DNA of 64,000 nt from Pseudomonadota bacterium. GTDB lineage: Bacteria > Pseudomonadota > Gammaproteobacteria > Pseudomonadales > Azotimanducaceae. Every line of letters starts with the position of its first letter. Position 1 is the stretch's first letter. A model generated the notes under the pieces. It was given only the letters and a program-made list of their open reading frames with translations, ran no database searches and had not been told where the DNA came from. Positions 1 through 64,000 of this stretch are shown one piece after another. Location: NCBI GenBank assembly GCA_022571415.1, contig JACZXW010000001.1, forward strand, positions 1 through 64,000, written 5' to 3'. A program made the position numbers and the translations under genes.

Positions 1-582
1 TACTTCGCACGCTACACCAGGATGCCGTTTGACCCGGACAAGCCGGATCCCACGGGGGAGATGTACCATCTCAATGCGAACCTGGTAGATTGGGCCTATC
101 AGCTGACCAAGGATATCGATCTCGGCGATGATGAGTCACTGCTGGAGGTGAGGGAAAGGTATACCGGCCACGAGATGGCGCGCAAACCCCCGTTTGTCCT
201 GAAGGGTGACAATATTGCCTCATTGACGTTCTGGCACGGAAAGATTCTGAATGAATGGGCCAACCGCTGGGTTCACTATTGGACCGAAGGCAAAGGTGAA
301 TTCGTGTCGGCAGCCATGGAGGACACGGGTACCTATCTGTCCCTGAGCTGGCTGCACAAGATTGGCCGTGCGGATAAAAACCGTGTCATGGTGCTAAGGA
401 CCGCAAGCAACTACACCATGCAGCCTCCGGGCGTGACGGCGGTGGAAAATCTGCTGAAGGAGAATGAAGGCTATGGGGGTCTCGGGGTCGCGATTGAGTC
501 GGCTTACATCGTCGGCTCTAGAGTTGTTGATGAAATCCTGAATAACTGGGAGACCTATGAAAACACCATCCCCGGTCGCTAG
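1..582 (+). CDS. NUP-family (purine nucleoside permease-like) protein, C-terminal part
   Basis: The frame is open to base 1, so the gene starts before the window; about 193 C-terminal residues are visible and it stops at TAG 580-582. Blocks such as KPPFV, WANRWV, AMEDTGT and MVLRTASN recur, partly changed, in the complete paralogue at 8905, which identifies the NUP family. No transmembrane segment is visible, so the name permease is doubtful; the family resembles soluble nucleoside phosphorylases, and a periplasmic nucleoside-cleaving or binding role is inferred. The end overlaps the deaminase gene by 26 bases, which suggests translational coupling and joint use of purine nucleosides. Confidence 0.85.
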
Positions 583-1564
583 CGCAAAGTTTGTTCTGCA
601 GTTGCCTAAAGCCGAGCTGCACCTTCACATAGAAGGTTCTCTGGAGCCGGAACTGATGCTGTCCCTGGCATCAAAGCATGGTATTGATCTTCCCTACAGG
701 ACGCTCGAGGATATTCGGGCGGCCTATCAATTCGACGACCTGCAGAGCTTCCTCGATCTTTACTATCTGGGTGCCGGCGTGCTGATGGATGAGCAGGATT
801 TTTATGATCTGATGTGGTGTTATCTGTGCCGCTGCCGCGAGGAGAACATCCTGCATACGGAAATGATGTTTGATCCGCAGACTCATACTGATCGGGGTAT
901 CGCGTTAGAGACGGTAATCAATGGATTCACACGGGCAATGGATGATGCGAAAACCGGCTGGCAGCAGTCTTCTGCATTGATCATGTGTTTCCTGCGACAC
1001 TTGCCCGAAGAGGAAGCCCTGCGGACCCTGGAACAGGCGATGCCGTATAAAGACAGGATCCTGGCGGTAGGCCTGGACAGTAGCGAGGCAGGGAACCCGC
1101 CGGGGAAATTCCAGCGTGTGTTTAAACGCGCCGCCGAAGCAGGATTTTTCAGGGTGGCTCATGCCGGAGAGGAAGGACCGGCGCAATATATTCGTGATGC
1201 GCTTATCCTGCTGGATGTGCAGCGAATTGATCATGGTGTTCGCTGTGTCGATGATCCGACCTTGGTTGACGAATTGGCAAGCACAAAAGTGCCACTCACG
1301 ATTTGTCCCTTGTCCAATGTTCGCCTTTGCGTCTATGACCACATGAAGCAACATCCCGTCCTTGATCTGTTGGACAGGGGATTGCGAGTCACCGTCAATT
1401 CAGATGACCCGTCCTACTTTGGCGGTTATCTGTGCGATAACTTCAATGCCCTGGGAACAAGTCTCGGCATGACCGAACAGCAGGCGGTCCAGTTGGCGCG
1501 AAACAGTTTTGAAGCGAGTTTTCTTGCACAGGAGACGAAGCAGAAGTTTCTGTCGTTACTCTGA
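557..1564 (+). CDS. Adenine deaminase (adenosine/adenine deaminase family)
   Basis: Metal-dependent hydrolytic deaminase of 335 residues that should convert adenine to hypoxanthine in the cytosol. Visible metal and catalytic residues are H22 and H24 ([12 protein letters not shown]), H202 and the Glu pair of HAGEEGP, H226 (RIDHGVR) and the DD pair of [10 protein letters not shown]. The blocks [10 protein letters not shown] and [11 protein letters not shown] and the overall spacing match the adenine-specific subgroup (Pseudomonas PA0148, yeast Aah1) better than true adenosine deaminases; this is recalled similarity, not a search. ATG 557 is preceded by GGGAG. It is coupled to the NUP gene and lies near phosphoribosyltransferases that could use its product. 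Confidence 0.88.
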
Positions 1565-1591
1565 CTGTTGTCTGCCAGGATGTTACAAATT

Positions 1592-2674
1592 CTATTGTCG
1601 CTTTGAATAGTCGCCAAACATCTTCAAGCCGTGGATACCGCCGTTAGGATAATGCATGTAGTAGATGACATTGATTTCATCCGTACATTCAATTTCGTCA
1701 AATTCATGCCAGGTATCCGGATGGAGTTCAGCAAAGGGGAGCAGGGGTTGCCAGCATGAGTCAGGTGGATGGTGCAGTTCAATGTCAAAACGGCTGTGCT
1801 TTTGCTCAAATTTTCTATCCAGCATATAGCGTTGAAAGTTATCTGGAATTTCTTCGCTTGCGTCAGAAAATACCAGCTTCCATCGCGGCAGCGATTGTAT
1901 TGCATGTTCCAGTTTTTCCGGTTTCAAGTTTGCTGCGAAGATGTGGCAACTGAGGGGCGGGTTCAGGCGATGAAGATAAGTGTCCACGATAACCGTGTCA
2001 ATAACAGCGCATTGCGGCAAGGTAAAAATAGTACTCTCACCAAAACCTGATCTGGCTGATTCCCAGCCAACCATGTGCTTCACATTGCGCACGCCGCGCA
2101 CTGCGTCTTCGGGCTTGCCATAGTGATCGTTTGAGGTATGCGAGATGGATGCATCCGATAGCAGGTTGTGTCGATCATAGAGGGACTTTCCCGGCACTCC
2201 AAATAAATTAATCCGGGCCAACCCACCTTCGTGGTAGCACTTCACGTGGCAATCGGTCGCCGTCATGGGTTCGATCGAAAATTCCTGCTCGGTATCCGGT
2301 TTGAGCGATACCCTTGATAGTATCAGGCGACTTTCGCCCGTTTGTCGATCAATGAGTTCCACGGAGACTTCGGGCACATGGTTACCGGTGAACCATTTTG
2401 TACTGATGCTTATGTGGTGAATTTCCGCACGTTGCTGCAGACCGATATTCAACCAGTTGTGGCTCTCATCATCGTAGGTGAACTTTTGTTCAGCCGCGTT
2501 GATCCGCGTCGTGCGGTGGCGTTTACTTTCAAATCCCCAATACCTGGCGCCCATGTGGGTGAAATCACCAGCCTGGTCTGGGGGGGAGTCGGGTAAAACG
2601 ACGTCATGGGGATTCGTGAAAGAGGAATCAGAATAAGATTTCAAAAATGCGGCGATGAACCGGATATCGCTCAT
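1592..2674 (-). CDS. alc: Allantoicase
   Basis: Allantoate amidinohydrolase of 360 residues; splits allantoate into ureidoglycolate and urea. The family has two related jelly-roll repeats; both halves are visible, the first ending near ARINLFGVPG and the second near GIHGLKMFGD. FTHMGARYWGFESKR and the HNWLNIGLQ block are typical. It lies directly downstream of ureidoglycolate lyase on the same strand, giving consecutive pathway steps. The ATG sits at the edge of a tandem repeat array, and the leader just upstream is A/C-rich without a recognisable Shine-Dalgarno sequence, so coupling to allA or replacement of the original leader is possible. Confidence 0.9.
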   Translation of the reverse strand: MSDIRFIAAFLKSYSDSSFTNPHDVVLPDSPPDQAGDFTHMGARYWGFESKRHRTTRINAAEQKFTYDDESHNWLNIGLQQRAEIHHISISTKWFTGNHVPEVSVELIDRQTGESRLILSRVSLKPDTEQEFSIEPMTATDCHVKCYHEGGLARINLFGVPGKSLYDRHNLLSDASISHTSNDHYGKPEDAVRGVRNVKHMVGWESARSGFGESTIFTLPQCAVIDTVIVDTYLHRLNPPLSCHIFAANLKPEKLEHAIQSLPRWKLVFSDASEEIPDNFQRYMLDRKFEQKHSRFDIELHHPPDSCWQPLLPFAELHPDTWHEFDEIECTDEINVIYYMHYPNGGIHGLKMFGDYSKRQ

Positions 2675-2804
2675 GGTTGTTTTTTGTTCATGGCTGTTTT
2701 TTCGCTCAAGGCTGTTTTTTGCTCAAGGCTGTTTTTTCGCTCAGGGCTGTTTTTTCGTTCAGGGCTGTTTTTTCGTTCAGGGCTGTTTTTTTGCTCAGGG
2801 CTGT
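2675..2804. repeat. 18-bp tandem repeat array at the allA/alc junction
   Basis: About seven direct copies of an 18-bp unit, read on the minus strand as AAAAAACAGCCCTGAGCG with variants; one copy is 17 bp. Because 18 is divisible by three the array is read as TAL(S/N)EK hexapeptides at the end of allA, and the 17-bp unit shifts the frame and brings in the stop. The AGCCCTGAGCG core recurs in the arrays at 22196 and 53320, so this belongs to a repeat family spread over the window. Confidence 0.9.
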
Positions 2805-3296
2805 CTGATCCAGGTCGATGGCAAGGGGTTGGCGGAGGTCGACTTCATCACAGTTTTCCCCGGGTCCGCCCCGATCGATCACCAGGAAATCCGAAACCGA
2901 GTTCAAGGCAAGACTGTAGTGATGCCAGGTGCCGGGATGATAGTTGACCCCCTGGTCGCTGCGGGCCATGAAAACACGGATTTGAGATTCCTGAAACTCG
3001 CCTGCTGGCGCGACTACCACCAGATAAGGATTTTGTGAAAGCGGATAGAAAGCCTGGCTGGACAAGGGATGACGCTCCATGGATTTCAGTGTGATCGGCA
3101 AAGGCAGTGGCGTCGACCTGAATATGCTGATTAGCGGCGTACCCGCGGCTTGCGTTAACGACAAGCTGGCGAGATCGTGATAACGGACAGTGTTACCTTC
3201 ATTGATCAGTTTGTTTTCCTTTGCTGACGGCACGTCAATGACATCGCCAAAGCGCGCGAATGCTTCGGGTGTCAGGTCTTCTGGTGTGATCGCCAT
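2706..3296 (-). CDS. allA: Ureidoglycolate lyase with repeat-derived tail
   Basis: Cleaves ureidoglycolate to glyoxylate and urea, the step after allantoicase. The start at 3296 gives MAITPEDLTPEAFARFGDVID, the usual family N terminus; earlier ATGs (3311, 3353, 3383) are less likely. Cupin-type blocks YHPGTWHHYSLAL and FLVIDRGGPGENCDEV are visible. The normal family length is about 165 residues; here the frame continues for about 30 more, made of TALSEK/TALNEK repeats encoded by the tandem array, and ends at TGA 2706-2708. The tail is probably dispensable. The gene is upstream of alc on the same strand. Confidence 0.88.
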   Translation of the reverse strand: MAITPEDLTPEAFARFGDVIDVPSAKENKLINEGNTVRYHDLASLSLTQAAGTPLISIFRSTPLPLPITLKSMERHPLSSQAFYPLSQNPYLVVVAPAGEFQESQIRVFMARSDQGVNYHPGTWHHYSLALNSVSDFLVIDRGGPGENCDEVDLRQPLAIDLDQTALSKKTALNEKTALNEKTALSEKTALSKKQP

Positions 3297-3391
3297 TTTC
3301 GCTCTTGTCATGTTCACCGGCACAATGGAAGTTGAATTATAAGCCCTGACCATGCCAAGGTTACAAGTAATAGAATGAGGCAACTAGTTCG

Positions 3392-4076
3392 ATGTCTGAG
3401 ATGCCAACAATCCAGCCGGAAGGATGGCGAGCCAGGATACAACTTGAATTTGATCTGCGGGATCACCAAACGCGGATGGTTAAATCTTGCCATGAAGGTC
3501 CGCTGCGTGTACAGCGACCTTTTTATCCGGCGAACGAGCAGGTTGACGAATGCCACGTATATCTGTTACATCCGCCCGGCGGATTTGTTGGCAATGATTA
3601 TCTTGAAATTGAGGGGACGCTGGCTGCCGGAACCCACGTTCTGGTAACCACGCCTTCCGCCGGGAAATTCTACCGGGTGTTGCCTGGCCGCTGGCAAAGA
3701 CAGCAGGTACGGTGGTCGATTAAATCGGGGGCATCCCTCGCCTGTTCCGGATCTTGATATCATCATGATTGAAAGCGGTGGAGATAACCTGGCAGCAACA
3801 TTTAGCCCGGAGCTGTCAGATCTCACCTTATATGTCATTGATGTTTCCGCAGGCGATAAAATCCCGCGCAAAGGTGGACCGGGAATTACCCGGTCCGATT
3901 TGCTGATCATCAACAAAATAGATCTCGCGCCCTATGTGGGCGCGGATCTTGGTGTGATGGAACGAGATGCCAGAAGAATGCGAGGCGACAAACCGTTTGT
4001 CTTCTCGAATTTAAAAGACAACACTGGCTTGGACGAAATTATTGCTTTTATTCGCCATGCGGGCGTTGTGAACTGA
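3392..4076 (+). pseudogene. Urease accessory relic: ureD 5' part joined to ureG 3' part
   Basis: From ATG 3392 the frame encodes the first ~116 residues of UreD ([39 protein letters not shown]) up to about SGASL. Near 3738-3750 a second frame takes over and encodes the C-terminal ~110 residues of UreG ([61 protein letters not shown]). Ordinary urease loci run ureDABCEFG, so one deletion explains the loss of the rest of ureD, the catalytic genes ureABC, ureEF and the P-loop half of ureG. The two parts are in different frames, so no functional fusion is made. It lies beside two urea-producing genes, a sensible former context. Confidence 0.88.
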
Positions 4077-4093
4077 TCCTGGAATACACGCGA

Positions 4094-4933
4094 TCAGGAG
4101 TTGCCCAGTTCTTCCAGTCTTTCCTGTAGATAACTGTCGGCTGTATATCGATCAGACAAGACGACTTCTTTCCTGGGTTGCAGGAATAAAGGTAACGAGA
4201 TTCGAGACTTGCTTCTGTCTATACCTTCAGGATTGACTACACGGTGAGTCGTTGAAGGGAAATAATCCTGCGATAGTTCTTTCAGCATATCGCCGGTGTT
4301 AATAATCAAGGTATTAAAGTCACAAGAAACATCGAGCCATTCACCCTCCTTGCTTAGCACCTGCAGACCGGGTTCGTTGGCAGCGGGAAGGACGGTCAGC
4401 AGGTTGATGTCCTCGTGTGCCGCAGCACGAATGGCGTTTGCGTCCTCGGCTCCAGTCAGGGGAGGGTAGTGCAGAATGCGCAGCAGCGTATGCTCACTAC
4501 CATCCATGATCTGTGGCAGCGGCTCAGAAAAGTATTTGACAACTTCGGGCGGGGAGTGCAGTTCAATCCATCCGAGAAGCTCGACAGCCAATGTTAATGC
4601 AGATTCGTAATAATTTGCGGTTATGGTTTTTAGTGCGGCAGGACACTGACCCCAAGGGTAGTAGTGATAATACTCCTTGATGTCTTTGCTGCTGTGTCCC
4701 CTTGCCGATTCCGCCGATTCTGCCGGATAAAAGCCGTCCTGGGTTTTACGATGGAACAGGTAGTCCTGTTTTTCTTCACTGGCAAAGAAGGTCTGCCAGT
4801 TCTGATAGATGGAGTTAACCAGGCTCTCTGAGATGGGATGATTGGTGAGAATTGCGAATCCGGTCTGTACCAAAGAGGCGACAAAGCGTTCGCTACGATC
4901 GGGTGCCTGATAGTCTATCGCTTCCAGCTTCAC
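4094..4933 (-). CDS. 2OG-Fe(II) oxygenase, isopenicillin N synthase-like
   Basis: Non-haem iron, 2-oxoglutarate-dependent oxygenase of 279 residues. The N-terminal DIOX_N-like part (TGFAILTNHPIS) is followed by the double-stranded beta-helix with the metal triad H173-x-D175 (AAHEDINLLT) and H230 (STTHRVVNP), and the 2OG-binding R-x-S (SRISLPLF). It begins 8 bases after the ppnN stop, so it is probably the last gene of a phosphoribosyltransferase-ppnN-oxygenase operon. The substrate is unknown. Fungal thymine-7-hydroxylases belong to the same superfamily, so oxidation of a nucleobase or nucleoside is a reasonable guess from context only. Confidence 0.85.
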   Translation of the reverse strand: MKLEAIDYQAPDRSERFVASLVQTGFAILTNHPISESLVNSIYQNWQTFFASEEKQDYLFHRKTQDGFYPAESAESARGHSSKDIKEYYHYYPWGQCPAALKTITANYYESALTLAVELLGWIELHSPPEVVKYFSEPLPQIMDGSEHTLLRILHYPPLTGAEDANAIRAAAHEDINLLTVLPAANEPGLQVLSKEGEWLDVSCDFNTLIINTGDMLKELSQDYFPSTTHRVVNPEGIDRSKSRISLPLFLQPRKEVVLSDRYTADSYLQERLEELGNS

Positions 4934-4941
4934 GTATTCGC

Positions 4942-6315
4942 CTAGCCGTTGACAATTTCGTAGCAGGGCGTGTAGACCTTCCCTGGTAGTTTCATCCTTT
5001 TTTCGTCAACGAACGACTGTAATAATTCGTCCATCGCGGCCATGACCTGCGGACTTCCCGTAATACGATAGTTACCATGTTTTTTAACTGCTCGAATTCC
5101 TTCTTCCTTTACGTTGCCAGCAACAATGCAGGAAAATGCACGTCTGAGGTCAGCTGCCAATTTGTACTTTGGCTGGTCCGTACTGATATTGAGTTGCGCA
5201 ACATTTTCATGGGTCGGAGCGAATGGCTGCTGGAATTCATGGTACATTTTTAGCATCCAGCTAAAGAAGTAAGCATCTCCTCGAGCCTTCCTGAATTTTC
5301 TTACCCGGCGCAAACCTGTGAGCATCGTGCTGGCAACGCTGATCGGGTCACCAATAATAATCTCGTATCTATCCTGCGCTTCTCTTCCAAGAGTCTGCCC
5401 GATAAACTTGTCAATTCGCTTGAAGTAGTCACGGTTGGATTCAGACCCGGTAAACACTATCGGGTAAGGTAAACTTTTGTTTTCGGGGTGAAGCAAGATG
5501 CCGAGTAGATACAGTATTTCTTCCATCGTTCCCGCGCCACCGGGAAATACGACGATGCCGTGGGCGATACGAATAAATGCTTCGAGTCTCTTTTCTATAT
5601 CAGGAAGGATAACCAATTCGTTTACGATCGGATTGGGTGCCTCGGCGCCAATAATACCCGGCTCAGTTATTCCGATGTAGCGTCCGTTGCGGATTCTTTG
5701 CTTCGAGTGACCTATGGTAGCTCCTTTCATGGGTCCTTTCATTGCGCCAGGACCGCAACCCGTACAAATATCCATCCCTCGTAGTCCCAGCTCGTAACCC
5801 ACTTCTTTTGTATATTCGTACTCAGGCCGCAGGATCGAGTGACCGCCCCAGCAAACGACAATATTAGGGGGCGTTCGTGATCTCAAGGCGCCGGCGTTTC
5901 GTAATATATGAAATACCGCGTCGGTCGCACCTTCTGATGATCCGAGTTTGAATCTTGGATTCCTGGTAATCTCGTTGTTGACATAAATAATATCCCTGAG
6001 CACAGAGAACAAAAGTTCTTTTATTCCTTTTATCATTCGGCCGTCGACAAAAGCGACTGCCGGTGCATTGCTGAGCTCCAGTCGCAAACCTCTCTCTTCC
6101 TGCAATACTTTGATCTCAAAGCTGGAGAAGTCCTGGAGGAGTTTTGTCACATCGTCCGTGTCTGAGCCACAGTTCAGTACCGCCAGGGAACAGGTACGAA
6201 ACAGGTGGTACAAACCTCCCTGACTGGTATCAAGTAACTTGTTAACCTCTTCCTGGGACAGGATATCGAGGTGTCCCTCCGGGGAAACCCGGATATTGAC
6301 GACGATGTCATTCAT
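4942..6315 (-). CDS. ppnN: Nucleotide 5'-monophosphate nucleosidase PpnN (YgdH)
   Basis: Hydrolyses purine and pyrimidine 5'-mononucleotides to base and ribose 5-phosphate. The protein (about 457 residues) follows E. coli PpnN along its length: N-terminal regulatory part (SQEEVNKLL, LFRTCSLAVLNCGS), central Rossmann LOG domain (VCWGGHSI, CTGCGPGAMKGPMKGA, VFPGGAGTMEEILYLLGI) and C-terminal domain (ADLRRAFSCIVAGNVKEEGI). PGGAGTMEE is the LOG active-site signature. Start 6315 overlaps the upstream phosphoribosyltransferase stop by 8 bases; ATG 6330 is possible. Pairing a nucleosidase with a phosphoribosyltransferase implies base recycling through PRPP; E. coli PpnN responds to (p)ppGpp. Confidence 0.95.
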   Translation of the reverse strand: MNDIVVNIRVSPEGHLDILSQEEVNKLLDTSQGGLYHLFRTCSLAVLNCGSDTDDVTKLLQDFSSFEIKVLQEERGLRLELSNAPAVAFVDGRMIKGIKELLFSVLRDIIYVNNEITRNPRFKLGSSEGATDAVFHILRNAGALRSRTPPNIVVCWGGHSILRPEYEYTKEVGYELGLRGMDICTGCGPGAMKGPMKGATIGHSKQRIRNGRYIGITEPGIIGAEAPNPIVNELVILPDIEKRLEAFIRIAHGIVVFPGGAGTMEEILYLLGILLHPENKSLPYPIVFTGSESNRDYFKRIDKFIGQTLGREAQDRYEIIIGDPISVASTMLTGLRRVRKFRKARGDAYFFSWMLKMYHEFQQPFAPTHENVAQLNISTDQPKYKLAADLRRAFSCIVAGNVKEEGIRAVKKHGNYRITGSPQVMAAMDELLQSFVDEKRMKLPGKVYTPCYEIVNG

Positions 6316-6898
6316 TTGTTTTTCCCGCATATATTGATCCCCGGGCCTGCCTAAGGATTGCCAGTAACTCAGGCCTGTGTTCGGCCATCTCTTCCATGGT
6401 CAACCCTTCCAGGGAATGCGGAAACTTGAGCCATTGATCAGTTTCATACAAAAAGTAATCGGGTTCCCTGTCGGTGAGATTTCGAGTTGGTTTGTAATAA
6501 GGCACAGCTACCCGGATATCGTCGGGCGTATTCAGGCGTGCTTTTGAGGTCAGGTGTTTAATCACTGCTTCAATGCTTTTGCCAGTATCAAATACATCGT
6601 CGACGATCAGCAATTTGTCCTCATGGGTTACATTCTTGATGAGGTAGTTCATGGAGTACACCTGAACTTCATCTGCTCTGCCATCAATCCCCCGATAGGA
6701 CGATGTACGAATGGCAATGTGATCCGCTTTCACGCCGTGGAGTTGAAGTATTTCCTGCACGGCGATTCCAATGGGAACGCCGCCTCGCCAGATGGCAAGT
6801 ATAAAACTGGGATAAAAACCACTGTTAAAAACGTTCATGCCGAGACGCATGCTATCTTCCAGTAATTGTTGTGCATCCAGATAGCGTTTCGCGGTCAC
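6308..6898 (-). CDS. Purine-type phosphoribosyltransferase (copy 1)
   Basis: Type I phosphoribosyltransferase of 196 residues, transferring ribose 5-phosphate from PRPP to a base, probably hypoxanthine, guanine or xanthine. The PRPP loop LLIVDDVFDTGKS is clear, with an upstream flexible-loop region (AIRTSSYRGIDG) and the substrate block ILAIWRGGVPIGIAVQE. It is first in an operon with ppnN and divergent from a related gene at 6962; the two proteins align from their first residues, so they come from a duplication. Base specificity cannot be read from sequence alone. Confidence 0.88.
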   Translation of the reverse strand: MTAKRYLDAQQLLEDSMRLGMNVFNSGFYPSFILAIWRGGVPIGIAVQEILQLHGVKADHIAIRTSSYRGIDGRADEVQVYSMNYLIKNVTHEDKLLIVDDVFDTGKSIEAVIKHLTSKARLNTPDDIRVAVPYYKPTRNLTDREPDYFLYETDQWLKFPHSLEGLTMEEMAEHRPELLAILRQARGSIYAGKTNE

Positions 6899-6961
6899 CC
6901 TGGGTTATTCTCCCTTGTTCCTATGTTAGTAATTAGCAGATGCAGGCTAGGCGAGACACGA

Positions 6962-7585
6962 GTGGATAACAAGCAGTTTCTTATCGAACAGGATGTGTTG
7001 CTGGATGCGTACCGTCTTGGGGTTCAGATATTCAACGCGGGTTTTCGCCCAACCTTTATCGTCGGACTGTGGCGCGGTGGCAGCACCGTCGGCATTGCCG
7101 TTCAGGAATGCCTCCAGGCGCTCGATATTGAAACCGACCATATATCAATCCGCACCTCCTACTCCGGCGTCGCTAACTACCAGGAAATGATCGACAACCC
7201 GAAAGATGCCATTCGTGTACACGGGACCCAATATCTTCTGGAGTCACTCAGCAAGACAGACTCGCTGTTAATCGTCGATGATGTTTTCAGTACCGGGTTG
7301 AGTATTGATGCCGTCATCCAGCGATTACAGGCTCGTTTGAAAAGAAATATGCCTGATGAAGTCAGGGTTGCCAGTCTCTGGTACAAGCCGAAGCAAAACC
7401 GCACCAGGCGGCAACCGGATTTTTTCGTACATGAAAGTGACAGCTGGCTGGTGCTTCCTTATGAACTTTGCGGACTCACCAAAGAAGAGTTGGGTGCTCA
7501 CAAAGCGTTCGTATTGCCTCTTCTTAAAAAAACCGCCGCTGGTGTTCCCAAAAAAAACGCCGCGGCGCTCTCAAAAAACCGCTAG
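6962..7585 (+). CDS. Purine-type phosphoribosyltransferase (copy 2, divergent paralogue)
   Basis: Paralogue of the 6308-6898 protein with PRPP loop LLIVDDVFSTGLS and the block IVGLWRGGSTVGIAVQE. GTG 6962 (VDNKQFLIEQD) is chosen because it aligns with the first residue of the paralogue; ATG 6923 and 6866 are also in frame, but 6866 lies inside the divergent gene. The last ~20 residues (KKTAAGVPKKNAAALSKNR) are low-complexity and encoded by A-runs with a CCGCTAGAGGCTCC core like that of the tandem repeat family, so the natural end was probably near LPLLKKT. Only 63 bases separate the two genes and must hold both promoters. Confidence 0.86.
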   Translation: MDNKQFLIEQDVLLDAYRLGVQIFNAGFRPTFIVGLWRGGSTVGIAVQECLQALDIETDHISIRTSYSGVANYQEMIDNPKDAIRVHGTQYLLESLSKTDSLLIVDDVFSTGLSIDAVIQRLQARLKRNMPDEVRVASLWYKPKQNRTRRQPDFFVHESDSWLVLPYELCGLTKEELGAHKAFVLPLLKKTAAGVPKKNAAALSKNR

Positions 7586-7592
7586 AGGCTCC

Positions 7593-8801
7593 CTAGATAG
7601 AAAGAAAAAAACCAGCGAGTGAGGCACTCATGAAATTTGCGAGGGTCGCTGCAAAAACAGCCTTGAGTCCGAGTTGCGCGATGTCATTCCTGCGCGTTGG
7701 TGCCATGGCGCCAATGCCTCCCATCAGTATGGCAATACTGGATAAGTTGGCAAAACCACATAGGGCGAATGTAACAATGGCCTGGGTATGATTCGACAAT
7801 GAGTCCTTCATGCCAATGAAGTCCACATAGGCGACAAATTCATTCAATATCAGTTTTTGACCGATTAACCCGCCTGCGGCATTGGCCTCGCTCCAGGGTA
7901 CTCCCATGATCCAGGCAACCGGTTGAAATGCGAAGCCGAGAATTGCCTGGAAAGTGATGTCCGGAAATCCGACGAATCCGCCAGCCCAGCCAAGGAGGCC
8001 GTTTAACAAAGCAATCAGGGAGATGAACGCCAACAGCATGGCGCCGACGTTGAGTGCCATCTGTAGTCCCAAGGACGCGCCGCTGGCGGCGGCATCCAGG
8101 ACGTTCGTGTAGAGTTTATCCTCGGTTTCGACATCGGCCAGTTCGTTTATCGTCTCCGCGGTTTCGGGAAGTATGATCTTCGCCATCATTAGTGCGCCGG
8201 GTGCTGCCATAAAACTGGCCGCCAGCAGGTATTTGATCTCAACGCCCATACTGGCATATCCGGCCATAACAGAACCCGCGATGGAAGCGAGTCCGCCGAC
8301 CATGATGGCGAATAATTCAGATCGAGTCATCTTGGGGATGAAGGGCCGAACCACGAGCGGCGCCTCCGTTTGACCAACGAAGATATTTGCTGCTGCTGAA
8401 AGGGATTCGGGGCGACTGGTTTGAAGTGCCATTTGCAGGCCTCCTCCCAGTAATTTCACTATCCAGCCCATTATGCCCAGGTGATAGAGTACGGCGATAA
8501 GAGAAGAAAAGAAGATAATGATTGGCAGGACCTGGAAGGCAAAAATAAACCCCAACGACGGGTTGCCGACATTGCCAAACAAAAAATCGATACCTGCCTG
8601 ACTGTACGTCAGGATATTTGCTACGCCGACGGCGACTAGTTCCAGAAACTGCTTGCCAGCAGGAATGTATAAGACGAAAGCACCGATGGCTGCCTGAATC
8701 AAAAAAGCCCCAAGTACAGTTCGTAAATTTATCTGACTTCGATTAGAGGAAGCAAGGTAAGCGATAACAGGAATGATAGCGATTCCTAGCAAACTAATCA
8801 T
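7593..8801 (-). CDS. Concentrative nucleoside transporter (NupC/CNT family)
   Basis: Inner-membrane cation-coupled nucleoside importer of 402 residues, the normal CNT length. It shows many hydrophobic segments and the CNT hallmarks [55 protein letters not shown] and [11 protein letters not shown]. The gene is divergent from the complete NUP gene at 8905, and their shared 103-base spacer probably holds both promoters. Its 3' end converges on the second phosphoribosyltransferase with 7 bases between stops. Context suggests purine nucleoside uptake; CNT members also carry pyrimidine nucleosides. Confidence 0.93.
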
Positions 8802-8904
8802 GGACTCTTCCTTTCTTTTTATTGTTGGGCGATGATCGTGAAATGAGTATAACTAAAGCGCGATTATTGAAGTCTCGCACCGCTTTGTAAAGGAGATTTA
8901 CCTG

Positions 8905-9954
8905 ATGTTCGAGCGAATGCTTTTTATTCTGCTGTTTGGGTTTGTGGCGAGTTCTGCTTCGGCTGAATCTGGGATCCCGGTAAAGGTTGTTGTGGTATCG
9001 ATGTTCGAGAGTGGCGAGGTAACTGGCGATAAACCGGGAGAATTTCAGTTCTGGGTGGAGAGGCTTGACCTCAAGAACGTCTATCCCTTCGAGATGGGCG
9101 AATATGAGCTTCGCATGAATGACGACGGGGTGCTTGGCATTTGTCTCGGTGGTGGTATCCCCAATGCGACCGCGTCGATTATGGCGCTCGGTCTGGACAC
9201 GCGTTTTGATCTGACTAAAGCCTATTGGCTGATTGCTGGCATTTCCGGGGCTGACCCGAAGGATATGTCACTGGGTTCTGCGGCCTGGGCACGCTGGGTC
9301 ATCGATGGCGATCTGCTGTATGAAATTGATGCCCGTGAAATACCGGCGGGTTGGCCCTATGGCATGATTCCGCTTGGTGCACAAAAACCAGCCGACGGAC
9401 CCCAGGATATCAGGACGGGGTGGTCGCTCAATACGATTGCCTTTGAACTCAACCAGGGCCTGGTCAACTGGGCATTCAGGGTGAGCAAGGACACGGTTAT
9501 TCCTGATGGTGTGGGCATCAAGAGCTTTCGCCAGCAGTTCGACGGCTACCCTACTGCGCAGAAACCGCCTTTCGTTACCATCGGCGAAACGCTTTCCGCG
9601 AGTACCTACTGGCATGGTGAGCTCATGAGCAGGTGGGCCAACGACTGGGTCAAGCTTTATAGCAATGAGCAGATGAACTTCATGACCGCCAACATGGAAG
9701 ACAGCGGTACCTTAACGGCATTACATCGGCTAGGTAGAGTGAAGCTGATAGATCCGGAGCGGATCATGGTGCTCAGGACGGCTAGCAATTTCACCATACC
9801 GCCACCGGGTAAGGATGCAGCATGGAGTAGTACCGCGCCATACCCGGACGATGGTCTTCCTGCCAAAGAGGCGGCTTTCAGGGTCGGTAACGCTGTGGTG
9901 AAGGAAATACTGGCTAACTGGGATCTTTTCAAAGATTCTTTGCCCGGACAATAG
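8905..9954 (+). CDS. NUP-family purine nucleoside protein, periplasmic
   Basis: Complete NUP-family protein of 349 residues. The first ~21 residues form a Sec signal peptide (ending SSASA-ES), after which the protein is soluble: no transmembrane helix is visible. That does not fit a permease and suggests a periplasmic nucleoside-handling enzyme; PNP-like folds have been proposed for the family. KPPFV, WANDWV, NMEDSGT and [10 protein letters not shown] match the truncated paralogue at the window start. ATG 8905 follows AAAGGAGA. With the divergent CNT transporter it makes a capture-and-uptake pair. Confidence 0.87.
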   Translation: MFERMLFILLFGFVASSASAESGIPVKVVVVSMFESGEVTGDKPGEFQFWVERLDLKNVYPFEMGEYELRMNDDGVLGICLGGGIPNATASIMALGLDTRFDLTKAYWLIAGISGADPKDMSLGSAAWARWVIDGDLLYEIDAREIPAGWPYGMIPLGAQKPADGPQDIRTGWSLNTIAFELNQGLVNWAFRVSKDTVIPDGVGIKSFRQQFDGYPTAQKPPFVTIGETLSASTYWHGELMSRWANDWVKLYSNEQMNFMTANMEDSGTLTALHRLGRVKLIDPERIMVLRTASNFTIPPPGKDAAWSSTAPYPDDGLPAKEAAFRVGNAVVKEILANWDLFKDSLPGQ

Positions 9955-10193
9955 CCAGACCTATACCCGGTTCTGGTGGGAACAGACCTTAATCAGACCT
10001 TCCCCAGGCAACACTGGAGTCGTTTCAGAACCGCTGATGAAGTGTTGATATTACCGCTCGTCCCGAATTTCAAACCGCTGTCGCCGTTCGTCGAAAAATC
10101 AAGTGAAGCACGTCACAGTTTTATGACCTGAATGAGATTTGTTCGGAGCATCCAATTAATCTTCCTTTTATTAGCAATAATTGGAGATTGGAG

Positions 10194-10511
10194 ATGACAG
10201 TAACGACACTCATACGCAGTGCCATTGTGTTTTTCATTCTAGCAGTTACTCTTGGCACCAATTTGGAAGACAACATCATCGCCCGTTTGGGGCTGACGGC
10301 CAACTATGGGTATGTTATCGGCGCGGCACTCATAGGTACGGCTCTCATCGCAGGGCGGAATACATTTATCATTGCAGCAATTGTCGTCATCAGTTTAAAC
10401 GCCAACATGCCCATGGACTTCGTTCTGAACTTCGGTTTTGACCGGGATTATTATGCAGGATTGCTCGTGGCGATCGTATTTCTGCCTTTTTTCGTCAGGG
10501 TGCTGGAGTGA
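10194..10511 (+). CDS. Small membrane protein of unknown function
   Basis: A protein of 105 residues, mostly hydrophobic, with about four membrane segments (SAIVFFILAVTLGT, YVIGAALIGTALIA, TFIIAAIVVISLNA, LLVAIVFLPFFV). ATG 10194 has GGAG seven bases upstream. No family is recognised. It ends 9 bases before the convergent hydroxylase stop. The 239 bases between the NUP gene and this one show no RNA gene or repeat. Confidence 0.65.
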   Translation: MTVTTLIRSAIVFFILAVTLGTNLEDNIIARLGLTANYGYVIGAALIGTALIAGRNTFIIAAIVVISLNANMPMDFVLNFGFDRDYYAGLLVAIVFLPFFVRVLE

Positions 10512-10520
10512 TTCTGAAAT

Positions 10521-12275
10521 TTAAGGATAGCGATCTGCCTGCGCGATAACCCGTTCGATGCCCTGGACAATCAGGTTGTGAATTGAATCATCAATTCCAA
10601 CGAGTTCAGTAAGCCGCAAATGTAAGGGCTCGGCGTCGGCTGCGTCCTTCAGTACTGTCGTCTCGTAAAGCTCGAACAGCAGGAGCCATTCGTCAGCATG
10701 GTTTTCGAGAATATCGGAACGTAATTGCTGCAGGATCCCCAAGTCAATGGATTGTTTCTCGCGCAAATCCCGCATGGTTTGATAAACTTTGAACAGGAGC
10801 TGTTCTGGCTCTGACCAGTGTCGAGTGGCTGTTTTTTCCGCCGGTGGATTGTGTAGCTGGAAGGTGGATGGATCAGCGGAACCACCGGTTACCGAAATAA
10901 TTTCAGTGCCGATTGCCATATCGTATTGACCCCAGTCGCGTTCAAACAGTATTGCACCGGCAACGTCAGTAACCTGACAATTTTTCAAGCTGAACAGAAT
11001 ATTCTTCTGGTTCCGCCGCTCGATCTTTATCAGGTCGCCTTCGACAACGACTCCCGAGACGAATTCCAGTTTTGCCGGTGTTCCCACCTCAATTCCCGCG
11101 AAGCGAAGCTCATCAATGCTGTATTCGGACAGGCAACGACTGAATTCGTTGATCTGGCCTAGGGGTGAACCCAATCCGCCTGGGTGACAATCAATACCCT
11201 GATCAACAAGCTGTACGCCGTTCCACACCAGCTGTGTTGGTCCAGTGGTTCTTATATAGGCAATATTATCCATGGTGTCCGTGACCACTTCCGAGATGAT
11301 GCCACTGACCTGGATCCCGGAGTTATAAACCAGAGTGCAGACGGTTTCACTGGCGATGGCTTCTCTTACCGATGGGGCGCCGCCTCTTGTCTGGGTCATG
11401 CCTTTAGCCGCGTCTTCAAGTACCTGGCTAAGGTGGCGGCAGCTATGGGTGACGTAAAGCTGGGGCTGTTCGGTGGTAATGTCGTAGGACTGTCCGATGG
11501 CGTCAATGGTCAGTAATTTTTTCTCGACCGCAGAATCATCCAGGCAATTTTTGCTTTCACCGAGTGAGGAGAGGAGTCCCGCACCAAATATTTTGTAGTC
11601 AGAAAGATCGCCTACCAGGCCGTACTCCACGGTCCACCAGTGTAATCTGGCCAGGAGCGCGGCTTCCGAAGAATTATCATTGGCAGCCGTTGCGTCGCTT
11701 AAGCGACGCCCGGCTTGCTGCATTTCCGCCTCGGTGGCATTGGGATTTTCTTTGGTGATGGATAGGTGGCGAATGGCTTCGAAGACAATTTCGTCCTGTT
11801 TCGAGGACAGTGCTTTCATGCCAATTTCACCGAACTTCTGCAGAAATTCCGCATAGTCCACATCAATCAGGAAAGGCGCGTGACCGGCAGACTCATGCAG
11901 TATATCGGGTGCAGGGGTGTATAAAATCTGGTCAAGGGTGCGCATGTTCATGGCGATCACGAGGATCCGGCGTGACTGAAATTCCATAAAGACCGCAGGT
12001 GGGATAAAGCCGTCAACCCCGAGCGCTTTCCAGCCAATGTGTCTCAAGCAGGTGTTCATGTCCTCAATGGAGGGAATGCGCTCAATGCTGATGCCGGTAC
12101 GTCGTAACCCTTCGAGATAAACAGGATGTGCGGTTTCAGCTAACTGAAATTGAAGCTGGAGCATCAGGAAACGCCACACCGCATGGTCACGAGGGGTGTA
12201 GGCCCCATAGTCCTGAACCTGCACAAAACAGCGAAGATGGGTCGGTAAAGCGGAAATAATGTCCTGTTGTTGCAT
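10521..12275 (-). CDS. Aromatic amino acid hydroxylase with long C-terminal extension
   Basis: Pterin- and iron-dependent hydroxylase, probably acting on phenylalanine. The catalytic domain fills about residues 1-270: the facial triad is H127 and H132 (DILHESAGHAPF) and E217 (WWTVEYGL), and FGAGLLSSLGE follows. About 310 more residues follow that do not match the usual ~270-residue bacterial enzyme; similar ~580-residue forms occur in Bacteroidetes and other phyla. ATG 12275 has GGAGGG upstream and lies 7 bases after the ThDP-enzyme stop, so the two form an operon. The substrate (Phe, Tyr or Trp) is not decided by sequence. Confidence 0.85.
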   Translation of the reverse strand: MQQQDIISALPTHLRCFVQVQDYGAYTPRDHAVWRFLMLQLQFQLAETAHPVYLEGLRRTGISIERIPSIEDMNTCLRHIGWKALGVDGFIPPAVFMEFQSRRILVIAMNMRTLDQILYTPAPDILHESAGHAPFLIDVDYAEFLQKFGEIGMKALSSKQDEIVFEAIRHLSITKENPNATEAEMQQAGRRLSDATAANDNSSEAALLARLHWWTVEYGLVGDLSDYKIFGAGLLSSLGESKNCLDDSAVEKKLLTIDAIGQSYDITTEQPQLYVTHSCRHLSQVLEDAAKGMTQTRGGAPSVREAIASETVCTLVYNSGIQVSGIISEVVTDTMDNIAYIRTTGPTQLVWNGVQLVDQGIDCHPGGLGSPLGQINEFSRCLSEYSIDELRFAGIEVGTPAKLEFVSGVVVEGDLIKIERRNQKNILFSLKNCQVTDVAGAILFERDWGQYDMAIGTEIISVTGGSADPSTFQLHNPPAEKTATRHWSEPEQLLFKVYQTMRDLREKQSIDLGILQQLRSDILENHADEWLLLFELYETTVLKDAADAEPLHLRLTELVGIDDSIHNLIVQGIERVIAQADRYP

Positions 12276-12282
12276 GCCGTGC

Positions 12283-13908
12283 TTAACCCTCCGGCAAAAT
12301 ACTGCCTTGCATCGGTTCGAGTTCACGCATGTCGATATTCAACAGGCAGGGACCATCTTCATCCATCGCCTGGGCAAATGCAGATTTGAATTCCTCAAGG
12401 GACTGAACGTTAAATCCGGTTACCCCCATACTTTCTGCAAACATCTTGAAATCAACAAAGCCGAGATCTACCTCAAACATATTACCGTCGAATTGCCTCT
12501 TCTGCAGACCGCGCAGTACGCCGTAACCGCCATCATTAAAAACACACACGACTAGCGGCACGCTATATTGGGCAGCGGTAGCGAGTTCAGTTGCATGTAA
12601 CATGAATCCGCCATCGCCATGAATAACTACGGTTTTCTTGCCAGTGCCGATAGCCATGCCAATAGCCAGTGGTAGTCCCGGGCCGATGGCACCGGAGTTT
12701 GGGCCGATAAAGGTACCTGGTTCGTAAATTTCCAGAAGCTGGTTGGCAAAATTGTAGGCTGGTACGGTCGAATCGCGCACAATATTACCATCTCTTGGCA
12801 GGTTGGCCCGAATCGACTCCATGATCCCTTCGTAGTCGGGGCCAATGCGTTTGCGCAGGCCCAGCTTTACGCCTTTGGCAGATTGTTGAATCTTCTGCAG
12901 AAACGGGTCATTCCCGGGTTCCGCATTGAGTTGCAGCAGGATAGCTTCCAGCAGCTGTCTGGCATCGCCCTCAATGGCAAGGTCCGCAGCGTACGTCAGG
13001 TTAAGCGAAGCGGGATCGATATCCAGATGCAGAAGTTTACCGGGGGGCTTCAAGTTTGCACCGCTGCCGTTCACACCGACCTGAAACCGGGTGCCGATGG
13101 CGATGGTCAGTTCACAGTCTTTGAGGTCATCGTGTAAGCGCCTGCTCTGGTACAGGTTGCCAATGCACAATGGATGATCTTCGGGAATGACCCCGCGACC
13201 GTTTGCAGTCGTAAAGACTGGTGCATTCAATATCTCTGCAAACTGGATAAGCGCCTGGCTCGCCTTGCCTCGAGTTACCCCACCGCCGGCTATGATGATG
13301 CGTTTCTTGTGCATTCCAATAAGCTCTGCGGCCTGGGTCACGAGGGATGAGTCCGGTGGGTTAAGGCTTGCCGGGGCGAATTGGTGGGTACCTGTTTGAG
13401 TATTGTTGTATTGCAGGTCAATGGGGATTTCCACAGCGCCCGGTTGCGGACGACCCGAAAACATATCGCTTGCAACCTGCAGAATGAACTCTTCAATCTG
13501 GCTTGCGAACCTTGGAGATTCGGCCCGCCTGGTAACGGTGCGCAACATCTGAAGCTGGTTTTCAGCTTCATGGACATACCCATGATGCTTGCCGTAAAAC
13601 GCGGTTTCTGCCTGGCCGGTGATGAGCAGTACAGGAGAGGAAGCATAACTTGCCTCGTACAATCCCGTGATGGTGTTGGTCGTTCCCGGGCCGGTGCTGG
13701 CAATGACGACCCCGATCTTCCCCGTGGCCCGCGCATATCCGTCTGCCGCATGGGTGGCGCCCATTTCATGTCGGGTGTCAATAATCTTGATGCTGCCATC
13801 ACGGTTAATGGCGTCGAATATCGGCATGTTGTGAATACTCACAATGCCAAATACGTGTTCGACACATAGCTTTTTCAAGGCAGATACTACGGCATCAGCA
13901 CCCGTCAC
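12283..13908 (-). CDS. Thiamine diphosphate-dependent enzyme (acetolactate synthase/decarboxylase family)
   Basis: A 541-residue ThDP enzyme with the three usual domains. The N-terminal PYR domain carries the activating Glu (DTRHEMGATHAADGYAR, about E48), the middle domain has IIIAGGGVTRGKA, and the C-terminal PP domain has the metal-ThDP motif GDGGFMLHATEL...NDGGYG. Catalysis could be a 2-keto acid decarboxylation or carboligation; the substrate is unknown. Pairing with an aromatic amino acid hydroxylase suggests an aromatic 2-keto acid, by inference. The start is GTG 13908, with GAAGGA upstream, and abuts the left arm of a large palindromic element. Confidence 0.87.
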   Translation of the reverse strand: MTGADAVVSALKKLCVEHVFGIVSIHNMPIFDAINRDGSIKIIDTRHEMGATHAADGYARATGKIGVVIASTGPGTTNTITGLYEASYASSPVLLITGQAETAFYGKHHGYVHEAENQLQMLRTVTRRAESPRFASQIEEFILQVASDMFSGRPQPGAVEIPIDLQYNNTQTGTHQFAPASLNPPDSSLVTQAAELIGMHKKRIIIAGGGVTRGKASQALIQFAEILNAPVFTTANGRGVIPEDHPLCIGNLYQSRRLHDDLKDCELTIAIGTRFQVGVNGSGANLKPPGKLLHLDIDPASLNLTYAADLAIEGDARQLLEAILLQLNAEPGNDPFLQKIQQSAKGVKLGLRKRIGPDYEGIMESIRANLPRDGNIVRDSTVPAYNFANQLLEIYEPGTFIGPNSGAIGPGLPLAIGMAIGTGKKTVVIHGDGGFMLHATELATAAQYSVPLVVCVFNDGGYGVLRGLQKRQFDGNMFEVDLGFVDFKMFAESMGVTGFNVQSLEEFKSAFAQAMDEDGPCLLNIDMRELEPMQGSILPEG

Positions 13909-14233
13909 TAGTAGTCCTTCAAGGTGATATTGTCATATTCAGCGAGTCGGGAAGCGCTTGGCCGCAAGGCGCGCCTCGCAGGGAATGGCCCAGTCCTTTT
14001 CAAGAGTCGCAACACCGCGGACGAGCGCTTCCCGGCTCGCCCGAAGGGAGCGAACCAAATGATCCAATCCTGCGTTGCAGTCCTTGGAAAGGACTCGGCG
14101 TCCCCGACTCGGCGTCCCCGACTCGGCGTCCCCGACTCGGCGTCCCCGACTCGCCATTCCCTGCGAACTGCGCTTTGTCTTGAATCATTTGGATCGCTCT
14201 GAACATGACAATATCACCTTGAAGGACTACTAG
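13908..14233. repeat. Nested palindromic element A upstream of the ThDP-enzyme gene
   Basis: Outer arms of 33 bp (13908-13940 and 14201-14233, one mismatch) are inverted copies of each other and both contain the ribosome-binding leader of the ThDP gene (CTTGAAGGACTACTAG). Inside are further inverted pairs: GCGAGTCGGG/CCCGACTCGC, CGCAGGGAATGG/CCATTCCCTGCG, and a 20-bp pair around AACCAAATGATCC. Four exact 14-bp direct repeats GGCGTCCCCGACTC lie at 14097-14152. No plausible coding frame is present. It fills the gap before the small Arg-rich frame at 14300. Confidence 0.88.
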
Positions 14234-14299
14234 ACCCCTAATTGTTTATTTCAGGCAGTATGCCGTACCCGCAGATCACGGGTAAAGGGAGAAATGGGA

Positions 14300-14455
14300 C
14301 TAGGCAGCTCTTCTGGATATGGCCCGACGCTTGTCAGCACGTCGTGATTGTATTCTTCGCTCGGTTTCGTAGGTTTCGTTGCGGGTCCTGCGCTCATTTT
14401 TGCGGCGGCCGTCACTTCGGCGGTCGCTGACACTTATACGATGTTCTGTAGTCAT
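14300..14455 (-). CDS. Possible small arginine-rich protein
   Basis: About 51 residues from ATG 14455, with repeated D/E-R-R motifs (SDRRSDGRRKNERR, ETERRIQSRR, DKRRAISRR). Short RRxxDRR proteins of unknown role occur in many gammaproteobacteria, which is the only support. The nearest purine-rich stretch (GAAGGT) is rather far from the ATG, and a longer start at 14515 is possible. It points toward element A and the ThDP gene. Confidence 0.4.
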   Translation of the reverse strand: MTTEHRISVSDRRSDGRRKNERRTRNETYETERRIQSRRADKRRAISRRAA

Positions 14456-14663
14456 TTTTGTAATTCTACCTTCTGTAGTGACCCTATAGTCGTTGTTTTT
14501 ACCTGCTGGGGTCAAGTCCGCTTGTCAGTAAGACGTTTTTCCTGAAATTCATTGCCAACCCCAGGTAGAGGAACCCACGCCGGGCAAAATGTTATGATGA
14601 CGTTCCTCATGATGCCAACTGTTCCTCATCAAACTTATCCACGACCAGCGTCCAATGTAGCCG

Positions 14664-16796
14664 ATGTTAAGTGATGATCTTAAAGATGAGATTCAAGTCG
14701 CGTATACACGCTTGCTCTCGGAAAAGGGCTACAGGGCGCGACACTGTCAGCGTTTAATGATTGCTGATATTGCGCGCACGATTGGAAATGTTGAGACTAA
14801 CGATGAGGGTGAGCGGCTGGAAGGTCCCAACATTTGTGTAGTCGAGGCGGGAACCGGTACCGGCAAGACTATCGCCTATGCTATTGCCGCGTTGCCTATT
14901 GCCAAGGCTCTGGGTAAACGACTGGTGATTTCCACTGCGACCATCGCCCTGCAGGAACAGATTGTGAATCTTGACCTGCCGGACATCAGGAAGCATGCGG
15001 GTCTGGACTTTTCCTTCGTGCTTGCAAAAGGTAGGAGACGCTATTTGTGCCTTTCCCGGCTGGACCTCGCATTGCAGGAGATGGGCTCGCTGAACCAGAC
15101 AATGGCACTTTATGATGATGAAAGATTTGAACCGGAGGAATCTCATCGAGTGCTTTACCAGAACATGATGGAAAGCCTCGGTCGGGGTGAGTGGGATGGA
15201 GACCGGGACAATTGGCAGGTCGAAATCGACAACCCGGCCTGGCTCCGGGTAAGTACGGATCATGTTCAATGTACCGGCAAGCGTTGTTCACACTATGAGA
15301 ATTGCTTTTTTTATCGCGCCAGAGAGAGGGTTCATAAAGTAGATTGTATTGTCACCAACCACGATCTTGTTTTAGCGGATATCATGATGGGTGGTGGCGC
15401 GGTCCTGCCAGCACCCGAGGATACAATCTATATATTCGATGAAGGCCATCACCTGCCGGAAAAAGCAGGCAATCACTTTTCCAATTTCCTGGCGCTGCAT
15501 TCCTGCCAGGGCTGGTTGTCACAAATCCCGGCGTCGTTGATCCAGATGACAGCCGAAATGCAGCAGGTTGGCATCCTTCCCGGTGGGCAGGGTCAGTTTG
15601 AAGAAGCGGTCAACGATGCGATTGCCGGGATTGATCAGATGTCCAGTCTGGTGGAGCCGCTTACCGAAGATGCCAGGCACGATGAAGATGGCTGGCAATT
15701 TCGATTTCCGATGGGTGTGGTGACTGAAGATATTCGACAGTTTAGCGACGACCTGTTGCGATCCTTTACGAGACTTTTCAATCTCATCGAGAGATTGGTT
15801 GTAACGCTGGAAGAGCGCCTGGGCGATACCAATGAAAACGACGATGAGCGCTGTGAATACTGGTTGCCGGTCATCTCGGCAATGGCAGCACGAGTTAAAG
15901 CCGGTGCGAAGCTGTGGTCAGTCTATCAGCAGGAAGACGACCCGGAACGACCGCCCAATGCCCGCTGGATCACGTTCCGGGAAGCCAGCAGCCAAAATGG
16001 TATCGAGATTCTGTTCAGTGCCTGCCCGATTTCAGTCAGCGATGCATTGGCAGAGTTGCTGTGGTCAAGAACATTTGCCGCGGTTATCACTTCAGCCACG
16101 CTTTCAATGGGTGGTGACTTTACCCGGTTTCGTGAACAGGTGGGGATTTCAGCTGATAACCTCTTCGATGCTCTGCCGAGCCCCTTCAGGTTCCATGAAC
16201 AGGCGGTGTTAACTGTACCGCCAATGTCAACAGATCCGAGGGAAGCCAACGATCATACAGAGGAAATATGGCAACTGCTGCCTGACATTCTGAAAGACGA
16301 GGCTGGTTCCCTGGTGCTGTTTACTTCCTGGAGGCAGATGCTGGCGGTCATTGATGGAATCGACCCGCAGTTTGCTGAAATCGTGTTGAGCCAGGGGACT
16401 TTGCCCAAAGCAGAGATTGTGAGCCAACACAAACAACGGATTGACCAGGGTAACGCCAGTTGCATTTTCGGTTTGGCGAGTTTTGCAGAAGGTATCGATC
16501 TTCCGGGAAACTATTGCAGTCATGTTGTACTGACGAAAATACCATTTTCAGTGCCCGATGATCCGGTCGGTGCGACCTTAAGTGAATGGATTGAATCTGA
16601 AGGCAGAAACTCCTTCCAGGAGATCATGATCCCTGATGCGGCACGTAGAATGGTACAGGCATGCGGCAGGTTACTGCGAACAGAGACTGATATTGGGCGC
16701 ATTACAATCCTGGATAGAAGGCTGGTCACCCAGCGTTACGGTGCTCAATTGCTTGACGCGCTACCGCCGTTTCGCCGGGAGCTGGGCAATGGATAA
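14664..16796 (+). CDS. dinG: ATP-dependent DNA helicase DinG
   Basis: XPD/Rad3-like 5'-3' superfamily 2 helicase of 710 residues with an iron-sulfur cluster, acting on damaged DNA, R-loops and replication conflicts. Walker A is EAGTGTGKTIAYA; cluster cysteines are seen at RRYLCLSRL and CTGKRCSHYENC; Walker B is IFDEGHHLP; motif VI is MVQACGRLLRTETDIG. The length matches E. coli DinG (716). The next gene starts inside its last codons, so the two are co-translated. Confidence 0.95.
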   Translation: MLSDDLKDEIQVAYTRLLSEKGYRARHCQRLMIADIARTIGNVETNDEGERLEGPNICVVEAGTGTGKTIAYAIAALPIAKALGKRLVISTATIALQEQIVNLDLPDIRKHAGLDFSFVLAKGRRRYLCLSRLDLALQEMGSLNQTMALYDDERFEPEESHRVLYQNMMESLGRGEWDGDRDNWQVEIDNPAWLRVSTDHVQCTGKRCSHYENCFFYRARERVHKVDCIVTNHDLVLADIMMGGGAVLPAPEDTIYIFDEGHHLPEKAGNHFSNFLALHSCQGWLSQIPASLIQMTAEMQQVGILPGGQGQFEEAVNDAIAGIDQMSSLVEPLTEDARHDEDGWQFRFPMGVVTEDIRQFSDDLLRSFTRLFNLIERLVVTLEERLGDTNENDDERCEYWLPVISAMAARVKAGAKLWSVYQQEDDPERPPNARWITFREASSQNGIEILFSACPISVSDALAELLWSRTFAAVITSATLSMGGDFTRFREQVGISADNLFDALPSPFRFHEQAVLTVPPMSTDPREANDHTEEIWQLLPDILKDEAGSLVLFTSWRQMLAVIDGIDPQFAEIVLSQGTLPKAEIVSQHKQRIDQGNASCIFGLASFAEGIDLPGNYCSHVVLTKIPFSVPDDPVGATLSEWIESEGRNSFQEIMIPDAARRMVQACGRLLRTETDIGRITILDRRLVTQRYGAQLLDALPPFRRELGNG

Positions 16797-17619
16797 AAAT
16801 GAGTTTACTGAACTGGCTTTGGCCAGGGGTGTTACCGATCCCAACTACTATGGTGCGATTCTATCGATAGCGAATAAGATCACTTTGAAAAAAGGGTCAG
16901 ACCTGTTGACCGTTGGCATTGCCGGTGCCCAGGGTAGCGGCAAATCGACCCTGGCAGCCATGTTGGTCATTATCTTGCAGAAAGTCGCCGGATATCGAGC
17001 TGCAGTGTTGTCCCTGGATGATTTTTACAAAACACGACAAGAGCGGGCGCAGATGGCGATTGACATTCATCCGTTGTTCGCGGTTCGTGGTGTGCCGGGC
17101 ACACATGATGTGGCGTTGCTGAACCGTGTCATTGCAAGTATTAAAGCGGGTCAGGCAACAACCCATCCGGTGTTTAACAAAGCGGAAGACGATCGGGACG
17201 AAGCATGGCGAAACGTGCAATGCCTCGATGTGCTGGTGCTGGAAGGCTGGTGCCTGGGAGCAAAGCCACAGGTCGAAAGTTCGCTGCTTATCCCGATTAA
17301 CCAGCTGGAAGAAACCAGTGATCCGGATGGCACCTGGCGCCGCAGGGTGAATGCAGAATTGGCATCAACTGAATATCAGCGGCTGTTTGACTGCGACATC
17401 AATACCTTTCTTGCTGTGCCGGATATGGAGTCGGTATTCCGCTGGCGCCTGCAGCAGGAGCAGAACCTGCCGGTCGGAACCAGGGTTATGGGTGAAGCTG
17501 GCGTTCGAGAGTTCCTCATGTACTTTGAGAGAATCACCAGGGCGATGCTTGAAGAAATGCCGGGGCGTGTTGACATAACGCTGTCCCTGGATAAGACGCA
17601 TTGTCTGGATTCCCGCTAG
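16789..17619 (+). CDS. D-glycerate 3-kinase-like P-loop kinase
   Basis: A 276-residue kinase of the plant GLYK/yeast Tda10 group. The P-loop is GIAGAQGSGKSTLAAML, followed by LSLDDFYKTRQERAQMA, HPLFAVRGVPGTHD, FNKAEDDRDE and LEGWCLGAKP, which fit glycerate 3-kinase. The likely reaction is glycerate plus ATP to 3-phosphoglycerate. ATG 16789 overlaps the dinG stop by 8 bases; a longer frame back to 16636 would lie within dinG and is rejected. In this cluster glycerate could come from glyoxylate made by ureidoglycolate lyase, but no linking enzymes are in the window. Confidence 0.87.
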   Translation: MDKNEFTELALARGVTDPNYYGAILSIANKITLKKGSDLLTVGIAGAQGSGKSTLAAMLVIILQKVAGYRAAVLSLDDFYKTRQERAQMAIDIHPLFAVRGVPGTHDVALLNRVIASIKAGQATTHPVFNKAEDDRDEAWRNVQCLDVLVLEGWCLGAKPQVESSLLIPINQLEETSDPDGTWRRRVNAELASTEYQRLFDCDINTFLAVPDMESVFRWRLQQEQNLPVGTRVMGEAGVREFLMYFERITRAMLEEMPGRVDITLSLDKTHCLDSR

Positions 17620-17683
17620 TTCAGGTTGTATTCAGTCTTGACCCACTATTCTGGTTACCACTCAGTTAAGAAAGGTGGCAACA

Positions 17684-18232
17684 ATGAAGTTAAGATTAAT
17701 CGTCAGTTTTGCACTGATTCTGTTTTTTAGCAGCGAAGTATTTGCCTCGAATGTGAAGGTTGACTATGCCACGGTGATTGATGCCGAGCCGATATTGAAG
17801 ACTATCCGTGTGAGCACACCGCGTCAGGAGTGCTGGGAAGAGGAAATAGCCGACTATTATCGATACGACGATCATCCGTACGCGAGTAATGGTCATCGTG
17901 GCGTCAGCACGCTGGTGGGCGGCGTGGTCGGTGGTGCCATTGGTAATGCCGTTGGTCATCGCAAGCGGAATCGGCAGGTTGGTGCGGTGGTTGGTGCTGT
18001 ATTGGGTGCCGTCATCGGAAACGCCTACGGGTTGGAAAAACATCATGATCATCAAACCGTTTCTTACAGCTTCCAGGAGAGATGCCGCGTGATAGAAGAG
18101 TTCCATGTTGAAGAACGGATCGTCGGCTACAACGTGAGATATCGCTATGGCAACGTTACCTATTCGACTCGCACAGAAGTGGATCCGGGTGATACCATCA
18201 AGGTTCGAATCGCGATCTCACCCATAATATAG
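17684..18232 (+). CDS. Glycine-zipper 2TM (17-kDa antigen-like) envelope protein
   Basis: A 182-residue protein with a Sec signal peptide (MKLRLIVSFALILFFSSEVFA) and no lipobox Cys. Two glycine-zipper segments follow (VGGVVGGAIGNAVG and VGAVVGAVLGAVIGNAYG) separated by a basic turn, typical of the Rickettsia 17-kDa surface antigen family. ATG 17684 follows AAAGGTGG. Nineteen bases separate it from the PepSY gene, so it may head the two-component operon. An outer-membrane structural or stress role is inferred. Confidence 0.82.
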   Translation: MKLRLIVSFALILFFSSEVFASNVKVDYATVIDAEPILKTIRVSTPRQECWEEEIADYYRYDDHPYASNGHRGVSTLVGGVVGGAIGNAVGHRKRNRQVGAVVGAVLGAVIGNAYGLEKHHDHQTVSYSFQERCRVIEEFHVEERIVGYNVRYRYGNVTYSTRTEVDPGDTIKVRIAISPII

Positions 18233-18251
18233 AGTGATTGAGGAGTTCTAG

Positions 18252-18575
18252 ATGCGAGTTTTTGTAATCCTGTCAATGCTGCTCTCTCCACTGGCGGCAA
18301 CAGCAGTGCCTCATGACACTGCGGGTATCACGCTGGCTGATATGATGCTGGCGCAGAGGGGACCAGCGAATCTGCTGCCGCACCAGGGTGGTCCCAGGAT
18401 CGGGTCCAAACAGGCAACTTCCCGGGTTAAGCAAAAGTACCGGGACAGCAAGATTCTCTCCATCAACCTTATTCGAAGCAAGGGCCCTGCAGTTTATCGG
18501 ATCAAAACGCTTTCCGCCTCTGGTGTGGTCAAGTACGTATTTGTTGATGGCACGACAGGCGACGTTTTTGAATAG
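18252..18575 (+). CDS. PepSY-like periplasmic protein
   Basis: A 107-residue protein with a signal peptide (MRVFVILSMLLSPLAATAVP). The C-terminal part VKQKYRDSKILSINLIRSKG...YRIKTLSASGVVKYVFVDGTTGDVFE follows the PepSY pattern. Small PepSY proteins next to PhoPQ-like systems are common and are thought to modulate signalling or proteolysis in the periplasm. It ends 11 bases before the response regulator. Confidence 0.8.
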   Translation: MRVFVILSMLLSPLAATAVPHDTAGITLADMMLAQRGPANLLPHQGGPRIGSKQATSRVKQKYRDSKILSINLIRSKGPAVYRIKTLSASGVVKYVFVDGTTGDVFE

Positions 18576-18586
18576 GATCAACGCGG

Positions 18587-19270
18587 ATGACCCAGCATCT
18601 ATTGTTAGTTGAAGACGAACCCAGGCTGCGTGAGCAACTCGTGGATCTGCTCGAAAAAAAACTGTACAACGTAGATGCATGTGAGGATGGTCAGAGTGGC
18701 TTGTACATGGGTCAGAAGTACCACTACGACATTGCTGTCATCGATCTCGGTCTGCCAAAAATTTCCGGCATCGAAGTTATCGAAAAACTAAGGGCAGAAG
18801 GCAAGGACTACCCAATCCTGATACTGACGGCAAGAGGGGACTGGAAGGACAAGGTGGATGGATTGTCGATCGGTGCGGATGACTATCTTGTCAAGCCGTT
18901 CCATGTACAGGAATTCCTGGCGAGACTTGAGGCACTTATTCGCAGGGCCTCTGGTAAGCTTAAGACTTCCCTTGACTATGGTCCGTTGCATCTCGATACA
19001 AGAGGCAAGCAGGTTGAGGTGAACGGTGCAAAGGTGGATCTAACCGCTTATGAATTCAACCTGCTGCATTACCTGATGCTGCGCCCCGGTGAAGTGATAT
19101 CAAAAAGTGAATTGACAGAGCATCTCTACGACCAGGACTTTGATCGGGACAGCAATGTCATTGAAGTATTTGTTGGCCGTCTGAGAAAAAAGATCGATCC
19201 TGATAATTCGTTAAAACCAATAGAAACGGTTCGTGGACAGGGTTACCGTTTCACTCCGGTAGATGCTTGA
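18587..19270 (+). CDS. OmpR/PhoP-family response regulator
   Basis: A 227-residue regulator: receiver domain (LLVEDEPRLREQL; phospho-acceptor Asp in AVIDLGLPKISG; LTARGDW; KPF) followed by an OmpR-type winged helix (VDLTAYEFNLLHYLMLRPGE, VFVGRLRKKI, ETVRGQGYRF). The closest known type is PhoP. The kinase starts within its last codon, so the pair is translationally coupled. Target genes are not visible, although the upstream envelope genes suggest control of envelope stress functions. Confidence 0.94.
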   Translation: MTQHLLLVEDEPRLREQLVDLLEKKLYNVDACEDGQSGLYMGQKYHYDIAVIDLGLPKISGIEVIEKLRAEGKDYPILILTARGDWKDKVDGLSIGADDYLVKPFHVQEFLARLEALIRRASGKLKTSLDYGPLHLDTRGKQVEVNGAKVDLTAYEFNLLHYLMLRPGEVISKSELTEHLYDQDFDRDSNVIEVFVGRLRKKIDPDNSLKPIETVRGQGYRFTPVDA

Positions 19271-20628
19271 ATAAACCTTATTCCCTACGGGCAAGACTCT
19301 TGATTTCGGCAACACTGGTTCTCATGGTGTTTCTGGGATTAATGGGATTCGTGCTGGACAGGGCGTTCCAGCGAAGTGCTGAACAGGCCGTGCAGGAAAA
19401 GCTGCTGATTCACATTTACGGTCTGCTGGCAGTCAGCGATGAAAGTGATGGCGAGCTGTTTCTGCCGGACGAGCTTCAGGAACCGCAGTTCAACAGTCTC
19501 GGCTCCGGTCTTTACGGACTCGTCATGGCAGCAGAAGGGCAGGAACTCTGGCAGAGCCCATCGGCGCTCGATTTACAACTCGGTCCCGATCATAAAGTGA
19601 CTCTGCACGCGAATCTCGAACCAGGTAAGCAGAGATTTGGGCGGTTGCAGGACAAAAGCGAGGACAGCCGCCGGGATTCGTTGTTTTACCTGAGTTACAA
19701 AATTCTTTGGCAGGGCAGCGGTAACCAGGTCACACCCTATGTCTATAGTGTTCTTGAAAATATGAAGCCCTATAACAAGGAAGTAGCGGGATTTCGCAAC
19801 AGTTTATGGGGTTGGTTACTGGCAGTTGTGCTTGTCCTGGTCGTGGTTCAGGCCGCCATCATGAGTTGGGGCTTGAGGCCGCTGCAAAGTCTTGCGGAAG
19901 ACCTTAAAGCGATTGAAGATGGCCATCAGGAATACCTTCAGGGCGAATATCCATCAGAAATTGACGGCGTTACCCGTAATCTTAATCTGCTGCTATCCAG
20001 CGAGAGGCAGCAACGCGAGAAATATAGGACAACACTTGCCGACCTGGCGCATAGCCTGAAGACGCCGCTGGCGATATTGCAGGGCGCACCCGAAGACAAC
20101 ATCAGGGAAACGCTGAATGAACAGATAGCGCGGATGAATGAGATTGTTTCTTATCAACTGGAGCGTGCGGTTACAAAGAGCCCTGGCCTTATTCGAAAAT
20201 CAATTGAGGTGAAGCCGATTGTCGGCAAGCTCGTGAACGCAATGGCCAAGGTTTACCAGGATAAAGATGTGGATATCGAATCCTTCGTCATGGATTGTGC
20301 TTTTTTTGGCGACGAACGAGACTTAATAGAGCTGTTGGGAAATGTGCTGGACAATGCGTGCAAGTATGGAAAAGGCAAGGTGAAACTGGCCTTAAACGCT
20401 CCCGAAAGAGGGGGTGACCTCATCATCGTTATAGAAGATGACGGTCCTGGGATTGCCATTGCCGACCGGAAAGCCGTTCTGCAGAGAGGTGAACGGCTCG
20501 ATACCAGGGAATCCGGGCAGGGCATCGGTCTCGCCGTGGTCAACGAAATCGTTAATCGCTATGGCGGGAAGATTACACTGGACGAATCGATTCTGGGTGG
20601 AGCCAGGGTCACCATCAGACTCCCCTGA
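19267..20628 (+). CDS. PhoQ-like sensor histidine kinase
   Basis: A 453-residue membrane kinase: TM1 (LLISATLVLMVFLGLMGFVL), a ~150-residue periplasmic sensor, TM2 (WLLAVVLVLVVVQAAIM), a HAMP-like linker, an H box LADLAHSLKTPLAIL, an N box LLGNVLDNACKYGKGK and G boxes DDGPGIA and GQGIGLAVV. The start must be TTG 19267, overlapping the regulator's TGA; the next Met lies inside TM1. The sensor has a fairly acidic stretch (SDESDGELFLPDE), as in PhoQ, but the signal is unknown. Confidence 0.92.
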   Translation: MNKPYSLRARLLISATLVLMVFLGLMGFVLDRAFQRSAEQAVQEKLLIHIYGLLAVSDESDGELFLPDELQEPQFNSLGSGLYGLVMAAEGQELWQSPSALDLQLGPDHKVTLHANLEPGKQRFGRLQDKSEDSRRDSLFYLSYKILWQGSGNQVTPYVYSVLENMKPYNKEVAGFRNSLWGWLLAVVLVLVVVQAAIMSWGLRPLQSLAEDLKAIEDGHQEYLQGEYPSEIDGVTRNLNLLLSSERQQREKYRTTLADLAHSLKTPLAILQGAPEDNIRETLNEQIARMNEIVSYQLERAVTKSPGLIRKSIEVKPIVGKLVNAMAKVYQDKDVDIESFVMDCAFFGDERDLIELLGNVLDNACKYGKGKVKLALNAPERGGDLIIVIEDDGPGIAIADRKAVLQRGERLDTRESGQGIGLAVVNEIVNRYGGKITLDESILGGARVTIRLP

Positions 20629-20680
20629 AGATTGTAAGGTTCAAAGATGTTTGTCCCTGGTCAAAAGTATTTGCCCCTGG

Positions 20681-20920
20681 TTAAAGTTTGTTGTGGCTCC
20701 CGTCGCATAGCGGTTTGGTACTGGAATGTTTGCAACCGCAGAAAAATATTTTCTTTGATTCCTGCGCCTCATATTTTTTGGGTAAGAACTCTGTGTCCTG
20801 GTGTGAGCCATCGCAAAATGGCTGTTTGGCGCTTTTACCGCAGGCACACCAGAAGTAGGTTTTACCTTCTTCTACTTCGACTTCATAGGGGGATTTCTGC
20901 GCGATTACAGGTTCAGCCAT
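20681..20920 (-). CDS. CDGSH iron-sulfur domain protein (dual motif)
   Basis: A 79-residue protein with two CDGSH-type sites, CACGKSAKQPFCDGSH and CGCKHSSTKPLCDGSH, each binding a [2Fe-2S] cluster through three Cys and one His. ATG 20920 is chosen for the AAAGGAGA seven bases upstream; a longer frame to 21088 runs into the divergent gene. The role is probably redox or cluster transfer. It diverges from the acyl-CoA dehydrogenase across a 109-base spacer. Confidence 0.9.
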   Translation of the reverse strand: MAEPVIAQKSPYEVEVEEGKTYFWCACGKSAKQPFCDGSHQDTEFLPKKYEAQESKKIFFCGCKHSSTKPLCDGSHNKL

Positions 20921-21029
20921 CACTGTCTCCTTTGATTGAGATTCCCGAAATTGAGGAGTAACCATGCTACCTTGTTGAAAATGCCGGGTACAATCAATAT
21001 TATCGACCGCTCTCCACGGGACTAGATTT

Positions 21030-22163
21030 ATGGATTTTTCATTCTCTGAAGAGCAGAGCTTGTTGCAAGACAGTATCCAGCGATTCATACAGAAAAGTTA
21101 CACCTTTGAGGAACGGCAAAAACTTATCCAGACAGAAGAAGGTTTTAGCCGGGATAACTGGGCAACCTTTGCAGAACTTGGATGGTTGGGGTTGCCGTTT
21201 ACTGAAGAAGACGGTGGATTCGGAGGAACCCCGGTCGACACTATGATCATGCTGGAAGAATTCGGTAAGGGTCTCGTGGTGGAACCCTATGTTCCAACGG
21301 TTGTTATGGCGGGTACGGCCATTGCAGAAGGCGCATCAGCGGAACTGAAAGAAAATTTATTGGCTGAGATTATCGCAGGGTCAAAGCTGGCCGCGCTCGC
21401 GTTTGTTGAACCCCAGGCTCGATTCAATCTCGCTGATGTGACGACTACTGCCACCAGCAAAGATGGCGGATATATCATCAATGGCTTCAAAGGTGTGGTC
21501 CTGGGCGGTCCCAGCGCGGATGTTCTAGTAGTACCGGCAAGAACTGATGGTGAACAGAAAGACGAAGCTGGCATCACACTGTTTCTGGTGGATGCGGAAT
21601 CAAACGGCGTATCACGCAGGAACTATCCGACGATAGATGGATTGCGCGCATCTGAAATCACGTTTGAAAATGTATCCGTTGCGGCAACTTCCATCATCGG
21701 TGAGCTTGGCGGCGGGTTGGCGATACTGGAGAAATCCATTGATTATGCCATTCTGGCGGTAGGCGCTGAGGCCGTGGGTGCCATGGAGGTCTTGTACAAG
21801 ACGACTGTGGAGTATTGTAAAGTCCGTGAGCAGTTCGGTCAGCCCATCGGCAAGTTCCAGGTGTTGCAGCATCGCATGGTGGATATGTTTATTGAACACG
21901 AACAGAGCAAGTCGCTGCTTTATATGGCAGCCATGCGACTGGATGAGGGATACAGCCCGGCGGCGCGCAAAGCCGTTTCGGCACTAAAGGTTCAGATCGG
22001 CAAGGGTGGAAAATTTGTCGGCCAGAATGCGGTGCAGTTACATGGTGGGATGGGCATGACGGATGAACTCAATGTCGGACATTATTTCAAACGGCTCACC
22101 GCCATTGAGACATTGTTTGGCAATGTGGACTACCACCTGAAAAAATACGCAAGCATCGTTTAG
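21030..22163 (+). CDS. Acyl-CoA dehydrogenase
   Basis: FAD-dependent acyl-CoA dehydrogenase of 377 residues. N-terminal helical domain (MDFSFSEEQSLLQDSIQRF, LGWLGLPFTEEDGGFGG), middle beta domain (LAFVEPQARFNLADV, GFKGVVLGGPSADVLVV) and C-terminal helical domain (CKVREQFGQPIGKFQVLQHR, AVQLHGGMGMTDELNVGHYFKR) are all present. The usual short-chain catalytic Glu motif is not obvious, so the substrate class is open; this pattern is common in environmental FadE-like proteins acting on bulky acyl-CoAs. The downstream hydrolase on the same strand may be co-transcribed. Confidence 0.9.
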   Translation: MDFSFSEEQSLLQDSIQRFIQKSYTFEERQKLIQTEEGFSRDNWATFAELGWLGLPFTEEDGGFGGTPVDTMIMLEEFGKGLVVEPYVPTVVMAGTAIAEGASAELKENLLAEIIAGSKLAALAFVEPQARFNLADVTTTATSKDGGYIINGFKGVVLGGPSADVLVVPARTDGEQKDEAGITLFLVDAESNGVSRRNYPTIDGLRASEITFENVSVAATSIIGELGGGLAILEKSIDYAILAVGAEAVGAMEVLYKTTVEYCKVREQFGQPIGKFQVLQHRMVDMFIEHEQSKSLLYMAAMRLDEGYSPAARKAVSALKVQIGKGGKFVGQNAVQLHGGMGMTDELNVGHYFKRLTAIETLFGNVDYHLKKYASIV

Positions 22164-22170
22164 GTTCGTC

Positions 22171-22190
22171 ATACCTGCGAAAGCAGGTAT
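22171..22190. repeat. Short hairpin, possible dispersed repeat
   Basis: A perfect 8-bp stem with a GAAA tetraloop (ATACCTGC-GAAA-GCAGGTAT) lies 8 bases after the acyl-CoA dehydrogenase stop, in the context GTCATACCTGCGAAAGCAGG. This hairpin type is widespread as a dispersed repeat in proteobacteria. No U-tract follows, so Rho-independent termination is unlikely. Confidence 0.7.
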
Positions 22191-22195
22191 CTACC

Positions 22196-22275
22196 AGCTG
22201 AGGCTTTTTGTAAGAACCGCTGAGGCTTTTTTATAAGAACCGCTGAGGCTTTTTTATAAGAACCGCTGAGGGCTC
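22196..22275. repeat. 23-bp tandem repeats before the alpha/beta hydrolase
   Basis: Three to four copies of a 23-bp unit (CCGCTGAGGCTTTTTTATAAGAA with variants). The last copy ends two bases before the hydrolase ATG and supplies GAGG of its ribosome-binding site. Read on the minus strand the unit matches the 23-bp units at 53320: AGCC(C)T(C/G)AGCGG followed by an AT-rich TATAAA-like spacer. Confidence 0.9.
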
Positions 22276-22277
22276 CT

Positions 22278-23144
22278 ATGTCAGATACACCAGAATGGTT
22301 TTGGGATGCAGTTGACACAAAACCCGAACAGGGTTTTGTCGAAGTAGGAGACTGTGATATCAATTTCCTGAAATGGAGTGAGCCAGCCTCTTCAACTGGG
22401 CAGGGACTGCTGTTTGTCCACGGCCATAATGCGCACGCACACTGGTGGGATTTCATTGCACCGGCTTATAAAGACCAGTATCAAACCGTTGCGCTGGATC
22501 TTTCTGGCATGGGCGACAGTGACCACCGGGAAGAATATTCCACCGACACCTATGCCAAAGAAATCATAGCGGTCGCCGACAAAAACGAGATGCCCGGGAA
22601 CACCATCCTGGTAGCGCACAGTTTCGGCGGCATGATGGCGCTTCGGGCCCTAGCGCAAAATCCGACCAGATTCAGAGGTCTCATCCTGCTTGATTCTGGC
22701 GTCAAGCATCCCGAAGATGAAAGGCCGCCGGAGGTGGAGCGCTGGTCCCGGCCCAAAGTCTACCCAAACCTTGACGTGGCAAGATCGCGATTTCGCTTAC
22801 AGCCACCACAACAGTGCGCCAACGAGTACCTGGTGCAGCATATCGCGCGAAATTCCATCGAGCACATCGATGAAGGGTTTGTCTGGAAATTCGATGAAGA
22901 ACTCAGCAGCCACATGAAAGCAACGGGAGACATCGTGCAGGATCTGCAATCGGTGACGTGCAGAATCGCATTAATATACGGTCAGAACAGCGCGTCCTTC
23001 AGCGCGAAAAGCGCAATCCATATGAAAGAACTGCAACCTGCATTGGAAGTCTTTGAGCTTGCCGACGCCCAACACCACCTGTTCCTCGATCAGCCTATAG
23101 CATTTATGGATCAGCTGACCTCTATTTTGAACCTGTGGGTTTAG
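22278..23144 (+). CDS. Alpha/beta hydrolase
   Basis: A 288-residue alpha/beta-hydrolase-fold enzyme. FVHGHNAHAHWW forms the oxyanion region, the nucleophile is the Ser of VAHSFGGMMA, and the His near the C terminus is in DAQHHLFLDQP; LALDLSGMGDSD-type blocks are present. The substrate is unknown (ester, lactone or thioester). The ATG at 22278 takes its Shine-Dalgarno (GAGG) from a tandem repeat. The 142 bases after the gene contain a 44-codon minus-strand frame following the MDR stop (AESSWPDPIQWECLL), not assignable to a family. Confidence 0.87.
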   Translation: MSDTPEWFWDAVDTKPEQGFVEVGDCDINFLKWSEPASSTGQGLLFVHGHNAHAHWWDFIAPAYKDQYQTVALDLSGMGDSDHREEYSTDTYAKEIIAVADKNEMPGNTILVAHSFGGMMALRALAQNPTRFRGLILLDSGVKHPEDERPPEVERWSRPKVYPNLDVARSRFRLQPPQQCANEYLVQHIARNSIEHIDEGFVWKFDEELSSHMKATGDIVQDLQSVTCRIALIYGQNSASFSAKSAIHMKELQPALEVFELADAQHHLFLDQPIAFMDQLTSILNLWV

Positions 23145-23286
23145 CCTCCACAGCACCCCGCGCAATCTGAGGTACCGTGGGAACTTTACCACCATCATCA
23201 CCCCAGCACTCGACATCTTCCGCGAGCAGGCACTCCCATTGGATTGGATCAGGCCAACTGGATTCTGCGTACAAACTCGCGACAGG

Positions 23287-23937
23287 TTAGTTGAGTTGGA
23301 AGAAGATCTTACCGCCAATGGATGGTCTTTGGGCATGTTCCAGGGCCTCGTTTACACAGTCAATACTATAGACTTTGGTAACGGGAAAAGAGAGTTTCGA
23401 TTGCCGCATCAACGTCTCCAGCTCAAGATACAATGTTTTACGGTCATGCACAGACAACTGTTGTAGATAAGGTGTCAACCAGAAACCGCATAGCCGAATA
23501 TCACCGAAGACAAGTGTGGCTGGACCTATCGATATAGGCTGACCACTCATCGCACCATAAACGACCAATGTACCTCCGGATGAGAGACGTGCTGCTAAAA
23601 ATTCGTCTGATATTTTTAGCACGTCAGCCTGGTGTACCAGTTTATATTCACTCCAGTTATCCAGGCTAAATAGAACGACCTTGTCTCCAGGGGTCAGTGT
23701 CTCGACTTTAGTGCCAACAGCCTGTACTACCCCCACTGCTTCGTTTCCGAGAGTCGAGGACATCGGATCGTTTTTTGGATAAAAACCCTGCAATGTCAGT
23801 AGATCTGCTGTATTTATTAGAAATGCTGATATCTTTACCAATACATCTTCCACATTCGTTAGTTCAGGAATTGGTACATTGACACACTGTGCAACTTCGG
23901 CTGGGTCGCCGGGTTGTTGAAATTGTATTTGCTTCAT
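23287..23937 (-). pseudogene. MDR-family oxidoreductase with cofactor domain deleted
   Basis: Medium-chain dehydrogenase/reductase, closest to zinc-independent enoyl reductases (Etr1/quinone oxidoreductase-like). From ATG 23937 the GroES-like half is intact (LGNEAVGVVQAVGTKV, LTPGDKVVLF), but after KISDEFLAA (about residue 115) the frame jumps to RLSSGGTLVVYGAMSGQP, normally about 100 residues later. The Rossmann NAD(P)-binding core is missing, leaving 216 residues instead of about 325. The frame stays open, but the enzyme should be inactive. A palindrome (GACGTGCT.../...AGCACGTC, 23586-23625) lies at the junction and may have promoted the loss. Confidence 0.8.
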
Positions 23938-23968
23938 GTGTTCCTTTTCCATCGCGACATTGACCGGA

Positions 23969-24319
23969 TCAGTCCAGTGGCATTTCGAAAAAGCCGGTGA
24001 TTTCTGACAGCCTTCCATCATCGCTGAGAAGAGCAAAGCTAGTGCCATCGTGCAGCACGTTTCCATTCGCCAGAACAAGATTCCAGTGCGACAGTGTGCG
24101 GTCGTTATGCTCAAAACTGCGCGGTATTTCGAACCGTGCCCCTGGTAAATTTTTCTGGAAATCAGCCCTATATCATGACAGTTCCCCGGACCCTACTCGC
24201 GAGCTGACAGGGTCCCGATAAACCACGTCGGAAGTGACACATTGCGCTAGTTCCGCTACTCTGTCTTCTTCGCTTGCTGACCAGCAACCGGAATAGTGTT
24301 GCCATAGATTCTTAACCAT
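23969..24319 (-). pseudogene. SnoaL-like (NTF2-fold) protein with internal stop
   Basis: Minus-strand frame from ATG 24319 reads MVKNLWQHYSGCWSASEED, then VVYRDPVSSRVGSGELS, meets TGA at 24173-24175, and continues in the same frame YRADFQKNLPGARFEIPRSF, LVLANGNVLHDGTSFALL, GRLSEITGFFE to TGA 23969-23971. This is the pattern of SnoaL/NTF2-like small hydrolase or isomerase domains, where the position after ELS is usually an Asp or similar. The ATG overlaps the end of the TetR gene, so TetR-SnoaL-MDR was one operon. The single nonsense codon splits the domain. Confidence 0.78.
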
Positions 24320-24872
24320 TGTCGTTATCTCCAAATAGGTGAGTGAATTCTGTATCGATTATCGACTGCAGGGTCTTTTTTTTGTACCCGCTGCGCACCA
24401 GGACTAGCAATCCCTGATAGAAAGTCAGTAGTTTCAAGGCAACTTCTTTGCTACCCAGAGATGGGTTCTTCAACTCATGCCGGTTCGATATGCTAATTAC
24501 CTGTCCATGAAATGCCTGTAGGAGTTTTGAAAAACCTTCGGTCAGACCTTCCCGTGCGACAGACTCCATTGAACCGAATTCGATTGCCGTATTAGTGAGC
24601 AGGCATCCAAAATTACATCCGTCAGGCTCGTTGAGTGGTGAGGTAAAGAGGACCTTAAGCCCGGCGCTGGAGTCTCTGTCGTTTAAAAACGTATCTAAGC
24701 GACTTTGTAGAACGGTGTTATTGTAGTGAGACAATGCTGACCTGAAGATCGCATCCTTGTTACCAAAACTGTTGTACAGACTTCCTGAAGACAGACCAGT
24801 TTCCTGTTCCAGGTCTTTAATCGAAACGCCATGGTAGCCAAAGCGTCGAAATGCATGCATGACAGCGGTCAA
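24312..24872 (-). CDS. TetR/AcrR-family regulator, expected start lost
   Basis: TetR-type repressor with helix-turn-helix VSIKDLEQETGLSSGSLYNSFGNKDAIFRSAL. Annotated from ATG 24872 (186 residues). The frame upstream encodes LGRTRSFDEHATL, which looks like the usual family N terminus (GRxRSFD...), but where a start is expected (24906-24908) there is TTA, and TAA lies two codons further up. The real start may have been lost, perhaps when the transposase fragment arrived next to it. It probably controlled the SnoaL and MDR genes downstream. Initiation at 24872 would remove part of the first helix. Confidence 0.7.
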   Translation of the reverse strand: MTAVMHAFRRFGYHGVSIKDLEQETGLSSGSLYNSFGNKDAIFRSALSHYNNTVLQSRLDTFLNDRDSSAGLKVLFTSPLNEPDGCNFGCLLTNTAIEFGSMESVAREGLTEGFSKLLQAFHGQVISISNRHELKNPSLGSKEVALKLLTFYQGLLVLVRSGYKKKTLQSIIDTEFTHLFGDNDNG

Positions 24873-24911
24873 TGTTGCATGCTCATCAAATGATCGAGTT
24901 CTACCTAAATC

Positions 24912-25103
24912 TTAAATAACGGGAAAATCGGTCCTGCGCAATCCCGCCCGGTAGACAGGGTGATTAGAAAAGAGTGGATGCATGGCGGTCAGCGGTGATC
25001 GATTGTGTTGCGGTGATGAATTACGTCCGAGGTGCGTTAGGATCTTCGAGATGACACCAGGGTCCTCAATGCTCGCGATCACTCTGAGCATGCCCCTAAT
25101 GTC
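24912..25103 (-). mobile_element. Transposase C-terminal remnant (IS91-like)
   Basis: Minus-strand frame of 63 codons without an internal stop: DIRGMLRVIASIEDPGVISKI, then LTHLGRNSSPQHNRSPLTAMHP. The pattern RVIAxIEDPxVIxxILxHLG is typical of the C terminus after the zinc-binding part of IS91-family transposases. The catalytic part and a start codon are absent, and TGA precedes it (25104-25106). It lies between two damaged genes, suggesting old insertion and erosion. The identification rests on one remembered motif. Confidence 0.55.
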
Positions 25104-25138
25104 TCACAAAAAAGTAAATGCCATCAAACTGCACGGTC

Positions 25139-26290
25139 TTAGTCTCCAGGTGCATACAGTCGTGTCGTGGTGATCAACAGGATTGTGAGTGTGACATAAC
25201 AGCCTGTACTGAATTGTAATATGAAGTGGTTGTTTGTCGCCGCCACGATCTGGCTAGTGACCCAAGGGCTTACCGCTGTCCCCATTGTTGCACCCAGCAA
25301 CAAGCTAGAGACTAACCGGGCAGTGGGTAGGCGCACCGACTGCGTCGCAAAAGACAGCACGACTTTTAACAAACTCAGGTTGGCGATGCCCCACAGAGTT
25401 GCAAAAACCAAAAGGCCGTCGATATCACCATAGATCCAGAGAGGGACAGAGAATAGACTGGTTGTCACACCTGCGATCATGACAAGGCGTCGTACACCAA
25501 TTTTCATGACCCACCAGGCGACAAATACTTGTGCGCCAAACATACCAATCCAAAACAGGGTTACTAGTCTTCCAGCCTGTTCACGTGAGGCGCCGAGGAT
25601 AGTTTCAGCATAGTTGGGTAACCACCACAGCATCGAATACTGACCCAGGGTGTAAAGAAACAGGGCAGCTACACAAAGCCATACTGCCAGTGTCCAGGGC
25701 TTTTTAGGCGCCTTCTCATTCGCTTGAGTCTTTGTTGCAGGAAACCTAGACACGATTGTCAGAAATAAAATTGTGGCAGCTATGAAGGCGACGAACTGAT
25801 AAACCCCCGCCCAATAGAGCCCTTGAGCCACCAGTAAAGTCGCAATTGCAGTGCAAACAAACCTTGCAACGCTGAAGGCGCCGTCGGTAATCACAAGCAT
25901 CGAAGCACGGCGTTCGGAATCATAGGTTCTTGAGATAACAAGTGCCGCGCCTGCGAGCCCGAGACCACAACAGATCCCAACAAGGCCAAGTGGAATGCCA
26001 ATCAAGGTAAGATCCTTGAGTCCATTAAGCGACAGCAGGCTCAACACGACCAGCGTTTACAACAGCACCAGAAGCCTTTTCAATTGGATCCAGTCAAACA
26101 GGAAAAGTGCGATGATGGCACCGATGAGGTTCCCGATCGTGAGCCAGCTGAATTGCGCCGTAACGTCGGTAATGGGTCGACCGAACAGTTCCGCCATCGG
26201 ACCTGAAATGATACCGATGGGCGCCAACATGCCGGACATGACGAAATAGGCCAGAAAGCTAACCAGAGTAATTCGTCGAGTGTTGTTCAA
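25139..26290 (-). pseudogene. TsgA-like MFS transporter with nonsense codon
   Basis: Reading from ATG 26290, the first 77 residues (ITLVSFLAYFVMSGMLAPIG, GRPITDVTAQFSWLTIGNLIG) give the first two or three helices of a TsgA/FucP-like major facilitator transporter. TAA at 26057-26059 interrupts codon 78, and the same frame then continues for about 305 residues with about nine helices (LGQYSMLWWLPNYAETILGA, LVTLFWIGMFGAQVF). The total would be about 383 residues, normal for the family. The gene starts four bases before the amidohydrolase stop (ATGA overlap). The single in-frame stop suggests a recent inactivation. Confidence 0.82.
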
Positions 26291-27666
26291 GACGTTGGCC
26301 AGGTTTGTGCACTGGACAAGCCAAGATCCGAGCGCAGCCGTTCTGCGCGTAGCTGGGCCTGATCAAGTACAACGGTTTCATCCATACCTAAAATACACCC
26401 GGCTTCCAGTACCTTCTCCCCTCCAATGAACACCGTATGGACATTGCTGCTGCTGGTGGCAAAGACGAGATTGGATATCACGTCATGCAGTGGGCATGTA
26501 TTAGGCCGTTTCATGTCCAGCAAAACGATATCCGCCAGCTTGCCGGGTTCGATAGATCCCAATTCATGATCACGGCCAATGGCTCTAGCGCCTCTAATGG
26601 TTGCCATTTCCAATGCCTCTTCTGCCGAGAGCGCCGACGCACTGCGCCTTACCGAATTCTGCAAAAGACAGGCGGTCTTCATCTCGGCAAACATGTCATA
26701 TGTGTTGTTGTTGAGCGCACCGTCTGTGCCCAGTGAGACATTGACACCCCCCGCAAGGACATCAGGGACGGGGAGAACACCGGTGGCCATTTTCATGTTC
26801 GCCACAGGACTGTGGGCAACGTGACTTCCGGTATCTGCAAGTATTTTTATTTCTGTCGGTGTGACCCAGCATCCATTAATCAGCAATACATTCGATCCCA
26901 AAGCGTGGTTATCGCGGGACCATTCTGCAGGACTCACACCGTACTTGTTTTGGATATAGACAGAATCCTCAAACTCGGAACAGAAATGATAGACGATGCC
27001 AACCTGCATGTTGGCGGCCTCAAGAGCCACCGCCTTATAGAATTCCGGATGATAGGTATCTCCGGGTCGCCGGGGTACCATCAAGCCGAACCACATCTTC
27101 ACCAAACCACCTTGTGATTCGTGCCACTGGCGCATCACTGCAGCAGCTTTAGCTACTGCTGTTCGCGCAGCATACTCATTGTCGGATCCATCCTGGGGTG
27201 TAATGAAACGGCCCAACACCGCGCGAATACCCAGTTGTCCGACTACATCGGTGAGTAGCCCATAGTCATCTCGAGGATCCACATTAGGACTGACAAAACA
27301 GGTAGTTCCTGCACGAATCATTTCCATCATACTCAACGCGTTTGCCAGCACGCCGTCAGCTGGGTCCCGCTCAGCGAGATAAGGCTCAATGACACCATCC
27401 AGGAACGGCATCCAATGCATCTTATCGCCCAGGCCACGCAGTAAAGATTGATCGGCATGTGCGTGCGTATCGATAAGTCCCGGGATCGCCACCATCCCCT
27501 CACCGTCCATTATCTCGGCTTGACGGAAACGTTGCTTAAGGACTTCCGAAGATTCAACTGCGACGATAAGTTGACCATCTATCGCGATACCAGCATCGTT
27601 CAGGATATGCCGTTTGTCATCCATAGTTACGGTCATCACGTTGGAGATCAAAAGCACATTAGTCAC
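26287..27666 (-). CDS. Amidohydrolase of the MtaD/TrzA/AtzA type
   Basis: Metal-dependent deaminase or chlorohydrolase fold (about 459 residues): DTHAHADQSLLRGLGD holds the H-x-H metal pair, HFCSEF the third His, HSPVANMKMATG the next, and SLGTDGALNNN the catalytic Asp; SIEPGKLADIVLLD ends the composite domain. Likely substrates are aminated heterocycles such as S-adenosylhomocysteine, methylthioadenosine, guanine or triazines. GTG 27666 (VTNVLLISN) gives the usual N terminus; upstream in-frame ATGs (27759 and others) add about 31 atypical residues. It precedes the broken MFS transporter, probably once its uptake partner. Confidence 0.85.
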   Translation of the reverse strand: MTNVLLISNVMTVTMDDKRHILNDAGIAIDGQLIVAVESSEVLKQRFRQAEIMDGEGMVAIPGLIDTHAHADQSLLRGLGDKMHWMPFLDGVIEPYLAERDPADGVLANALSMMEMIRAGTTCFVSPNVDPRDDYGLLTDVVGQLGIRAVLGRFITPQDGSDNEYAARTAVAKAAAVMRQWHESQGGLVKMWFGLMVPRRPGDTYHPEFYKAVALEAANMQVGIVYHFCSEFEDSVYIQNKYGVSPAEWSRDNHALGSNVLLINGCWVTPTEIKILADTGSHVAHSPVANMKMATGVLPVPDVLAGGVNVSLGTDGALNNNTYDMFAEMKTACLLQNSVRRSASALSAEEALEMATIRGARAIGRDHELGSIEPGKLADIVLLDMKRPNTCPLHDVISNLVFATSSSNVHTVFIGGEKVLEAGCILGMDETVVLDQAQLRAERLRSDLGLSSAQTWPTS

Positions 27667-27825
27667 CGATATCAGTTTGAGAAAATGCCAGGCGTCGTAA
27701 CCACCCCAATACATTAGCGTAAATAACATGAAAGCCTTTGCAGTATACAGATGAATCATCTGTCACGCCGGGGTTGCTAGGTTCGCTGATTGAAGACTCA
27801 GTGAATTGTTTACTACAGCTGGGCC

Positions 27826-27849
27826 AAAAAAAAGGGAGCCGAGGCTCCC
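27826..27849 (-). terminator. Rho-independent terminator after the thiolase gene
   Basis: On the minus strand a GGGAGCC stem, a TC loop and GGCTCCC are followed by eight U residues (AAAAAAAA at 27826-27833 on the plus strand). It lies about 45 bases downstream of the thiolase stop and is oriented to end that transcript. Confidence 0.85.
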
Positions 27850-27892
27850 TTAGTTAACTGGTTTCCGGTATTCACCGGAGTGACAATAGGTT

Positions 27893-29080
27893 CTAGCAGG
27901 CTTCGAATAGTCCCGCAGCGCCCATGCCGCCACCAATACACATGCTCACAATGCCATACTTCTTGCCGCGTCGTTTTAGTTCGCGAACAATATGACCTGT
28001 CAGCCGTGAACCCGTCATTCCGAAGGGATGGCCGATGGAGATCGAACCGCCGTTGACATTGTAGATCTCGGGATCAAATTCCAATGTATCGCGGCAGTAG
28101 AGGCACTGGGATGCAAATGCCTCGTTCAGCTCCACCAGATCAATGTCTTTGGTAGACAGACCGGTCGTCTTGAGCAGTTTGGGTACTGCAAACACGGGAC
28201 CAATACCCATCTCGTCAGGCTCACAGCCGGCGACGGACCAGCCACGGAAATAAGCCATCGGTTCCAGGCCAAGTTGCTCGGCGCGCTCGGCGCTCATGAC
28301 CAGGGTCATGGACGCGCCGTCGGAGAGCTGTGATGCGTTACCGGCAGTCACGGTTCCGTCTTCCTCAAATACCGGCTTCAACCCGGCGAGACCTTCGAGT
28401 GTTGTTCCAGGCCGGTTACATTCATCGGCGACACATTCTCCGTCTACGATTTCAGTTTCCTTGGTCTCCTTGTCGATCACGACCTGGTATCTGGTTTTCA
28501 TGGGTATGATTTCATCATCGAATAGCCCGCCTTGCTGGGCGGCGGCTGTCCGTTTCTGGCTTTCCAGTGAAAATTCGTCCTGATATTCGCGACTGATATT
28601 GTATCGTCGTGCAACGACTTCGGCAGTGTTGCCCATGGCCATGAAAATATCCGGCGCCCGTTCTTCAATGGTAGGGTGCTTGTCCGATTTGCCTGGTTGT
28701 TGACGGGTGCCTGCTGAAATAGATTCAACACCACCTGCAATCATGATTTCAGAACCTCCTGTTGCGATCTGGTTGGCCGCGATCGCAATTGAATTAAGTC
28801 CGGAAGAACAGGCCCGGCTGATGGTTGAACCGGCCACGGTCACGGGAAGTTTGGACAGGATGACCGCCAGTCGAGCCAGGTTTCCACCCTGCTCGCCGGT
28901 CTGACCAGCGGCGCCGACGATCACATCTTCGACTTCCGCAGGATCTATTTTTGGATTTCGTTCAAGCAATGCATCGATGCAATGTGCCACCATGTCGTCT
29001 GGACGAGTCAAGTTAAACGTACCCCGGAACGACTTTGCCAATCCGGTCCTTACACTGTCTACCACCACTACGTCGCGCAT
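27893..29080 (-). CDS. Acetyl-CoA acyltransferase/acetyltransferase (thiolase)
   Basis: A 395-residue thiolase. The acylated Cys is in [14 protein letters not shown], the His in [17 protein letters not shown] and the second Cys in [14 protein letters not shown]; the N terminus [18 protein letters not shown] is typical. It catalyses the last step of beta-oxidation or the reverse condensation. It is monocistronic as far as visible, with its own terminator. No hydratase or dehydrogenase partner is adjacent; the acyl-CoA dehydrogenase at 21030 is the only other fatty-acid gene here. Confidence 0.94.
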
Positions 29081-29232
29081 TCTAACTCTCCATTAAATTT
29101 GTAAATGCGTAAAAAGGGGGCTATTTTGCACCCTTTGGATCGCTATATACAAGGGAGTCTCGAGTATTTCTTGGTGCTGATACTAACTTATCACCGCTGT
29201 ATATTGCCCACAGGTCATTCCTGCAAAGCCTG

Positions 29233-29263
29233 TTCCTGCTTCCTGCGGGGCAGGGAGCAGGAA
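29233..29263. terminator. Hairpin downstream of the hexosaminidase gene
   Basis: TTCCTGCTTCCTG pairs with CAGGGAGCAGGAA (one mismatch) across a CGGGG loop. It lies 20 bases beyond the minus-strand stop at 29284. No U-tract is present on either strand, so it may stabilise the mRNA end rather than terminate. The remaining 200 bases up to the thiolase start show nothing recognisable. Confidence 0.4.
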
Positions 29264-29283
29264 ACCAGTAGGTCCTCAAGCCG

Positions 29284-31146
29284 TTAAAGCGTCTCCAGGC
29301 TGCTGTAGAGGTATGCACTGCTTTCGGCAAGCCCTCCGGGCCGGTTTCGTGCAAGCCAGAGATCTTCATGCCGGCGGATAATGTCGGTCAGATTGCGGCG
29401 CAGGTATTTACGTGAGATCTGAGCACCGCGGAAGCGCTGCAGCCGATGAATTCCGTGGGTCGCCATATCGATGGCATTCGATAGTTCCCCTCGCAGCAGC
29501 TGAGCATCCAAGCCGGATTGGATTGATGCGACCCGGGAGCGGATATCTGCAAGGGCAGACTCACATTGGTCAAGCTGCCGGTCAGGAATAGATCGAGTGA
29601 CGGATGGCTCATGCTCCATTTTCCAGAACAGCAGTCGATTGAAGATGGTCGCATTGCGAATTTTTGATGGTGCAAGCTGCAGCACCCGACCGAGTTCAAG
29701 CAGGAGTTCGGCGGCTACCCCGTTGGTTCCCCTGAAAAAGATTGAATTGAGTCCAGTTTCGATATCCAGATGCCTGCTGCCGCGGTTATTCCATCCATGG
29801 CAGGCGCCGATCAGAAAACCGGGATAGCTGAAGGGTAGATACTGATGGTGTCCGTGATCGCCCCAGTCAGTGATCAGATAACCTTCTGCACCAAACTTAA
29901 GGCCATTACGAGCTGCGTTGGCGAGGTTTTCGGTGACGTTGGATAACCTGCCGATGATCGAATTCCAGCTTGAGGTCCCGGGGCAGACATAAAATGGGAT
30001 TTTTTGCGCAGCCATCTGCGCACACTCCTTCTTGAAAGGGTGATTTCCCTCATATCCCCAGTTGAGGGCAACGAGATCCCGGGACAGCTGCTTCAGCGAG
30101 TCCGGTTGTTTCAGGACGATGTCGCTCCAGAACATCATTCGCCGTCCGCGACTGTCCACCAGCTTTTTAATTTTGGCAATAAAGTCTATGTAGACATTGG
30201 TGGTACCCAGTCTGTCGCATTTCTTTTTGCTCCAGCCCTGGCCCAGTTCCCATGGTTCATCGCCGCCGATGTTGAAGTAGTGACTGTCAAATAGCGGCAG
30301 GTATTCGTCATAGAGTTCACGTAACAGGCCCAGGCTTGTCCGGTTGGGCTTGAGGGTGCTGCCGAATGGTGTTTGCTGATTTGAGAGAGGATGAATAAAG
30401 CCTTCCGGGCATTCAGCGTGATGATGATATTCCGGATATCGTAACCAGCGCTCAAAATGACCGAACGAATTCAGGTTGGGGACCAGTTCGATGAAACGGG
30501 CGCTGCAGTAATCCTGCAGTTCGAGTATTTCCTCGGCCGTTAAGGGTGATGAGTTGGCCCAAACCAGCGGGTGATTAACAAATTCAAAAGTATGCTCGGT
30601 ATAAAGCTGCAGCTGATTGATTTTCATCCGGGAAAACTGATCTATCAATTGCCGCAGGGTTTGCATGGAAGGTACTTTGCAGCGGCTGATATCCAGCATC
30701 ACGCCGCGATGTTCAAAATCTGGCGCATCCTGGATCACGAAGTAAGGTACGGATTTGTGAACCTGTTCAAGGATCTGTTGCAAGGTCATGAGACCGTAGT
30801 AGATCCCGGGTTCAGTTTTTGCACAAAGCAATAAACCGTCCTGGTTCGATCGGAGCTCATAGCTTTCGCCAACCCCGGGTCCACGAGACGGATCAATGGT
30901 CAGCAATACCTGGCTGGGATCTGGGTTACCGAAAGTAAGGCTTGAACCAGTCGTTGTGGCGCTTGTAGCTGCTTTTTGCAAGGCGCCTGTGGCTGTTTTT
31001 TGAAAATCGTTAGAAAATAGACGGATAGCATCTGTTAGATATTCCGAGCAGGGCTGCAGGAGCCTGATGTATTTTCTGTTTGTCAGGTTGAAATGCGCTG
31101 ATGTCGTTCGTATTTTTTTTGGTTGAGGAAATAGCTTAAAAGTCAT
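29284..31146 (-). CDS. Glycoside hydrolase family 20 beta-N-acetylhexosaminidase
   Basis: A 620-residue enzyme. An N-terminal GH20b-like domain (LTIDPSRGPGVGESYELRS, GIYYGLMTLQQIL) precedes the TIM barrel beginning EHRGVMLDISRCKVPSMQTL; the catalytic Asp-Glu pair is in YFNIGGDEPWELG and downstream Trp residues line the pocket. It should release GlcNAc or GalNAc from chitin-like or peptidoglycan-derived sugars. No signal peptide is seen, so it may be cytoplasmic. Residues about 48-63 (FQKTATGALQKAATSATT) are encoded by two degenerate copies of a 23-bp repeat unit, apparently inserted in frame. Confidence 0.92.
   Translation of the reverse strand: MTFKLFPQPKKIRTTSAHFNLTNRKYIRLLQPCSEYLTDAIRLFSNDFQKTATGALQKAATSATTTGSSLTFGNPDPSQVLLTIDPSRGPGVGESYELRSNQDGLLLCAKTEPGIYYGLMTLQQILEQVHKSVPYFVIQDAPDFEHRGVMLDISRCKVPSMQTLRQLIDQFSRMKINQLQLYTEHTFEFVNHPLVWANSSPLTAEEILELQDYCSARFIELVPNLNSFGHFERWLRYPEYHHHAECPEGFIHPLSNQQTPFGSTLKPNRTSLGLLRELYDEYLPLFDSHYFNIGGDEPWELGQGWSKKKCDRLGTTNVYIDFIAKIKKLVDSRGRRMMFWSDIVLKQPDSLKQLSRDLVALNWGYEGNHPFKKECAQMAAQKIPFYVCPGTSSWNSIIGRLSNVTENLANAARNGLKFGAEGYLITDWGDHGHHQYLPFSYPGFLIGACHGWNNRGSRHLDIETGLNSIFFRGTNGVAAELLLELGRVLQLAPSKIRNATIFNRLLFWKMEHEPSVTRSIPDRQLDQCESALADIRSRVASIQSGLDAQLLRGELSNAIDMATHGIHRLQRFRGAQISRKYLRRNLTDIIRRHEDLWLARNRPGGLAESSAYLYSSLETL
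30957..31002. repeat. Two degenerate 23-bp repeats inside the hexosaminidase gene
   Basis: On the minus strand the units CAAAAAACAGCCACAGGCGCCTT and GCAAAAAGCAGCTACAAGCGCCA follow each other. Length and the A-run plus CAGCC layout match the repeat family at 2675, 22196 and 53320, but the copies are diverged. They are read as QKTATGA/LQKAATSA in a surface-like spot of the N-terminal domain. Confidence 0.6.
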
Positions 31147-31237
31147 TACAGTAGCAATGCAGAATTGAATTCTGATGGCATTAAGACATAATTCGTGCCA
31201 GATTCGTACCTTCTTTTACCACGGGGGAGACTTGTAG

Positions 31238-32719
31238 ATGCCTTCTTACATCCTGTCGATAGACCAGGGAACCACCAGTTCCCGCGCTATTTTATTCAAT
31301 GATTCCAGTGAAATTCTCGGTATGGCTCAAGTGGAGTTCACCCAGTACTTTCCTCAGGATGGTTGGGTTGAACATGACGTGGAAGAAATATGGAGTACCA
31401 CCGTCGATGTAGTTAAGGAAGTCATTGCCTCGACTGGAATACAAGCCACTGAAATCGCGGCCATCGGTATTACTAACCAGCGCGAAACGACGGTGCTCTG
31501 GAACAAGACCACGGGTAAAGCAATTTACAAGGCGATCGTCTGGCAGGACAGGCGTACCGCCGATTACTGCGACATGCTGAAGTTACAAGGGCTGGAAAGT
31601 ATGATCACAGAGAAGACCGGATTGCTGCTGGATCCGTATTTCTCGGGAACCAAAGTCAGATGGCTGCTGGATAATGTAGAGGGCGCCAGGGAACAGGCGC
31701 TTTCCGGGGAGTTACTGTTCGGCACCATTGATACGTTCCTGTTGTGGAGATTGACCAGAGGTAAATCACACAAGACGGATGCAACCAACGCATCGCGGAC
31801 TCTGCTGTTTAATATTCATGACCAGGTGTGGGACAAGGAGATTTTGCAGAAGCTGGATATTCCGGAGTGCATTCTTCCCCAGGTACAGGACTGCAGTTCT
31901 GATTTTGGATTTACGCATGAATCCTTGTTCGGTGCTGCCATTCCTATCACCGGCATAGCCGGAGACCAGCAAGCAGCGTTAGTGGGTCAGTGCTGTTTTA
32001 CTGAAGGCATGATAAAGAGCACCTATGGTACGGGTTGTTTCCTGATGATGAATACGGGCGCCACTGCAGTCACCTCCAATCATAAGTTATTGACGACGGT
32101 GGGATATCGCATTGATGGCAAGGTCACTTTTGCCTTGGAGGGAAGCATCTTCATGGCCGGGGCGGCAGTGCAGTGGCTGCGAGATGGAATTAAACTCATC
32201 AGTAATGCGGCAGAAACAGAAAATATTGCCGCTGCCAATCCTGATGCCCATGGTGTGTACCTCGTACCGGCATTCACCGGATTAGGTGCGCCCTATTGGG
32301 ATGCCAATGCCCGGGGCGCGATTCTTGGCCTGACCAGGAACAGTGGCGTTGAAGATATCGTCACGGCTACTTTGCAATCTGTCTGTTTTCAAACCAGGGA
32401 CCTGTTGGTTGCTATGGCCAACGATGGTATCGCACCGGGGCTGATTCGCGTGGACGGAGGCATGGTGGTCAATGATTGGCTCATGCAGTGTTTATCGGAT
32501 ATATCACAGATGGAGGTGGACCGACCACAGGTGACTGAGACCACGGCACTTGGTGTGGCGTATTTGGCGGGATTACAAGTCGGCCTGTTTAAATCTCTGG
32601 ATGAATTATCCAGGCAATGGCAACGGGAACGACATTTTGAGCCACAGATGGATGAGGAGACGAGTTCGAAACTCTATTCCGGCTGGTTGGACGCGGTGAG
32701 ACGGGTACGAAGCTTTTGA
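31238..32719 (+). CDS. glpK: Glycerol kinase
   Basis: FGGY-family sugar kinase of 493 residues phosphorylating glycerol to sn-glycerol 3-phosphate. [12 protein letters not shown] is the phosphate-binding start, [16 protein letters not shown] and [13 protein letters not shown] are typical, and [14 protein letters not shown] plus [11 protein letters not shown] belong to the FGGY C domain. RBS GGGGGAGA precedes ATG 31238. The usual partners glpF, glpD and glpR are not adjacent, so regulation cannot be read here. Confidence 0.96.
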
Positions 32720-32793
32720 GGGTCAGTGAAGCCAACTACACATTCCGCGCAGTCTGTTATCATTAATTGAATTCCCTTTTTCAGACGAAATTA

Positions 32794-35700
32794 ATGGACA
32801 AACGCAGAAGTCCTAGATATTCCATCAGTTTGAAAGCACTGGTACACCCCACCGTGGGCAGGTCCTGGTTATGTGCAATCCAGGATTATTGTGAAAGCGG
32901 CATGCTGCTGGTGGAGCAGGAAAGTGGCAGAAGTCGCAGGGGTATACCGGGCATTAGCCCTGGTGAACTAGTTGGCATCCACTTCACTGTTCCTCTTGGT
33001 GACAATGACCAGCATTTCCGGCTTGAAGGAAAGATTGTTCGTGTTATGGATAGCGGGGTCGGCATCAACTTCGTAAATGGAATGGGCGCGGATGCTGTGG
33101 CAGCACTCGCGGAATTTTCCCAGAAGAAGTCTGTAAAAACAGGGCAGCCTAAACGGAAACAGATACAAAAATCTGAATCTAAAACCAGGGCGCCGTTTGT
33201 TGCCGTAAAAAAAGGTGAAGCAGAGAAAAGTTCAGCAAAAAATCTTTCGCTGGCAAAGAAGTCTGCTTTTTCAACCGGCGGTCTGCAGCCTTCAGACTCC
33301 AAAAAGATTGTTGCGGCGATTCGTAAGGATGTCGCTAAAGTTTTGCCAGAGATGACCAGTGCGATATTTAATTATATGGACGCCGAACTGCTGGAAATGG
33401 CGAAAGATGCCAAGACCAATGCGGAACAAAACGAATACTTCGCAGCCATGTCTAATCTTGAGAAAGCCAAGAAAACAGCCAGTCAGCAGTTTATGAATGA
33501 TGTGCTGGATCAGATAGATAATCCGAGAGATCTTAAAACCCTGCTGGACGAGCGTAAAAAGGCGAACGAGGAAAGAAAGCAGGCCTCAGCCGCCAATAGG
33601 GTGAAGTTGTCTCTGGTTAATACGGAAGAATTTGAAGACTGGCTTACGGTGGCGAACATTATTTCCCGTGGTGAACGCGCCCATGAAAAACTGCTTCATG
33701 AAATACTGGCCCGCATGGGTATGATGGTGGATTCCTGGGGTCATGCTGAAGCCAACCCCCTTGGTGTTGCGGTGTTCTGTCATGCCTTCGACGACGCCAT
33801 TCAAAAAATCAGCCTGCCAAAGGAAATCCGCCAGAAGGTCTATGTTGGTTACGAAGCCAAGGCTCTTCCGCTTTTTCGAAAGTTATATGCGGCGACTACC
33901 AAACTGTTGGAAGAAACAGGACTTTTCCCCGATCTGGACGATGATTATATTTCAAGTTCGACCACCAAGGTCAAAGAATCGGAAGCGAAGAAAGAAGAGG
34001 GTGAAGAAAAATCTGAGGTCATTGAAGAAGATGACAGCCGCAATGATGATGAAGAGGAATTACTGGATCTTCAGGGGGAGCTACGCGAGGAACTGAAACG
34101 CCGTCGAAGTCAACGTTCCGCGGGACGTCGCAGAGGCAGCCGCGTACGCGAACGACCCCGTCAACGCCCGCGAAAAGCTGATACGGGATCAGCCATCAGT
34201 AATCTTTTTTCAACCGTACGTGATCTTCTTGGTCGCGATGACGATCAGTATGCAGATGATGATTTTGAAGATGGAGACTTTGTTGAATTGGAAGAGATGC
34301 AGGGGCTTTTACAAACCCTGCAACACGAAGTTCGCGGAAGCCCAGGTCAAAGGATACCGATAAGTCAGAGAGTCATTGAAAAAGCCGTCGTAGATGGCAG
34401 GCAAAGACGTCTTGTGCCAGAGGCATTGGAACGGCTGGATGTGGTCGAAGATCTGGTGGGCAGTATAGAAGAGGACCCTATATTGTCACGTACCGCGAAG
34501 AACTGGATTAGCCAGCTGGAACTGACGCTCGGCAAGGTGGCTACTCAGCGGCAGGACTTTTTGAGCGAAGATAATCCGCACACATCGCTGGAAGTCATCA
34601 ATCAACTTGCCAATCTGGGAGGGTCCGAGTCGGCTGCGGTGCAGCGAAAAATCGAAGGGATAGTCAGCGATATCAACCAGAATTACGATTCTGATCCTAC
34701 GGTTTTCGACACCGCGCTGGAGCAGTTAAAGCCGCTGATGGACCGCCAATCCCGGGCATTTACCGGTAATGTACAAAGGACGGTAAAGGCCAGTGAGGGG
34801 CGACAAACATTAATCAACGCACAACGTGCTGTGGTTGATGAGATGGACCAGCGCCTTTCTGGTCAGACGGTCCCTGAAGTACTGATGAAGCTGTTGATGC
34901 CGGGCTGGCGGAATTTGCTGGTCAATACACATCTGCGTCAGGGTCCGGATAGTACAGATTGGAAAAATCATGTGCGTGTTTTCGATCAGTTGATGGCGCA
35001 GCTTGATGGAGACGTCGATACTGAAGGACCTGACTATATAGCACCGGAAGAACTCCTGGAACAAATTGAGAGCGGACTTGATTCGATTTCGTTTGAGCCA
35101 GGACAACGAACTGCTCTTGTGAACAGCTTGAGACAAATGCTGAAGGAAGGCGCGGCAGAGATGCCGATGATTGACATTTCCAAAGATACAGTGGCGCAGG
35201 CACTGGATTTTGTGAATGTAACGGAACAAGAGAGTAAGCAGCGCGAGATTAGGGATGAGAAGGAAAAAGATCCCGCCTGGTTACGGTTCTATAATCGAGT
35301 ACAACGATTGCATGTGGGAGAATGGATTGAATTTGTGCAGGAGGGTCCCGAACCTCAAATCGCCATCGTCGCCTGGGTCAGTGAAGACAATTCAAAGATG
35401 GTCTTTGTCAATCGACGGGGAGTCAAGACTCATGAGCTGACGATAGAAGAGTTAGCTACCATGCTGACAGAAGGGGTAGCCAAGATTCTTGAAGAATCGG
35501 ATATACCGCTGACAGACAGGGCGTCCCATCGCATGTTGCAAAACATGCACAACCAGTTAACCCATCAGGCTACCCACGATGAACTGACGGGGCTGATTAA
35601 CAGGAAAGAATTTGAACGTGAACTCTCCAGGGTTCTCGGTCTGGCAAAGCGAAACAACACTAATCATGTGGTTGCGTTTCTAGACCTTGACCAATTCAAG

Positions 35701-36846
35701 ATCATCAATAATACAGGAGGGCATGACGCCGGTGACAAGCTCCTGGTGGAATTAAGCCAGGAGCTCATAAATACGAATTCGGATACTGTTATCTTGTCCC
35801 GGCTCGGTGGTGACGAGTTCGGTGTTTTGTTGGAAGACTGTAGTGAAGAAGAGGGCATGGATATCATAAAAAAAATCTGCGCCACTATAAAAGCATTTCG
35901 ATTTGACTGGGAAAAGGAAGTGTTTTCATTGACCACCAGTTGTGGAGTCGTCAATCTGGATTCAGAAACGGATAGTATAACCAGTATATTGAGGGGCGCA
36001 GACTCCGCGTGTTACGTAGCGAAAGAAGCTGGACGTGATCGAATACAGGTCTATCAAAGCGATGATTCCGAGATGGCGCATCGCAAGGGGATCATGAAAT
36101 TTGTCTCGCAAATCGATAAATCTCTTGAAGAAAATCGTTTTGTTCTTAATTGCCAGAAAATTTTACCTATCGATGAAGATAGCGGCGAACTAGAGCACTA
36201 TGAGATTCTGCTGACGGTATTGGATGAAAACGACAAACCGTTGCCTCCCCAGGACTTTATCATCGCTGCGGAAACCTATAACCGCATGGGGGCAATTGAT
36301 CGCTGGGTCATCAAGAATTCGTTCGAGTTTATCGCCACCAACATATTACGATTGGATCATCTGGGCACTTTCTCCATCAATATTTCAGGTAATTCGCTGA
36401 CGGAAGATGATTTCATGGAGTTTGTGCTCGAACAGTTTAATCAGACTCGTTTACCTACGTCGAAGGTCTGTTTTGAAATTACAGAAACGTCCGCCATAGG
36501 GAATCTTGACGAGGCTATTGAATTTATTGAGAAAATGAAAGTGATTGGCGTCAAGTTTTCGTTGGACGATTTCGGTACTGGTTTGTCTTCCTACTCATAC
36601 CTGAGGAGTCTGCCTGTAGACTATCTGAAGATTGATGGCATCTTTGTGAAAGACATCAAGACGAGCCCGAGTGATTACGCGGTGGTGAAATCCATTAACG
36701 AAATTGGTCACTTTATGGGTAAAAAAACAATTGCGGAGTTCGTCGAGAATGACGAAATACTCGAAATCCTTCGCGAGATTGGCGTGGATTTCGCCCAGGG
36801 CTACGGTATCGGGCCGAAGATGCCTATAACGGAATTGCTGGACTGA
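32794..36846 (+). CDS. PilZ-DUF1631-GGDEF-EAL cyclic-di-GMP protein
   Basis: A giant multidomain protein (about 1350 residues). An N-terminal PilZ domain (KRRSPRYSISLKALV, GVGINFV) is followed by a long helical DUF1631-like region of about 700 residues with charged, coiled-coil-like linkers (EAKKEEGEEKSE) and an Arg-rich stretch (RRSQRSAGRRRGSR). Next come GGDEF (about 920-1090; motif RLGGDEFGVLLED kept) and EAL domains. The EAL signature is altered (YEILLTV) while DDFGTGLSSYSYL and the later Glu (AEFVEN) remain. ATG 32794 is preferred; TTG 32767 is possible. It probably links c-di-GMP to motility or adhesion. Confidence 0.88.
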   Translation: MDKRRSPRYSISLKALVHPTVGRSWLCAIQDYCESGMLLVEQESGRSRRGIPGISPGELVGIHFTVPLGDNDQHFRLEGKIVRVMDSGVGINFVNGMGADAVAALAEFSQKKSVKTGQPKRKQIQKSESKTRAPFVAVKKGEAEKSSAKNLSLAKKSAFSTGGLQPSDSKKIVAAIRKDVAKVLPEMTSAIFNYMDAELLEMAKDAKTNAEQNEYFAAMSNLEKAKKTASQQFMNDVLDQIDNPRDLKTLLDERKKANEERKQASAANRVKLSLVNTEEFEDWLTVANIISRGERAHEKLLHEILARMGMMVDSWGHAEANPLGVAVFCHAFDDAIQKISLPKEIRQKVYVGYEAKALPLFRKLYAATTKLLEETGLFPDLDDDYISSSTTKVKESEAKKEEGEEKSEVIEEDDSRNDDEEELLDLQGELREELKRRRSQRSAGRRRGSRVRERPRQRPRKADTGSAISNLFSTVRDLLGRDDDQYADDDFEDGDFVELEEMQGLLQTLQHEVRGSPGQRIPISQRVIEKAVVDGRQRRLVPEALERLDVVEDLVGSIEEDPILSRTAKNWISQLELTLGKVATQRQDFLSEDNPHTSLEVINQLANLGGSESAAVQRKIEGIVSDINQNYDSDPTVFDTALEQLKPLMDRQSRAFTGNVQRTVKASEGRQTLINAQRAVVDEMDQRLSGQTVPEVLMKLLMPGWRNLLVNTHLRQGPDSTDWKNHVRVFDQLMAQLDGDVDTEGPDYIAPEELLEQIESGLDSISFEPGQRTALVNSLRQMLKEGAAEMPMIDISKDTVAQALDFVNVTEQESKQREIRDEKEKDPAWLRFYNRVQRLHVGEWIEFVQEGPEPQIAIVAWVSEDNSKMVFVNRRGVKTHELTIEELATMLTEGVAKILEESDIPLTDRASHRMLQNMHNQLTHQATHDELTGLINRKEFERELSRVLGLAKRNNTNHVVAFLDLDQFKIINNTGGHDAGDKLLVELSQELINTNSDTVILSRLGGDEFGVLLEDCSEEEGMDIIKKICATIKAFRFDWEKEVFSLTTSCGVVNLDSETDSITSILRGADSACYVAKEAGRDRIQVYQSDDSEMAHRKGIMKFVSQIDKSLEENRFVLNCQKILPIDEDSGELEHYEILLTVLDENDKPLPPQDFIIAAETYNRMGAIDRWVIKNSFEFIATNILRLDHLGTFSINISGNSLTEDDFMEFVLEQFNQTRLPTSKVCFEITETSAIGNLDEAIEFIEKMKVIGVKFSLDDFGTGLSSYSYLRSLPVDYLKIDGIFVKDIKTSPSDYAVVKSINEIGHFMGKKTIAEFVENDEILEILREIGVDFAQGYGIGPKMPITELLD

Positions 36847-36851
36847 TCAAC

Positions 36852-36873
36852 CCTTTCCAGGATTCTGGAAAGG
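36852..36873. terminator. Hairpin between convergent genes
   Basis: A perfect 9-bp stem CCTTTCCAG-GATT-CTGGAAAGG lies between the stops of the c-di-GMP protein and argD, which converge 33 bases apart. It is symmetric enough to serve both directions, but a U-tract is missing, so its terminating strength is uncertain. Confidence 0.5.
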
Positions 36874-36879
36874 CGCCAG

Positions 36880-38046
36880 TCAGGCTTCTTCGATTAACGA
36901 GCAAACAATGTTGCAGATCTGATCTGCTTCTTCGTCCGTAATGATGAGTGGTGGAAGGAGCCTGATTACGTTTTCAGAAGTGACATTGATTAAAAGACCA
37001 CGAGCCAGGGCTTTGCCTACCAGCTCGGTGCAATTTTTGTCCAGTTCTATGCCCAGCATCAGGCCCTTGCCTCGGATATCCTTTACGTTATTGAGTCCGC
37101 CCAGACGCTTCCTGAAATTTTCCTGCATGCGATCGCCGAGTTCGCGAGCACGGTCAGCGATATTGTTGTTTTTGATCTCATTAACCACGGTGAGACCAAC
37201 AGAACAGGCAAGCGGATTACCACCAAAGGTAGAACCGTGATTTCCTGGTTTGAATATTTCCGCAGCTTCTCCTCTGGCAAGGCAAACTCCAATTGGAAAA
37301 CCGTTGCCCAGTCCTTTTGCGGTGGTCACCAGGTCCGGCAGGATGCCTGATTGCTGGTAGCAGAAGTAGGTCCCGGTTCTGGCGTTTCCTGATTGAACTT
37401 CATCGAGAATCAGGAGCCAGTTGTGATCGTCGCATATTGCGCGCAGGTCTTTTAAGTAGTTGTCATCTGGTACCCGAATCCCGGCTTCGCCCTGTATTGG
37501 TTCGACCATCACGGCAACAATATTGTTGCTGTGGGCTGCGATCTGCCTGACTGCCTCTACATCGTCAAACGGCACGCGCACAAAGCCGTTGACCAGTGGT
37601 TCAAATCCGGCGTGTACTTTGCGGCTACCGGTCGCGGTTAAGGTGGCAAGGGTTCGTCCATGGAATGAGGCTTCAGTCACGATAATCGTTGGTTCTTCAA
37701 CGCCACGGTGCTTGCCGAACAAACGGGCTATTTTGATGGCGCATTCGTTTGCTTCAGCACCCGAGTTGCCAAAGAACATATTGTCCATGCCCGAAATTTC
37801 GGCTAGTGCTGCGGCCAGTTTTTCCTGTGCCGGTATGCGATACAAATTGGAGGTATGGAGCAGATGCGTACTCTGATCCGTCAGGGTTTTTGCCACAACA
37901 GGATTTGCATGGCCCAGGGCGACAACACCCAGACCGGACAAAGCATCCAGGTATCGATTGCCCTGCTCGTCGACTAGCCATGCGCCTTCCCCCCTCACAA
38001 AAGCGATATCTTGTCTGCCATAGGTCTGCATTAATGGATCTTTCAT
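36880..38046 (-). CDS. argD: Acetylornithine aminotransferase
   Basis: Class III PLP aminotransferase of 388 residues: MFFGNSGAEANECAIKIAR binds the cofactor phosphate, VEPIQGEAGI, ILDEVQSGNARTGTYF and the Schiff-base Lys in TTAKGLGNGFPIG are visible. It converts N-acetylglutamate semialdehyde to N-acetylornithine in arginine synthesis and may also act in lysine synthesis. The 91-base spacer to the divergent hyuB holds its promoter. argG is elsewhere in the window, so the arginine genes are scattered. Confidence 0.92.
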   Translation of the reverse strand: MKDPLMQTYGRQDIAFVRGEGAWLVDEQGNRYLDALSGLGVVALGHANPVVAKTLTDQSTHLLHTSNLYRIPAQEKLAAALAEISGMDNMFFGNSGAEANECAIKIARLFGKHRGVEEPTIIVTEASFHGRTLATLTATGSRKVHAGFEPLVNGFVRVPFDDVEAVRQIAAHSNNIVAVMVEPIQGEAGIRVPDDNYLKDLRAICDDHNWLLILDEVQSGNARTGTYFCYQQSGILPDLVTTAKGLGNGFPIGVCLARGEAAEIFKPGNHGSTFGGNPLACSVGLTVVNEIKNNNIADRARELGDRMQENFRKRLGGLNNVKDIRGKGLMLGIELDKNCTELVGKALARGLLINVTSENVIRLLPPLIITDEEADQICNIVCSLIEEA

Positions 38047-38137
38047 TTATCTGCCCGGAGGAAAAAGGGAGCGATGATAAACCAGTTTGGTTAAACTCCC
38101 AAATCGATTCGTGTGACGTTTTTGTCAGGGCATTTTT

Positions 38138-39676
38138 ATGTCTCCAATAGAACTTGCTATTCTTGTTAGCCGTGTTGAATCCATCTGCCGTGAGATGGGT
38201 GTTGTCTTACGCCAGGCAGCATTTTCCCCCAATATCAAAGACCGCCTGGACTTTTCCTGTGCCTTGTTCGATACCTCTGGCGAACTGTTTTCCCAGGCCG
38301 CCCATATACCGGTCCATCTGGGAAGTATGGCGTATGCCATGCGGGATATTGTGACAGGTGTGGATTGGCAAGACGGCGATATACTAGCCTTGAACGATCC
38401 GTTTCTTGGCGGCACACACCTGCCCGATGTCACCCTGGTTTCCCCGCTTTTCATCGACGGCGAGTTGCTTGGATTCGTGGCTAATCGTGCCCATCATGCG
38501 AATATTGGTGCCAGCAGTCCTGGCTCCATGCCGATCTCCACGACCTTGGAAGAAGAAGGATTGATTATTCCGCCCACCTTGTTGGTGAAGGCGGGTCAGG
38601 TGGTGGTGGAAGAAATGGAGAAACTGGGGGGCCTGAAGGGAGCAGATGTGAGCGGAGATTTTGCCGCTCAGATGAGTGCCAACAGGGTTGGCGTTGATCG
38701 CCTGTCAAAACTGGTGAATAAAATGGGGGTCGGCAGGTTTTTGGATGGAATCGATGAAATCAACGCCTATGGCGAGCGATTGGCGAAAGCAGCACTCAAA
38801 TCTATTCCCAAGGGTCGATACAGGTTTTCCGACCTGATGGATGACGATGGCTGCGGCACCGAAAACGTCGAAATCCGTGTGACCATTGATATTGAAGACA
38901 ATAGAATTAAAGTCGATTTCGACGGAACTTCGACACAGGTAAAAGGCAATATTAACTGCCCTCTGTCCGTTGCCGCAGCAGCGGTGTTTTATTGCTTCAG
39001 GTGTTTGCTCCCGGAAAATACTCCGGCATGTGCCGGAGTGTTCAGATTTATCGACCTTCGTGCCCCGGTTGGATCGCTGGTCAATGCGACAAGACCAGCT
39101 GCTACCGCTGCGGGAAATGTTGAAACTTCCATGCGTATCGTTGACGTTGTACTGGGTGCATTGGCAATTGCGATTCCCCGGGTTATTCCCGCCGCCAGTC
39201 AGGGTACGATGAACAATGTCGCGATGGGGAGCCACGAGTCCAGCCAGCCCTGGGATTATTATGAAACTATTGCTGGAGGCAGTGGCGCCAGTTACAGGAC
39301 TGCCGGTGCCTCGGCTGTGCAATCCCACATGACCAACACTTTGAACACACCGATTGAAAGTCTCGAGATGCATTACCCGCTTCGCATTCGCAGCTACAGC
39401 ATCCGCCGCGGATCAGGTGGTAAGGGGCGTTTTCAGGGGGGCGATGGACTAGTTCGTGAGTTTGAATTTCTTGAACCGGCTGAAGTTACCCTGATCACGG
39501 AGCGCCGAAGACACGCACCCTGGGGGCTTGAGGGAGGTGATCCAGGTAAAACCGGAAGAAACTCACTGGATGGCGAGACCCTGCCTGCCAAATGCCACAT
39601 CAATGTTGAGAGGGGCCAGGTTCTCAGGGTGGAAACACCCGGCGGCGGTGGATTTGGTTATTTGGGGTCGGAGTAA
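38138..39676 (+). CDS. Hydantoinase B/oxoprolinase subunit, orphan, with repeat-derived end
   Basis: HyuB-family protein of 512 residues (VESICREMGVVLRQAAFSPNI, LFSQAAHIPVHLGSM, WQDGDILALNDPFLGGTHLPD, RRGSGGKGRFQGGDGLVREF). Such proteins normally pair with a HyuA subunit in ATP-dependent hydrolysis or carboxylation of hydantoin, oxoproline or ketones; no hyuA is in the window. The reading frame should end near GGGFGY, but the last codons LGSE and the stop TAA come from a REP-like repeat. The activity without a partner is unclear. Confidence 0.87.
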   Translation: MSPIELAILVSRVESICREMGVVLRQAAFSPNIKDRLDFSCALFDTSGELFSQAAHIPVHLGSMAYAMRDIVTGVDWQDGDILALNDPFLGGTHLPDVTLVSPLFIDGELLGFVANRAHHANIGASSPGSMPISTTLEEEGLIIPPTLLVKAGQVVVEEMEKLGGLKGADVSGDFAAQMSANRVGVDRLSKLVNKMGVGRFLDGIDEINAYGERLAKAALKSIPKGRYRFSDLMDDDGCGTENVEIRVTIDIEDNRIKVDFDGTSTQVKGNINCPLSVAAAAVFYCFRCLLPENTPACAGVFRFIDLRAPVGSLVNATRPAATAAGNVETSMRIVDVVLGALAIAIPRVIPAASQGTMNNVAMGSHESSQPWDYYETIAGGSGASYRTAGASAVQSHMTNTLNTPIESLEMHYPLRIRSYSIRRGSGGKGRFQGGDGLVREFEFLEPAEVTLITERRRHAPWGLEGGDPGKTGRNSLDGETLPAKCHINVERGQVLRVETPGGGGFGYLGSE

Positions 39677-39772
39677 AAACTCAACGTTTTCAACGGAAGA
39701 TTACAAAAATTAGGAAGAGTTTTTACTCCGACCCCATATTTACGACCCCAAATTTACTCCGACCCCAAATTA
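39661..39772. repeat. REP-like hairpin R1 (GGGGTCGGAGTAA type)
   Basis: The left arm at 39661-39682 reads TTTGGGGTCGGAGTAAAAAC..., and an inverted copy follows at 39717-39736, with two more inverted half-copies up to 39772. The left arm supplies codons LGSE and the stop of hyuB. The motif resembles REPs linked to RAYT/Y1-type transposases, none of which is in this window. Confidence 0.88.
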
Positions 39773-39822
39773 GCGTTAAAATTGTCGTTTCAACCTTCGA
39801 GTCAGCTACAGGTAACAGTCAA

Positions 39823-40152
39823 ATGGACATCATGGAAACCATCAAAGCGCAGATTGAGAGCAACCCGATTCTCATTTATATGAAAGGTTCCCCAGAGCAG
39901 CCACAGTGCGGATTTTCGGCTCAGTCGACCCAGATACTGATGGCCTGTGGTGAAAAATTTTCCTATATCGATATACTGACGAATCCCGATATTCGTGAGC
40001 ATCTGCCACGATACTCTGACTGGCCCACGTTTCCGCAGTTGTTTATCGACGGTGAGCTTGTGGGAGGCTGTGACATCATCACAGAGATGTACGAGAGTGG
40101 CGAATTGGCTCCGATGATCAAGGATGTCGCTGAAAAAGTGGCAAATGAATAG
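39823..40152 (+). CDS. grxD: Monothiol glutaredoxin, Grx4 family
   Basis: A 109-residue CGFS-type glutaredoxin: YMKGSPEQPQCGFSAQSTQ has the single active Cys, followed by TFPQLFIDGELVGGCDI. It binds a [2Fe-2S] cluster as a homodimer and with BolA, acting in cluster trafficking and iron sensing. ATG 39823 is used (AGGTAAC upstream); ATG 39832 is possible. Only 24 bases separate it from the rubrerythrin gene, forming a redox group. Confidence 0.95.
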   Translation: MDIMETIKAQIESNPILIYMKGSPEQPQCGFSAQSTQILMACGEKFSYIDILTNPDIREHLPRYSDWPTFPQLFIDGELVGGCDIITEMYESGELAPMIKDVAEKVANE

Positions 40153-40176
40153 CGAATTAGATATAGAGGTACAAAA

Positions 40177-40596
40177 ATGTATCTGGAAGGTAGCAAGACT
40201 GAACAAAATCTCAAGGATGCTTTCGCGGGTGAATCCCAGGCGAATCGGCGCTATCTCTATTTCGCCGCTAAAGCCGATGTCGAGGGCTATAACGATGTAT
40301 CTACCGTGTTTCGATCAACCGCGGAAGGTGAAACGTGTCACGCACATGGCCATCTGGAATATCTTGAGGCGACGGGTGACCCCGCAACCGGATTGCCCAT
40401 TGGCCCCACATCCGACAACCTGAAAGCAGCCATTGCCGGTGAAACCCATGAATACACTGACATGTATCCAGGTATGGCCAAGGCCGCGCGTGATGAGGGT
40501 TTTGGGGAAATAGCGGACTGGATGGAGACACTTGCCAAAGCGGAACGGTCCCATGCCAACCGTTTCCAGAAAGCACTGGACGGACTTGACGATTAA
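40177..40596 (+). CDS. Rubrerythrin, ferritin-like domain only
   Basis: A 139-residue di-iron four-helix protein ([73 protein letters not shown]) with ExxH/ExxR ligands. The C-terminal rubredoxin domain is absent, so it must take electrons from another protein, perhaps the iron-sulfur protein encoded next. It probably removes peroxide. RBS AGAGG precedes ATG 40177. Confidence 0.92.
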
Positions 40597-40611
40597 CCTG
40601 TTGCAGCGACC

Positions 40612-41952
40612 ATGAGCCGCGAAGGGAGTCTCGATGCCCCTATCCGACATCCGCTGGGTCAGGATAAACGGGAGTTTTTCGACGAGGATCGACTGGATAA
40701 AGAACTAGAGCGTATTTTCGGAATCTGTCATGGTTGCCGGCGCTGCTTCAGCCTTTGTGAGACTTTCCCGACCTTGTTTGATCTTGTAGACGAATCGGAA
40801 ACCATGGAAGTCGATGGTGTGGCCAAGGAAGACTATGACAAGGTCATTGATCACTGTTATCAATGTGATATGTGTTATCAGACAAAATGCCCCTATGTGC
40901 CCCCGCACGAGTGGAATGTAGATTTCCCGCATCTGATGCTCCGGGCGAAAGCCGTAAAATTCAAGAAAAACGAGAGTAAGTTTCGCGACAGGCTGATAAC
41001 TTCAACCGACTTGATGGGGGCCGTTATCAGCACACCCGGGATCGCTCAGGCCGCCAATAGGGTCAACAAAATGAAGCCTTTCAGGAAATTGTTGGACTTC
41101 GTGTTGCAGATCCATCCTGACGCCAGCTTGCCTGAATATCAAAGCAATACCCTGAACAGGCGTACAAGAAAGCATGTCCCCGCTGATATCAAAGTCAAGC
41201 AAACCGAAAGCACTCGCGGCAAGGTGGCGCTGTTTGCCACCTGTTATGGAAACTATAATGCGCCGGAACTGGGACAGGATCTTGTTCAGATTTTTGAACA
41301 CAATGGAATTCCCGTTAAAATAATAAGGGATGCACGTTGTTGCGGTATGCCAAAATACGAACTGGGCGACCTCGACACCGTGGAAAAATTGAAGCGCCAT
41401 AACATTCCTGTGCTGGCGAGGTTGGTTGATGAAGGCTACGATCTGGTTACCTTGATCCCTTCCTGCACACTGATGTTTAAACAGGAACTGCCCTTAATGT
41501 ATCCAGATGAGTCGAGGGTAAAGAAGGTGCAACAGGCGATGTTCGACCCCTTTGAGTACCTGATGTTGAGGCACAAAGAGGGCTTACTGAAAACTGACTT
41601 CAACAATTCTCTTGGGAAAGTTGCCTACCAGGTAGCGTGTCACCAGCGAGTGCAGAATATTGGAATGAAAACCCGGGATATTCTGCAGCTGATCCCTGGT
41701 ACTGAGATTGTTCCTATTGAAAGATGTACCGGGCACGATGGCACCTACACGTTCAAATCAGAAAAACACGAAGCAGCCATGAAAATCCTGAAGCCAGTCG
41801 TTAGCAGAGTGCAGCAAAGCGAGGCGGCCCATTACACCAGTGATTGTGCGATGGCAGGAGCTCATATCGCGCACGGATTAGCAGATGGCACCAAAGCGAC
41901 CCACCCTCTCAGCCTGCTGAAATATGCCTATGGAAGTTTGGGGTCGGAGTAA
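40612..41952 (+). CDS. Heterodisulfide reductase-related iron-sulfur oxidoreductase
   Basis: A 446-residue GlpC/HdrD-like protein: two [4Fe-4S] motifs (CHGCRRCFSLCETFP and CYQCDMCYQTKCPYVPP) followed by CCG-type domains (ARCCGMPKYELGD, PSCTLMFKQELP, ERCTGHDGTYTF). It is the usual neighbour of the short rubrerythrin and is proposed to feed it electrons. In relatives a DUF3501 gene often follows; here the gene ends inside a REP-like hairpin that supplies LGSE and TAA after SLLKYAYG, and DUF3501 is absent. Confidence 0.88.
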   Translation: MSREGSLDAPIRHPLGQDKREFFDEDRLDKELERIFGICHGCRRCFSLCETFPTLFDLVDESETMEVDGVAKEDYDKVIDHCYQCDMCYQTKCPYVPPHEWNVDFPHLMLRAKAVKFKKNESKFRDRLITSTDLMGAVISTPGIAQAANRVNKMKPFRKLLDFVLQIHPDASLPEYQSNTLNRRTRKHVPADIKVKQTESTRGKVALFATCYGNYNAPELGQDLVQIFEHNGIPVKIIRDARCCGMPKYELGDLDTVEKLKRHNIPVLARLVDEGYDLVTLIPSCTLMFKQELPLMYPDESRVKKVQQAMFDPFEYLMLRHKEGLLKTDFNNSLGKVAYQVACHQRVQNIGMKTRDILQLIPGTEIVPIERCTGHDGTYTFKSEKHEAAMKILKPVVSRVQQSEAAHYTSDCAMAGAHIAHGLADGTKATHPLSLLKYAYGSLGSE

Positions 41953-42013
41953 AAACTCCACGGAAAGTCAAAGCTTGCACGTTTAGTGCTTGGAGTTTTT
42001 ATTCCGACCCCAA
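41938..42013. repeat. REP-like hairpin R2 shared by two convergent genes
   Basis: Arms of 23 bp (41938-41960 and 41991-42013, one mismatch) around a 30-base loop. The left arm gives the plus-strand iron-sulfur gene its final LGSE codons and TAA 41950-41952; the right arm gives rnt, on the minus strand, its final KLGSE and TAA 41999-42001. One hairpin therefore ends both convergent genes. Confidence 0.92.
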
Positions 42014-42637
42014 TTTTCCCTTGGACCCAAAAGCTCCGCGCCACTTGTTCACGATGGTACAGAATATTTCTGCTGTCTTGTCACAATCGTATCGGGCGGA
42101 ATGTGCTTCTTCGGATTCGAAATCAATGCCTGCGGCAGCGCAGGCACGGGCCAGAACGGTTTGACCGTAGGCAAGGCCGCACAAGGTGGCGGTATCAAAT
42201 GAGGAGAAGGGGTGAAAGGGAATACGCTTGAGATGACAACGTTCAGCGGCAACGTTGATGAAACCCTGATCAAAGGAAGCATTGTGGGCCACCATGATGG
42301 CGCGGTTGCAGCCGGTGCGTTTGATTTCTTTTCGTATGGCTTGGAATATCTCTCCCAGGGCCTTCGATTCCGAAACGGCCATACGAAGGGGGCTGAATGG
42401 ATCAATGCCGGTAAACTCCAGGGAAGCTTGTTCAATATTTGCCCCTTCAAAAGGTTCGATGTTGTAGAAATATCGTTCCCCCGGTACTAAAAGACCAGAA
42501 TCATCCATCGTAATGATGACGGCAGCGCATTCCAGCAACGCGTCCGTCTTGCTGTTGAAGCCCCCCGTTTCCAGATCCACGACCACAGGCAGGTAACCTC
42601 GGAATCGATGTGCAATGGGTAGTTTGTCTTCGCTCAA
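41999..42637 (-). CDS. rnt: Ribonuclease T
   Basis: DEDDh 3'-5' exoribonuclease that trims tRNA CCA ends and other stable RNAs. Exo motifs: VVVDLETGGFN (D and E), MVAHNASFDQGF, and HSARYDCDKTAE (H and D). TTG 42637 gives a 212-residue protein close to E. coli RNase T (215); AGGA lies just upstream within the end of pyrC, and the longer frame to 42730 lies inside pyrC. The last codons KLGSE come from REP-like element R2. Gene order pyrC-rnt fits pseudomonads. Confidence 0.92.
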   Translation of the reverse strand: MSEDKLPIAHRFRGYLPVVVDLETGGFNSKTDALLECAAVIITMDDSGLLVPGERYFYNIEPFEGANIEQASLEFTGIDPFSPLRMAVSESKALGEIFQAIRKEIKRTGCNRAIMVAHNASFDQGFINVAAERCHLKRIPFHPFSSFDTATLCGLAYGQTVLARACAAAGIDFESEEAHSARYDCDKTAEIFCTIVNKWRGAFGSKGKLGSE

Positions 42638-42638
42638 T

Positions 42639-43682
42639 CTATTTTCCTGGTGTGACAAGCCAGCGAATTTGCTTACCACTTCTGATCGGGACCAGTTCAT
42701 CCGGACCGAATGGCAGGGACACCGGCACATCCCAAGTCTGTTCTAACAACGTAATAGTGTCTGAATTTCTGGGTAACCCGTAAAAATCCGACCCATGATG
42801 GCTTGCAAAACCTTCTAGCTGCTCCAGCTTGTCAATGGAATCAAATGCCTCCGCGTAAAGTTCAATCGCTGCGTGAGCTGTATAGCTTCCAGCGGCGCAG
42901 CCGCAAATATTTTCCTTGGCTGCGCGCGGATGAGGGGCGGAATCGGTTCCAAGGAAAAACTTCGGGTTCCCGGACGTGGCGGCGTTCAGCAACGCCCGTT
43001 GATGCTCCTTTCGCTTCAATACAGGAAGACAATAAAAAATCGGTTTCACGCCGCCAGCGAGAAGGTCGTTTCGATTAAACAGCAGGTGGTGTGCGGTGAT
43101 TGTTGCTGCGACCAAATCTGGTGCCTGCAGTACAAATTCAACCGCCTGTCTGGTGGTGATGTGTTCGAATATGATTTTCAACGAGGGGAAGGCATCTACA
43201 ATGGGTCGTAATTGTTGTTCGATAAATACGGCTTCGCGGTCAAAGATGTCAACATCATTGTCTGTAACCTCGCCGTGAACAGCCAAAGGCATACCGTGCT
43301 TCTGCATGGCTTCGAAGGTGGGATACAGGCTCTTTACTGTTTCAATACCTGTCTCGGCATTGGTGGTGGAACCTGCGGGGTAGAGCTTGAAGGCGCTGAT
43401 GAATCCAGATTGGCTGGCCCGCACAACGGAACCTTCATCGGTCTCGTCTGTTAGATATAATGTCATCAGTGGTGAAAAGCAGGAATTGTCAGGTACTAAC
43501 GAAACAATTCGGTCGCGATACTGTCGCGCCTGGTCCACGTCCGAAACGGGTGGGACGAGGTTAGGCATAACGATCGCGCGACCGAAATAGCGACTGATAT
43601 CACGCACGGTGGATGGCAGATAATCACCATCCCTTAAGTGAACGTGCCAGTCATCTGGGCGGGTGATCGTCAAGGTACGCAT
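42639..43682 (-). CDS. pyrC: Dihydroorotase
   Basis: Zinc amidohydrolase of 347 residues, type II dihydroorotase closing carbamoyl-aspartate to dihydroorotate in pyrimidine synthesis. [13 protein letters not shown] holds the two metal His, [12 protein letters not shown] the carbamylated Lys, VHGEVTD and FEHITT further ligand His residues, and LGTDSAPH the catalytic Asp. RNase T starts one base after its stop. Confidence 0.96.
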
Positions 43683-43833
43683 GGCGCGGATTGTAACATT
43701 TCTGTAGACCCCTTTTTCTGGTAGTCGTCCTGATTTAGTTGGTTATCCTGGTTGACTGACCGGAAGGCAATATCAATTTGGCTGGATTGGGCGCTATAAC
43801 TTTGGCGTTTTATTATCAATCTCGGTTTCACTC

Positions 43834-43981
43834 GCAGAAGGCTTGCCCAGGCCTCTCTCCTCCGCTGGCTTGCGGCCCTCCGGCCCTGCCTTCACTACGG
43901 CAGAAGCCCTTGCAGGTCTTCTTCCTTCGTTCAGCGCTGCGCTTTAACGGCTACGGAGAGAGGCCTGGGCAAGCCTTCTGC
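43834..43981. repeat. Palindromic element B1
   Basis: Perfect 27-bp inverted arms (43834-43860, 43955-43981; GCAGAAGGCTTGCCCAGG...) enclose a 94-bp GC-rich module. Reverse-complemented, the module matches that of B2 (GTAGCCGT(T/A)AAAGCG at one end, CCGCAAGCCAGCGG-like at the other), though the arms of B1 and B2 are unrelated. The 655-base pyrC-argG gap holds B1, B2 and the argG promoter region; the rest shows nothing recognisable and no coding frame is credible. Confidence 0.9.
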
Positions 43982-44036
43982 TAGGGTTCTGAACACTACT
44001 AACGTTTCAATGTATTCCGATTCAAGTTAGAGCAGA

Positions 44037-44195
44037 AGAAAATATCAACAGGTTCCCTTGCCGTAGCCGTAAAAGCGAAGCACCGAGTGACGAGGGAGGG
44101 GGCCGCCATCGGACCCGCAGGGGCTCGTGAGGAAGTGAGGGCAGGCCGGCGGGCTGCAAGCCAGCGGGAGGCAAGGGAACCTGTTGATATTTTCT
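44037..44195. repeat. Palindromic element B2
   Basis: Perfect 26-bp inverted arms (44037-44062, 44170-44195; AGAAAATATCAACAGG...) enclose a 107-bp module in the opposite orientation to that of B1, 55 bases away. Interior landmarks are GTAGCCGTAAAAGCG, GGGCAGGCCGGCGGG and GCAAGCCAGCGGG. Arms differ from B1 while the centre is shared, so the arms are not ordinary terminal repeats of one transposon. Confidence 0.9.
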
Positions 44196-44269
44196 GGATC
44201 TACTCAATCGGTCTGCTACTTGATTTCTATTTTGTTGGGTGCATATTCCAAACACTTGTATCTAGTGGT

Positions 44270-44297
44270 TTGCGATGGGTCAAACATGTACTATAGC
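44270..44297 (+). promoter_or_regulatory. Candidate sigma-70 promoter for argG
   Basis: TTGCGA (44270-44275) and TATAGC (44292-44297) are 16 bases apart and end about 40 bases before the argG ATG. Good -35 but weak -10; no operator such as an ARG box was identified with confidence. Confidence 0.4.
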
Positions 44298-44337
44298 GCC
44301 CTTTCTTTTTGCACTCTGGCACGAAGGTAGGCAGAAG

Positions 44338-45558
44338 ATGAGTGAAATAGACAAGGTGGTGTTAGCCTATTCGGGGGGACTGGATACTTCCGTCATTCTC
44401 AAGTGGTTGCAGGAAACCTACGATTGCGAGGTCGTCACATACACTGCCGACCTGGGTCAGGGAGAGGAACTGGAACCTGCTCGTGAAAAAGCCGCCAGCA
44501 TGGGTGTGAAGGAAATCTATATTGATGATGTGCGTGAAGAATTTGCACGCGACTTCGTATTCCCCATGTTTCGTTGCAATACTGTCTATGAAGGCGAGTA
44601 TTTGTTGGGGACGAGTATCGCCAGACCGTTGATTGCGAAACGGCTGATCGATATTGCCAATGAAACCGGAGCTCAGGCGATAGCCCATGGTGCAACGGGT
44701 AAAGGTAATGACCAGGTGCGATTTGAATTGGGGGCTTATGCGCTCAAGCCGGATATTAAGGTGATAGCGCCGTGGCGTGAGTGGGAATTAACCTCCCGTG
44801 AATCGCTGATGGAATATTGTGAAAAGCACCAGATCAAGGTCGAGCAGAAACACGAAAGTGGCAAGTCTCCTTATTCGATGGATGCGAACCTGCTGCATAT
44901 TTCATACGAGGGTGGGATTCTTGAAGATCCTAATGTAGAACCCGAAGAGTCCATGTGGCTGTGGTCGGTTTCTCCCGAGGCTGCACCGGACAGGCCCACC
45001 TATATCGACTTAACCTATAAAAATGGTGATGCTACCGGGATTGATGGCGTTACCATGACGCCGGCTGAAGTACTGGTGCACCTTAATAAAGTTGGTGGTG
45101 ACAATGGTGTAGGCAGGGTTGATATCGTTGAAAACAGATACGTGGGTATGAAGGCGCGGGGTTGTTATGAAACCCCCGGGGGCACTATTTTGTTAAAGGG
45201 TCATCGAGCTATTGAATCTATCACACTGGACCGTGAGCTGGCTCATCTGAAGGACGAGTTGATGCCGAGATATGCGAACCTGATTTATAATGGTTATTGG
45301 TGGTCGCCGGAACGAAAAGCAATGCAGGCGCTAATTGATGATTCGCAACGGTACGTGACCGGCACAGTTCGATTAAAGCTTTACAAAGGTAATGTCATGG
45401 TAGTTGGCAGGGAGTCCAGTAGCGACAGCCTGTATGACAGTGACGTTGTAACCTTTGAAGATGATGCAGGTGAGTACGATCAGGCTGATGCGGCAGGTTT
45501 TATCAAGCTGAACGCGTTGCGCTTGAAGATCGCAAGCAAGAAAGGCAGAAAATTATAG
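44338..45558 (+). CDS. argG: Argininosuccinate synthase
   Basis: A 406-residue ligase joining citrulline and aspartate with ATP in arginine synthesis. [18 protein letters not shown] is the ATP pyrophosphatase loop; [33 protein letters not shown] and [20 protein letters not shown] are hallmarks. ATG 44338 ([14 protein letters not shown]) is chosen over an in-frame ATG at 44275 that would overlap the promoter candidate. A small GGGA-TCT-TCCC hairpin lies between its stop and that of convergent nth. Confidence 0.97.
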
Positions 45559-45575
45559 GGATCTTCCCTAACGCC

Positions 45576-46220
45576 CTAATCGTCCAGGTCCTTCTTCTTT
45601 AGTTTATATTCACACAGATCGTAAACCACACAAGCGCCGCATCGAGGACTGCGTGCGGTGCACACGTATCGACCGTGGAGGATCAACCAGTGGTGTGCAT
45701 CGCGAATGAATTCGTCCGGGATGACCTTTAACAGTTTTTCTTCAACTTGCAGCACTGTCTTTCCAGGTGCAAATCTGGTTCGGTTGGAAATCCTGAAAAT
45801 ATGGGTATCCACCGCCATGGTCGGCTCGCCAAACGCGGTGTTCAGCACAACGTTAGCTGTTTTTCTGCCGACTCCCGCCAGAGCTTCGAGTTCCTTTCTT
45901 GTTCGAGGTACGACAGATTGATGCCGGTCAATCAGCATTTTGCAGGTCTTAATAATGTTGCTTGCCTTTGTGTTGAATAACCCGATGGTTTTGATGTAGC
46001 TCTTTAGCTTCTTTTCCCCAAGCTCGTAAATGGATTCGGGAGTGTTGGCGACTGAAAACAGTATCGAAGTTGCCTTGTTTACACTCACATCGGTAGCTTG
46101 TGCGGAAAGAATGACAGAGATTAGAAGCTCGAACGTTGAGCCGTATTTTAACTCCGTGGTTGGCGTAGGATTTTCCTGCCTCAGTCTGGCAAGGAACTGA
46201 AACCGTTTATCGGCATTCAC
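45576..46220 (-). CDS. nth: Endonuclease III
   Basis: DNA glycosylase/AP lyase for oxidised pyrimidines, 214 residues. The helix-hairpin-helix ALAGVGRKTANVVL carries the catalytic Lys, TMAVDTHIFRISNRT the catalytic Asp, and C-x6-C-x2-C-x5-C (CTARSPRCGACVVYDLC) the [4Fe-4S] loop. GTG 46220 is the likely start since it overlaps the rsxE stop (GTGA) and matches the E. coli length; ATG 46253 would extend into rsxE. The rsx-nth link is conserved in gammaproteobacteria. Confidence 0.95.
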   Translation of the reverse strand: MNADKRFQFLARLRQENPTPTTELKYGSTFELLISVILSAQATDVSVNKATSILFSVANTPESIYELGEKKLKSYIKTIGLFNTKASNIIKTCKMLIDRHQSVVPRTRKELEALAGVGRKTANVVLNTAFGEPTMAVDTHIFRISNRTRFAPGKTVLQVEEKLLKVIPDEFIRDAHHWLILHGRYVCTARSPRCGACVVYDLCEYKLKKKDLDD

Positions 46221-46837
46221 GCTGATAACCTGTTCTTCAAGGCGATTACGCATCCAAGGGTAAGAAATGCTCCCGGTGGCAGTACCAGCAGGAGGAATCC
46301 CGATTCCCGGAATCTTAACTCCAGGTTATACCCGGATTCACCCAGCAACAGCTGCATATTGCTAAACAATGTTCCCATGCCAATAATTTCTCGAACAGTC
46401 CCCATCAGAAGAAGTACACCCAGGAATCCGCACCCCATCATAAATCCGTCCAGTGTGGCGTATCCGATTGCATTTCTGCTGGCGAAGCTTGTCGCCCGGC
46501 CGAGTAATGTGCAGTTGGTCACAATGAGGGCGACGAACAAACCGATGCGCTGGTGAAGATCAAAAAACCAGTATTGCAGCAGAATATCAGCCAGGGTCAC
46601 GAAACTTGCGATCACCATAATTTGGGCAGGCAGACGGATACTGTCATGCAGCATGCCCCGGAAAAGGCTGATAAACAGATTGGAGAATGTCAGTACTGCA
46701 AGGGTGGTTAACCCAAGCCCCAACGCCGACGAGAATGTATTTGAAACAGCCAGCAGGGGGCACAATCCCAGGAGTTGAACCATTGCTGGATTGTTGGTCC
46801 ATAATCCTTCGACAGTAATCGTTCTAATGCTGTTCAT
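46217..46837 (-). CDS. rsxE: Rnf/Rsx electron transport complex subunit E
   Basis: Integral membrane subunit of 206 residues with about six helices; paralogue of RsxA (NPAMVQLLGLCPLLAVSNTF matches [21 protein letters not shown]). It helps form the ion-translocating core of the Rnf/Rsx complex. It overlaps rsxG at its start and nth at its end. Confidence 0.94.
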   Translation of the reverse strand: MNSIRTITVEGLWTNNPAMVQLLGLCPLLAVSNTFSSALGLGLTTLAVLTFSNLFISLFRGMLHDSIRLPAQIMVIASFVTLADILLQYWFFDLHQRIGLFVALIVTNCTLLGRATSFASRNAIGYATLDGFMMGCGFLGVLLLMGTVREIIGMGTLFSNMQLLLGESGYNLELRFRESGFLLLVLPPGAFLTLGCVIALKNRLSA

Positions 46838-47390
46838 GATAGCTATCCACCGACTTTATCCATTTGGTCGAGTTATTTAGAGCCGTTAGTAACCCGGTTC
46901 GTACAGAGAGAACCATGGCCCGGGAAGTGATTGTGGCACCGGTAAAATGATCGAAGTCGCCACCATCTTTTGCAAGCGACCAGTTATTTCCTGCAAGCGA
47001 TGTCCCGTCAAAATTCCGGATCCATGCCGAGACCTGTGTATCGATTTTATCGCCGATACCGGGGGTTTCCTGGTGTTCATACACCCGCACACCCCTGATT
47101 TCCTGGCTCAGATCAATAGCGATCCAGGCGCTGATGTTACCGTTGTAACCCTGCTTCGTGGACTGCCCGAATATAAAGCCTGTCAGTTCACCATCAAGTT
47201 CTGAAAAATAGAGACCGTCATCAAGTTGCATGATGTTCTCGGAAGTTTTCCCCAACACCGCCAGAAGTTGCCTGGTAGCATATTGCTGCTGGTTTTCAAC
47301 AATCGTGCCTTTGGTCAAAGCATGCAAAGTACTGATCAAAAGGCCACAGACAGCAGCCAGCAGCACCAGGGTTGTTATGGGGGATTTCAT
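46824..47390 (-). CDS. rsxG: Rnf/Rsx electron transport complex subunit G
   Basis: A 188-residue protein anchored by one N-terminal helix (TTLVLLAAVCGLLISTLHAL) with a periplasmic FMN-binding domain. FDHFTGATITSRAMV is the S/TGAT motif whose Thr carries covalent FMN. YEHQETPGIGDKI is also typical. Stop and start overlap rsxE by 14 bases. Confidence 0.94.
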   Translation of the reverse strand: MKSPITTLVLLAAVCGLLISTLHALTKGTIVENQQQYATRQLLAVLGKTSENIMQLDDGLYFSELDGELTGFIFGQSTKQGYNGNISAWIAIDLSQEIRGVRVYEHQETPGIGDKIDTQVSAWIRNFDGTSLAGNNWSLAKDGGDFDHFTGATITSRAMVLSVRTGLLTALNNSTKWIKSVDSYHEQH

Positions 47391-48319
47391 TGATTGCCCC
47401 GCAGTTGCGGTTTGATCCGGTATTCAATGTAATCGATTAACGGGCTGCAGCCATTCATCAACAAAATAGCGAAAGCAATTCCTTCAGGATAGGCGCCTGA
47501 ACTGCGGATGATGAAGGTGAGTGAGCCTATACCGATTCCAAATAATGCTTGTCCCCGGGGCGAGTCAGGGGAAGTCACCGGATCTGTGACGACAAAGAAA
47601 GCCCCCATCATGGTGGCGCCTGAAAATAAATGGAACAATGGTGAGCCGAAGCTATCGGAGCTGCCACCATCGAAGAACCATAGGGATAACAGGGCCAGTG
47701 TGGTCAGCATGGCGGCGGGTGCAATCCAGTTGCATGCCTTGATAAACAGCAGGTAGAGCCCGCCAATCAGAAACCCGGCATTGATCACAAACCAGGCGGT
47801 CCAGTTGCTGCTGCCGAATTTTTGCCAGTATTCCTCGACCGTTATTGCGCCGCGAAACTTGAACTCATCCAGAGGTGTTGCTCCGCTAATTCCGTCCACC
47901 ATTGATGTCAGAGCTGCGTTTGACGGTACGGGCCAGTCTGACATGGCAAGAGGAAAAGAAATAATCAGTACCGCGAACCCAACCATCGCCGGGTTGAACA
48001 GGTTTTGACCCAGACCTCCATAGAAATGTTTGGCAAAAATGATAGCGAATATACATGCCACGAGAATCATCCACACCGGAAGGTATGGCGGTAATGCCAA
48101 GCCAATCAATGCCCCGGTCAGCAGGGCGCTGCCGTCTCTCGCGGTAGTGGCTGGGATCCCTCGTAACCTGAGTGCTATAAGTTCACACAGCAGCGCAAAC
48201 AGCATTGCAGAGGCGACATTGAAGACAATGCCAGGACCGAAGTAGTAAGCGGTTGCCAGAAATCCTGGCAGCAGGGCGATTTGGACCTGATACATCAACT
48301 TACTGGTATGCAAGGTCAT
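47387..48319 (-). CDS. rsxD: Rnf/Rsx electron transport complex subunit D
   Basis: Membrane subunit of 310 residues with 8-9 helices, related to NqrB. KHFYGGLGQNLFNPAMVGF and DGISGATPLDEFK (covalent FMN Thr) are diagnostic; GAFFVVTDPVTSPDSPRG follows. The N terminus ([19 protein letters not shown]) is about 15 residues shorter than in E. coli RsxD. It overlaps the upstream rsxBC gene by four bases (ATGA). Confidence 0.93.
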   Translation of the reverse strand: MTLHTSKLMYQVQIALLPGFLATAYYFGPGIVFNVASAMLFALLCELIALRLRGIPATTARDGSALLTGALIGLALPPYLPVWMILVACIFAIIFAKHFYGGLGQNLFNPAMVGFAVLIISFPLAMSDWPVPSNAALTSMVDGISGATPLDEFKFRGAITVEEYWQKFGSSNWTAWFVINAGFLIGGLYLLFIKACNWIAPAAMLTTLALLSLWFFDGGSSDSFGSPLFHLFSGATMMGAFFVVTDPVTSPDSPRGQALFGIGIGSLTFIIRSSGAYPEGIAFAILLMNGCSPLIDYIEYRIKPQLRGNQ

Positions 48320-49215
48320 TGCCCGTTCTTGATGCTAGCCAGCAGTGCTGCTGTTTCAGCTTTAGTGGGTCGTTTGTGACTCTTTGCCGTGCTGGCGATC
48401 AGCCTGCTTTCTCTGCGAGAAAATCTCGATTCTATGTATTCGGCTTTGATCCGCTCCCTTTTTTGTTCAAGGACTGCGTGCTTTGTGTTTTTGAAGATTG
48501 CAGTCAGGGGGATCTGGCTGGGACAGACACGGTCACAAAGGTGGCATTCGATGCAGTCCTGTAATCTCAGGGACTCTGCAATCGCAGTGGAGTTTTTATA
48601 CAGGAGTAGTTGTTGTGGGGCGAGATCCTGCGGGCAGACTTCCATACAAATGCCACAGTGAATGCAGGGTTGGCTGTGATCCGGGTGAGCCGGTGCCGAT
48701 TCTTCATGGGTGCCCAGACTAATCATGTCGATGCAATCAACCGGACAAGGTGCGATACATAACTCGCAGCCGGTACATTCTGCAGCGATGACCGTATGCA
48801 TCATCTGCGGCGCACCGATGATTGCGTCTACCGGACAAGCCTGTATACATAGTGTGCATCCTATACATTCAGGTTCTCGGATTGATGCGACCGCAGGTGC
48901 GCTCGATGTGCCGCACGATTCATCCAATTGCACAAAATCTTTTCCTAACAGGTCTGCTAACGCGCGAATCGTACTATCGCCACCAGGCGGACATTTGTTA
49001 ATGGCTTCTCCGGACGCAATTGCCTGGGCATAGGGCTCGCAACCTGGATACCCGCACTGCGCACATTGGGTCTGTGGCAGAAGTTTGTTGATCAGCCGAG
49101 TCACGTCATCGCCCTTGTCCTGCCAGCGACGACTGCTGAGCAGCAATCCTCCCCCGGATACAAGTCCGATGGCAGCGAGCAGCGTGACACCCGCCAGAAT
49201 CTCCGTCAGCATCAT
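48316..49215 (-). CDS. rsxB: Fused RsxB-RsxC ferredoxin protein (rsxC largely deleted)
   Basis: A 299-residue protein. Residues 1-~168 are RsxB: membrane anchor, CAQCGYPGC cluster site (C51, C54, C59, C75) and two [4Fe-4S] motifs ([24 protein letters not shown]). From about residue 182 it is the C-terminal part of Rsx[39 protein letters not shown] and a basic tail. The N-terminal NADH/FMN-binding half of RsxC is missing, and rsxD follows at once. The normal order is rsxABCDGE. A clean in-frame deletion near 48670-48710 explains this; a chimeric assembly is the alternative. Without RsxC's NADH site the complex would need another electron donor or acceptor. Confidence 0.88.
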
Positions 49216-49790
49216 CGGTCCATTCCCGTGAAACCCATGAACGCGAGAGACAAGAGTCCAGCCGTGATCATATTGATGGCAGCTCCCTGAAAAGGCGCTG
49301 GTATTTGTTTGTGCTCCTGTTTCTCCCGAATGGCGGCGAACATGATCAGCAACAGGGAGAAGCCCAATGCAGCACCAAGACCGAACATGATGGATTCAAA
49401 AAAACCACGGCTGTGATTCACATTGATCAGGGCGACCCCGAGCACCGCACAATTAGTTGTGATCAAGGGTATAAAAATGCCGAGAATCTGGTGCAGTAAT
49501 GGTTGGGTCGCCTTGATGACGATTTCCGAGAATTGTACCAGCGCTGCAATGATGACGATGAATGAAATGATCCTGAGATATTGTAGATCGAAGGGTATGA
49601 GCAGGTAATGTTCAACCAGGTAACTGGCAGCGGAAGCGAGGGTCAAAACGAACGTAGTCGCAGCAGCCATACCCACGGCACTGTCAAACTTCTGGCTTGC
49701 GCCCATAAAAGGGCACAGGCCAAGAAATTGCACCATGACAAAGTTGTTGACGAAAATGGTACTTATGAGAATGAAAATTGCATCAGGCAT
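49212..49790 (-). CDS. rsxA: Rnf/Rsx electron transport complex subunit A
   Basis: Integral membrane subunit of 192 residues, six helices ([48 protein letters not shown]). The conserved Cys in each half (GLCPF and TNCAVLG) can hold the [2Fe-2S] cluster with RsxE. First gene of the operon; it overlaps rsxBC by four bases. The 82-base gap to metG may carry the operon promoter. Confidence 0.95.
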
Positions 49791-49872
49791 TAATAAGCAA
49801 TGGCGGTTTGTGACTGCACGTCATTATCTTGTAACGGCGGGGTCCTGTCACTTCAGAACAGTCAGACCTTCT

Positions 49873-51894
49873 CTAGGTGACTTTCATGCCGGGTGTGGCG
49901 CCATCATTGGGTTCCAGCAGAAAGATGTTCTTGCCTCCAGGTCCGGCCGCAAGGATCATGCCCTCTGACAGGCCAAATTTCATCTTGCGAGCCTTCAGGT
50001 TCGCTACCATCACCGTCAGCTTGCCAATAAGCTGGTCCGGCTCATAGGCGGCTTTGATCCCGGCAAAAACAGTGCGTTGTCCGGAACCGATGTCCAGGGT
50101 TAGTTTTAACAACTTGTCGGCTCCCTCAACATATTCAGCATTGATAATCCTGGCAACACGCAGGTCCACCTTCGCAAAATCATCAAACTCGATATCATCA
50201 GCGATGTCTTCCGGGTCTGTATCTTTTGCCAGTGGCCCGTTGTTCAGTTCTGGACTTTCCCTACCGGCCTCAATCATGGCTGCTACCGATTTTGGGTCTA
50301 CGCGAACCATCAGCGGCGTAAACTTATTGATATGGTGATCTAACAAAGTAACGTCCAGACTGTTCCAGTCCAGCGGCTCGACATTTAGAAACGCTTCCGC
50401 TTTTTTTGTTAACTCCGGCAGCACTGGTTTCAGATAGGTAATGATCATGCGGAACAGGTTGATGCCATCCGAGCATACCTGCTGCACCTTGTCCCTGTTG
50501 CCGTCGTCTTTGATCAGTACCCAGGGTTTTTCTTCGGCAATGAACTGGTTTACCTTGTCTGCCATCGCCATTATTTCGCGGATCGCCTTTCCATAGTCTC
50601 CGTTTTCGTAATGCATGGAGATGTTTGATTTTTGATCTGCAACTTCTTTAATCAGGGGGTTTGATGTTTGTACAGACAACTGATTGTCAAATTGCTTGTT
50701 GATAAAACCGGCACAGCGACTGGCAATATTGACTACCTTCCCCACCAGGTCTGAATTTACACGTTGGATGAAATCGTCGAGGTTGATGTCCAGGTCATCC
50801 ACGTTACCGTTCAGTTTGGCGGCGAAATAATATCGAAGATACTCTGGATTCAAATGGTCCAGGTAGGTCCGGGCGTTGATAAATGTACCGCGGGATTTGG
50901 ACATCTTCAGCCCGTCCACCGTCACGAAACCATGGGCGTGAATTTTGGTCGGTGTCCTGAATCCTGATGCACTCAGCATTGCGGGCCAGAATAACGCATG
51001 GAAATTGATGATGTCCTTGCCAATAAAATGATGCACTTCACATTCGCTGTCTATGTTCCAGAAATCGTCAAAATCCAGGTCTTCAGTCCTGTCGCAATAG
51101 TTCTTGAAACTGGCCATATAGCCGATTGGTGCGTCCAGCCAGACATAAAAAAACTTGCCGGGTTCCCCCGGAATCTCGAATCCGAAATAGGGAGCGTCAC
51201 GACTGATGTCCCAGTCCTGTAAACCTGCATCAAGCCACTCTGCTAATTTGTTAGCGACCTGCTCCTGGAGCGTGCCGCTACGAGTCCACTCTCGCAGGTA
51301 GTCCGAGAAGCTAGACAACGCAAAAAAGAAGTGGGTAGACTTTTTCAGTATCGGTTTGGCACCGGAGATCTTTGACACCGGGTTAATCAGGTCCGTGGCG
51401 TTGTATGTCGCGCTGCATGCTTCGCAGTTGTCACCGTACTGCTCCTCGGTTTTGCATTTTGGGCAGGTCCCGACGATAAATCGGTCGGCAAGGAACATGT
51501 TTTTCTCCGGATCAAAGAGTTGATCCACGGATTTCACATTGATCTGCCCTGCGTCCTTGAGGCGAGAATAGATCAATGATGAGTACTGCTGATTTTCATC
51601 TGAATGTGTGGAATAGTAATTATCATGGCTGATCATGAAATCGTGAAAGTCCCGCTCATGTTCCAGTTTGATCCCGGTTATAAACTCCTCCGGGGTGATG
51701 CCGAGTTCCTCGGCTTTGAGCATCGTCGCTGTACCATGGGTGTCATCCGCACACACATATATGCATTGATGACCCTGCATACGTTGAAACCGCACCCATA
51801 TATCAGTCTGGATATGCTCCATTAAATGCCCGAGATGTATAGAGCCATTGGCATTGGGCAAGGCGCTGGTGACCAGAATTCGGCGTTTCGGCAT
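49873..51894 (-). CDS. metG: Methionyl-tRNA synthetase
   Basis: Class I synthetase of 673 residues. HIGH is [17 protein letters not shown] is [11 protein letters not shown], and the zinc knuckle is [17 protein letters not shown]; a C-terminal Trbp111-like tRNA-binding domain ([40 protein letters not shown]) gives dimerisation. Length is near E. coli MetG (677). It is divergent from apbC, as in many gammaproteobacteria, but the 506-base gap is enlarged by two palindromic elements. Confidence 0.97.
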
Positions 51895-52039
51895 ATCGGA
51901 CTGCTCGTTATTTTGAGTGAGATTCAGGGGTGCTAAATATATAGATTCGGACGCTGAATTTCACCTGCAAAGTGCTAAAAAGGCTGGTGGATGGAATTTA
52001 TAAAATTTGTGGGGTGGTGGTAGTTGTGGTGTTGGCGCC

Positions 52040-52154
52040 AGAGATTGCAGCAAGGTGCTCTCTTGCCGCACCGCTGTGAATACATCCATGTACGCTGCTC
52101 ATTTACATCCCTGTAAATGATGCTGCTGCAAGAGAGCACCTTGCTGCAATCTCT
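52040..52154. repeat. Palindromic element C1
   Basis: Perfect 27-bp inverted arms (52040-52066, 52128-52154; AGAGATTGCAGCAAGG...) enclose a 61-bp module with an 8-bp hairpin (CATTTACA-TCCC-TGTAAATG, 52100-52119) and a CATCCATGTAC palindrome-like part. The module is the reverse complement of that in C2 with base-pair-preserving changes. The 506-base metG-apbC gap holds C1 and C2; the remaining 280 bases show no further feature. Confidence 0.92.
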
Positions 52155-52240
52155 TCGTTATTTCGCGAATAGACCCTTAGACCACCATCTGCAGAAAGTA
52201 ATTTGTCGCGAAAATCGTCATATGTCCCTAAAAAGGTAAG

Positions 52241-52351
52241 AGAATTCGGTCTGGTGTCCTCTCCCAGCAGCATCTTTGACGGGGATGTCAAAGCGCAGCG
52301 TACATGGATGTACTCGCAGCGGTGCAGGGAGAGGACACCAGACTGAGTTCT
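52241..52351. repeat. Palindromic element C2
   Basis: Inverted arms of 25 bp (52241-52265, 52327-52351; two mismatches; ...TCTGGTGTCCTCTCCC) around a 61-bp module, the same length as in C1 and in the opposite orientation. The inner hairpin CTTTGAC-GGGGAT-GTCAAAG (52274-52293) differs from the C1 hairpin at two paired positions in a compensatory way. GTACATGGATGTAC is a second palindrome. It ends 49 bases before the apbC ATG. Confidence 0.92.
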
Positions 52352-52400
52352 TGTAGTTCAAAGCAAGAACTTGATAAATTGATAAAGCTGGACGCCTACA

Positions 52401-53318
52401 ATGGACAAAATTAATTTGACGATTGACCGGGGCCGGTTTACGTGTGAGGCTAGCGCGAAATTTAGAGTGCAGGGGGGTTGCAAAATCAGTAATTCGACCA
52501 TTGAAAAGTTCCGGTTACCGGGGGTGAAACACATCATCGCAGTGGCCTCCGGGAAGGGAGGTGTCGGTAAATCGACGGTCGCTGCAAACCTTGCTTTGGC
52601 TTTAGTGGCCGAAGGGTACCGGGTCGCGCTTCTGGATGCTGATATATACGGGCCAAGTCTGGGCGTCATGATGGGTGTGGCGGAAGGAACGAAGCCTGAG
52701 GTTAAAAGTGACATGCTGCAGCCCATCATCGCCCATGAGGTGCAGTGTATGTCCATGAGTTTTCTGACATCTGAACGAACGGCTACCGTCTGGCGCGGGC
52801 CGATGGCCAGTGGCGCGCTGCAGCAGTTACTGACACAGACCGAGTGGCAGGCCGTGGATTATCTGGTGGTGGATATGCCGCCGGGGACGGGAGATATCCA
52901 GCTGACCTTGGCACAAAAGGTACCCGTCAATGGCGCCGTCATTGTTACCACTCCCCAGGATATTGCTTTGCTTGATGCCAGGAAAGGCATTGAAATGTTT
53001 CGCAAGGTTGAGGTTCCGGTTATCGGTATCGTTGAGAATATGAGTACGCACATTTGTTCCAATTGTGGTCATGAAGAAGCCATATTTGGCACCGGCGGCG
53101 GCGCCGCGATTGCACAGGATTATGAAACAACCCTGCTGGCGCAATTGCCTTTGTCCATGGCCATCAGAGAGCAGATGGATAGTGGAGAGCCTACAGTGGT
53201 TGCAGACCCTGAAGGTGACGTGAGCCAGCTTTTCAGGCAGATGGCGAGACAAGTCGTTGATACCGTCGCGTCTACAGCCTCGGAAACCGGGCCCTTGATA
53301 ACAATTGTTGACGACTGA
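52401..53318 (+). CDS. apbC: Iron-sulfur cluster carrier ApbC (Mrp/NBP35 ATPase)
   Basis: P-loop ATPase of 305 residues transferring iron-sulfur clusters to apoproteins. The deviant Walker A is ASGKGGVGKSTVAANLALAL; LLDADIYGPSLGVMMG and MPPGTGDIQLTLAQ follow, and the cluster-binding CxxC is in THICSNCGHEE. The DUF59 domain usually present at the N terminus of longer Mrp proteins (E. coli 369 residues) is replaced by about 45 unrelated residues. ATG 52401 is the only usable start upstream of the ATPase domain. It is followed by dcd as in pseudomonads. Confidence 0.92.
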   Translation: MDKINLTIDRGRFTCEASAKFRVQGGCKISNSTIEKFRLPGVKHIIAVASGKGGVGKSTVAANLALALVAEGYRVALLDADIYGPSLGVMMGVAEGTKPEVKSDMLQPIIAHEVQCMSMSFLTSERTATVWRGPMASGALQQLLTQTEWQAVDYLVVDMPPGTGDIQLTLAQKVPVNGAVIVTTPQDIALLDARKGIEMFRKVEVPVIGIVENMSTHICSNCGHEEAIFGTGGGAAIAQDYETTLLAQLPLSMAIREQMDSGEPTVVADPEGDVSQLFRQMARQVVDTVASTASETGPLITIVDD

Positions 53319-53319
53319 G

Positions 53320-53480
53320 CAGCCTTGAGCGGCTCGTATAAACAGCCTTGAGCGGCACTTGTAAACAGCCCTGAGCGGCTCGTATAAACAGCCCTGAGCG
53401 GCACTTGTAAACAGCCCTGAGCGGCACTTGTAAACAGCCCTGAGCGGCTCGTATAAACAGCCTTGAACCGCACGTAACAA
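53320..53480. repeat. Seven 23-bp tandem repeats between apbC and dcd
   Basis: Seven head-to-tail units of exactly 23 bp start at the apbC stop: CAGCC(C/T)TGAGCGG followed by either CTCGTATAAA (type A) or CACTTGTAAA minus a base (type B). Order is A-B-A-B-B-A and a diverged last copy. No spacers exist, so it is not CRISPR. The array ends 15 bases before the dcd start. Confidence 0.95.
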
Positions 53481-53495
53481 AGTGGAGCAACGAGT

Positions 53496-54062
53496 ATGTC
53501 AATTAAATCAGATCGTTGGATTCGGAGGATGGCAGAGGAAGAGCAAATGATTTCGCCATTTGAAGCCGGGCAGATAAGGGAATCTGGAGGTAAGCGGGTG
53601 ATTTCTTACGGTACCTCCAGCTATGGTTATGATGTTCGTTGTTCTGATGATTTTAAAGTGTTTACCAATATCTATTCAGTTACGGTCGATCCGAAAGATT
53701 TTGATGAGAATAGTTTTGTGGATGTAAAAAGTGATATCTGCATCATCCCGCCAAATTCTTTTGCGCTGGCCCGCACAATTGAATATTTCAAAATCCCACG
53801 CAACGTATTGACCATTTGCCTGGGTAAATCCACTTACGCGCGCTGCGGCATCATTGTCAATGTTACTCCGCTCGAGCCGGAATGGGAGGGGCACGTTACA
53901 CTGGAATTTTCTAACACGACCCCCCTGCCCGCAAAAATCTACGCCAATGAGGGGGTAGCCCAGATGCTTTTTTTTGAATCAGATGAGGAGTGTGAAACCT
54001 CCTATGCGGATCGGGGAGGAAAATACCAGGGTCAGGTTGGGGTCACCCTGCCGAAAGCATGA
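53496..54062 (+). CDS. dcd: dCTP deaminase
   Basis: Trimeric dUTPase-fold enzyme of 188 residues deaminating dCTP to dUTP for thymidylate synthesis. Hallmarks: [57 protein letters not shown] (catalytic Glu) and [15 protein letters not shown] precedes ATG 53496, just after the repeat array. The stop lies 9 bases before REP-like element R3. Confidence 0.96.
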
Positions 54063-54071
54063 CAGATGGAT

Positions 54072-54123
54072 GGGGTCAGAGTAAAGGGTCAGAGTTTTTA
54101 CTCTGACCCTTTACTCTGACCCC
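54072..54123. repeat. REP-like hairpin R3 (GGGGTCAGAGTAA type)
   Basis: Perfect 24-bp arms (54072-54095 and 54100-54123) with a TTTT loop; each arm contains two GGGTCAGAGT motifs. A further copy (GACCCCCAAGCC) follows twice to about 54152. The right arm supplies the stop and the end of the DUF3108 gene on the minus strand. The long T/A-rich loop could also make it a terminator for dcd. Confidence 0.92.
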
Positions 54124-54880
54124 CAAGCCTGCTGACCCCCAAGCCTGACCCATTCAAGCCCTTGACCTGTTCACCGTTAAAATTCGCTTCCTTGAGAAGT
54201 AATTCAAAACCCTTGCCATTCTTTTCTGTCTGCAACAGACGCACAAGTAAAAACTCATAATTCGGAGCCAGCCAAAATGTGGTTGTCCGTTTGCCGTCTT
54301 TACGAATGCGGACAGCTTTCACGGTCCTGAATCTGCCAATGGGTGTGTCGATGAACTCTTCTCCAGTGATCTTGAAGTTGTAGTCTTTAATTCGCCCGTC
54401 GTCAGCCACGCGGTAGTTCATATCAGGCCAGGGTTGTCCGTTTCGTAATGCGTTCTGCAGGTCTTCACGCATTCTGAATTGATACAACAGCTTATCGAGA
54501 GTTTCATCAGTGACGTCGATCTCCCAGGCTTTTAACTCGCTCCTCACTTTTCCCGCTTGCCGGTCAAAAGTAAGAATGACCTTCAGGTTCTTGCCAATTC
54601 CGGTTCGTTTGTACTGATATTCAAGGGGTACAAGATGTTGCTCGTCCAGGGTAAAAATACTTTGCTCCATTACCGAGGTAAAGAATGATTTGGCAGAGGA
54701 GGAGAGCAGATATTTACTGTTTTCGATTTGTTTGAGTTCCCGAATAGCCACCGCACTGACAGGTAAACCTTTATAGTCTGCCTTATAAACGGCGCGAAAT
54801 GGGGTGGGTTCAGCCATTACCTGGGTGCCACCAAGGATAAACAAGGTGAACAAGGTGATGATTGAAACGGTGCGAATCAT
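54098..54880 (-). CDS. DUF3108 periplasmic protein with repeat-derived end
   Basis: A 260-residue protein with a signal peptide (MIRTVSIITLFTLFILGGTQVMA) and a DUF3108 body (PFRAVYKADYKGLPVSAVAIREL, YQYKRTGIGKNLKVILTFDR, KLLYQFRMREDL, TFWLAPNYEFLLVRLLQTEKNG). The function is unknown; it is predicted to be a periplasmic or outer-membrane beta-rich protein. The last ~15 residues (GVSRLGGQSKGSE) and TAA come from REP-like copies. In pseudomonads this gene lies beside purN-purM; both are absent here and DUF2066 follows directly. Confidence 0.87.
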   Translation of the reverse strand: MIRTVSIITLFTLFILGGTQVMAEPTPFRAVYKADYKGLPVSAVAIRELKQIENSKYLLSSSAKSFFTSVMEQSIFTLDEQHLVPLEYQYKRTGIGKNLKVILTFDRQAGKVRSELKAWEIDVTDETLDKLLYQFRMREDLQNALRNGQPWPDMNYRVADDGRIKDYNFKITGEEFIDTPIGRFRTVKAVRIRKDGKRTTTFWLAPNYEFLLVRLLQTEKNGKGFELLLKEANFNGEQVKGLNGSGLGVSRLGGQSKGSE

Positions 54881-55066
54881 GTTCAGGTTGTCTTGTAAAT
54901 AGGGAGCCAGTCTATGACAATCCCAATTTCCCGTATATGAATTACGTCCGCGTTTTTCATTTCCATAAGAAAAAGGATACCTGTTATTAACAGAAGTTCC
55001 CTCCTCGGCAGTTTTTTTCTCTTTGTCTTCCTCTGTTTAGAGGCTGAATTCGCCTGGTCCGTTCCC

Positions 55067-56053
55067 GTGGAAAATCTGTATGTGGCAGAAGTACTTGTGG
55101 TTGGCGAAGAAGAACGGCAACTGGCACGCGGTGCCCAGGCAGGATTGCTGCAGGTTCTGGTCAGGGTGTCCGGCACAAGGGAAGTCGAGAACAGTGCGCT
55201 GATAGCGAGTTCCCTGCGAAAGCCTGAAGCCTACTACTACCAGTACAGTTATGAATCGACCGACAAAACCCTGCAAATTGGGAATGAAGTCGTACCCGCG
55301 CAGCTGCTCAGAATCCACTTCGAACCCAGCGCGGTTGCGAAATTGCTTCGCCGGGCCGGATTTCCAGTATGGGCCAGCAATCGCCCCGGGGTTTTGTTAT
55401 GGCTGGCCATCAGTGATGTTGAAGGTCGTCGTATCCTTTCAGAGAATGAAGTGAATGAAATGACCAAAGCACTGCAGGATCAAGCGAGATTGCGAGGCCT
55501 GCCGCTGTTGTTTCCGTTACTGGATCTGGAAGATTCCGCTTCCCTGTCTGCAGCGGAAGTCTGGGGCGCGTTTCTCGGGCGAATAGCCGACGCATCGGCC
55601 CGTTACAACCCCGATAGCATTCTCACCGGCAGGATACAAAAGGATAGTAATGGTCGATGGTCCGCCAGGTGGTCATATCAGATCGACCAGAACTGGCATG
55701 TCGCTGATTCATCGGCTTTTAGTGCAGATGAAATGATCCGCTCCATGATAGACAGGCTCACGAATGAACTGGCAGCGAGGTATGCTATTGATTCTTCTCG
55801 CAGCCAGGTGACCATCCGTATTGAGTCGGTCAATAACCTGGAAGACTATGTGGCCGTCAGTAACTATCTTGAGTCTCTCGGACCGGTGTTGAGTAGTTTT
55901 ATTGTGCGAGTAGACGGTAGTGAGGTGGAGTTTAAACTCAACACTGAAGGGAAAAATGAGCAGCTGATCGAGATCATTCAGCTGGACCAAAAAATGCTCC
56001 TCCTTAGTGCCGATGAGTTCATGGATGTGCAGTATTATCGTTGGATGCATTGA
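55067..56053 (+). CDS. DUF2066 envelope protein, start codon unclear
   Basis: A 328-residue protein from GTG 55067 (VENLYVAEVLVVGEEERQLARGA), matching DUF2066 (LLRRAGFPVWASNRPGVLLWLAI, LRGLPLLFPLLDLED, VLTGRIQ-type blocks). The frame is open from 54941 and encodes an apparent signal peptide before the GTG (NRSSLLGSFFLFVFLCLEAEFAWS) but has no ATG, GTG or TTG there. Either a rare start (ATT 54959) is used or the start was lost with the adjacent purM. An ATG at 54937 opens only a 17-codon frame. Stop TGA 56051-56053; function unknown. Confidence 0.82.
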   Translation: MENLYVAEVLVVGEEERQLARGAQAGLLQVLVRVSGTREVENSALIASSLRKPEAYYYQYSYESTDKTLQIGNEVVPAQLLRIHFEPSAVAKLLRRAGFPVWASNRPGVLLWLAISDVEGRRILSENEVNEMTKALQDQARLRGLPLLFPLLDLEDSASLSAAEVWGAFLGRIADASARYNPDSILTGRIQKDSNGRWSARWSYQIDQNWHVADSSAFSADEMIRSMIDRLTNELAARYAIDSSRSQVTIRIESVNNLEDYVAVSNYLESLGPVLSSFIVRVDGSEVEFKLNTEGKNEQLIEIIQLDQKMLLLSADEFMDVQYYRWMH

Positions 56054-56055
56054 CT

Positions 56056-56634
56056 GTGAAGTACCTGCACAATGTCCCCAATGCCATATCCATGTTTCGG
56101 TTGTTGCTGGTGTTGCCTATTGCTATCGCTATTGTTGAAGGTGAATTTGCCTTTAGTCTGGCGCTCTTCTGCATTGCGGGAATATCAGATGGTCTGGACG
56201 GATATTTCGCAAGGAAGTATGGCTGGGTGACTGCGTTTGGAAAAATCATTGATCCCCTGGCCGACAAACTGCTGCTGTTGGTGACCACTGTCACGCTCGG
56301 GCTCCTCGGACACTTCCCTGTGATGGTATTGTTCTTGATGATCGCTAAGGACCTGGCAGTCGTCGGTGGTGTGCTGGTATATACGGCACTGGCCGGGTTC
56401 CCTGAAGTACGCCCGATTCTTGTTGGCAAGGTAACAACTGTCCTGCAGCTATTGCTGATTGGTTATATCATGATCACCCTTGTTGCGAGTATGTCTGTTG
56501 TTTCTATGTTCATGTCGATTCTGGTCTGGGTTGTTGTCATTGCCACGATATTGGATGGTTGCAGTTATCTCTGGCTGTGGACCAACAAGCTGGTCAGGGA
56601 TCCCCGCTGGATGCAGGCGATAGTCACGCCATGA
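56056..56634 (+). CDS. CDP-alcohol phosphatidyltransferase (PgsA-like)
   Basis: Membrane enzyme of about 192 residues with 5-6 helices. The family signature D-x2-DG-x2-AR-x8-G-x3-D-x3-D is complete in SDGLDGYFARKYGWVTAFG followed by KIIDPLADK. It joins CDP-diacylglycerol with an alcohol, probably glycerol 3-phosphate (PgsA-like). GTG 56056 is chosen (VKYLHNVPNAISMFR); TTG 56041 and 56050 are also in frame. Its stop overlaps the next gene by four bases. Confidence 0.87.
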   Translation: MKYLHNVPNAISMFRLLLVLPIAIAIVEGEFAFSLALFCIAGISDGLDGYFARKYGWVTAFGKIIDPLADKLLLLVTTVTLGLLGHFPVMVLFLMIAKDLAVVGGVLVYTALAGFPEVRPILVGKVTTVLQLLLIGYIMITLVASMSVVSMFMSILVWVVVIATILDGCSYLWLWTNKLVRDPRWMQAIVTP

Positions 56635-57680
56635 GTACACTTGAAAAAACCTTCGCATTGTTATTGCTGGGTGCATCCCTTGTAGCAATCTATTTGCTGC
56701 AGCCAATTCTGACCCCATTCCTGGTCGGAATTGCGCTGGCATATCTTGGTGACCCCATCGTTGATCGGCTTGAATCTCTGGGAGTTGGAAGAACCGCAGG
56801 CGTTCTTATCGTGTTTATGGCTTTTCTGCTGGTATTTGTGGGCTCCCTGCTGATTGTAGTGCCGGTACTTTTTCGTGAAACCGGTGCCTTAATCCGTGAC
56901 ATTCCAGCGTTTATTATCTGGCTGCAACAGACCACCAGCCCCTATCTGCTGGAAACGTTTGGCATTGATCCGTTTAACGTTGACACGGATGTGTTGAAAA
57001 ACAGGATCACTTCAGACTGGCAGGAAACCGGGGGCATGGTGGGCCGGGTGTTGTCTGAAATAACGGCGTCAGGTGTGGCGCTGCTGTTGACACTCGCCAA
57101 TGTCGCACTTACCCCTGTGGTGGCTTTTTATATGCTGCGGGACTGGGACCAGGTGATGGGTCGGCTGCAGGAAATGATTCCCAGAGACCTCGTCGAGGAC
57201 ACGGTCATCCTGCTGACTGAATGCGATGAAGTTCTCAGTTCATTCCTTCGCGGGCAGATGCTGATAATGATTCTGCTTGGCTTCATCTATGCCCTGGGTT
57301 TGACCATCGTTGGTCTGAAACTCGCCCTCGTCATAGGGATGTTAGCCGGGCTCGCCAGCATTGTTCCCTATCTCGGTTTCTTTGTTGGTATCTTTGCCGC
57401 TACTCTGGCGGCGCTATTCCAGTTCCAGGATGCAATTCATCTGGTTTATATAGGGATTGTATTCGGCGTCGGCCAGATACTTGAAGGGATGGTGCTGACA
57501 CCCTGGCTTGTGGGTGATCGGATTGGTTTACACCCTGTGGCCGTAATATTTGCCGTCCTGGCCGGGGGTCAGTTATTCGGGTTTGTAGGCGTACTCCTGG
57601 CGCTGCCGGTGGCGGCAGTCATCATGGTCTTCGTTCGCCACCTGCATCTGAGCTACCTCAACAGTGAATACTATGAATAG
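56631..57680 (+). CDS. AI-2E family transporter (PerM-like)
   Basis: A 349-residue membrane protein with about eight helices; AI-2E/PerM family (LQPILTPFLVGIALAYLGDP, PVVAFYMLRDWDQVMGRLQEMIP, GMLAGLASIVPYLGFFVG, FGVGQILEGMVLTPWLVGDRIG). Roles suggested for the family include AI-2 export and ion or proton antiport; the substrate is not decided. ATG 56631 overlaps the previous stop (ATGA); the longer frame to 56559 lies within the upstream gene. Confidence 0.9.
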   Translation: MSTLEKTFALLLLGASLVAIYLLQPILTPFLVGIALAYLGDPIVDRLESLGVGRTAGVLIVFMAFLLVFVGSLLIVVPVLFRETGALIRDIPAFIIWLQQTTSPYLLETFGIDPFNVDTDVLKNRITSDWQETGGMVGRVLSEITASGVALLLTLANVALTPVVAFYMLRDWDQVMGRLQEMIPRDLVEDTVILLTECDEVLSSFLRGQMLIMILLGFIYALGLTIVGLKLALVIGMLAGLASIVPYLGFFVGIFAATLAALFQFQDAIHLVYIGIVFGVGQILEGMVLTPWLVGDRIGLHPVAVIFAVLAGGQLFGFVGVLLALPVAAVIMVFVRHLHLSYLNSEYYE

Positions 57681-58332
57681 CCAGCTGGCCCTGAATATTC
57701 GATTACGGGATGATGCAACCTTCGAGAATTACGTTGGTAGCGCTGCGGCGAAAATTCAGGGAGCTGATCGCATACTTTATCTCTGGGGATTGACCGGCAG
57801 CGGCAAATCGCATCTGCTCCAGGCACTATGCAACAAGGCGAGGCTGAAAAAAAAGGATTCAATTTACCTGCAGGATCTGGGCAACCACTCTCCGGAGATA
57901 TTACATCGCCTGGAATCGTTTCCACTGGTTTGCCTTGATGATATTCATGAGGTTATTGGTGATGAAAACTGGGAGCTGGCACTGTTCCATCTCATGAATT
58001 CGGTCAAGGACGGGAACACACAGCTGGTAGTTTCTGCATCCATTCCGTCTGCAAGGCTGGATATCCAACTGCCTGATCTTGCCTCCAGACTTCGAGCTAC
58101 AGTTGCAATTGAAACCGAGGCGCTTGATGATCAGGAAAAGCTTGGGATTTTAAAACTACGAGCCCGTGACCGTGGTTTTACCCTCAATGATGAGGTGGCG
58201 AGATTTATTCTCGATCGTTCTCCGCGCGATATGCACCACTTGATTGAGTTGTTGGGGAAGCTGGAGGAGGAAACGTTGCGTCAACAAAAAAGGTTAACGA
58301 TTCCCTTTGTTAAGAAAACGCTTCAGCTATAG
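57673..58332 (+). CDS. hda: DnaA regulatory inactivator Hda
   Basis: AAA+ protein of about 219 residues that, with the sliding clamp, stimulates hydrolysis of DnaA-ATP. The N-terminal QLALNIRL is the clamp-binding motif; ILYLWGLTGSGKSHLLQAL is Walker A; VCLDDIHEVIG is Walker B; SRLRATVAIETEALDDQEK and the sensor SPRDMHHLIELL follow. ATG 57673 overlaps the permease stop by 8 bases; GTG 57664 is possible. Confidence 0.94.
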   Translation: MNSQLALNIRLRDDATFENYVGSAAAKIQGADRILYLWGLTGSGKSHLLQALCNKARLKKKDSIYLQDLGNHSPEILHRLESFPLVCLDDIHEVIGDENWELALFHLMNSVKDGNTQLVVSASIPSARLDIQLPDLASRLRATVAIETEALDDQEKLGILKLRARDRGFTLNDEVARFILDRSPRDMHHLIELLGKLEEETLRQQKRLTIPFVKKTLQL

Positions 58333-58335
58333 GAC

Positions 58336-59424
58336 ATGAAAATACTGTTTACCGGGGGTGGCACGGCAGGGCATGTGACTCCTAACGTCGCTCTCATCGA
58401 ACAATTTCAGAAGGATGGCTGGGATTGTGTCTACGTAGGTTCCACAAGGGGTATTGAAAAAGAAATCATCACCAGGCTTAGCATCCGATACAACGCCATC
58501 GCATCTGGAAAATTACGCCGCTATTTCGACTGGCGGAATTTTGTCGACCCGCTGTTTATCTTGTTCGGGTTTTTACAAAGCCTTGTGATCTGCTGGAGGG
58601 AACGTCCCAGGGTCGTGTTTTCGAAAGGCGGGTTTGTGGCGGTGCCGGTCGTCATTGCTGCCTGGATGTGCCGTATTCCGGTCGTTTGCCATGAGTCGGA
58701 CGTAACACCCGGGCTCGCGAATAAACTCTGTTTTCCTTTTGCCAGGAAAATCTGCCTTAATTTTGAGGAGTCCAGACAATACCTGCCGGCCAGCTCTGCA
58801 TCTTCAGGCAGGGTCATTGTCACAGGCACGCCGGTGCGGAAGTCGCTGCTTGAAGGAAATGCTTTGAGGGGCAGACAGTTCCTTGGGGTCAAGGGTGACA
58901 AGCCCATTGTCCTCGTATTTGGCGGCAGCCTCGGGGCGAAGATCATCAATCAGCAGGTGCGAAATGTAATTGCGCCGTTAACCGAAAAATTTATCATCGT
59001 GCACATAACGGGAGCGGGAAATATTGATGGAGATCTCGAATCGACCCCGCATTACATCCAAAAGGAATTCCTGCTGGATGAATTTGGTGATGTGTTGGCA
59101 GCGGCAAGTCTGGTCATTGCGCGTGCGGGAGCGAACACGATCTACGAACTGTTGGTGATGCGAAAACCGCATATACTGATCCCTTTGTCTGCCAGGGCCA
59201 GTCGTGGAGATCAATTGGACAATGCCCGAACCTTCAATGAGGCAGGATATAGCATAGTGATCGAAGAAGACGACCTTAACGATGTGTTGTTTTTAAGCGA
59301 AGTGGACAGTGCGTTTGTGCGGCGGTTGGAAATCGCAGCCAAGCTGGCAGAGTATGAGGTCAGAGATAGTGTGACCATCATTGGTGATCTTGTAAAAAAG
59401 GTAGTGGCAGGAGAAGGAGCATGA
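58336..59424 (+). CDS. MurG-like N-acetylglucosaminyltransferase
   Basis: GT28-family enzyme of 362 residues: TGGGTAGHVTPNVALIEQF, VVFSKGGFVAVPVVIAAW, CHESDVTPGLANKL, LVFGGSLGAKIINQQV, ARAGANTIYELLVMRKP and RASRGDQLDNARTF. These place it with MurG, which adds GlcNAc to lipid I. It is not in a mur-fts cluster, and SGKLRRYFDWRNFVDPL resembles the Firmicutes form of MurG more than the proteobacterial one. A second MurG, or an enzyme for another undecaprenyl-linked glycan, is possible. It starts 3 bases after hda and overlaps the M20 gene. Confidence 0.84.
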   Translation: MKILFTGGGTAGHVTPNVALIEQFQKDGWDCVYVGSTRGIEKEIITRLSIRYNAIASGKLRRYFDWRNFVDPLFILFGFLQSLVICWRERPRVVFSKGGFVAVPVVIAAWMCRIPVVCHESDVTPGLANKLCFPFARKICLNFEESRQYLPASSASSGRVIVTGTPVRKSLLEGNALRGRQFLGVKGDKPIVLVFGGSLGAKIINQQVRNVIAPLTEKFIIVHITGAGNIDGDLESTPHYIQKEFLLDEFGDVLAAASLVIARAGANTIYELLVMRKPHILIPLSARASRGDQLDNARTFNEAGYSIVIEEDDLNDVLFLSEVDSAFVRRLEIAAKLAEYEVRDSVTIIGDLVKKVVAGEGA

Positions 59425-60845
59425 CCAGGTTGTTGCTGATGTTGGTTTCAACATTTTGGTTGGCGCCTGCCGGCGGGGACGAGAAAGAGGATGTTCTGGA
59501 CTACATTGATCGGCATGAAGCTGAATACGGCGAGGTGGCGAAAACGATATGGGATTATGCGGAACTGGGTTACCTCGAGACCCGCAGTTCAGCGCTGCTG
59601 CAATCCAAGCTGATAGGGGCGGGCTTTGAGATCAGCTCCGGCATCGCAGGAATGCCCACAGCCTTTATTGCCAGCTATGGTGAAGGAACACCGGTGATTG
59701 GACTCCTGGCAGAATTTGATGCGTTGCCGGGAATATCCCAGGGCGCGTCCCCGGTCAGGAACATCCTTGAAGACAAACCGAACGGACATGCCTGTGGACA
59801 CCATCTTTTTGGTACCGGCTCAATGGCTGCAGCGCTGGCGGTAAAACACTGGATGCAAGCCAACGATGTTAAGGGGACCATCAGGCTGTACGGCACGCCA
59901 GCGGAAGAGGGCGGCTCCGGTAAGGTCTATATGGTTCGCGCAGGATTGTTTGCAGACGTGGATACCGTTTTACACTGGCACCCATGGGATCGAAATGGTG
60001 CAAATCCGGCCACCAGCCTTGCCAACAAATCAGCACGCTTCAAATTCAGGGGCATATCCTCCCATGCATCGGCTGCACCGGAGCGTGGCCGTTCAGCGCT
60101 GGATGCAGTGGAGGCCATGAACTACATGGTTAATATGATGCGTGAACATGTACCCCAGGAAACCCGCATTCACTATGTGATCACGAAAGGGGGAGAGGCG
60201 CCCAATGTGGTGCCTGACCTGGCGGAAGTGTATTACTACGTTCGTCATCCAAGCGCGAAAGAATTGCAGCGGATCTGGGACAGGGTGATGACGGTTTCCC
60301 GGGCTGCCGCCATGGGAACCGGGACACAGGTTGAAGCTGAAACGATGCACGGTAATCATCCTTTGTTACCTAATGAGGTTCTGGCGCAGGTAATGCACCA
60401 GAATCTGATCCGCGTGGGTGGCTATGCCTACAGCGAAGAGGAACAGGAATTTGCAAACACGATTGATCAATCCTTTGGTCTGGAGAAGAGCTATCTCGGA
60501 TTGCAGGAGAAGGTGTTACCCCTGGAAATGGTGCACGGCAAAGCATCGACCGATGTCGGGGATGTGAGCTGGGTGGTTCCCACAACCGGACTGAGGACTG
60601 CAACCTGGGTACCCGGGACATCGGCCCATAGCTGGCAAGCGGTTGCTGCTGGTGGAACTTCGATCGGCATCAAAGGCATGCAGGTTGCCGCGAAAACACT
60701 CGCCCTGACCGCCATGGACCTGTTCAACAATGCGGAACTCATCCGTGATGCCGAAGAAGAATTCCTCGATAGACGCGGCGAGGATTTCCAATACAAGGCA
60801 CTGCTCGGCGACCGCGAACCTCCCCTCAGATACAGATTACCCTGA
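59421..60845 (+). CDS. Secreted M20 amidohydrolase (AbgB-like)
   Basis: A 474-residue metallohydrolase with a signal peptide (MTRLLLMLVSTFWLAPAGG), hence exported. M20D blocks: LLAEFDALPGISQGA, NGHACGHHLFGTGSMAAALA (metal His), LYGTPAEEGGSGKVYMV (catalytic/metal Glu) and HWHPWDRNGANPATS. It resembles the B subunit of p-aminobenzoyl-glutamate hydrolase, which cleaves the amide of folate breakdown products. Four-base overlap with the MurG-like gene. Substrate uncertain. Confidence 0.87.
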   Translation: MTRLLLMLVSTFWLAPAGGDEKEDVLDYIDRHEAEYGEVAKTIWDYAELGYLETRSSALLQSKLIGAGFEISSGIAGMPTAFIASYGEGTPVIGLLAEFDALPGISQGASPVRNILEDKPNGHACGHHLFGTGSMAAALAVKHWMQANDVKGTIRLYGTPAEEGGSGKVYMVRAGLFADVDTVLHWHPWDRNGANPATSLANKSARFKFRGISSHASAAPERGRSALDAVEAMNYMVNMMREHVPQETRIHYVITKGGEAPNVVPDLAEVYYYVRHPSAKELQRIWDRVMTVSRAAAMGTGTQVEAETMHGNHPLLPNEVLAQVMHQNLIRVGGYAYSEEEQEFANTIDQSFGLEKSYLGLQEKVLPLEMVHGKASTDVGDVSWVVPTTGLRTATWVPGTSAHSWQAVAAGGTSIGIKGMQVAAKTLALTAMDLFNNAELIRDAEEEFLDRRGEDFQYKALLGDREPPLRYRLP

Positions 60846-60853
60846 CACATCGT

Positions 60854-60877
60854 CACTCAGAACGCCTGCTCTGAGTG
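60854..60877 (+). terminator. Hairpin after the M20 gene
   Basis: An 8-bp perfect stem (CACTCAGA/TCTGAGTG) with an 8-base loop begins 9 bases after the stop at 60845. No U-tract follows; weak terminator or 3' end stabiliser. The rest of the 360-base gap to 61205 holds only the operator and promoter at 61132-61173. Confidence 0.4.
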
Positions 60878-61131
60878 TAGCCGGTGGAACCAAAGGATCT
60901 CGCCTCTCCAACAAGAATTGCTTGTGACGTTGATATCTCTTTCTGTCGTCCAGCTGATAAAACCCACAGTATTCCTAAGGCTTGCCGCGATCTCTCTTTC
61001 CTGTTAAGTCTTCTGCGAACAGCAGAGTTTAGGTCCGATTGTCAGCAACCGTGAAGGAACTGTCGTCTAGCAGGATTCTCATGCCGTAATCATATGATTT
61101 GATTCATTCGTACGGAGTTTTAAGCGAGTTA

Positions 61132-61173
61132 TTGCAATTGTTTGATATAGTGTTATAGTAATGTATAACACTA
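61132..61173 (+). promoter_or_regulatory. Promoter and operator of the GntR/ABC operon
   Basis: A perfect 10-bp inverted repeat TAGTGTTATA-gtaatg-TATAACACTA lies at 61148-61173, 32 bases before the GntR start. A -35 TTGCAA (61132-61137) and a -10 TATAGT (61154-61159), 16 bases apart, place the -10 inside the palindrome. Binding of the GntR product there would block polymerase, giving autoregulation of the four-gene operon. Operators of this GTGTTAT-type symmetry suit YtrA-subfamily proteins. Confidence 0.75.
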
Positions 61174-61205
61174 AATGACCAGTACACCTGATATGGCTGT
61201 TGACT

Positions 61206-61565
61206 ATGGAAATTAGCTGGAACGACAAGGATCCCATTTATCGCCAGCTGCATGACAGGCTGGTGGAGATGATATTGGAAGGGATCTATGGCAACGGCGA
61301 TTCGCTGCCGTCGGTCCGCCAGCTATCTGCAGATCATCGTATTAACCCCATTACCGTCTCCAAGGCTTTTCAACTGCTGGTGGACGAGGGAGTTGTTGAA
61401 AAAAAGAGAGGACTTGGGATGTATGTGATGACCGGTGCCAGGGAAAAGCTGGCCGAGGACGAGAAGAAGCTTTTTTTGACGGAAGAATGGCCACGCCTGC
61501 TGGAAAAGATAGCGCGCCTGGGTTTGTCAGTCGGTGAATTGCTCGAAGAAGGGGAAGGGAAATGA
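61206..61565 (+). CDS. GntR-family regulator, YtrA subfamily
   Basis: A 119-residue regulator consisting of the winged helix-turn-helix (DPIYRQLHDRLVEMILEGIY, SLPSVRQLSADHRINPITVSKAFQLL) and a short helical tail, the YtrA layout used to control ABC transporter operons. ATG 61206 (MEISWNDKDPIY). It overlaps the ATPase gene by four bases and has a strong palindrome upstream, so it is probably an autorepressor relieved by an unknown cell-envelope ligand. Confidence 0.92.
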   Translation: MEISWNDKDPIYRQLHDRLVEMILEGIYGNGDSLPSVRQLSADHRINPITVSKAFQLLVDEGVVEKKRGLGMYVMTGAREKLAEDEKKLFLTEEWPRLLEKIARLGLSVGELLEEGEGK

Positions 61566-62413
61566 GTAGTGTCGTTCAAGCCCGGGGAATGTCCAAGCGC
61601 TACGGCAAGTTTGAAGCCCTGCGTGATATCAGCTTCGATATAGAGACGGGTTCCATTGTCGGTTTGATTGGACCCAATGGTGCGGGGAAAACAACCACAC
61701 TTAAAGCGCTGCTCGGGCTCACAAGGTTTGATGGCGAGTTGCAGGTGCTGGGCATGGATCCACGTCGCCGTCGACACGAGATCATGAAACGTGTCTGCTT
61801 TATTGCTGATGTGGGTGTGCTGCCACGGTGGTTAAAGGTCTGTGATGCCATCGACTATGTAGATGGTGTCCATGAAGGATTTAATCGCGAAAAAGCTGAG
61901 GCCTTGCTCAGGGAAACCAACATTTTACCCGGACAGAAAGTGAGACAGCTGTCCAAAGGGATGGTCACTCAATTGCACCTGGCCCTGGTGATGGCTATTG
62001 AGGTTGATCTTCTCGTGCTGGATGAACCCACCCTCGGTCTAGATATCCTGTATCGAAAATCCTTCTATGAGCGACTGCTGAATGACTACTTCGATCACAG
62101 CACGAGCATCATTATCAGTACCCATCAGGTTGAGGAAATCGAATCCCTGCTGACCCATCTGATTTTTATTGATGAGGGCCGGATCATTCTAAGCTGTTCT
62201 ATGGATGAGCTACCCAGCTTATACAGCGAGGTGCTTGTGGCACCCGAAGATGTCGAACGGGCATTGGCATACGCTCCTATGCACACCCGGGAAATGCTGG
62301 GTAAGAGAAGTATGATATTTGAAAATGTTTCCGTTGAGACGCTGGGCCATTTCGGCGAGGTTCATACACCCAGTGTCGCTGATTTGTTCGTTGCCAAGAT
62401 GCAGAAGGGATAA
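61562..62413 (+). CDS. ABC transporter ATP-binding protein
   Basis: A 283-residue ATPase: Walker A VGLIGPNGAGKTTTLKAL, signature LSKGMVTQLHLALVMA (LSKGM in place of LSGGQ, common in YtrB-like proteins), Walker B DLLVLDEPTLGLD and H-loop IISTHQ. The C-terminal 70 residues are variable. It pairs with the permease encoded next; probably exports a lipid, peptide or antimicrobial, as in other YtrA-controlled systems. Confidence 0.93.
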   Translation: MSSVVQARGMSKRYGKFEALRDISFDIETGSIVGLIGPNGAGKTTTLKALLGLTRFDGELQVLGMDPRRRRHEIMKRVCFIADVGVLPRWLKVCDAIDYVDGVHEGFNREKAEALLRETNILPGQKVRQLSKGMVTQLHLALVMAIEVDLLVLDEPTLGLDILYRKSFYERLLNDYFDHSTSIIISTHQVEEIESLLTHLIFIDEGRIILSCSMDELPSLYSEVLVAPEDVERALAYAPMHTREMLGKRSMIFENVSVETLGHFGEVHTPSVADLFVAKMQKG

Positions 62414-62417
62414 CACC

Positions 62418-63347
62418 ATGAATCAATTTCCAATCTTGCTGAAGAGAGAATTCTGGGAACACCGTAATACTTTTATCGTGCTGCCGCTGGTGACGACCGG
62501 TTTTATGATCCTGATGATGGTGGGTTTCTATATCGCAGTTGATATTGGGGGAATTAACGCGGACATCACGCCGGATCGTGATGGGTCATCCCACCAGGTG
62601 ACGAGGAATGAAGTTCATGCAGATGAAGCATTTGAACTGATGCTTTCAAAGCTCGCGAGTCTGCCCCCATCGGAGCGCGAGCATAAGCTTTACAAGATTT
62701 TGAATGGGCTGGGTACCCCGCTACTGGTGATACTCTCGATCGTCGTGTTTTTCTACCTGATTGTGTCACTTTACAACGACCGGAAGGACCGCAGCATCCT
62801 GTTCTGGAAGTCGATGCCTGTATCAGACATCAATACTGTCGCGGCAAAACTGGTGACCGCGTTGCTTCTGGTTCCGGCTGTTTATCTGGTTTGTCTTGCC
62901 GTTGTCCAGCTGGTGTTACTGATCATCGCCTCGCTCGCCGCGATGGGACAGGATGTATCAATATGGGCGGCACTCTGGGAACCTTCAAACCTGGTTGGTC
63001 GTTGGCTTACCCTGGTTGTCTATATACTTTTTCAGGCGATCTGGAACTTACCCTTCTATGGTTGGATGATACTGGTTTCCGCTTGGGCCAATAGTGTTCC
63101 TCTGGCATGGATCATTGGTATACCGATCGCTTTCTCGGTAGCCGAACGAATTGTATCCGATGACAATCTGGTTTCAGCATGGTTCGCATCCCATGCCTCG
63201 CCAATTGTCATTGCCCATGATCAGGAACTGCAGATTACGGATTTGTTACCGAGATTACTGGATATTGATACCTTACTGGGTCTGTCAGTTGGGCTTGTGT
63301 TCGTTTGTGGCGCAATTTGGTTGAGGGGAAGAGGTGATGAAATATAA
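62418..63347 (+). CDS. ABC transporter permease
   Basis: A 309-residue membrane protein with about six helices (TFIVLPLVTTGFMILMMVGF, TPLLVILSIVVFFYLIVSLY, LVTALLLVPAVYLVCLAVVQ, LPFYGWMILVSAWANSVPLA) and a large loop after the first. The cytoplasmic sequence NDRKDRSILFWKSMPVSD is typical of ABC-2-type permeases. ATG 62418 is preceded by AAGGGA; the longer frame to 62319 would overlap the ATPase gene. Confidence 0.88.
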   Translation: MNQFPILLKREFWEHRNTFIVLPLVTTGFMILMMVGFYIAVDIGGINADITPDRDGSSHQVTRNEVHADEAFELMLSKLASLPPSEREHKLYKILNGLGTPLLVILSIVVFFYLIVSLYNDRKDRSILFWKSMPVSDINTVAAKLVTALLLVPAVYLVCLAVVQLVLLIIASLAAMGQDVSIWAALWEPSNLVGRWLTLVVYILFQAIWNLPFYGWMILVSAWANSVPLAWIIGIPIAFSVAERIVSDDNLVSAWFASHASPIVIAHDQELQITDLLPRLLDIDTLLGLSVGLVFVCGAIWLRGRGDEI

Positions 63348-63543
63348 AAAGGTGCTTCCCGGAATATTGATGCTGTTAACGATACTGTCAAGCGTTGCCT
63401 GCGTAAGAGTGGATACAGGCAGCATCTTGCCCACATTTGGCGAGCAGATCCTTGAGCTGGTGGAAGTGTACGAAATTGGACTGATTTCCGCTGCGGAGTT
63501 TCAGATACTAAGACGTGCGTTGATCAGGGCTTTGGGACGATAG
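63337..63543 (+). CDS. Small lipoprotein
   Basis: A 68-residue protein with a lipobox (LLTILSSVAC-VR) whose Cys would be lipidated. The mature part (SILPTFGEQILELVEVYEIGL) is helical with no known family. It overlaps the permease end by 11 bases, so it is a fourth gene of the ABC operon and may be an accessory envelope subunit. Confidence 0.72.
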   Translation: MKYKKVLPGILMLLTILSSVACVRVDTGSILPTFGEQILELVEVYEIGLISAAEFQILRRALIRALGR

Positions 63544-63545
63544 CT

Positions 63546-63600
63546 TTTTATTAAGAGCCGCTGAGGGCTCTCTATATTAAGAACCGCTGAGGGCTCTTTC
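63546..63600. repeat. Short tandem repeat before the NnrU gene
   Basis: Two copies of a 26-bp unit with the core CCGCTGAGGGCTCT, preceded by AAG(A/T)AG(A/C)-like AT-rich sequence (TATTAAGAACCGCTGAGGGC). It is the same core as in the array at 22196, here between the lipoprotein stop and the NnrU start. Confidence 0.85.
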
Positions 63601-63661
63601 GTGCTGGGTCTGCCTGCCGGTTCGGTTTAAGATAAGCTCCGAACCATCATGGGGATCTGAC

Positions 63662-64000
63662 ATGACACTTTTGACTATCTCTTGCGCTGCTTTCCTTCTC
63701 TTGCATCTGGGTATTTCCAGCACACCTTTGCGAGGTATGCTCAGAGATGCCGCTGGTGAAAACGGATATCTTGGGCTCTACTCGCTTCTTGCTTTTGCTT
63801 CCCTCGGCGGAATGATCTATTTCTACGCGGGCATTGATCATTCGGAATATATCTGGCTTGCCAACGCCACGAGTTACAAAGTTACGAAGGTGATTCTCCT
63901 TTTATCCATCGTCATGATCCTGGTTGGGATTATGGTAAAGAACCCCACTGCCGTGAAGATGGAAGGTGCCATTGACAATGACATACCTGGTGCAGTGAAG
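63662..64000 (+). CDS. NnrU-family membrane protein, N-terminal part
   Basis: The frame starts at ATG 63662 and runs off the window, 113 residues visible. LLLHLGISSTPLRGMLRD, YLGLYSLLAFASLGGMIYFY and VKNPTAVKMEG match NnrU, a membrane family tied to nitrite/nitric oxide reduction or isoprenoid desaturation (the 15-cis-zeta-carotene isomerase family shares this domain). Two or three membrane helices are seen. No denitrification genes occur in the window. Confidence 0.85.
   Translation, partial: MTLLTISCAAFLLLHLGISSTPLRGMLRDAAGENGYLGLYSLLAFASLGGMIYFYAGIDHSEYIWLANATSYKVTKVILLLSIVMILVGIMVKNPTAVKMEGAIDNDIPGAVK

Follow-up and report, generated by a model that had tools for sequence, protein, structure and literature searches.

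A REP-like dispersed palindrome of Gammaproteobacteria with paired hairpin loops resembling CsrA/RsmA sites

Two inverted palindromes between metG and apbC

In the window, that is, the whole stretch of 64,000 nucleotides analysed here, two palindromic units in inverted orientation lie between apbC and metG, the latter on the minus strand with its start at 51894. Each consists of outer arms of 29–31 bp which enclose a core with two small hairpins. The first copy, C1, spans 52040–52154 and carries the ANGGAN loops described below on the minus strand; the second, C2, spans 52241–52351 and carries them on the plus strand. The outer arms of C1 (left, 52040–52070; right, 52124–52154) are 97% complementary, those of C2 (left, 52241–52269; right, 52323–52351) 90%. 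The conserved cores lie at 52069–52122 on the plus strand (C1) and 52271–52324 on the minus strand (C2). Folding energies of both units are far below those of shuffled sequences (z = −10.7 for C1, −10.2 for C2), mostly because of the outer arms.

On the minus strand, hairpin 1 of C1 (52081–52092) reads UACA-UGGA-UGUA, with a C-AUGGAU-G hexaloop, and hairpin 2 (52100–52119) reads CAUUUACA-GGGA-UGUAAAUG, with a C-AGGGAU-G hexaloop; in core orientation the latter is CATTTACA-TCCC-TGTAAATG. In C2, hairpin 2 (52274–52293, plus strand) is CUUUGACG-GGGA-UGUCAAAG, with a G replacing the usual A of ANGGA, and hairpin 1 (52300–52313, plus strand) is GUACA-UGGA-UGUAC, which matches the SELEX consensus for CsrA, RUACARGGAUGU, at 11 of 12 positions (PMC7652899).

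An earlier note on this DNA had read the differences between the two copies in hairpin 2 as compensatory, with both partners changed at two paired positions (A-T to T-A and T-A to G-C) and a third change giving a G-T wobble. When the copies are matched by the shared core, C2 hairpin 2, which is CTTTGACG-GGGA-TGTCAAAG on the plus strand of the window and CTTTGACA-TCCC-CGTCAAAG when turned to the orientation of C1, indeed differs by both double changes. The third change is one-sided; it gives a G.T wobble on the strand opposite the core but an A.C on the C1 (plus) strand, and it falls on an A that hardly varies elsewhere in the repeat family. The two stem strings compared in the note belong to opposite strands of the element and are comparable only since the stems are palindromes; the outer arms had gone unmentioned. 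Because covariation between two copies alone is weak evidence, the wider repeat family was needed.

As for the neighboring genes, a probable metG promoter (51936–51964, minus strand; 9 of 12 positions match the sigma-70 consensus, with 0.9 such sites expected by chance) lies gene-proximal of C1, and its promoter-like sequence TATATATTTAG is also found in genomes G002 and G004. Conserved promoter-like sequences of both metG and apbC are located between the repeats and the genes, which places C1 and C2 upstream of both; a role as 5′ leader element of metG or apbC was therefore rejected in the window. The spacer between C1 and C2 revealed no promoter-like site, and a conserved promoter in the spacers of repeat pairs was rejected because these spacers are not conserved.

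A dispersed repeat family

A covariance model, R1, was built from seven seeds with the arms excluded; C1 (73.6 bits) and C2 (70.7 bits) match it but are themselves seed members. Three further copies are present in the same genome beside C1 and C2, and relatives occur in other genomes; the R1 core was detected in 97 of the 244 genomes searched from the order and in 59 of 321 from the class. Among the matches listed in a pattern scan of named genomes are Xanthomonas, Stenotrophomonas, Lysobacter, Arenimonas, Marinobacter, Alcanivorax, Rheinheimera, Microbulbifer, Halopseudomonas, Chromatiales, Methylotuvimicrobium, and others. The highest pattern count, 602 as compared to 0 for the reversed pattern, was obtained for the genome of a methanotroph, apparently Methylotuvimicrobium buryatense 5G. 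A search of E. coli gave no copy, and a search of plasmids and phages almost no matches, for which reason spread by such vehicles was rejected. Rfam models had no match in the window, and ten loci gave only three weak matches, far below the gathering score. Literature searches by sequence string and by topic returned no prior description; the repeats thus appear to constitute a large, apparently undescribed family dispersed in Gammaproteobacteria.

Two variants deserve mention. Four loci of one genome (L035, L039, L042, and L045 of G006) have hairpin 1 only, within a long near-perfect palindrome and without hairpin 2, possibly a simpler form, and two R1 copies of the genome studied here (L040 and L043, on contigs C57 and C15) carry a small extra insert beside hairpin 1 (CTCGGCGTCCCC), representing a subfamily of this genome.

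As in REP elements and BIMEs, palindromes tagged with GTAG or CGTC and associated with RAYT genes, the copies are dispersed and extragenic and occur in large numbers, as inverted pairs and as alternating arrays; in being a high-copy extragenic palindrome often found in inverted pairs the repeat has the habit of a REP. It differs in that the repeat is about 110 nt long, with two hairpins, arms of 25–30 bp, and conserved ANGGAN loops, whereas a REP is a single hairpin of 20–40 nt. The consensus of the copies shows no fixed unpaired GTAG or CGTC tag such as REPs have at the foot of their hairpin; at the base of hairpin 2, CGTC is present only partially. Membership in the RAYT-REP system was rejected on both flanking and co-occurrence: none of 26 RAYT (Y1_Tnp) transposase genes has an R1 match within 1.5 kb, and a Y1_Tnp gene is absent from four high-copy genomes (G099, G201, G244, and G249). 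CGTC REPs likewise have no dedicated transposase (PMC3733652). In Halothiobacillus neapolitanus, CGTC-1 dimers lie inside 41-bp palindromes, the printed consensus of which includes “attcacgG” (PMC3733652). This string resembles TTCACGG of the repeat core and, judged from the printed consensus, these palindromes are possibly an earlier sighting of the family.

Covariation of the stems and the strand that folds

For analysis of covariation, 86 non-redundant copies were lined up by position, with no aligner used. Only copies in which 9 or more of the 14 arm pairs could form had been admitted, a preselection that inflates the figure for the outer stem; 94% of their pairing cells pair, as compared to 59% with partners shuffled and 35–42% with partners slid, the shuffles ignoring kinship among copies. 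In this larger alignment paired positions do not vary independently, which bears out the covariation claimed from C1 and C2: the score is 0.86, versus 0.19 (maximum 0.21) after shuffling and 0.12–0.15 after sliding. Nearly every pair of the analysed 20-bp outer stem and of hairpin 2 occurs in all four Watson-Crick types. An unselected test of arm complementarity gave a median score of 22 for arms of the same copy and 8 for arms swapped between loci; 212 of 230 own arms, as opposed to 15 of 684 swapped ones, were above threshold. In Marinobacter, close species differ by double changes in orthologous copies, both in the obgE-proB gap and at a second locus, and half-way states (L254 and L255) are G.U on the strand with the ANGGAN loops (hereafter the GGA strand).

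Taken alone, such covariation could also arise by templated repair of the palindromes. Template switching during replication, a known mechanism for imperfect palindromes, copies one arm into the other and would leave matched stems without any selection on the fold. The long and nearly perfect arms are as expected from such repair, as is the fact that arms can differ completely among copies with the same core; L060, L191, and L089, from Marinobacter and a Cellvibrionaceae genome, have the same core but wholly different, yet internally matched, arms. Repair would, however, leave mismatches without strand bias, and this is not what is observed. Isolated arm mismatches, read on the core strand, are A.C in 84 cases and G.T in 24 (p = 5e-9), C.T in 29 and G.A in 6, and C.C in 15 and G.G in 1; read on the opposite, GGA strand, the frequent kinds become G.U, G.A, and G.G, which are those tolerated by a folded strand. 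Within one genome the bias has the same direction (21 versus 9). In addition, the half-way states in orthologs are those of stepwise compensation on the GGA strand, M. buryatense copies with the same core (L298–L337) have arms in common, and repair gives no account of the fixed loops. The asymmetry of the mismatches thus counts against repair as the whole story, and as the sole origin of the matched stems it is improbable.

With RNA parameters, 62 of 84 copies fold better on the GGA strand than on the other; with DNA parameters, 52 of 83 do. Asymmetric mismatches argue for folding of a single strand and against a cruciform, since both strands of a cruciform fold alike and would accumulate mismatches symmetrically. 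Together, the data indicate that the fold of one strand is under selection, with RNA or single-stranded DNA favored over a cruciform. The proposal that a folded form, RNA or cruciform, is selected is supported, with the cruciform disfavored. The constrained strand folds into a long outer stem topped by two C-G closed ANGGAN hairpins 23 nt apart.

Conserved loops and the CsrA/RsmA reading

On the GGA strand both hairpins are capped by C-ANGGAN-G, in which A and GGA are fixed and both N are free. The evidence for the loops comes from hairpin 2, which lies outside the pattern used for the database search; positions within the pattern are biased. Hairpin 2 reads C-A-N-GGA-N-G, with both N free, in about 95% of 177 hairpins; in the 86-copy alignment its A was imposed by the filter and is no evidence there. 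In hairpin 1, the A is present in every one of the copies missed by the search pattern (91/91), a figure in which some bias remains through the R1 seeds, which carried this A. The base opposite is free (A in 49, G in 33, T in 8, and C in 1 of the 91, core strand), so that the A is kept as a base and not as part of a pair. Two strict motifs are present in 165 of 230 cores, with a spacing of 23 nt in 146 of the 165, whereas shuffled cores average 0.014 motifs; in M. buryatense both are kept in only 29 of 133 copies.

In the published high-affinity site for CsrA/RsmE, an ANGGAX hexaloop sits immediately on top of a stem closed by C-G, and N and X may vary (PMC4005645). CsrA can bridge a pair of sites spaced by 10–63 nt, most effectively at more than 18 nt (PMC7652899). 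At the level of sequence, the loops of the repeat have this very arrangement, and their distance of 23 nt falls within the bridging range. A bivalent CsrA/RsmA site is the reading that best fits the fixed and the free loop positions, and we put at roughly one half the probability that C1 and C2 belong to a dispersed, REP-like element with an RNA hairpin bound by CsrA/RsmA. The folded molecule would then be RNA of the GGA strand, a CsrA dimer could bridge the two hairpins, and each transcribed copy would tether or titrate CsrA/RsmA. The element might act as a genome-scattered decoy, or the binding might be part of its own stabilization or spread.

Several observations fit this reading less well. 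Hairpin 2 of C2 has no conserved loop A, which counts against it; hairpin 1 has a conserved TTCAC/GAGCC internal loop for which CsrA gives no account; and most SELEX ligands had short stems, while very stable hairpins may be bound less well (PMC7652899). Also against it are the position of C1 and C2 upstream of both promoter-like sequences, the spacer devoid of such a site, the random orientation to genes described below, and the few M. buryatense copies that keep both strict motifs. In favor of the reading, CsrA was found in 55 of the 59 genomes with the repeat, versus 217 of the 262 others, kinship being ignored in this count; the association is weak and may reflect kinship. The search for CsrA gave no match in four repeat-bearing genomes, one of which is 98% complete.

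The CsrA/RsmA-sequestering sRNAs of the CsrB/CsrC, RsmY/RsmZ, and RsmU type also have A(N)GGA-loop hairpins, more than one in each molecule, and are bridged by the CsrA dimer, as the repeat would be (PMC7652899, PMC4005645); the Xanthomonas RNA RsmU contains four GGA motifs and is bound by RsmA (PMC7694677). These are, however, single-locus sRNAs, while the repeat is dispersed, its loops sit inside long palindromic arms, and sequestration by it is only predicted. Identity with RsmU was rejected, as R1 has no match in the comEA 3′ UTR, from which RsmU derives.

Genomic context and mobility

Whole copies are present or absent at orthologous intergenic sites. The same-genus genome G002 lacks about 420 bp of the metG-apbC gap (approximately 51998–52420), both copies included. 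At an empty site in Marinobacter one species reads TAGCGCC-GGCTTATCC, and others carry the full palindrome at the point of the hyphen. Inverted duplication of host flanks upon insertion was rejected, as at this site palindrome and arms are gained or lost as a unit, and the common arms of same-core M. buryatense copies also speak against it; in both cases the arms evidently travel with the core. The listed start codon of apbC (ATG, 52401) falls inside the inserted segment; homology of the protein starts near residue 24–30, and the true start is probably at about GTG 52467.

In a mixed sample of genomes, the GGA strands of isolated (simple) pairs always point outward (31 “+-” versus 0 “-+”); in M. 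buryatense pairs are rare and their arrangement is mixed. Crude gene calling gave random orientation to flanking genes: the GGA strand is the mRNA strand in 19 cases and the opposite one in 20 in the mixed sample, and the corresponding numbers are 19 and 23 in M. buryatense. The repeats might be ordinary REP-like RNA hairpins at the 3′ ends of genes, serving as stabilizer, RNase III site, or terminator, with GGA loops that are incidental. The mixed sample has the copies more often in convergent than in divergent gaps (37 versus 17) and, in tandem gaps, near upstream 3′ ends (median 46 bp), which agrees with this idea; yet against it stand the lack of orientation bias and the lack of a convergent excess in M. 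buryatense (23 versus 25), and it does not predict a C-ANGGAN-G fixed in two loops. T-runs following the arms are rare on both strands (3 and 7 of 163) and were found on neither in the gap of the window; a T-run directly after the stem being missing, an intrinsic terminator was rejected. As a whole, the 3′-end explanation is quite unlikely.

A DNA-level alternative is that the GGA strand folds during replication and its loop is recognized by a strand-specific transposase or recombinase, selection then acting on mobility, as modeled by REPs with TnpA-REP or attC sites with integrases. Integron attC sites are imperfect palindromes with free stem sequence in which the fold of one strand is recognized. 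The repeat resembles them in the free stems and the constraint on one strand's fold, but it is conserved at the apex and not at the foot, and it occurs singly or in inverted pairs, not in cassette arrays. Its REP-like habits (intergenic location, one-way inverted pairs, presence or absence at orthologous sites, random orientation to genes) suit a DNA substrate, and DNA hairpins tolerate G.T and G.A mismatches as well. Against this stand the missing link to Y1 transposases noted above, the stronger strand bias with RNA than with DNA parameters, and the base-by-base agreement of the loop with a CsrA site, so that we consider a DNA substrate unlikely.

The CsrA/RsmA reading can be extended to the persistence of the family itself. 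It is conceivable, though rather doubtful, that the repeat spreads through, or persists because of, CsrA/RsmA-capturing RNA, either as a genome-wide sponge or as an RNA-level mobile element with CsrA as host factor. An RNA that antagonizes RsmA could also come from the repeat in lineages such as Xanthomonas, for which a search had found no rsmB homologues (PMC3937308). Bacterial genomes commonly contain dispersed palindromes, whose functions have mostly been argued from position; this family offers a precise molecular prediction, namely two CsrA/RsmA sites on the same strand, and is carried by cultivable strains such as M. buryatense 5G. If that prediction is right, the free pool of a global RNA regulator could be altered by the hundreds of copies, or a mobile repeat would be seen to exploit it.

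Other repeats are present in the window. A second inverted pair of long-armed palindromes (43831–43984 and 44037–44195; arms of 26–30 bp) has a larger and different core without C-ANGGAN-G loops; the palindrome at 44037–44195 resembles in its arm the R1 copy of contig C10. A short tandem repeat lies between apbC and the next gene (dcd-like) at about 53330–53480, and in the same-genus genome G001 (L198) a GCTCAGGGCTGTTCAT repeat adjoins the same two genes. Inverted repeats of GGGGTC[AG]GAGTAAA are located at 39660–39770, 41927–42024, and 54072–54123; the same sequence flanks a Y1 transposase gene in this genome (L249; also once in L245), of which it probably forms the terminal repeats.
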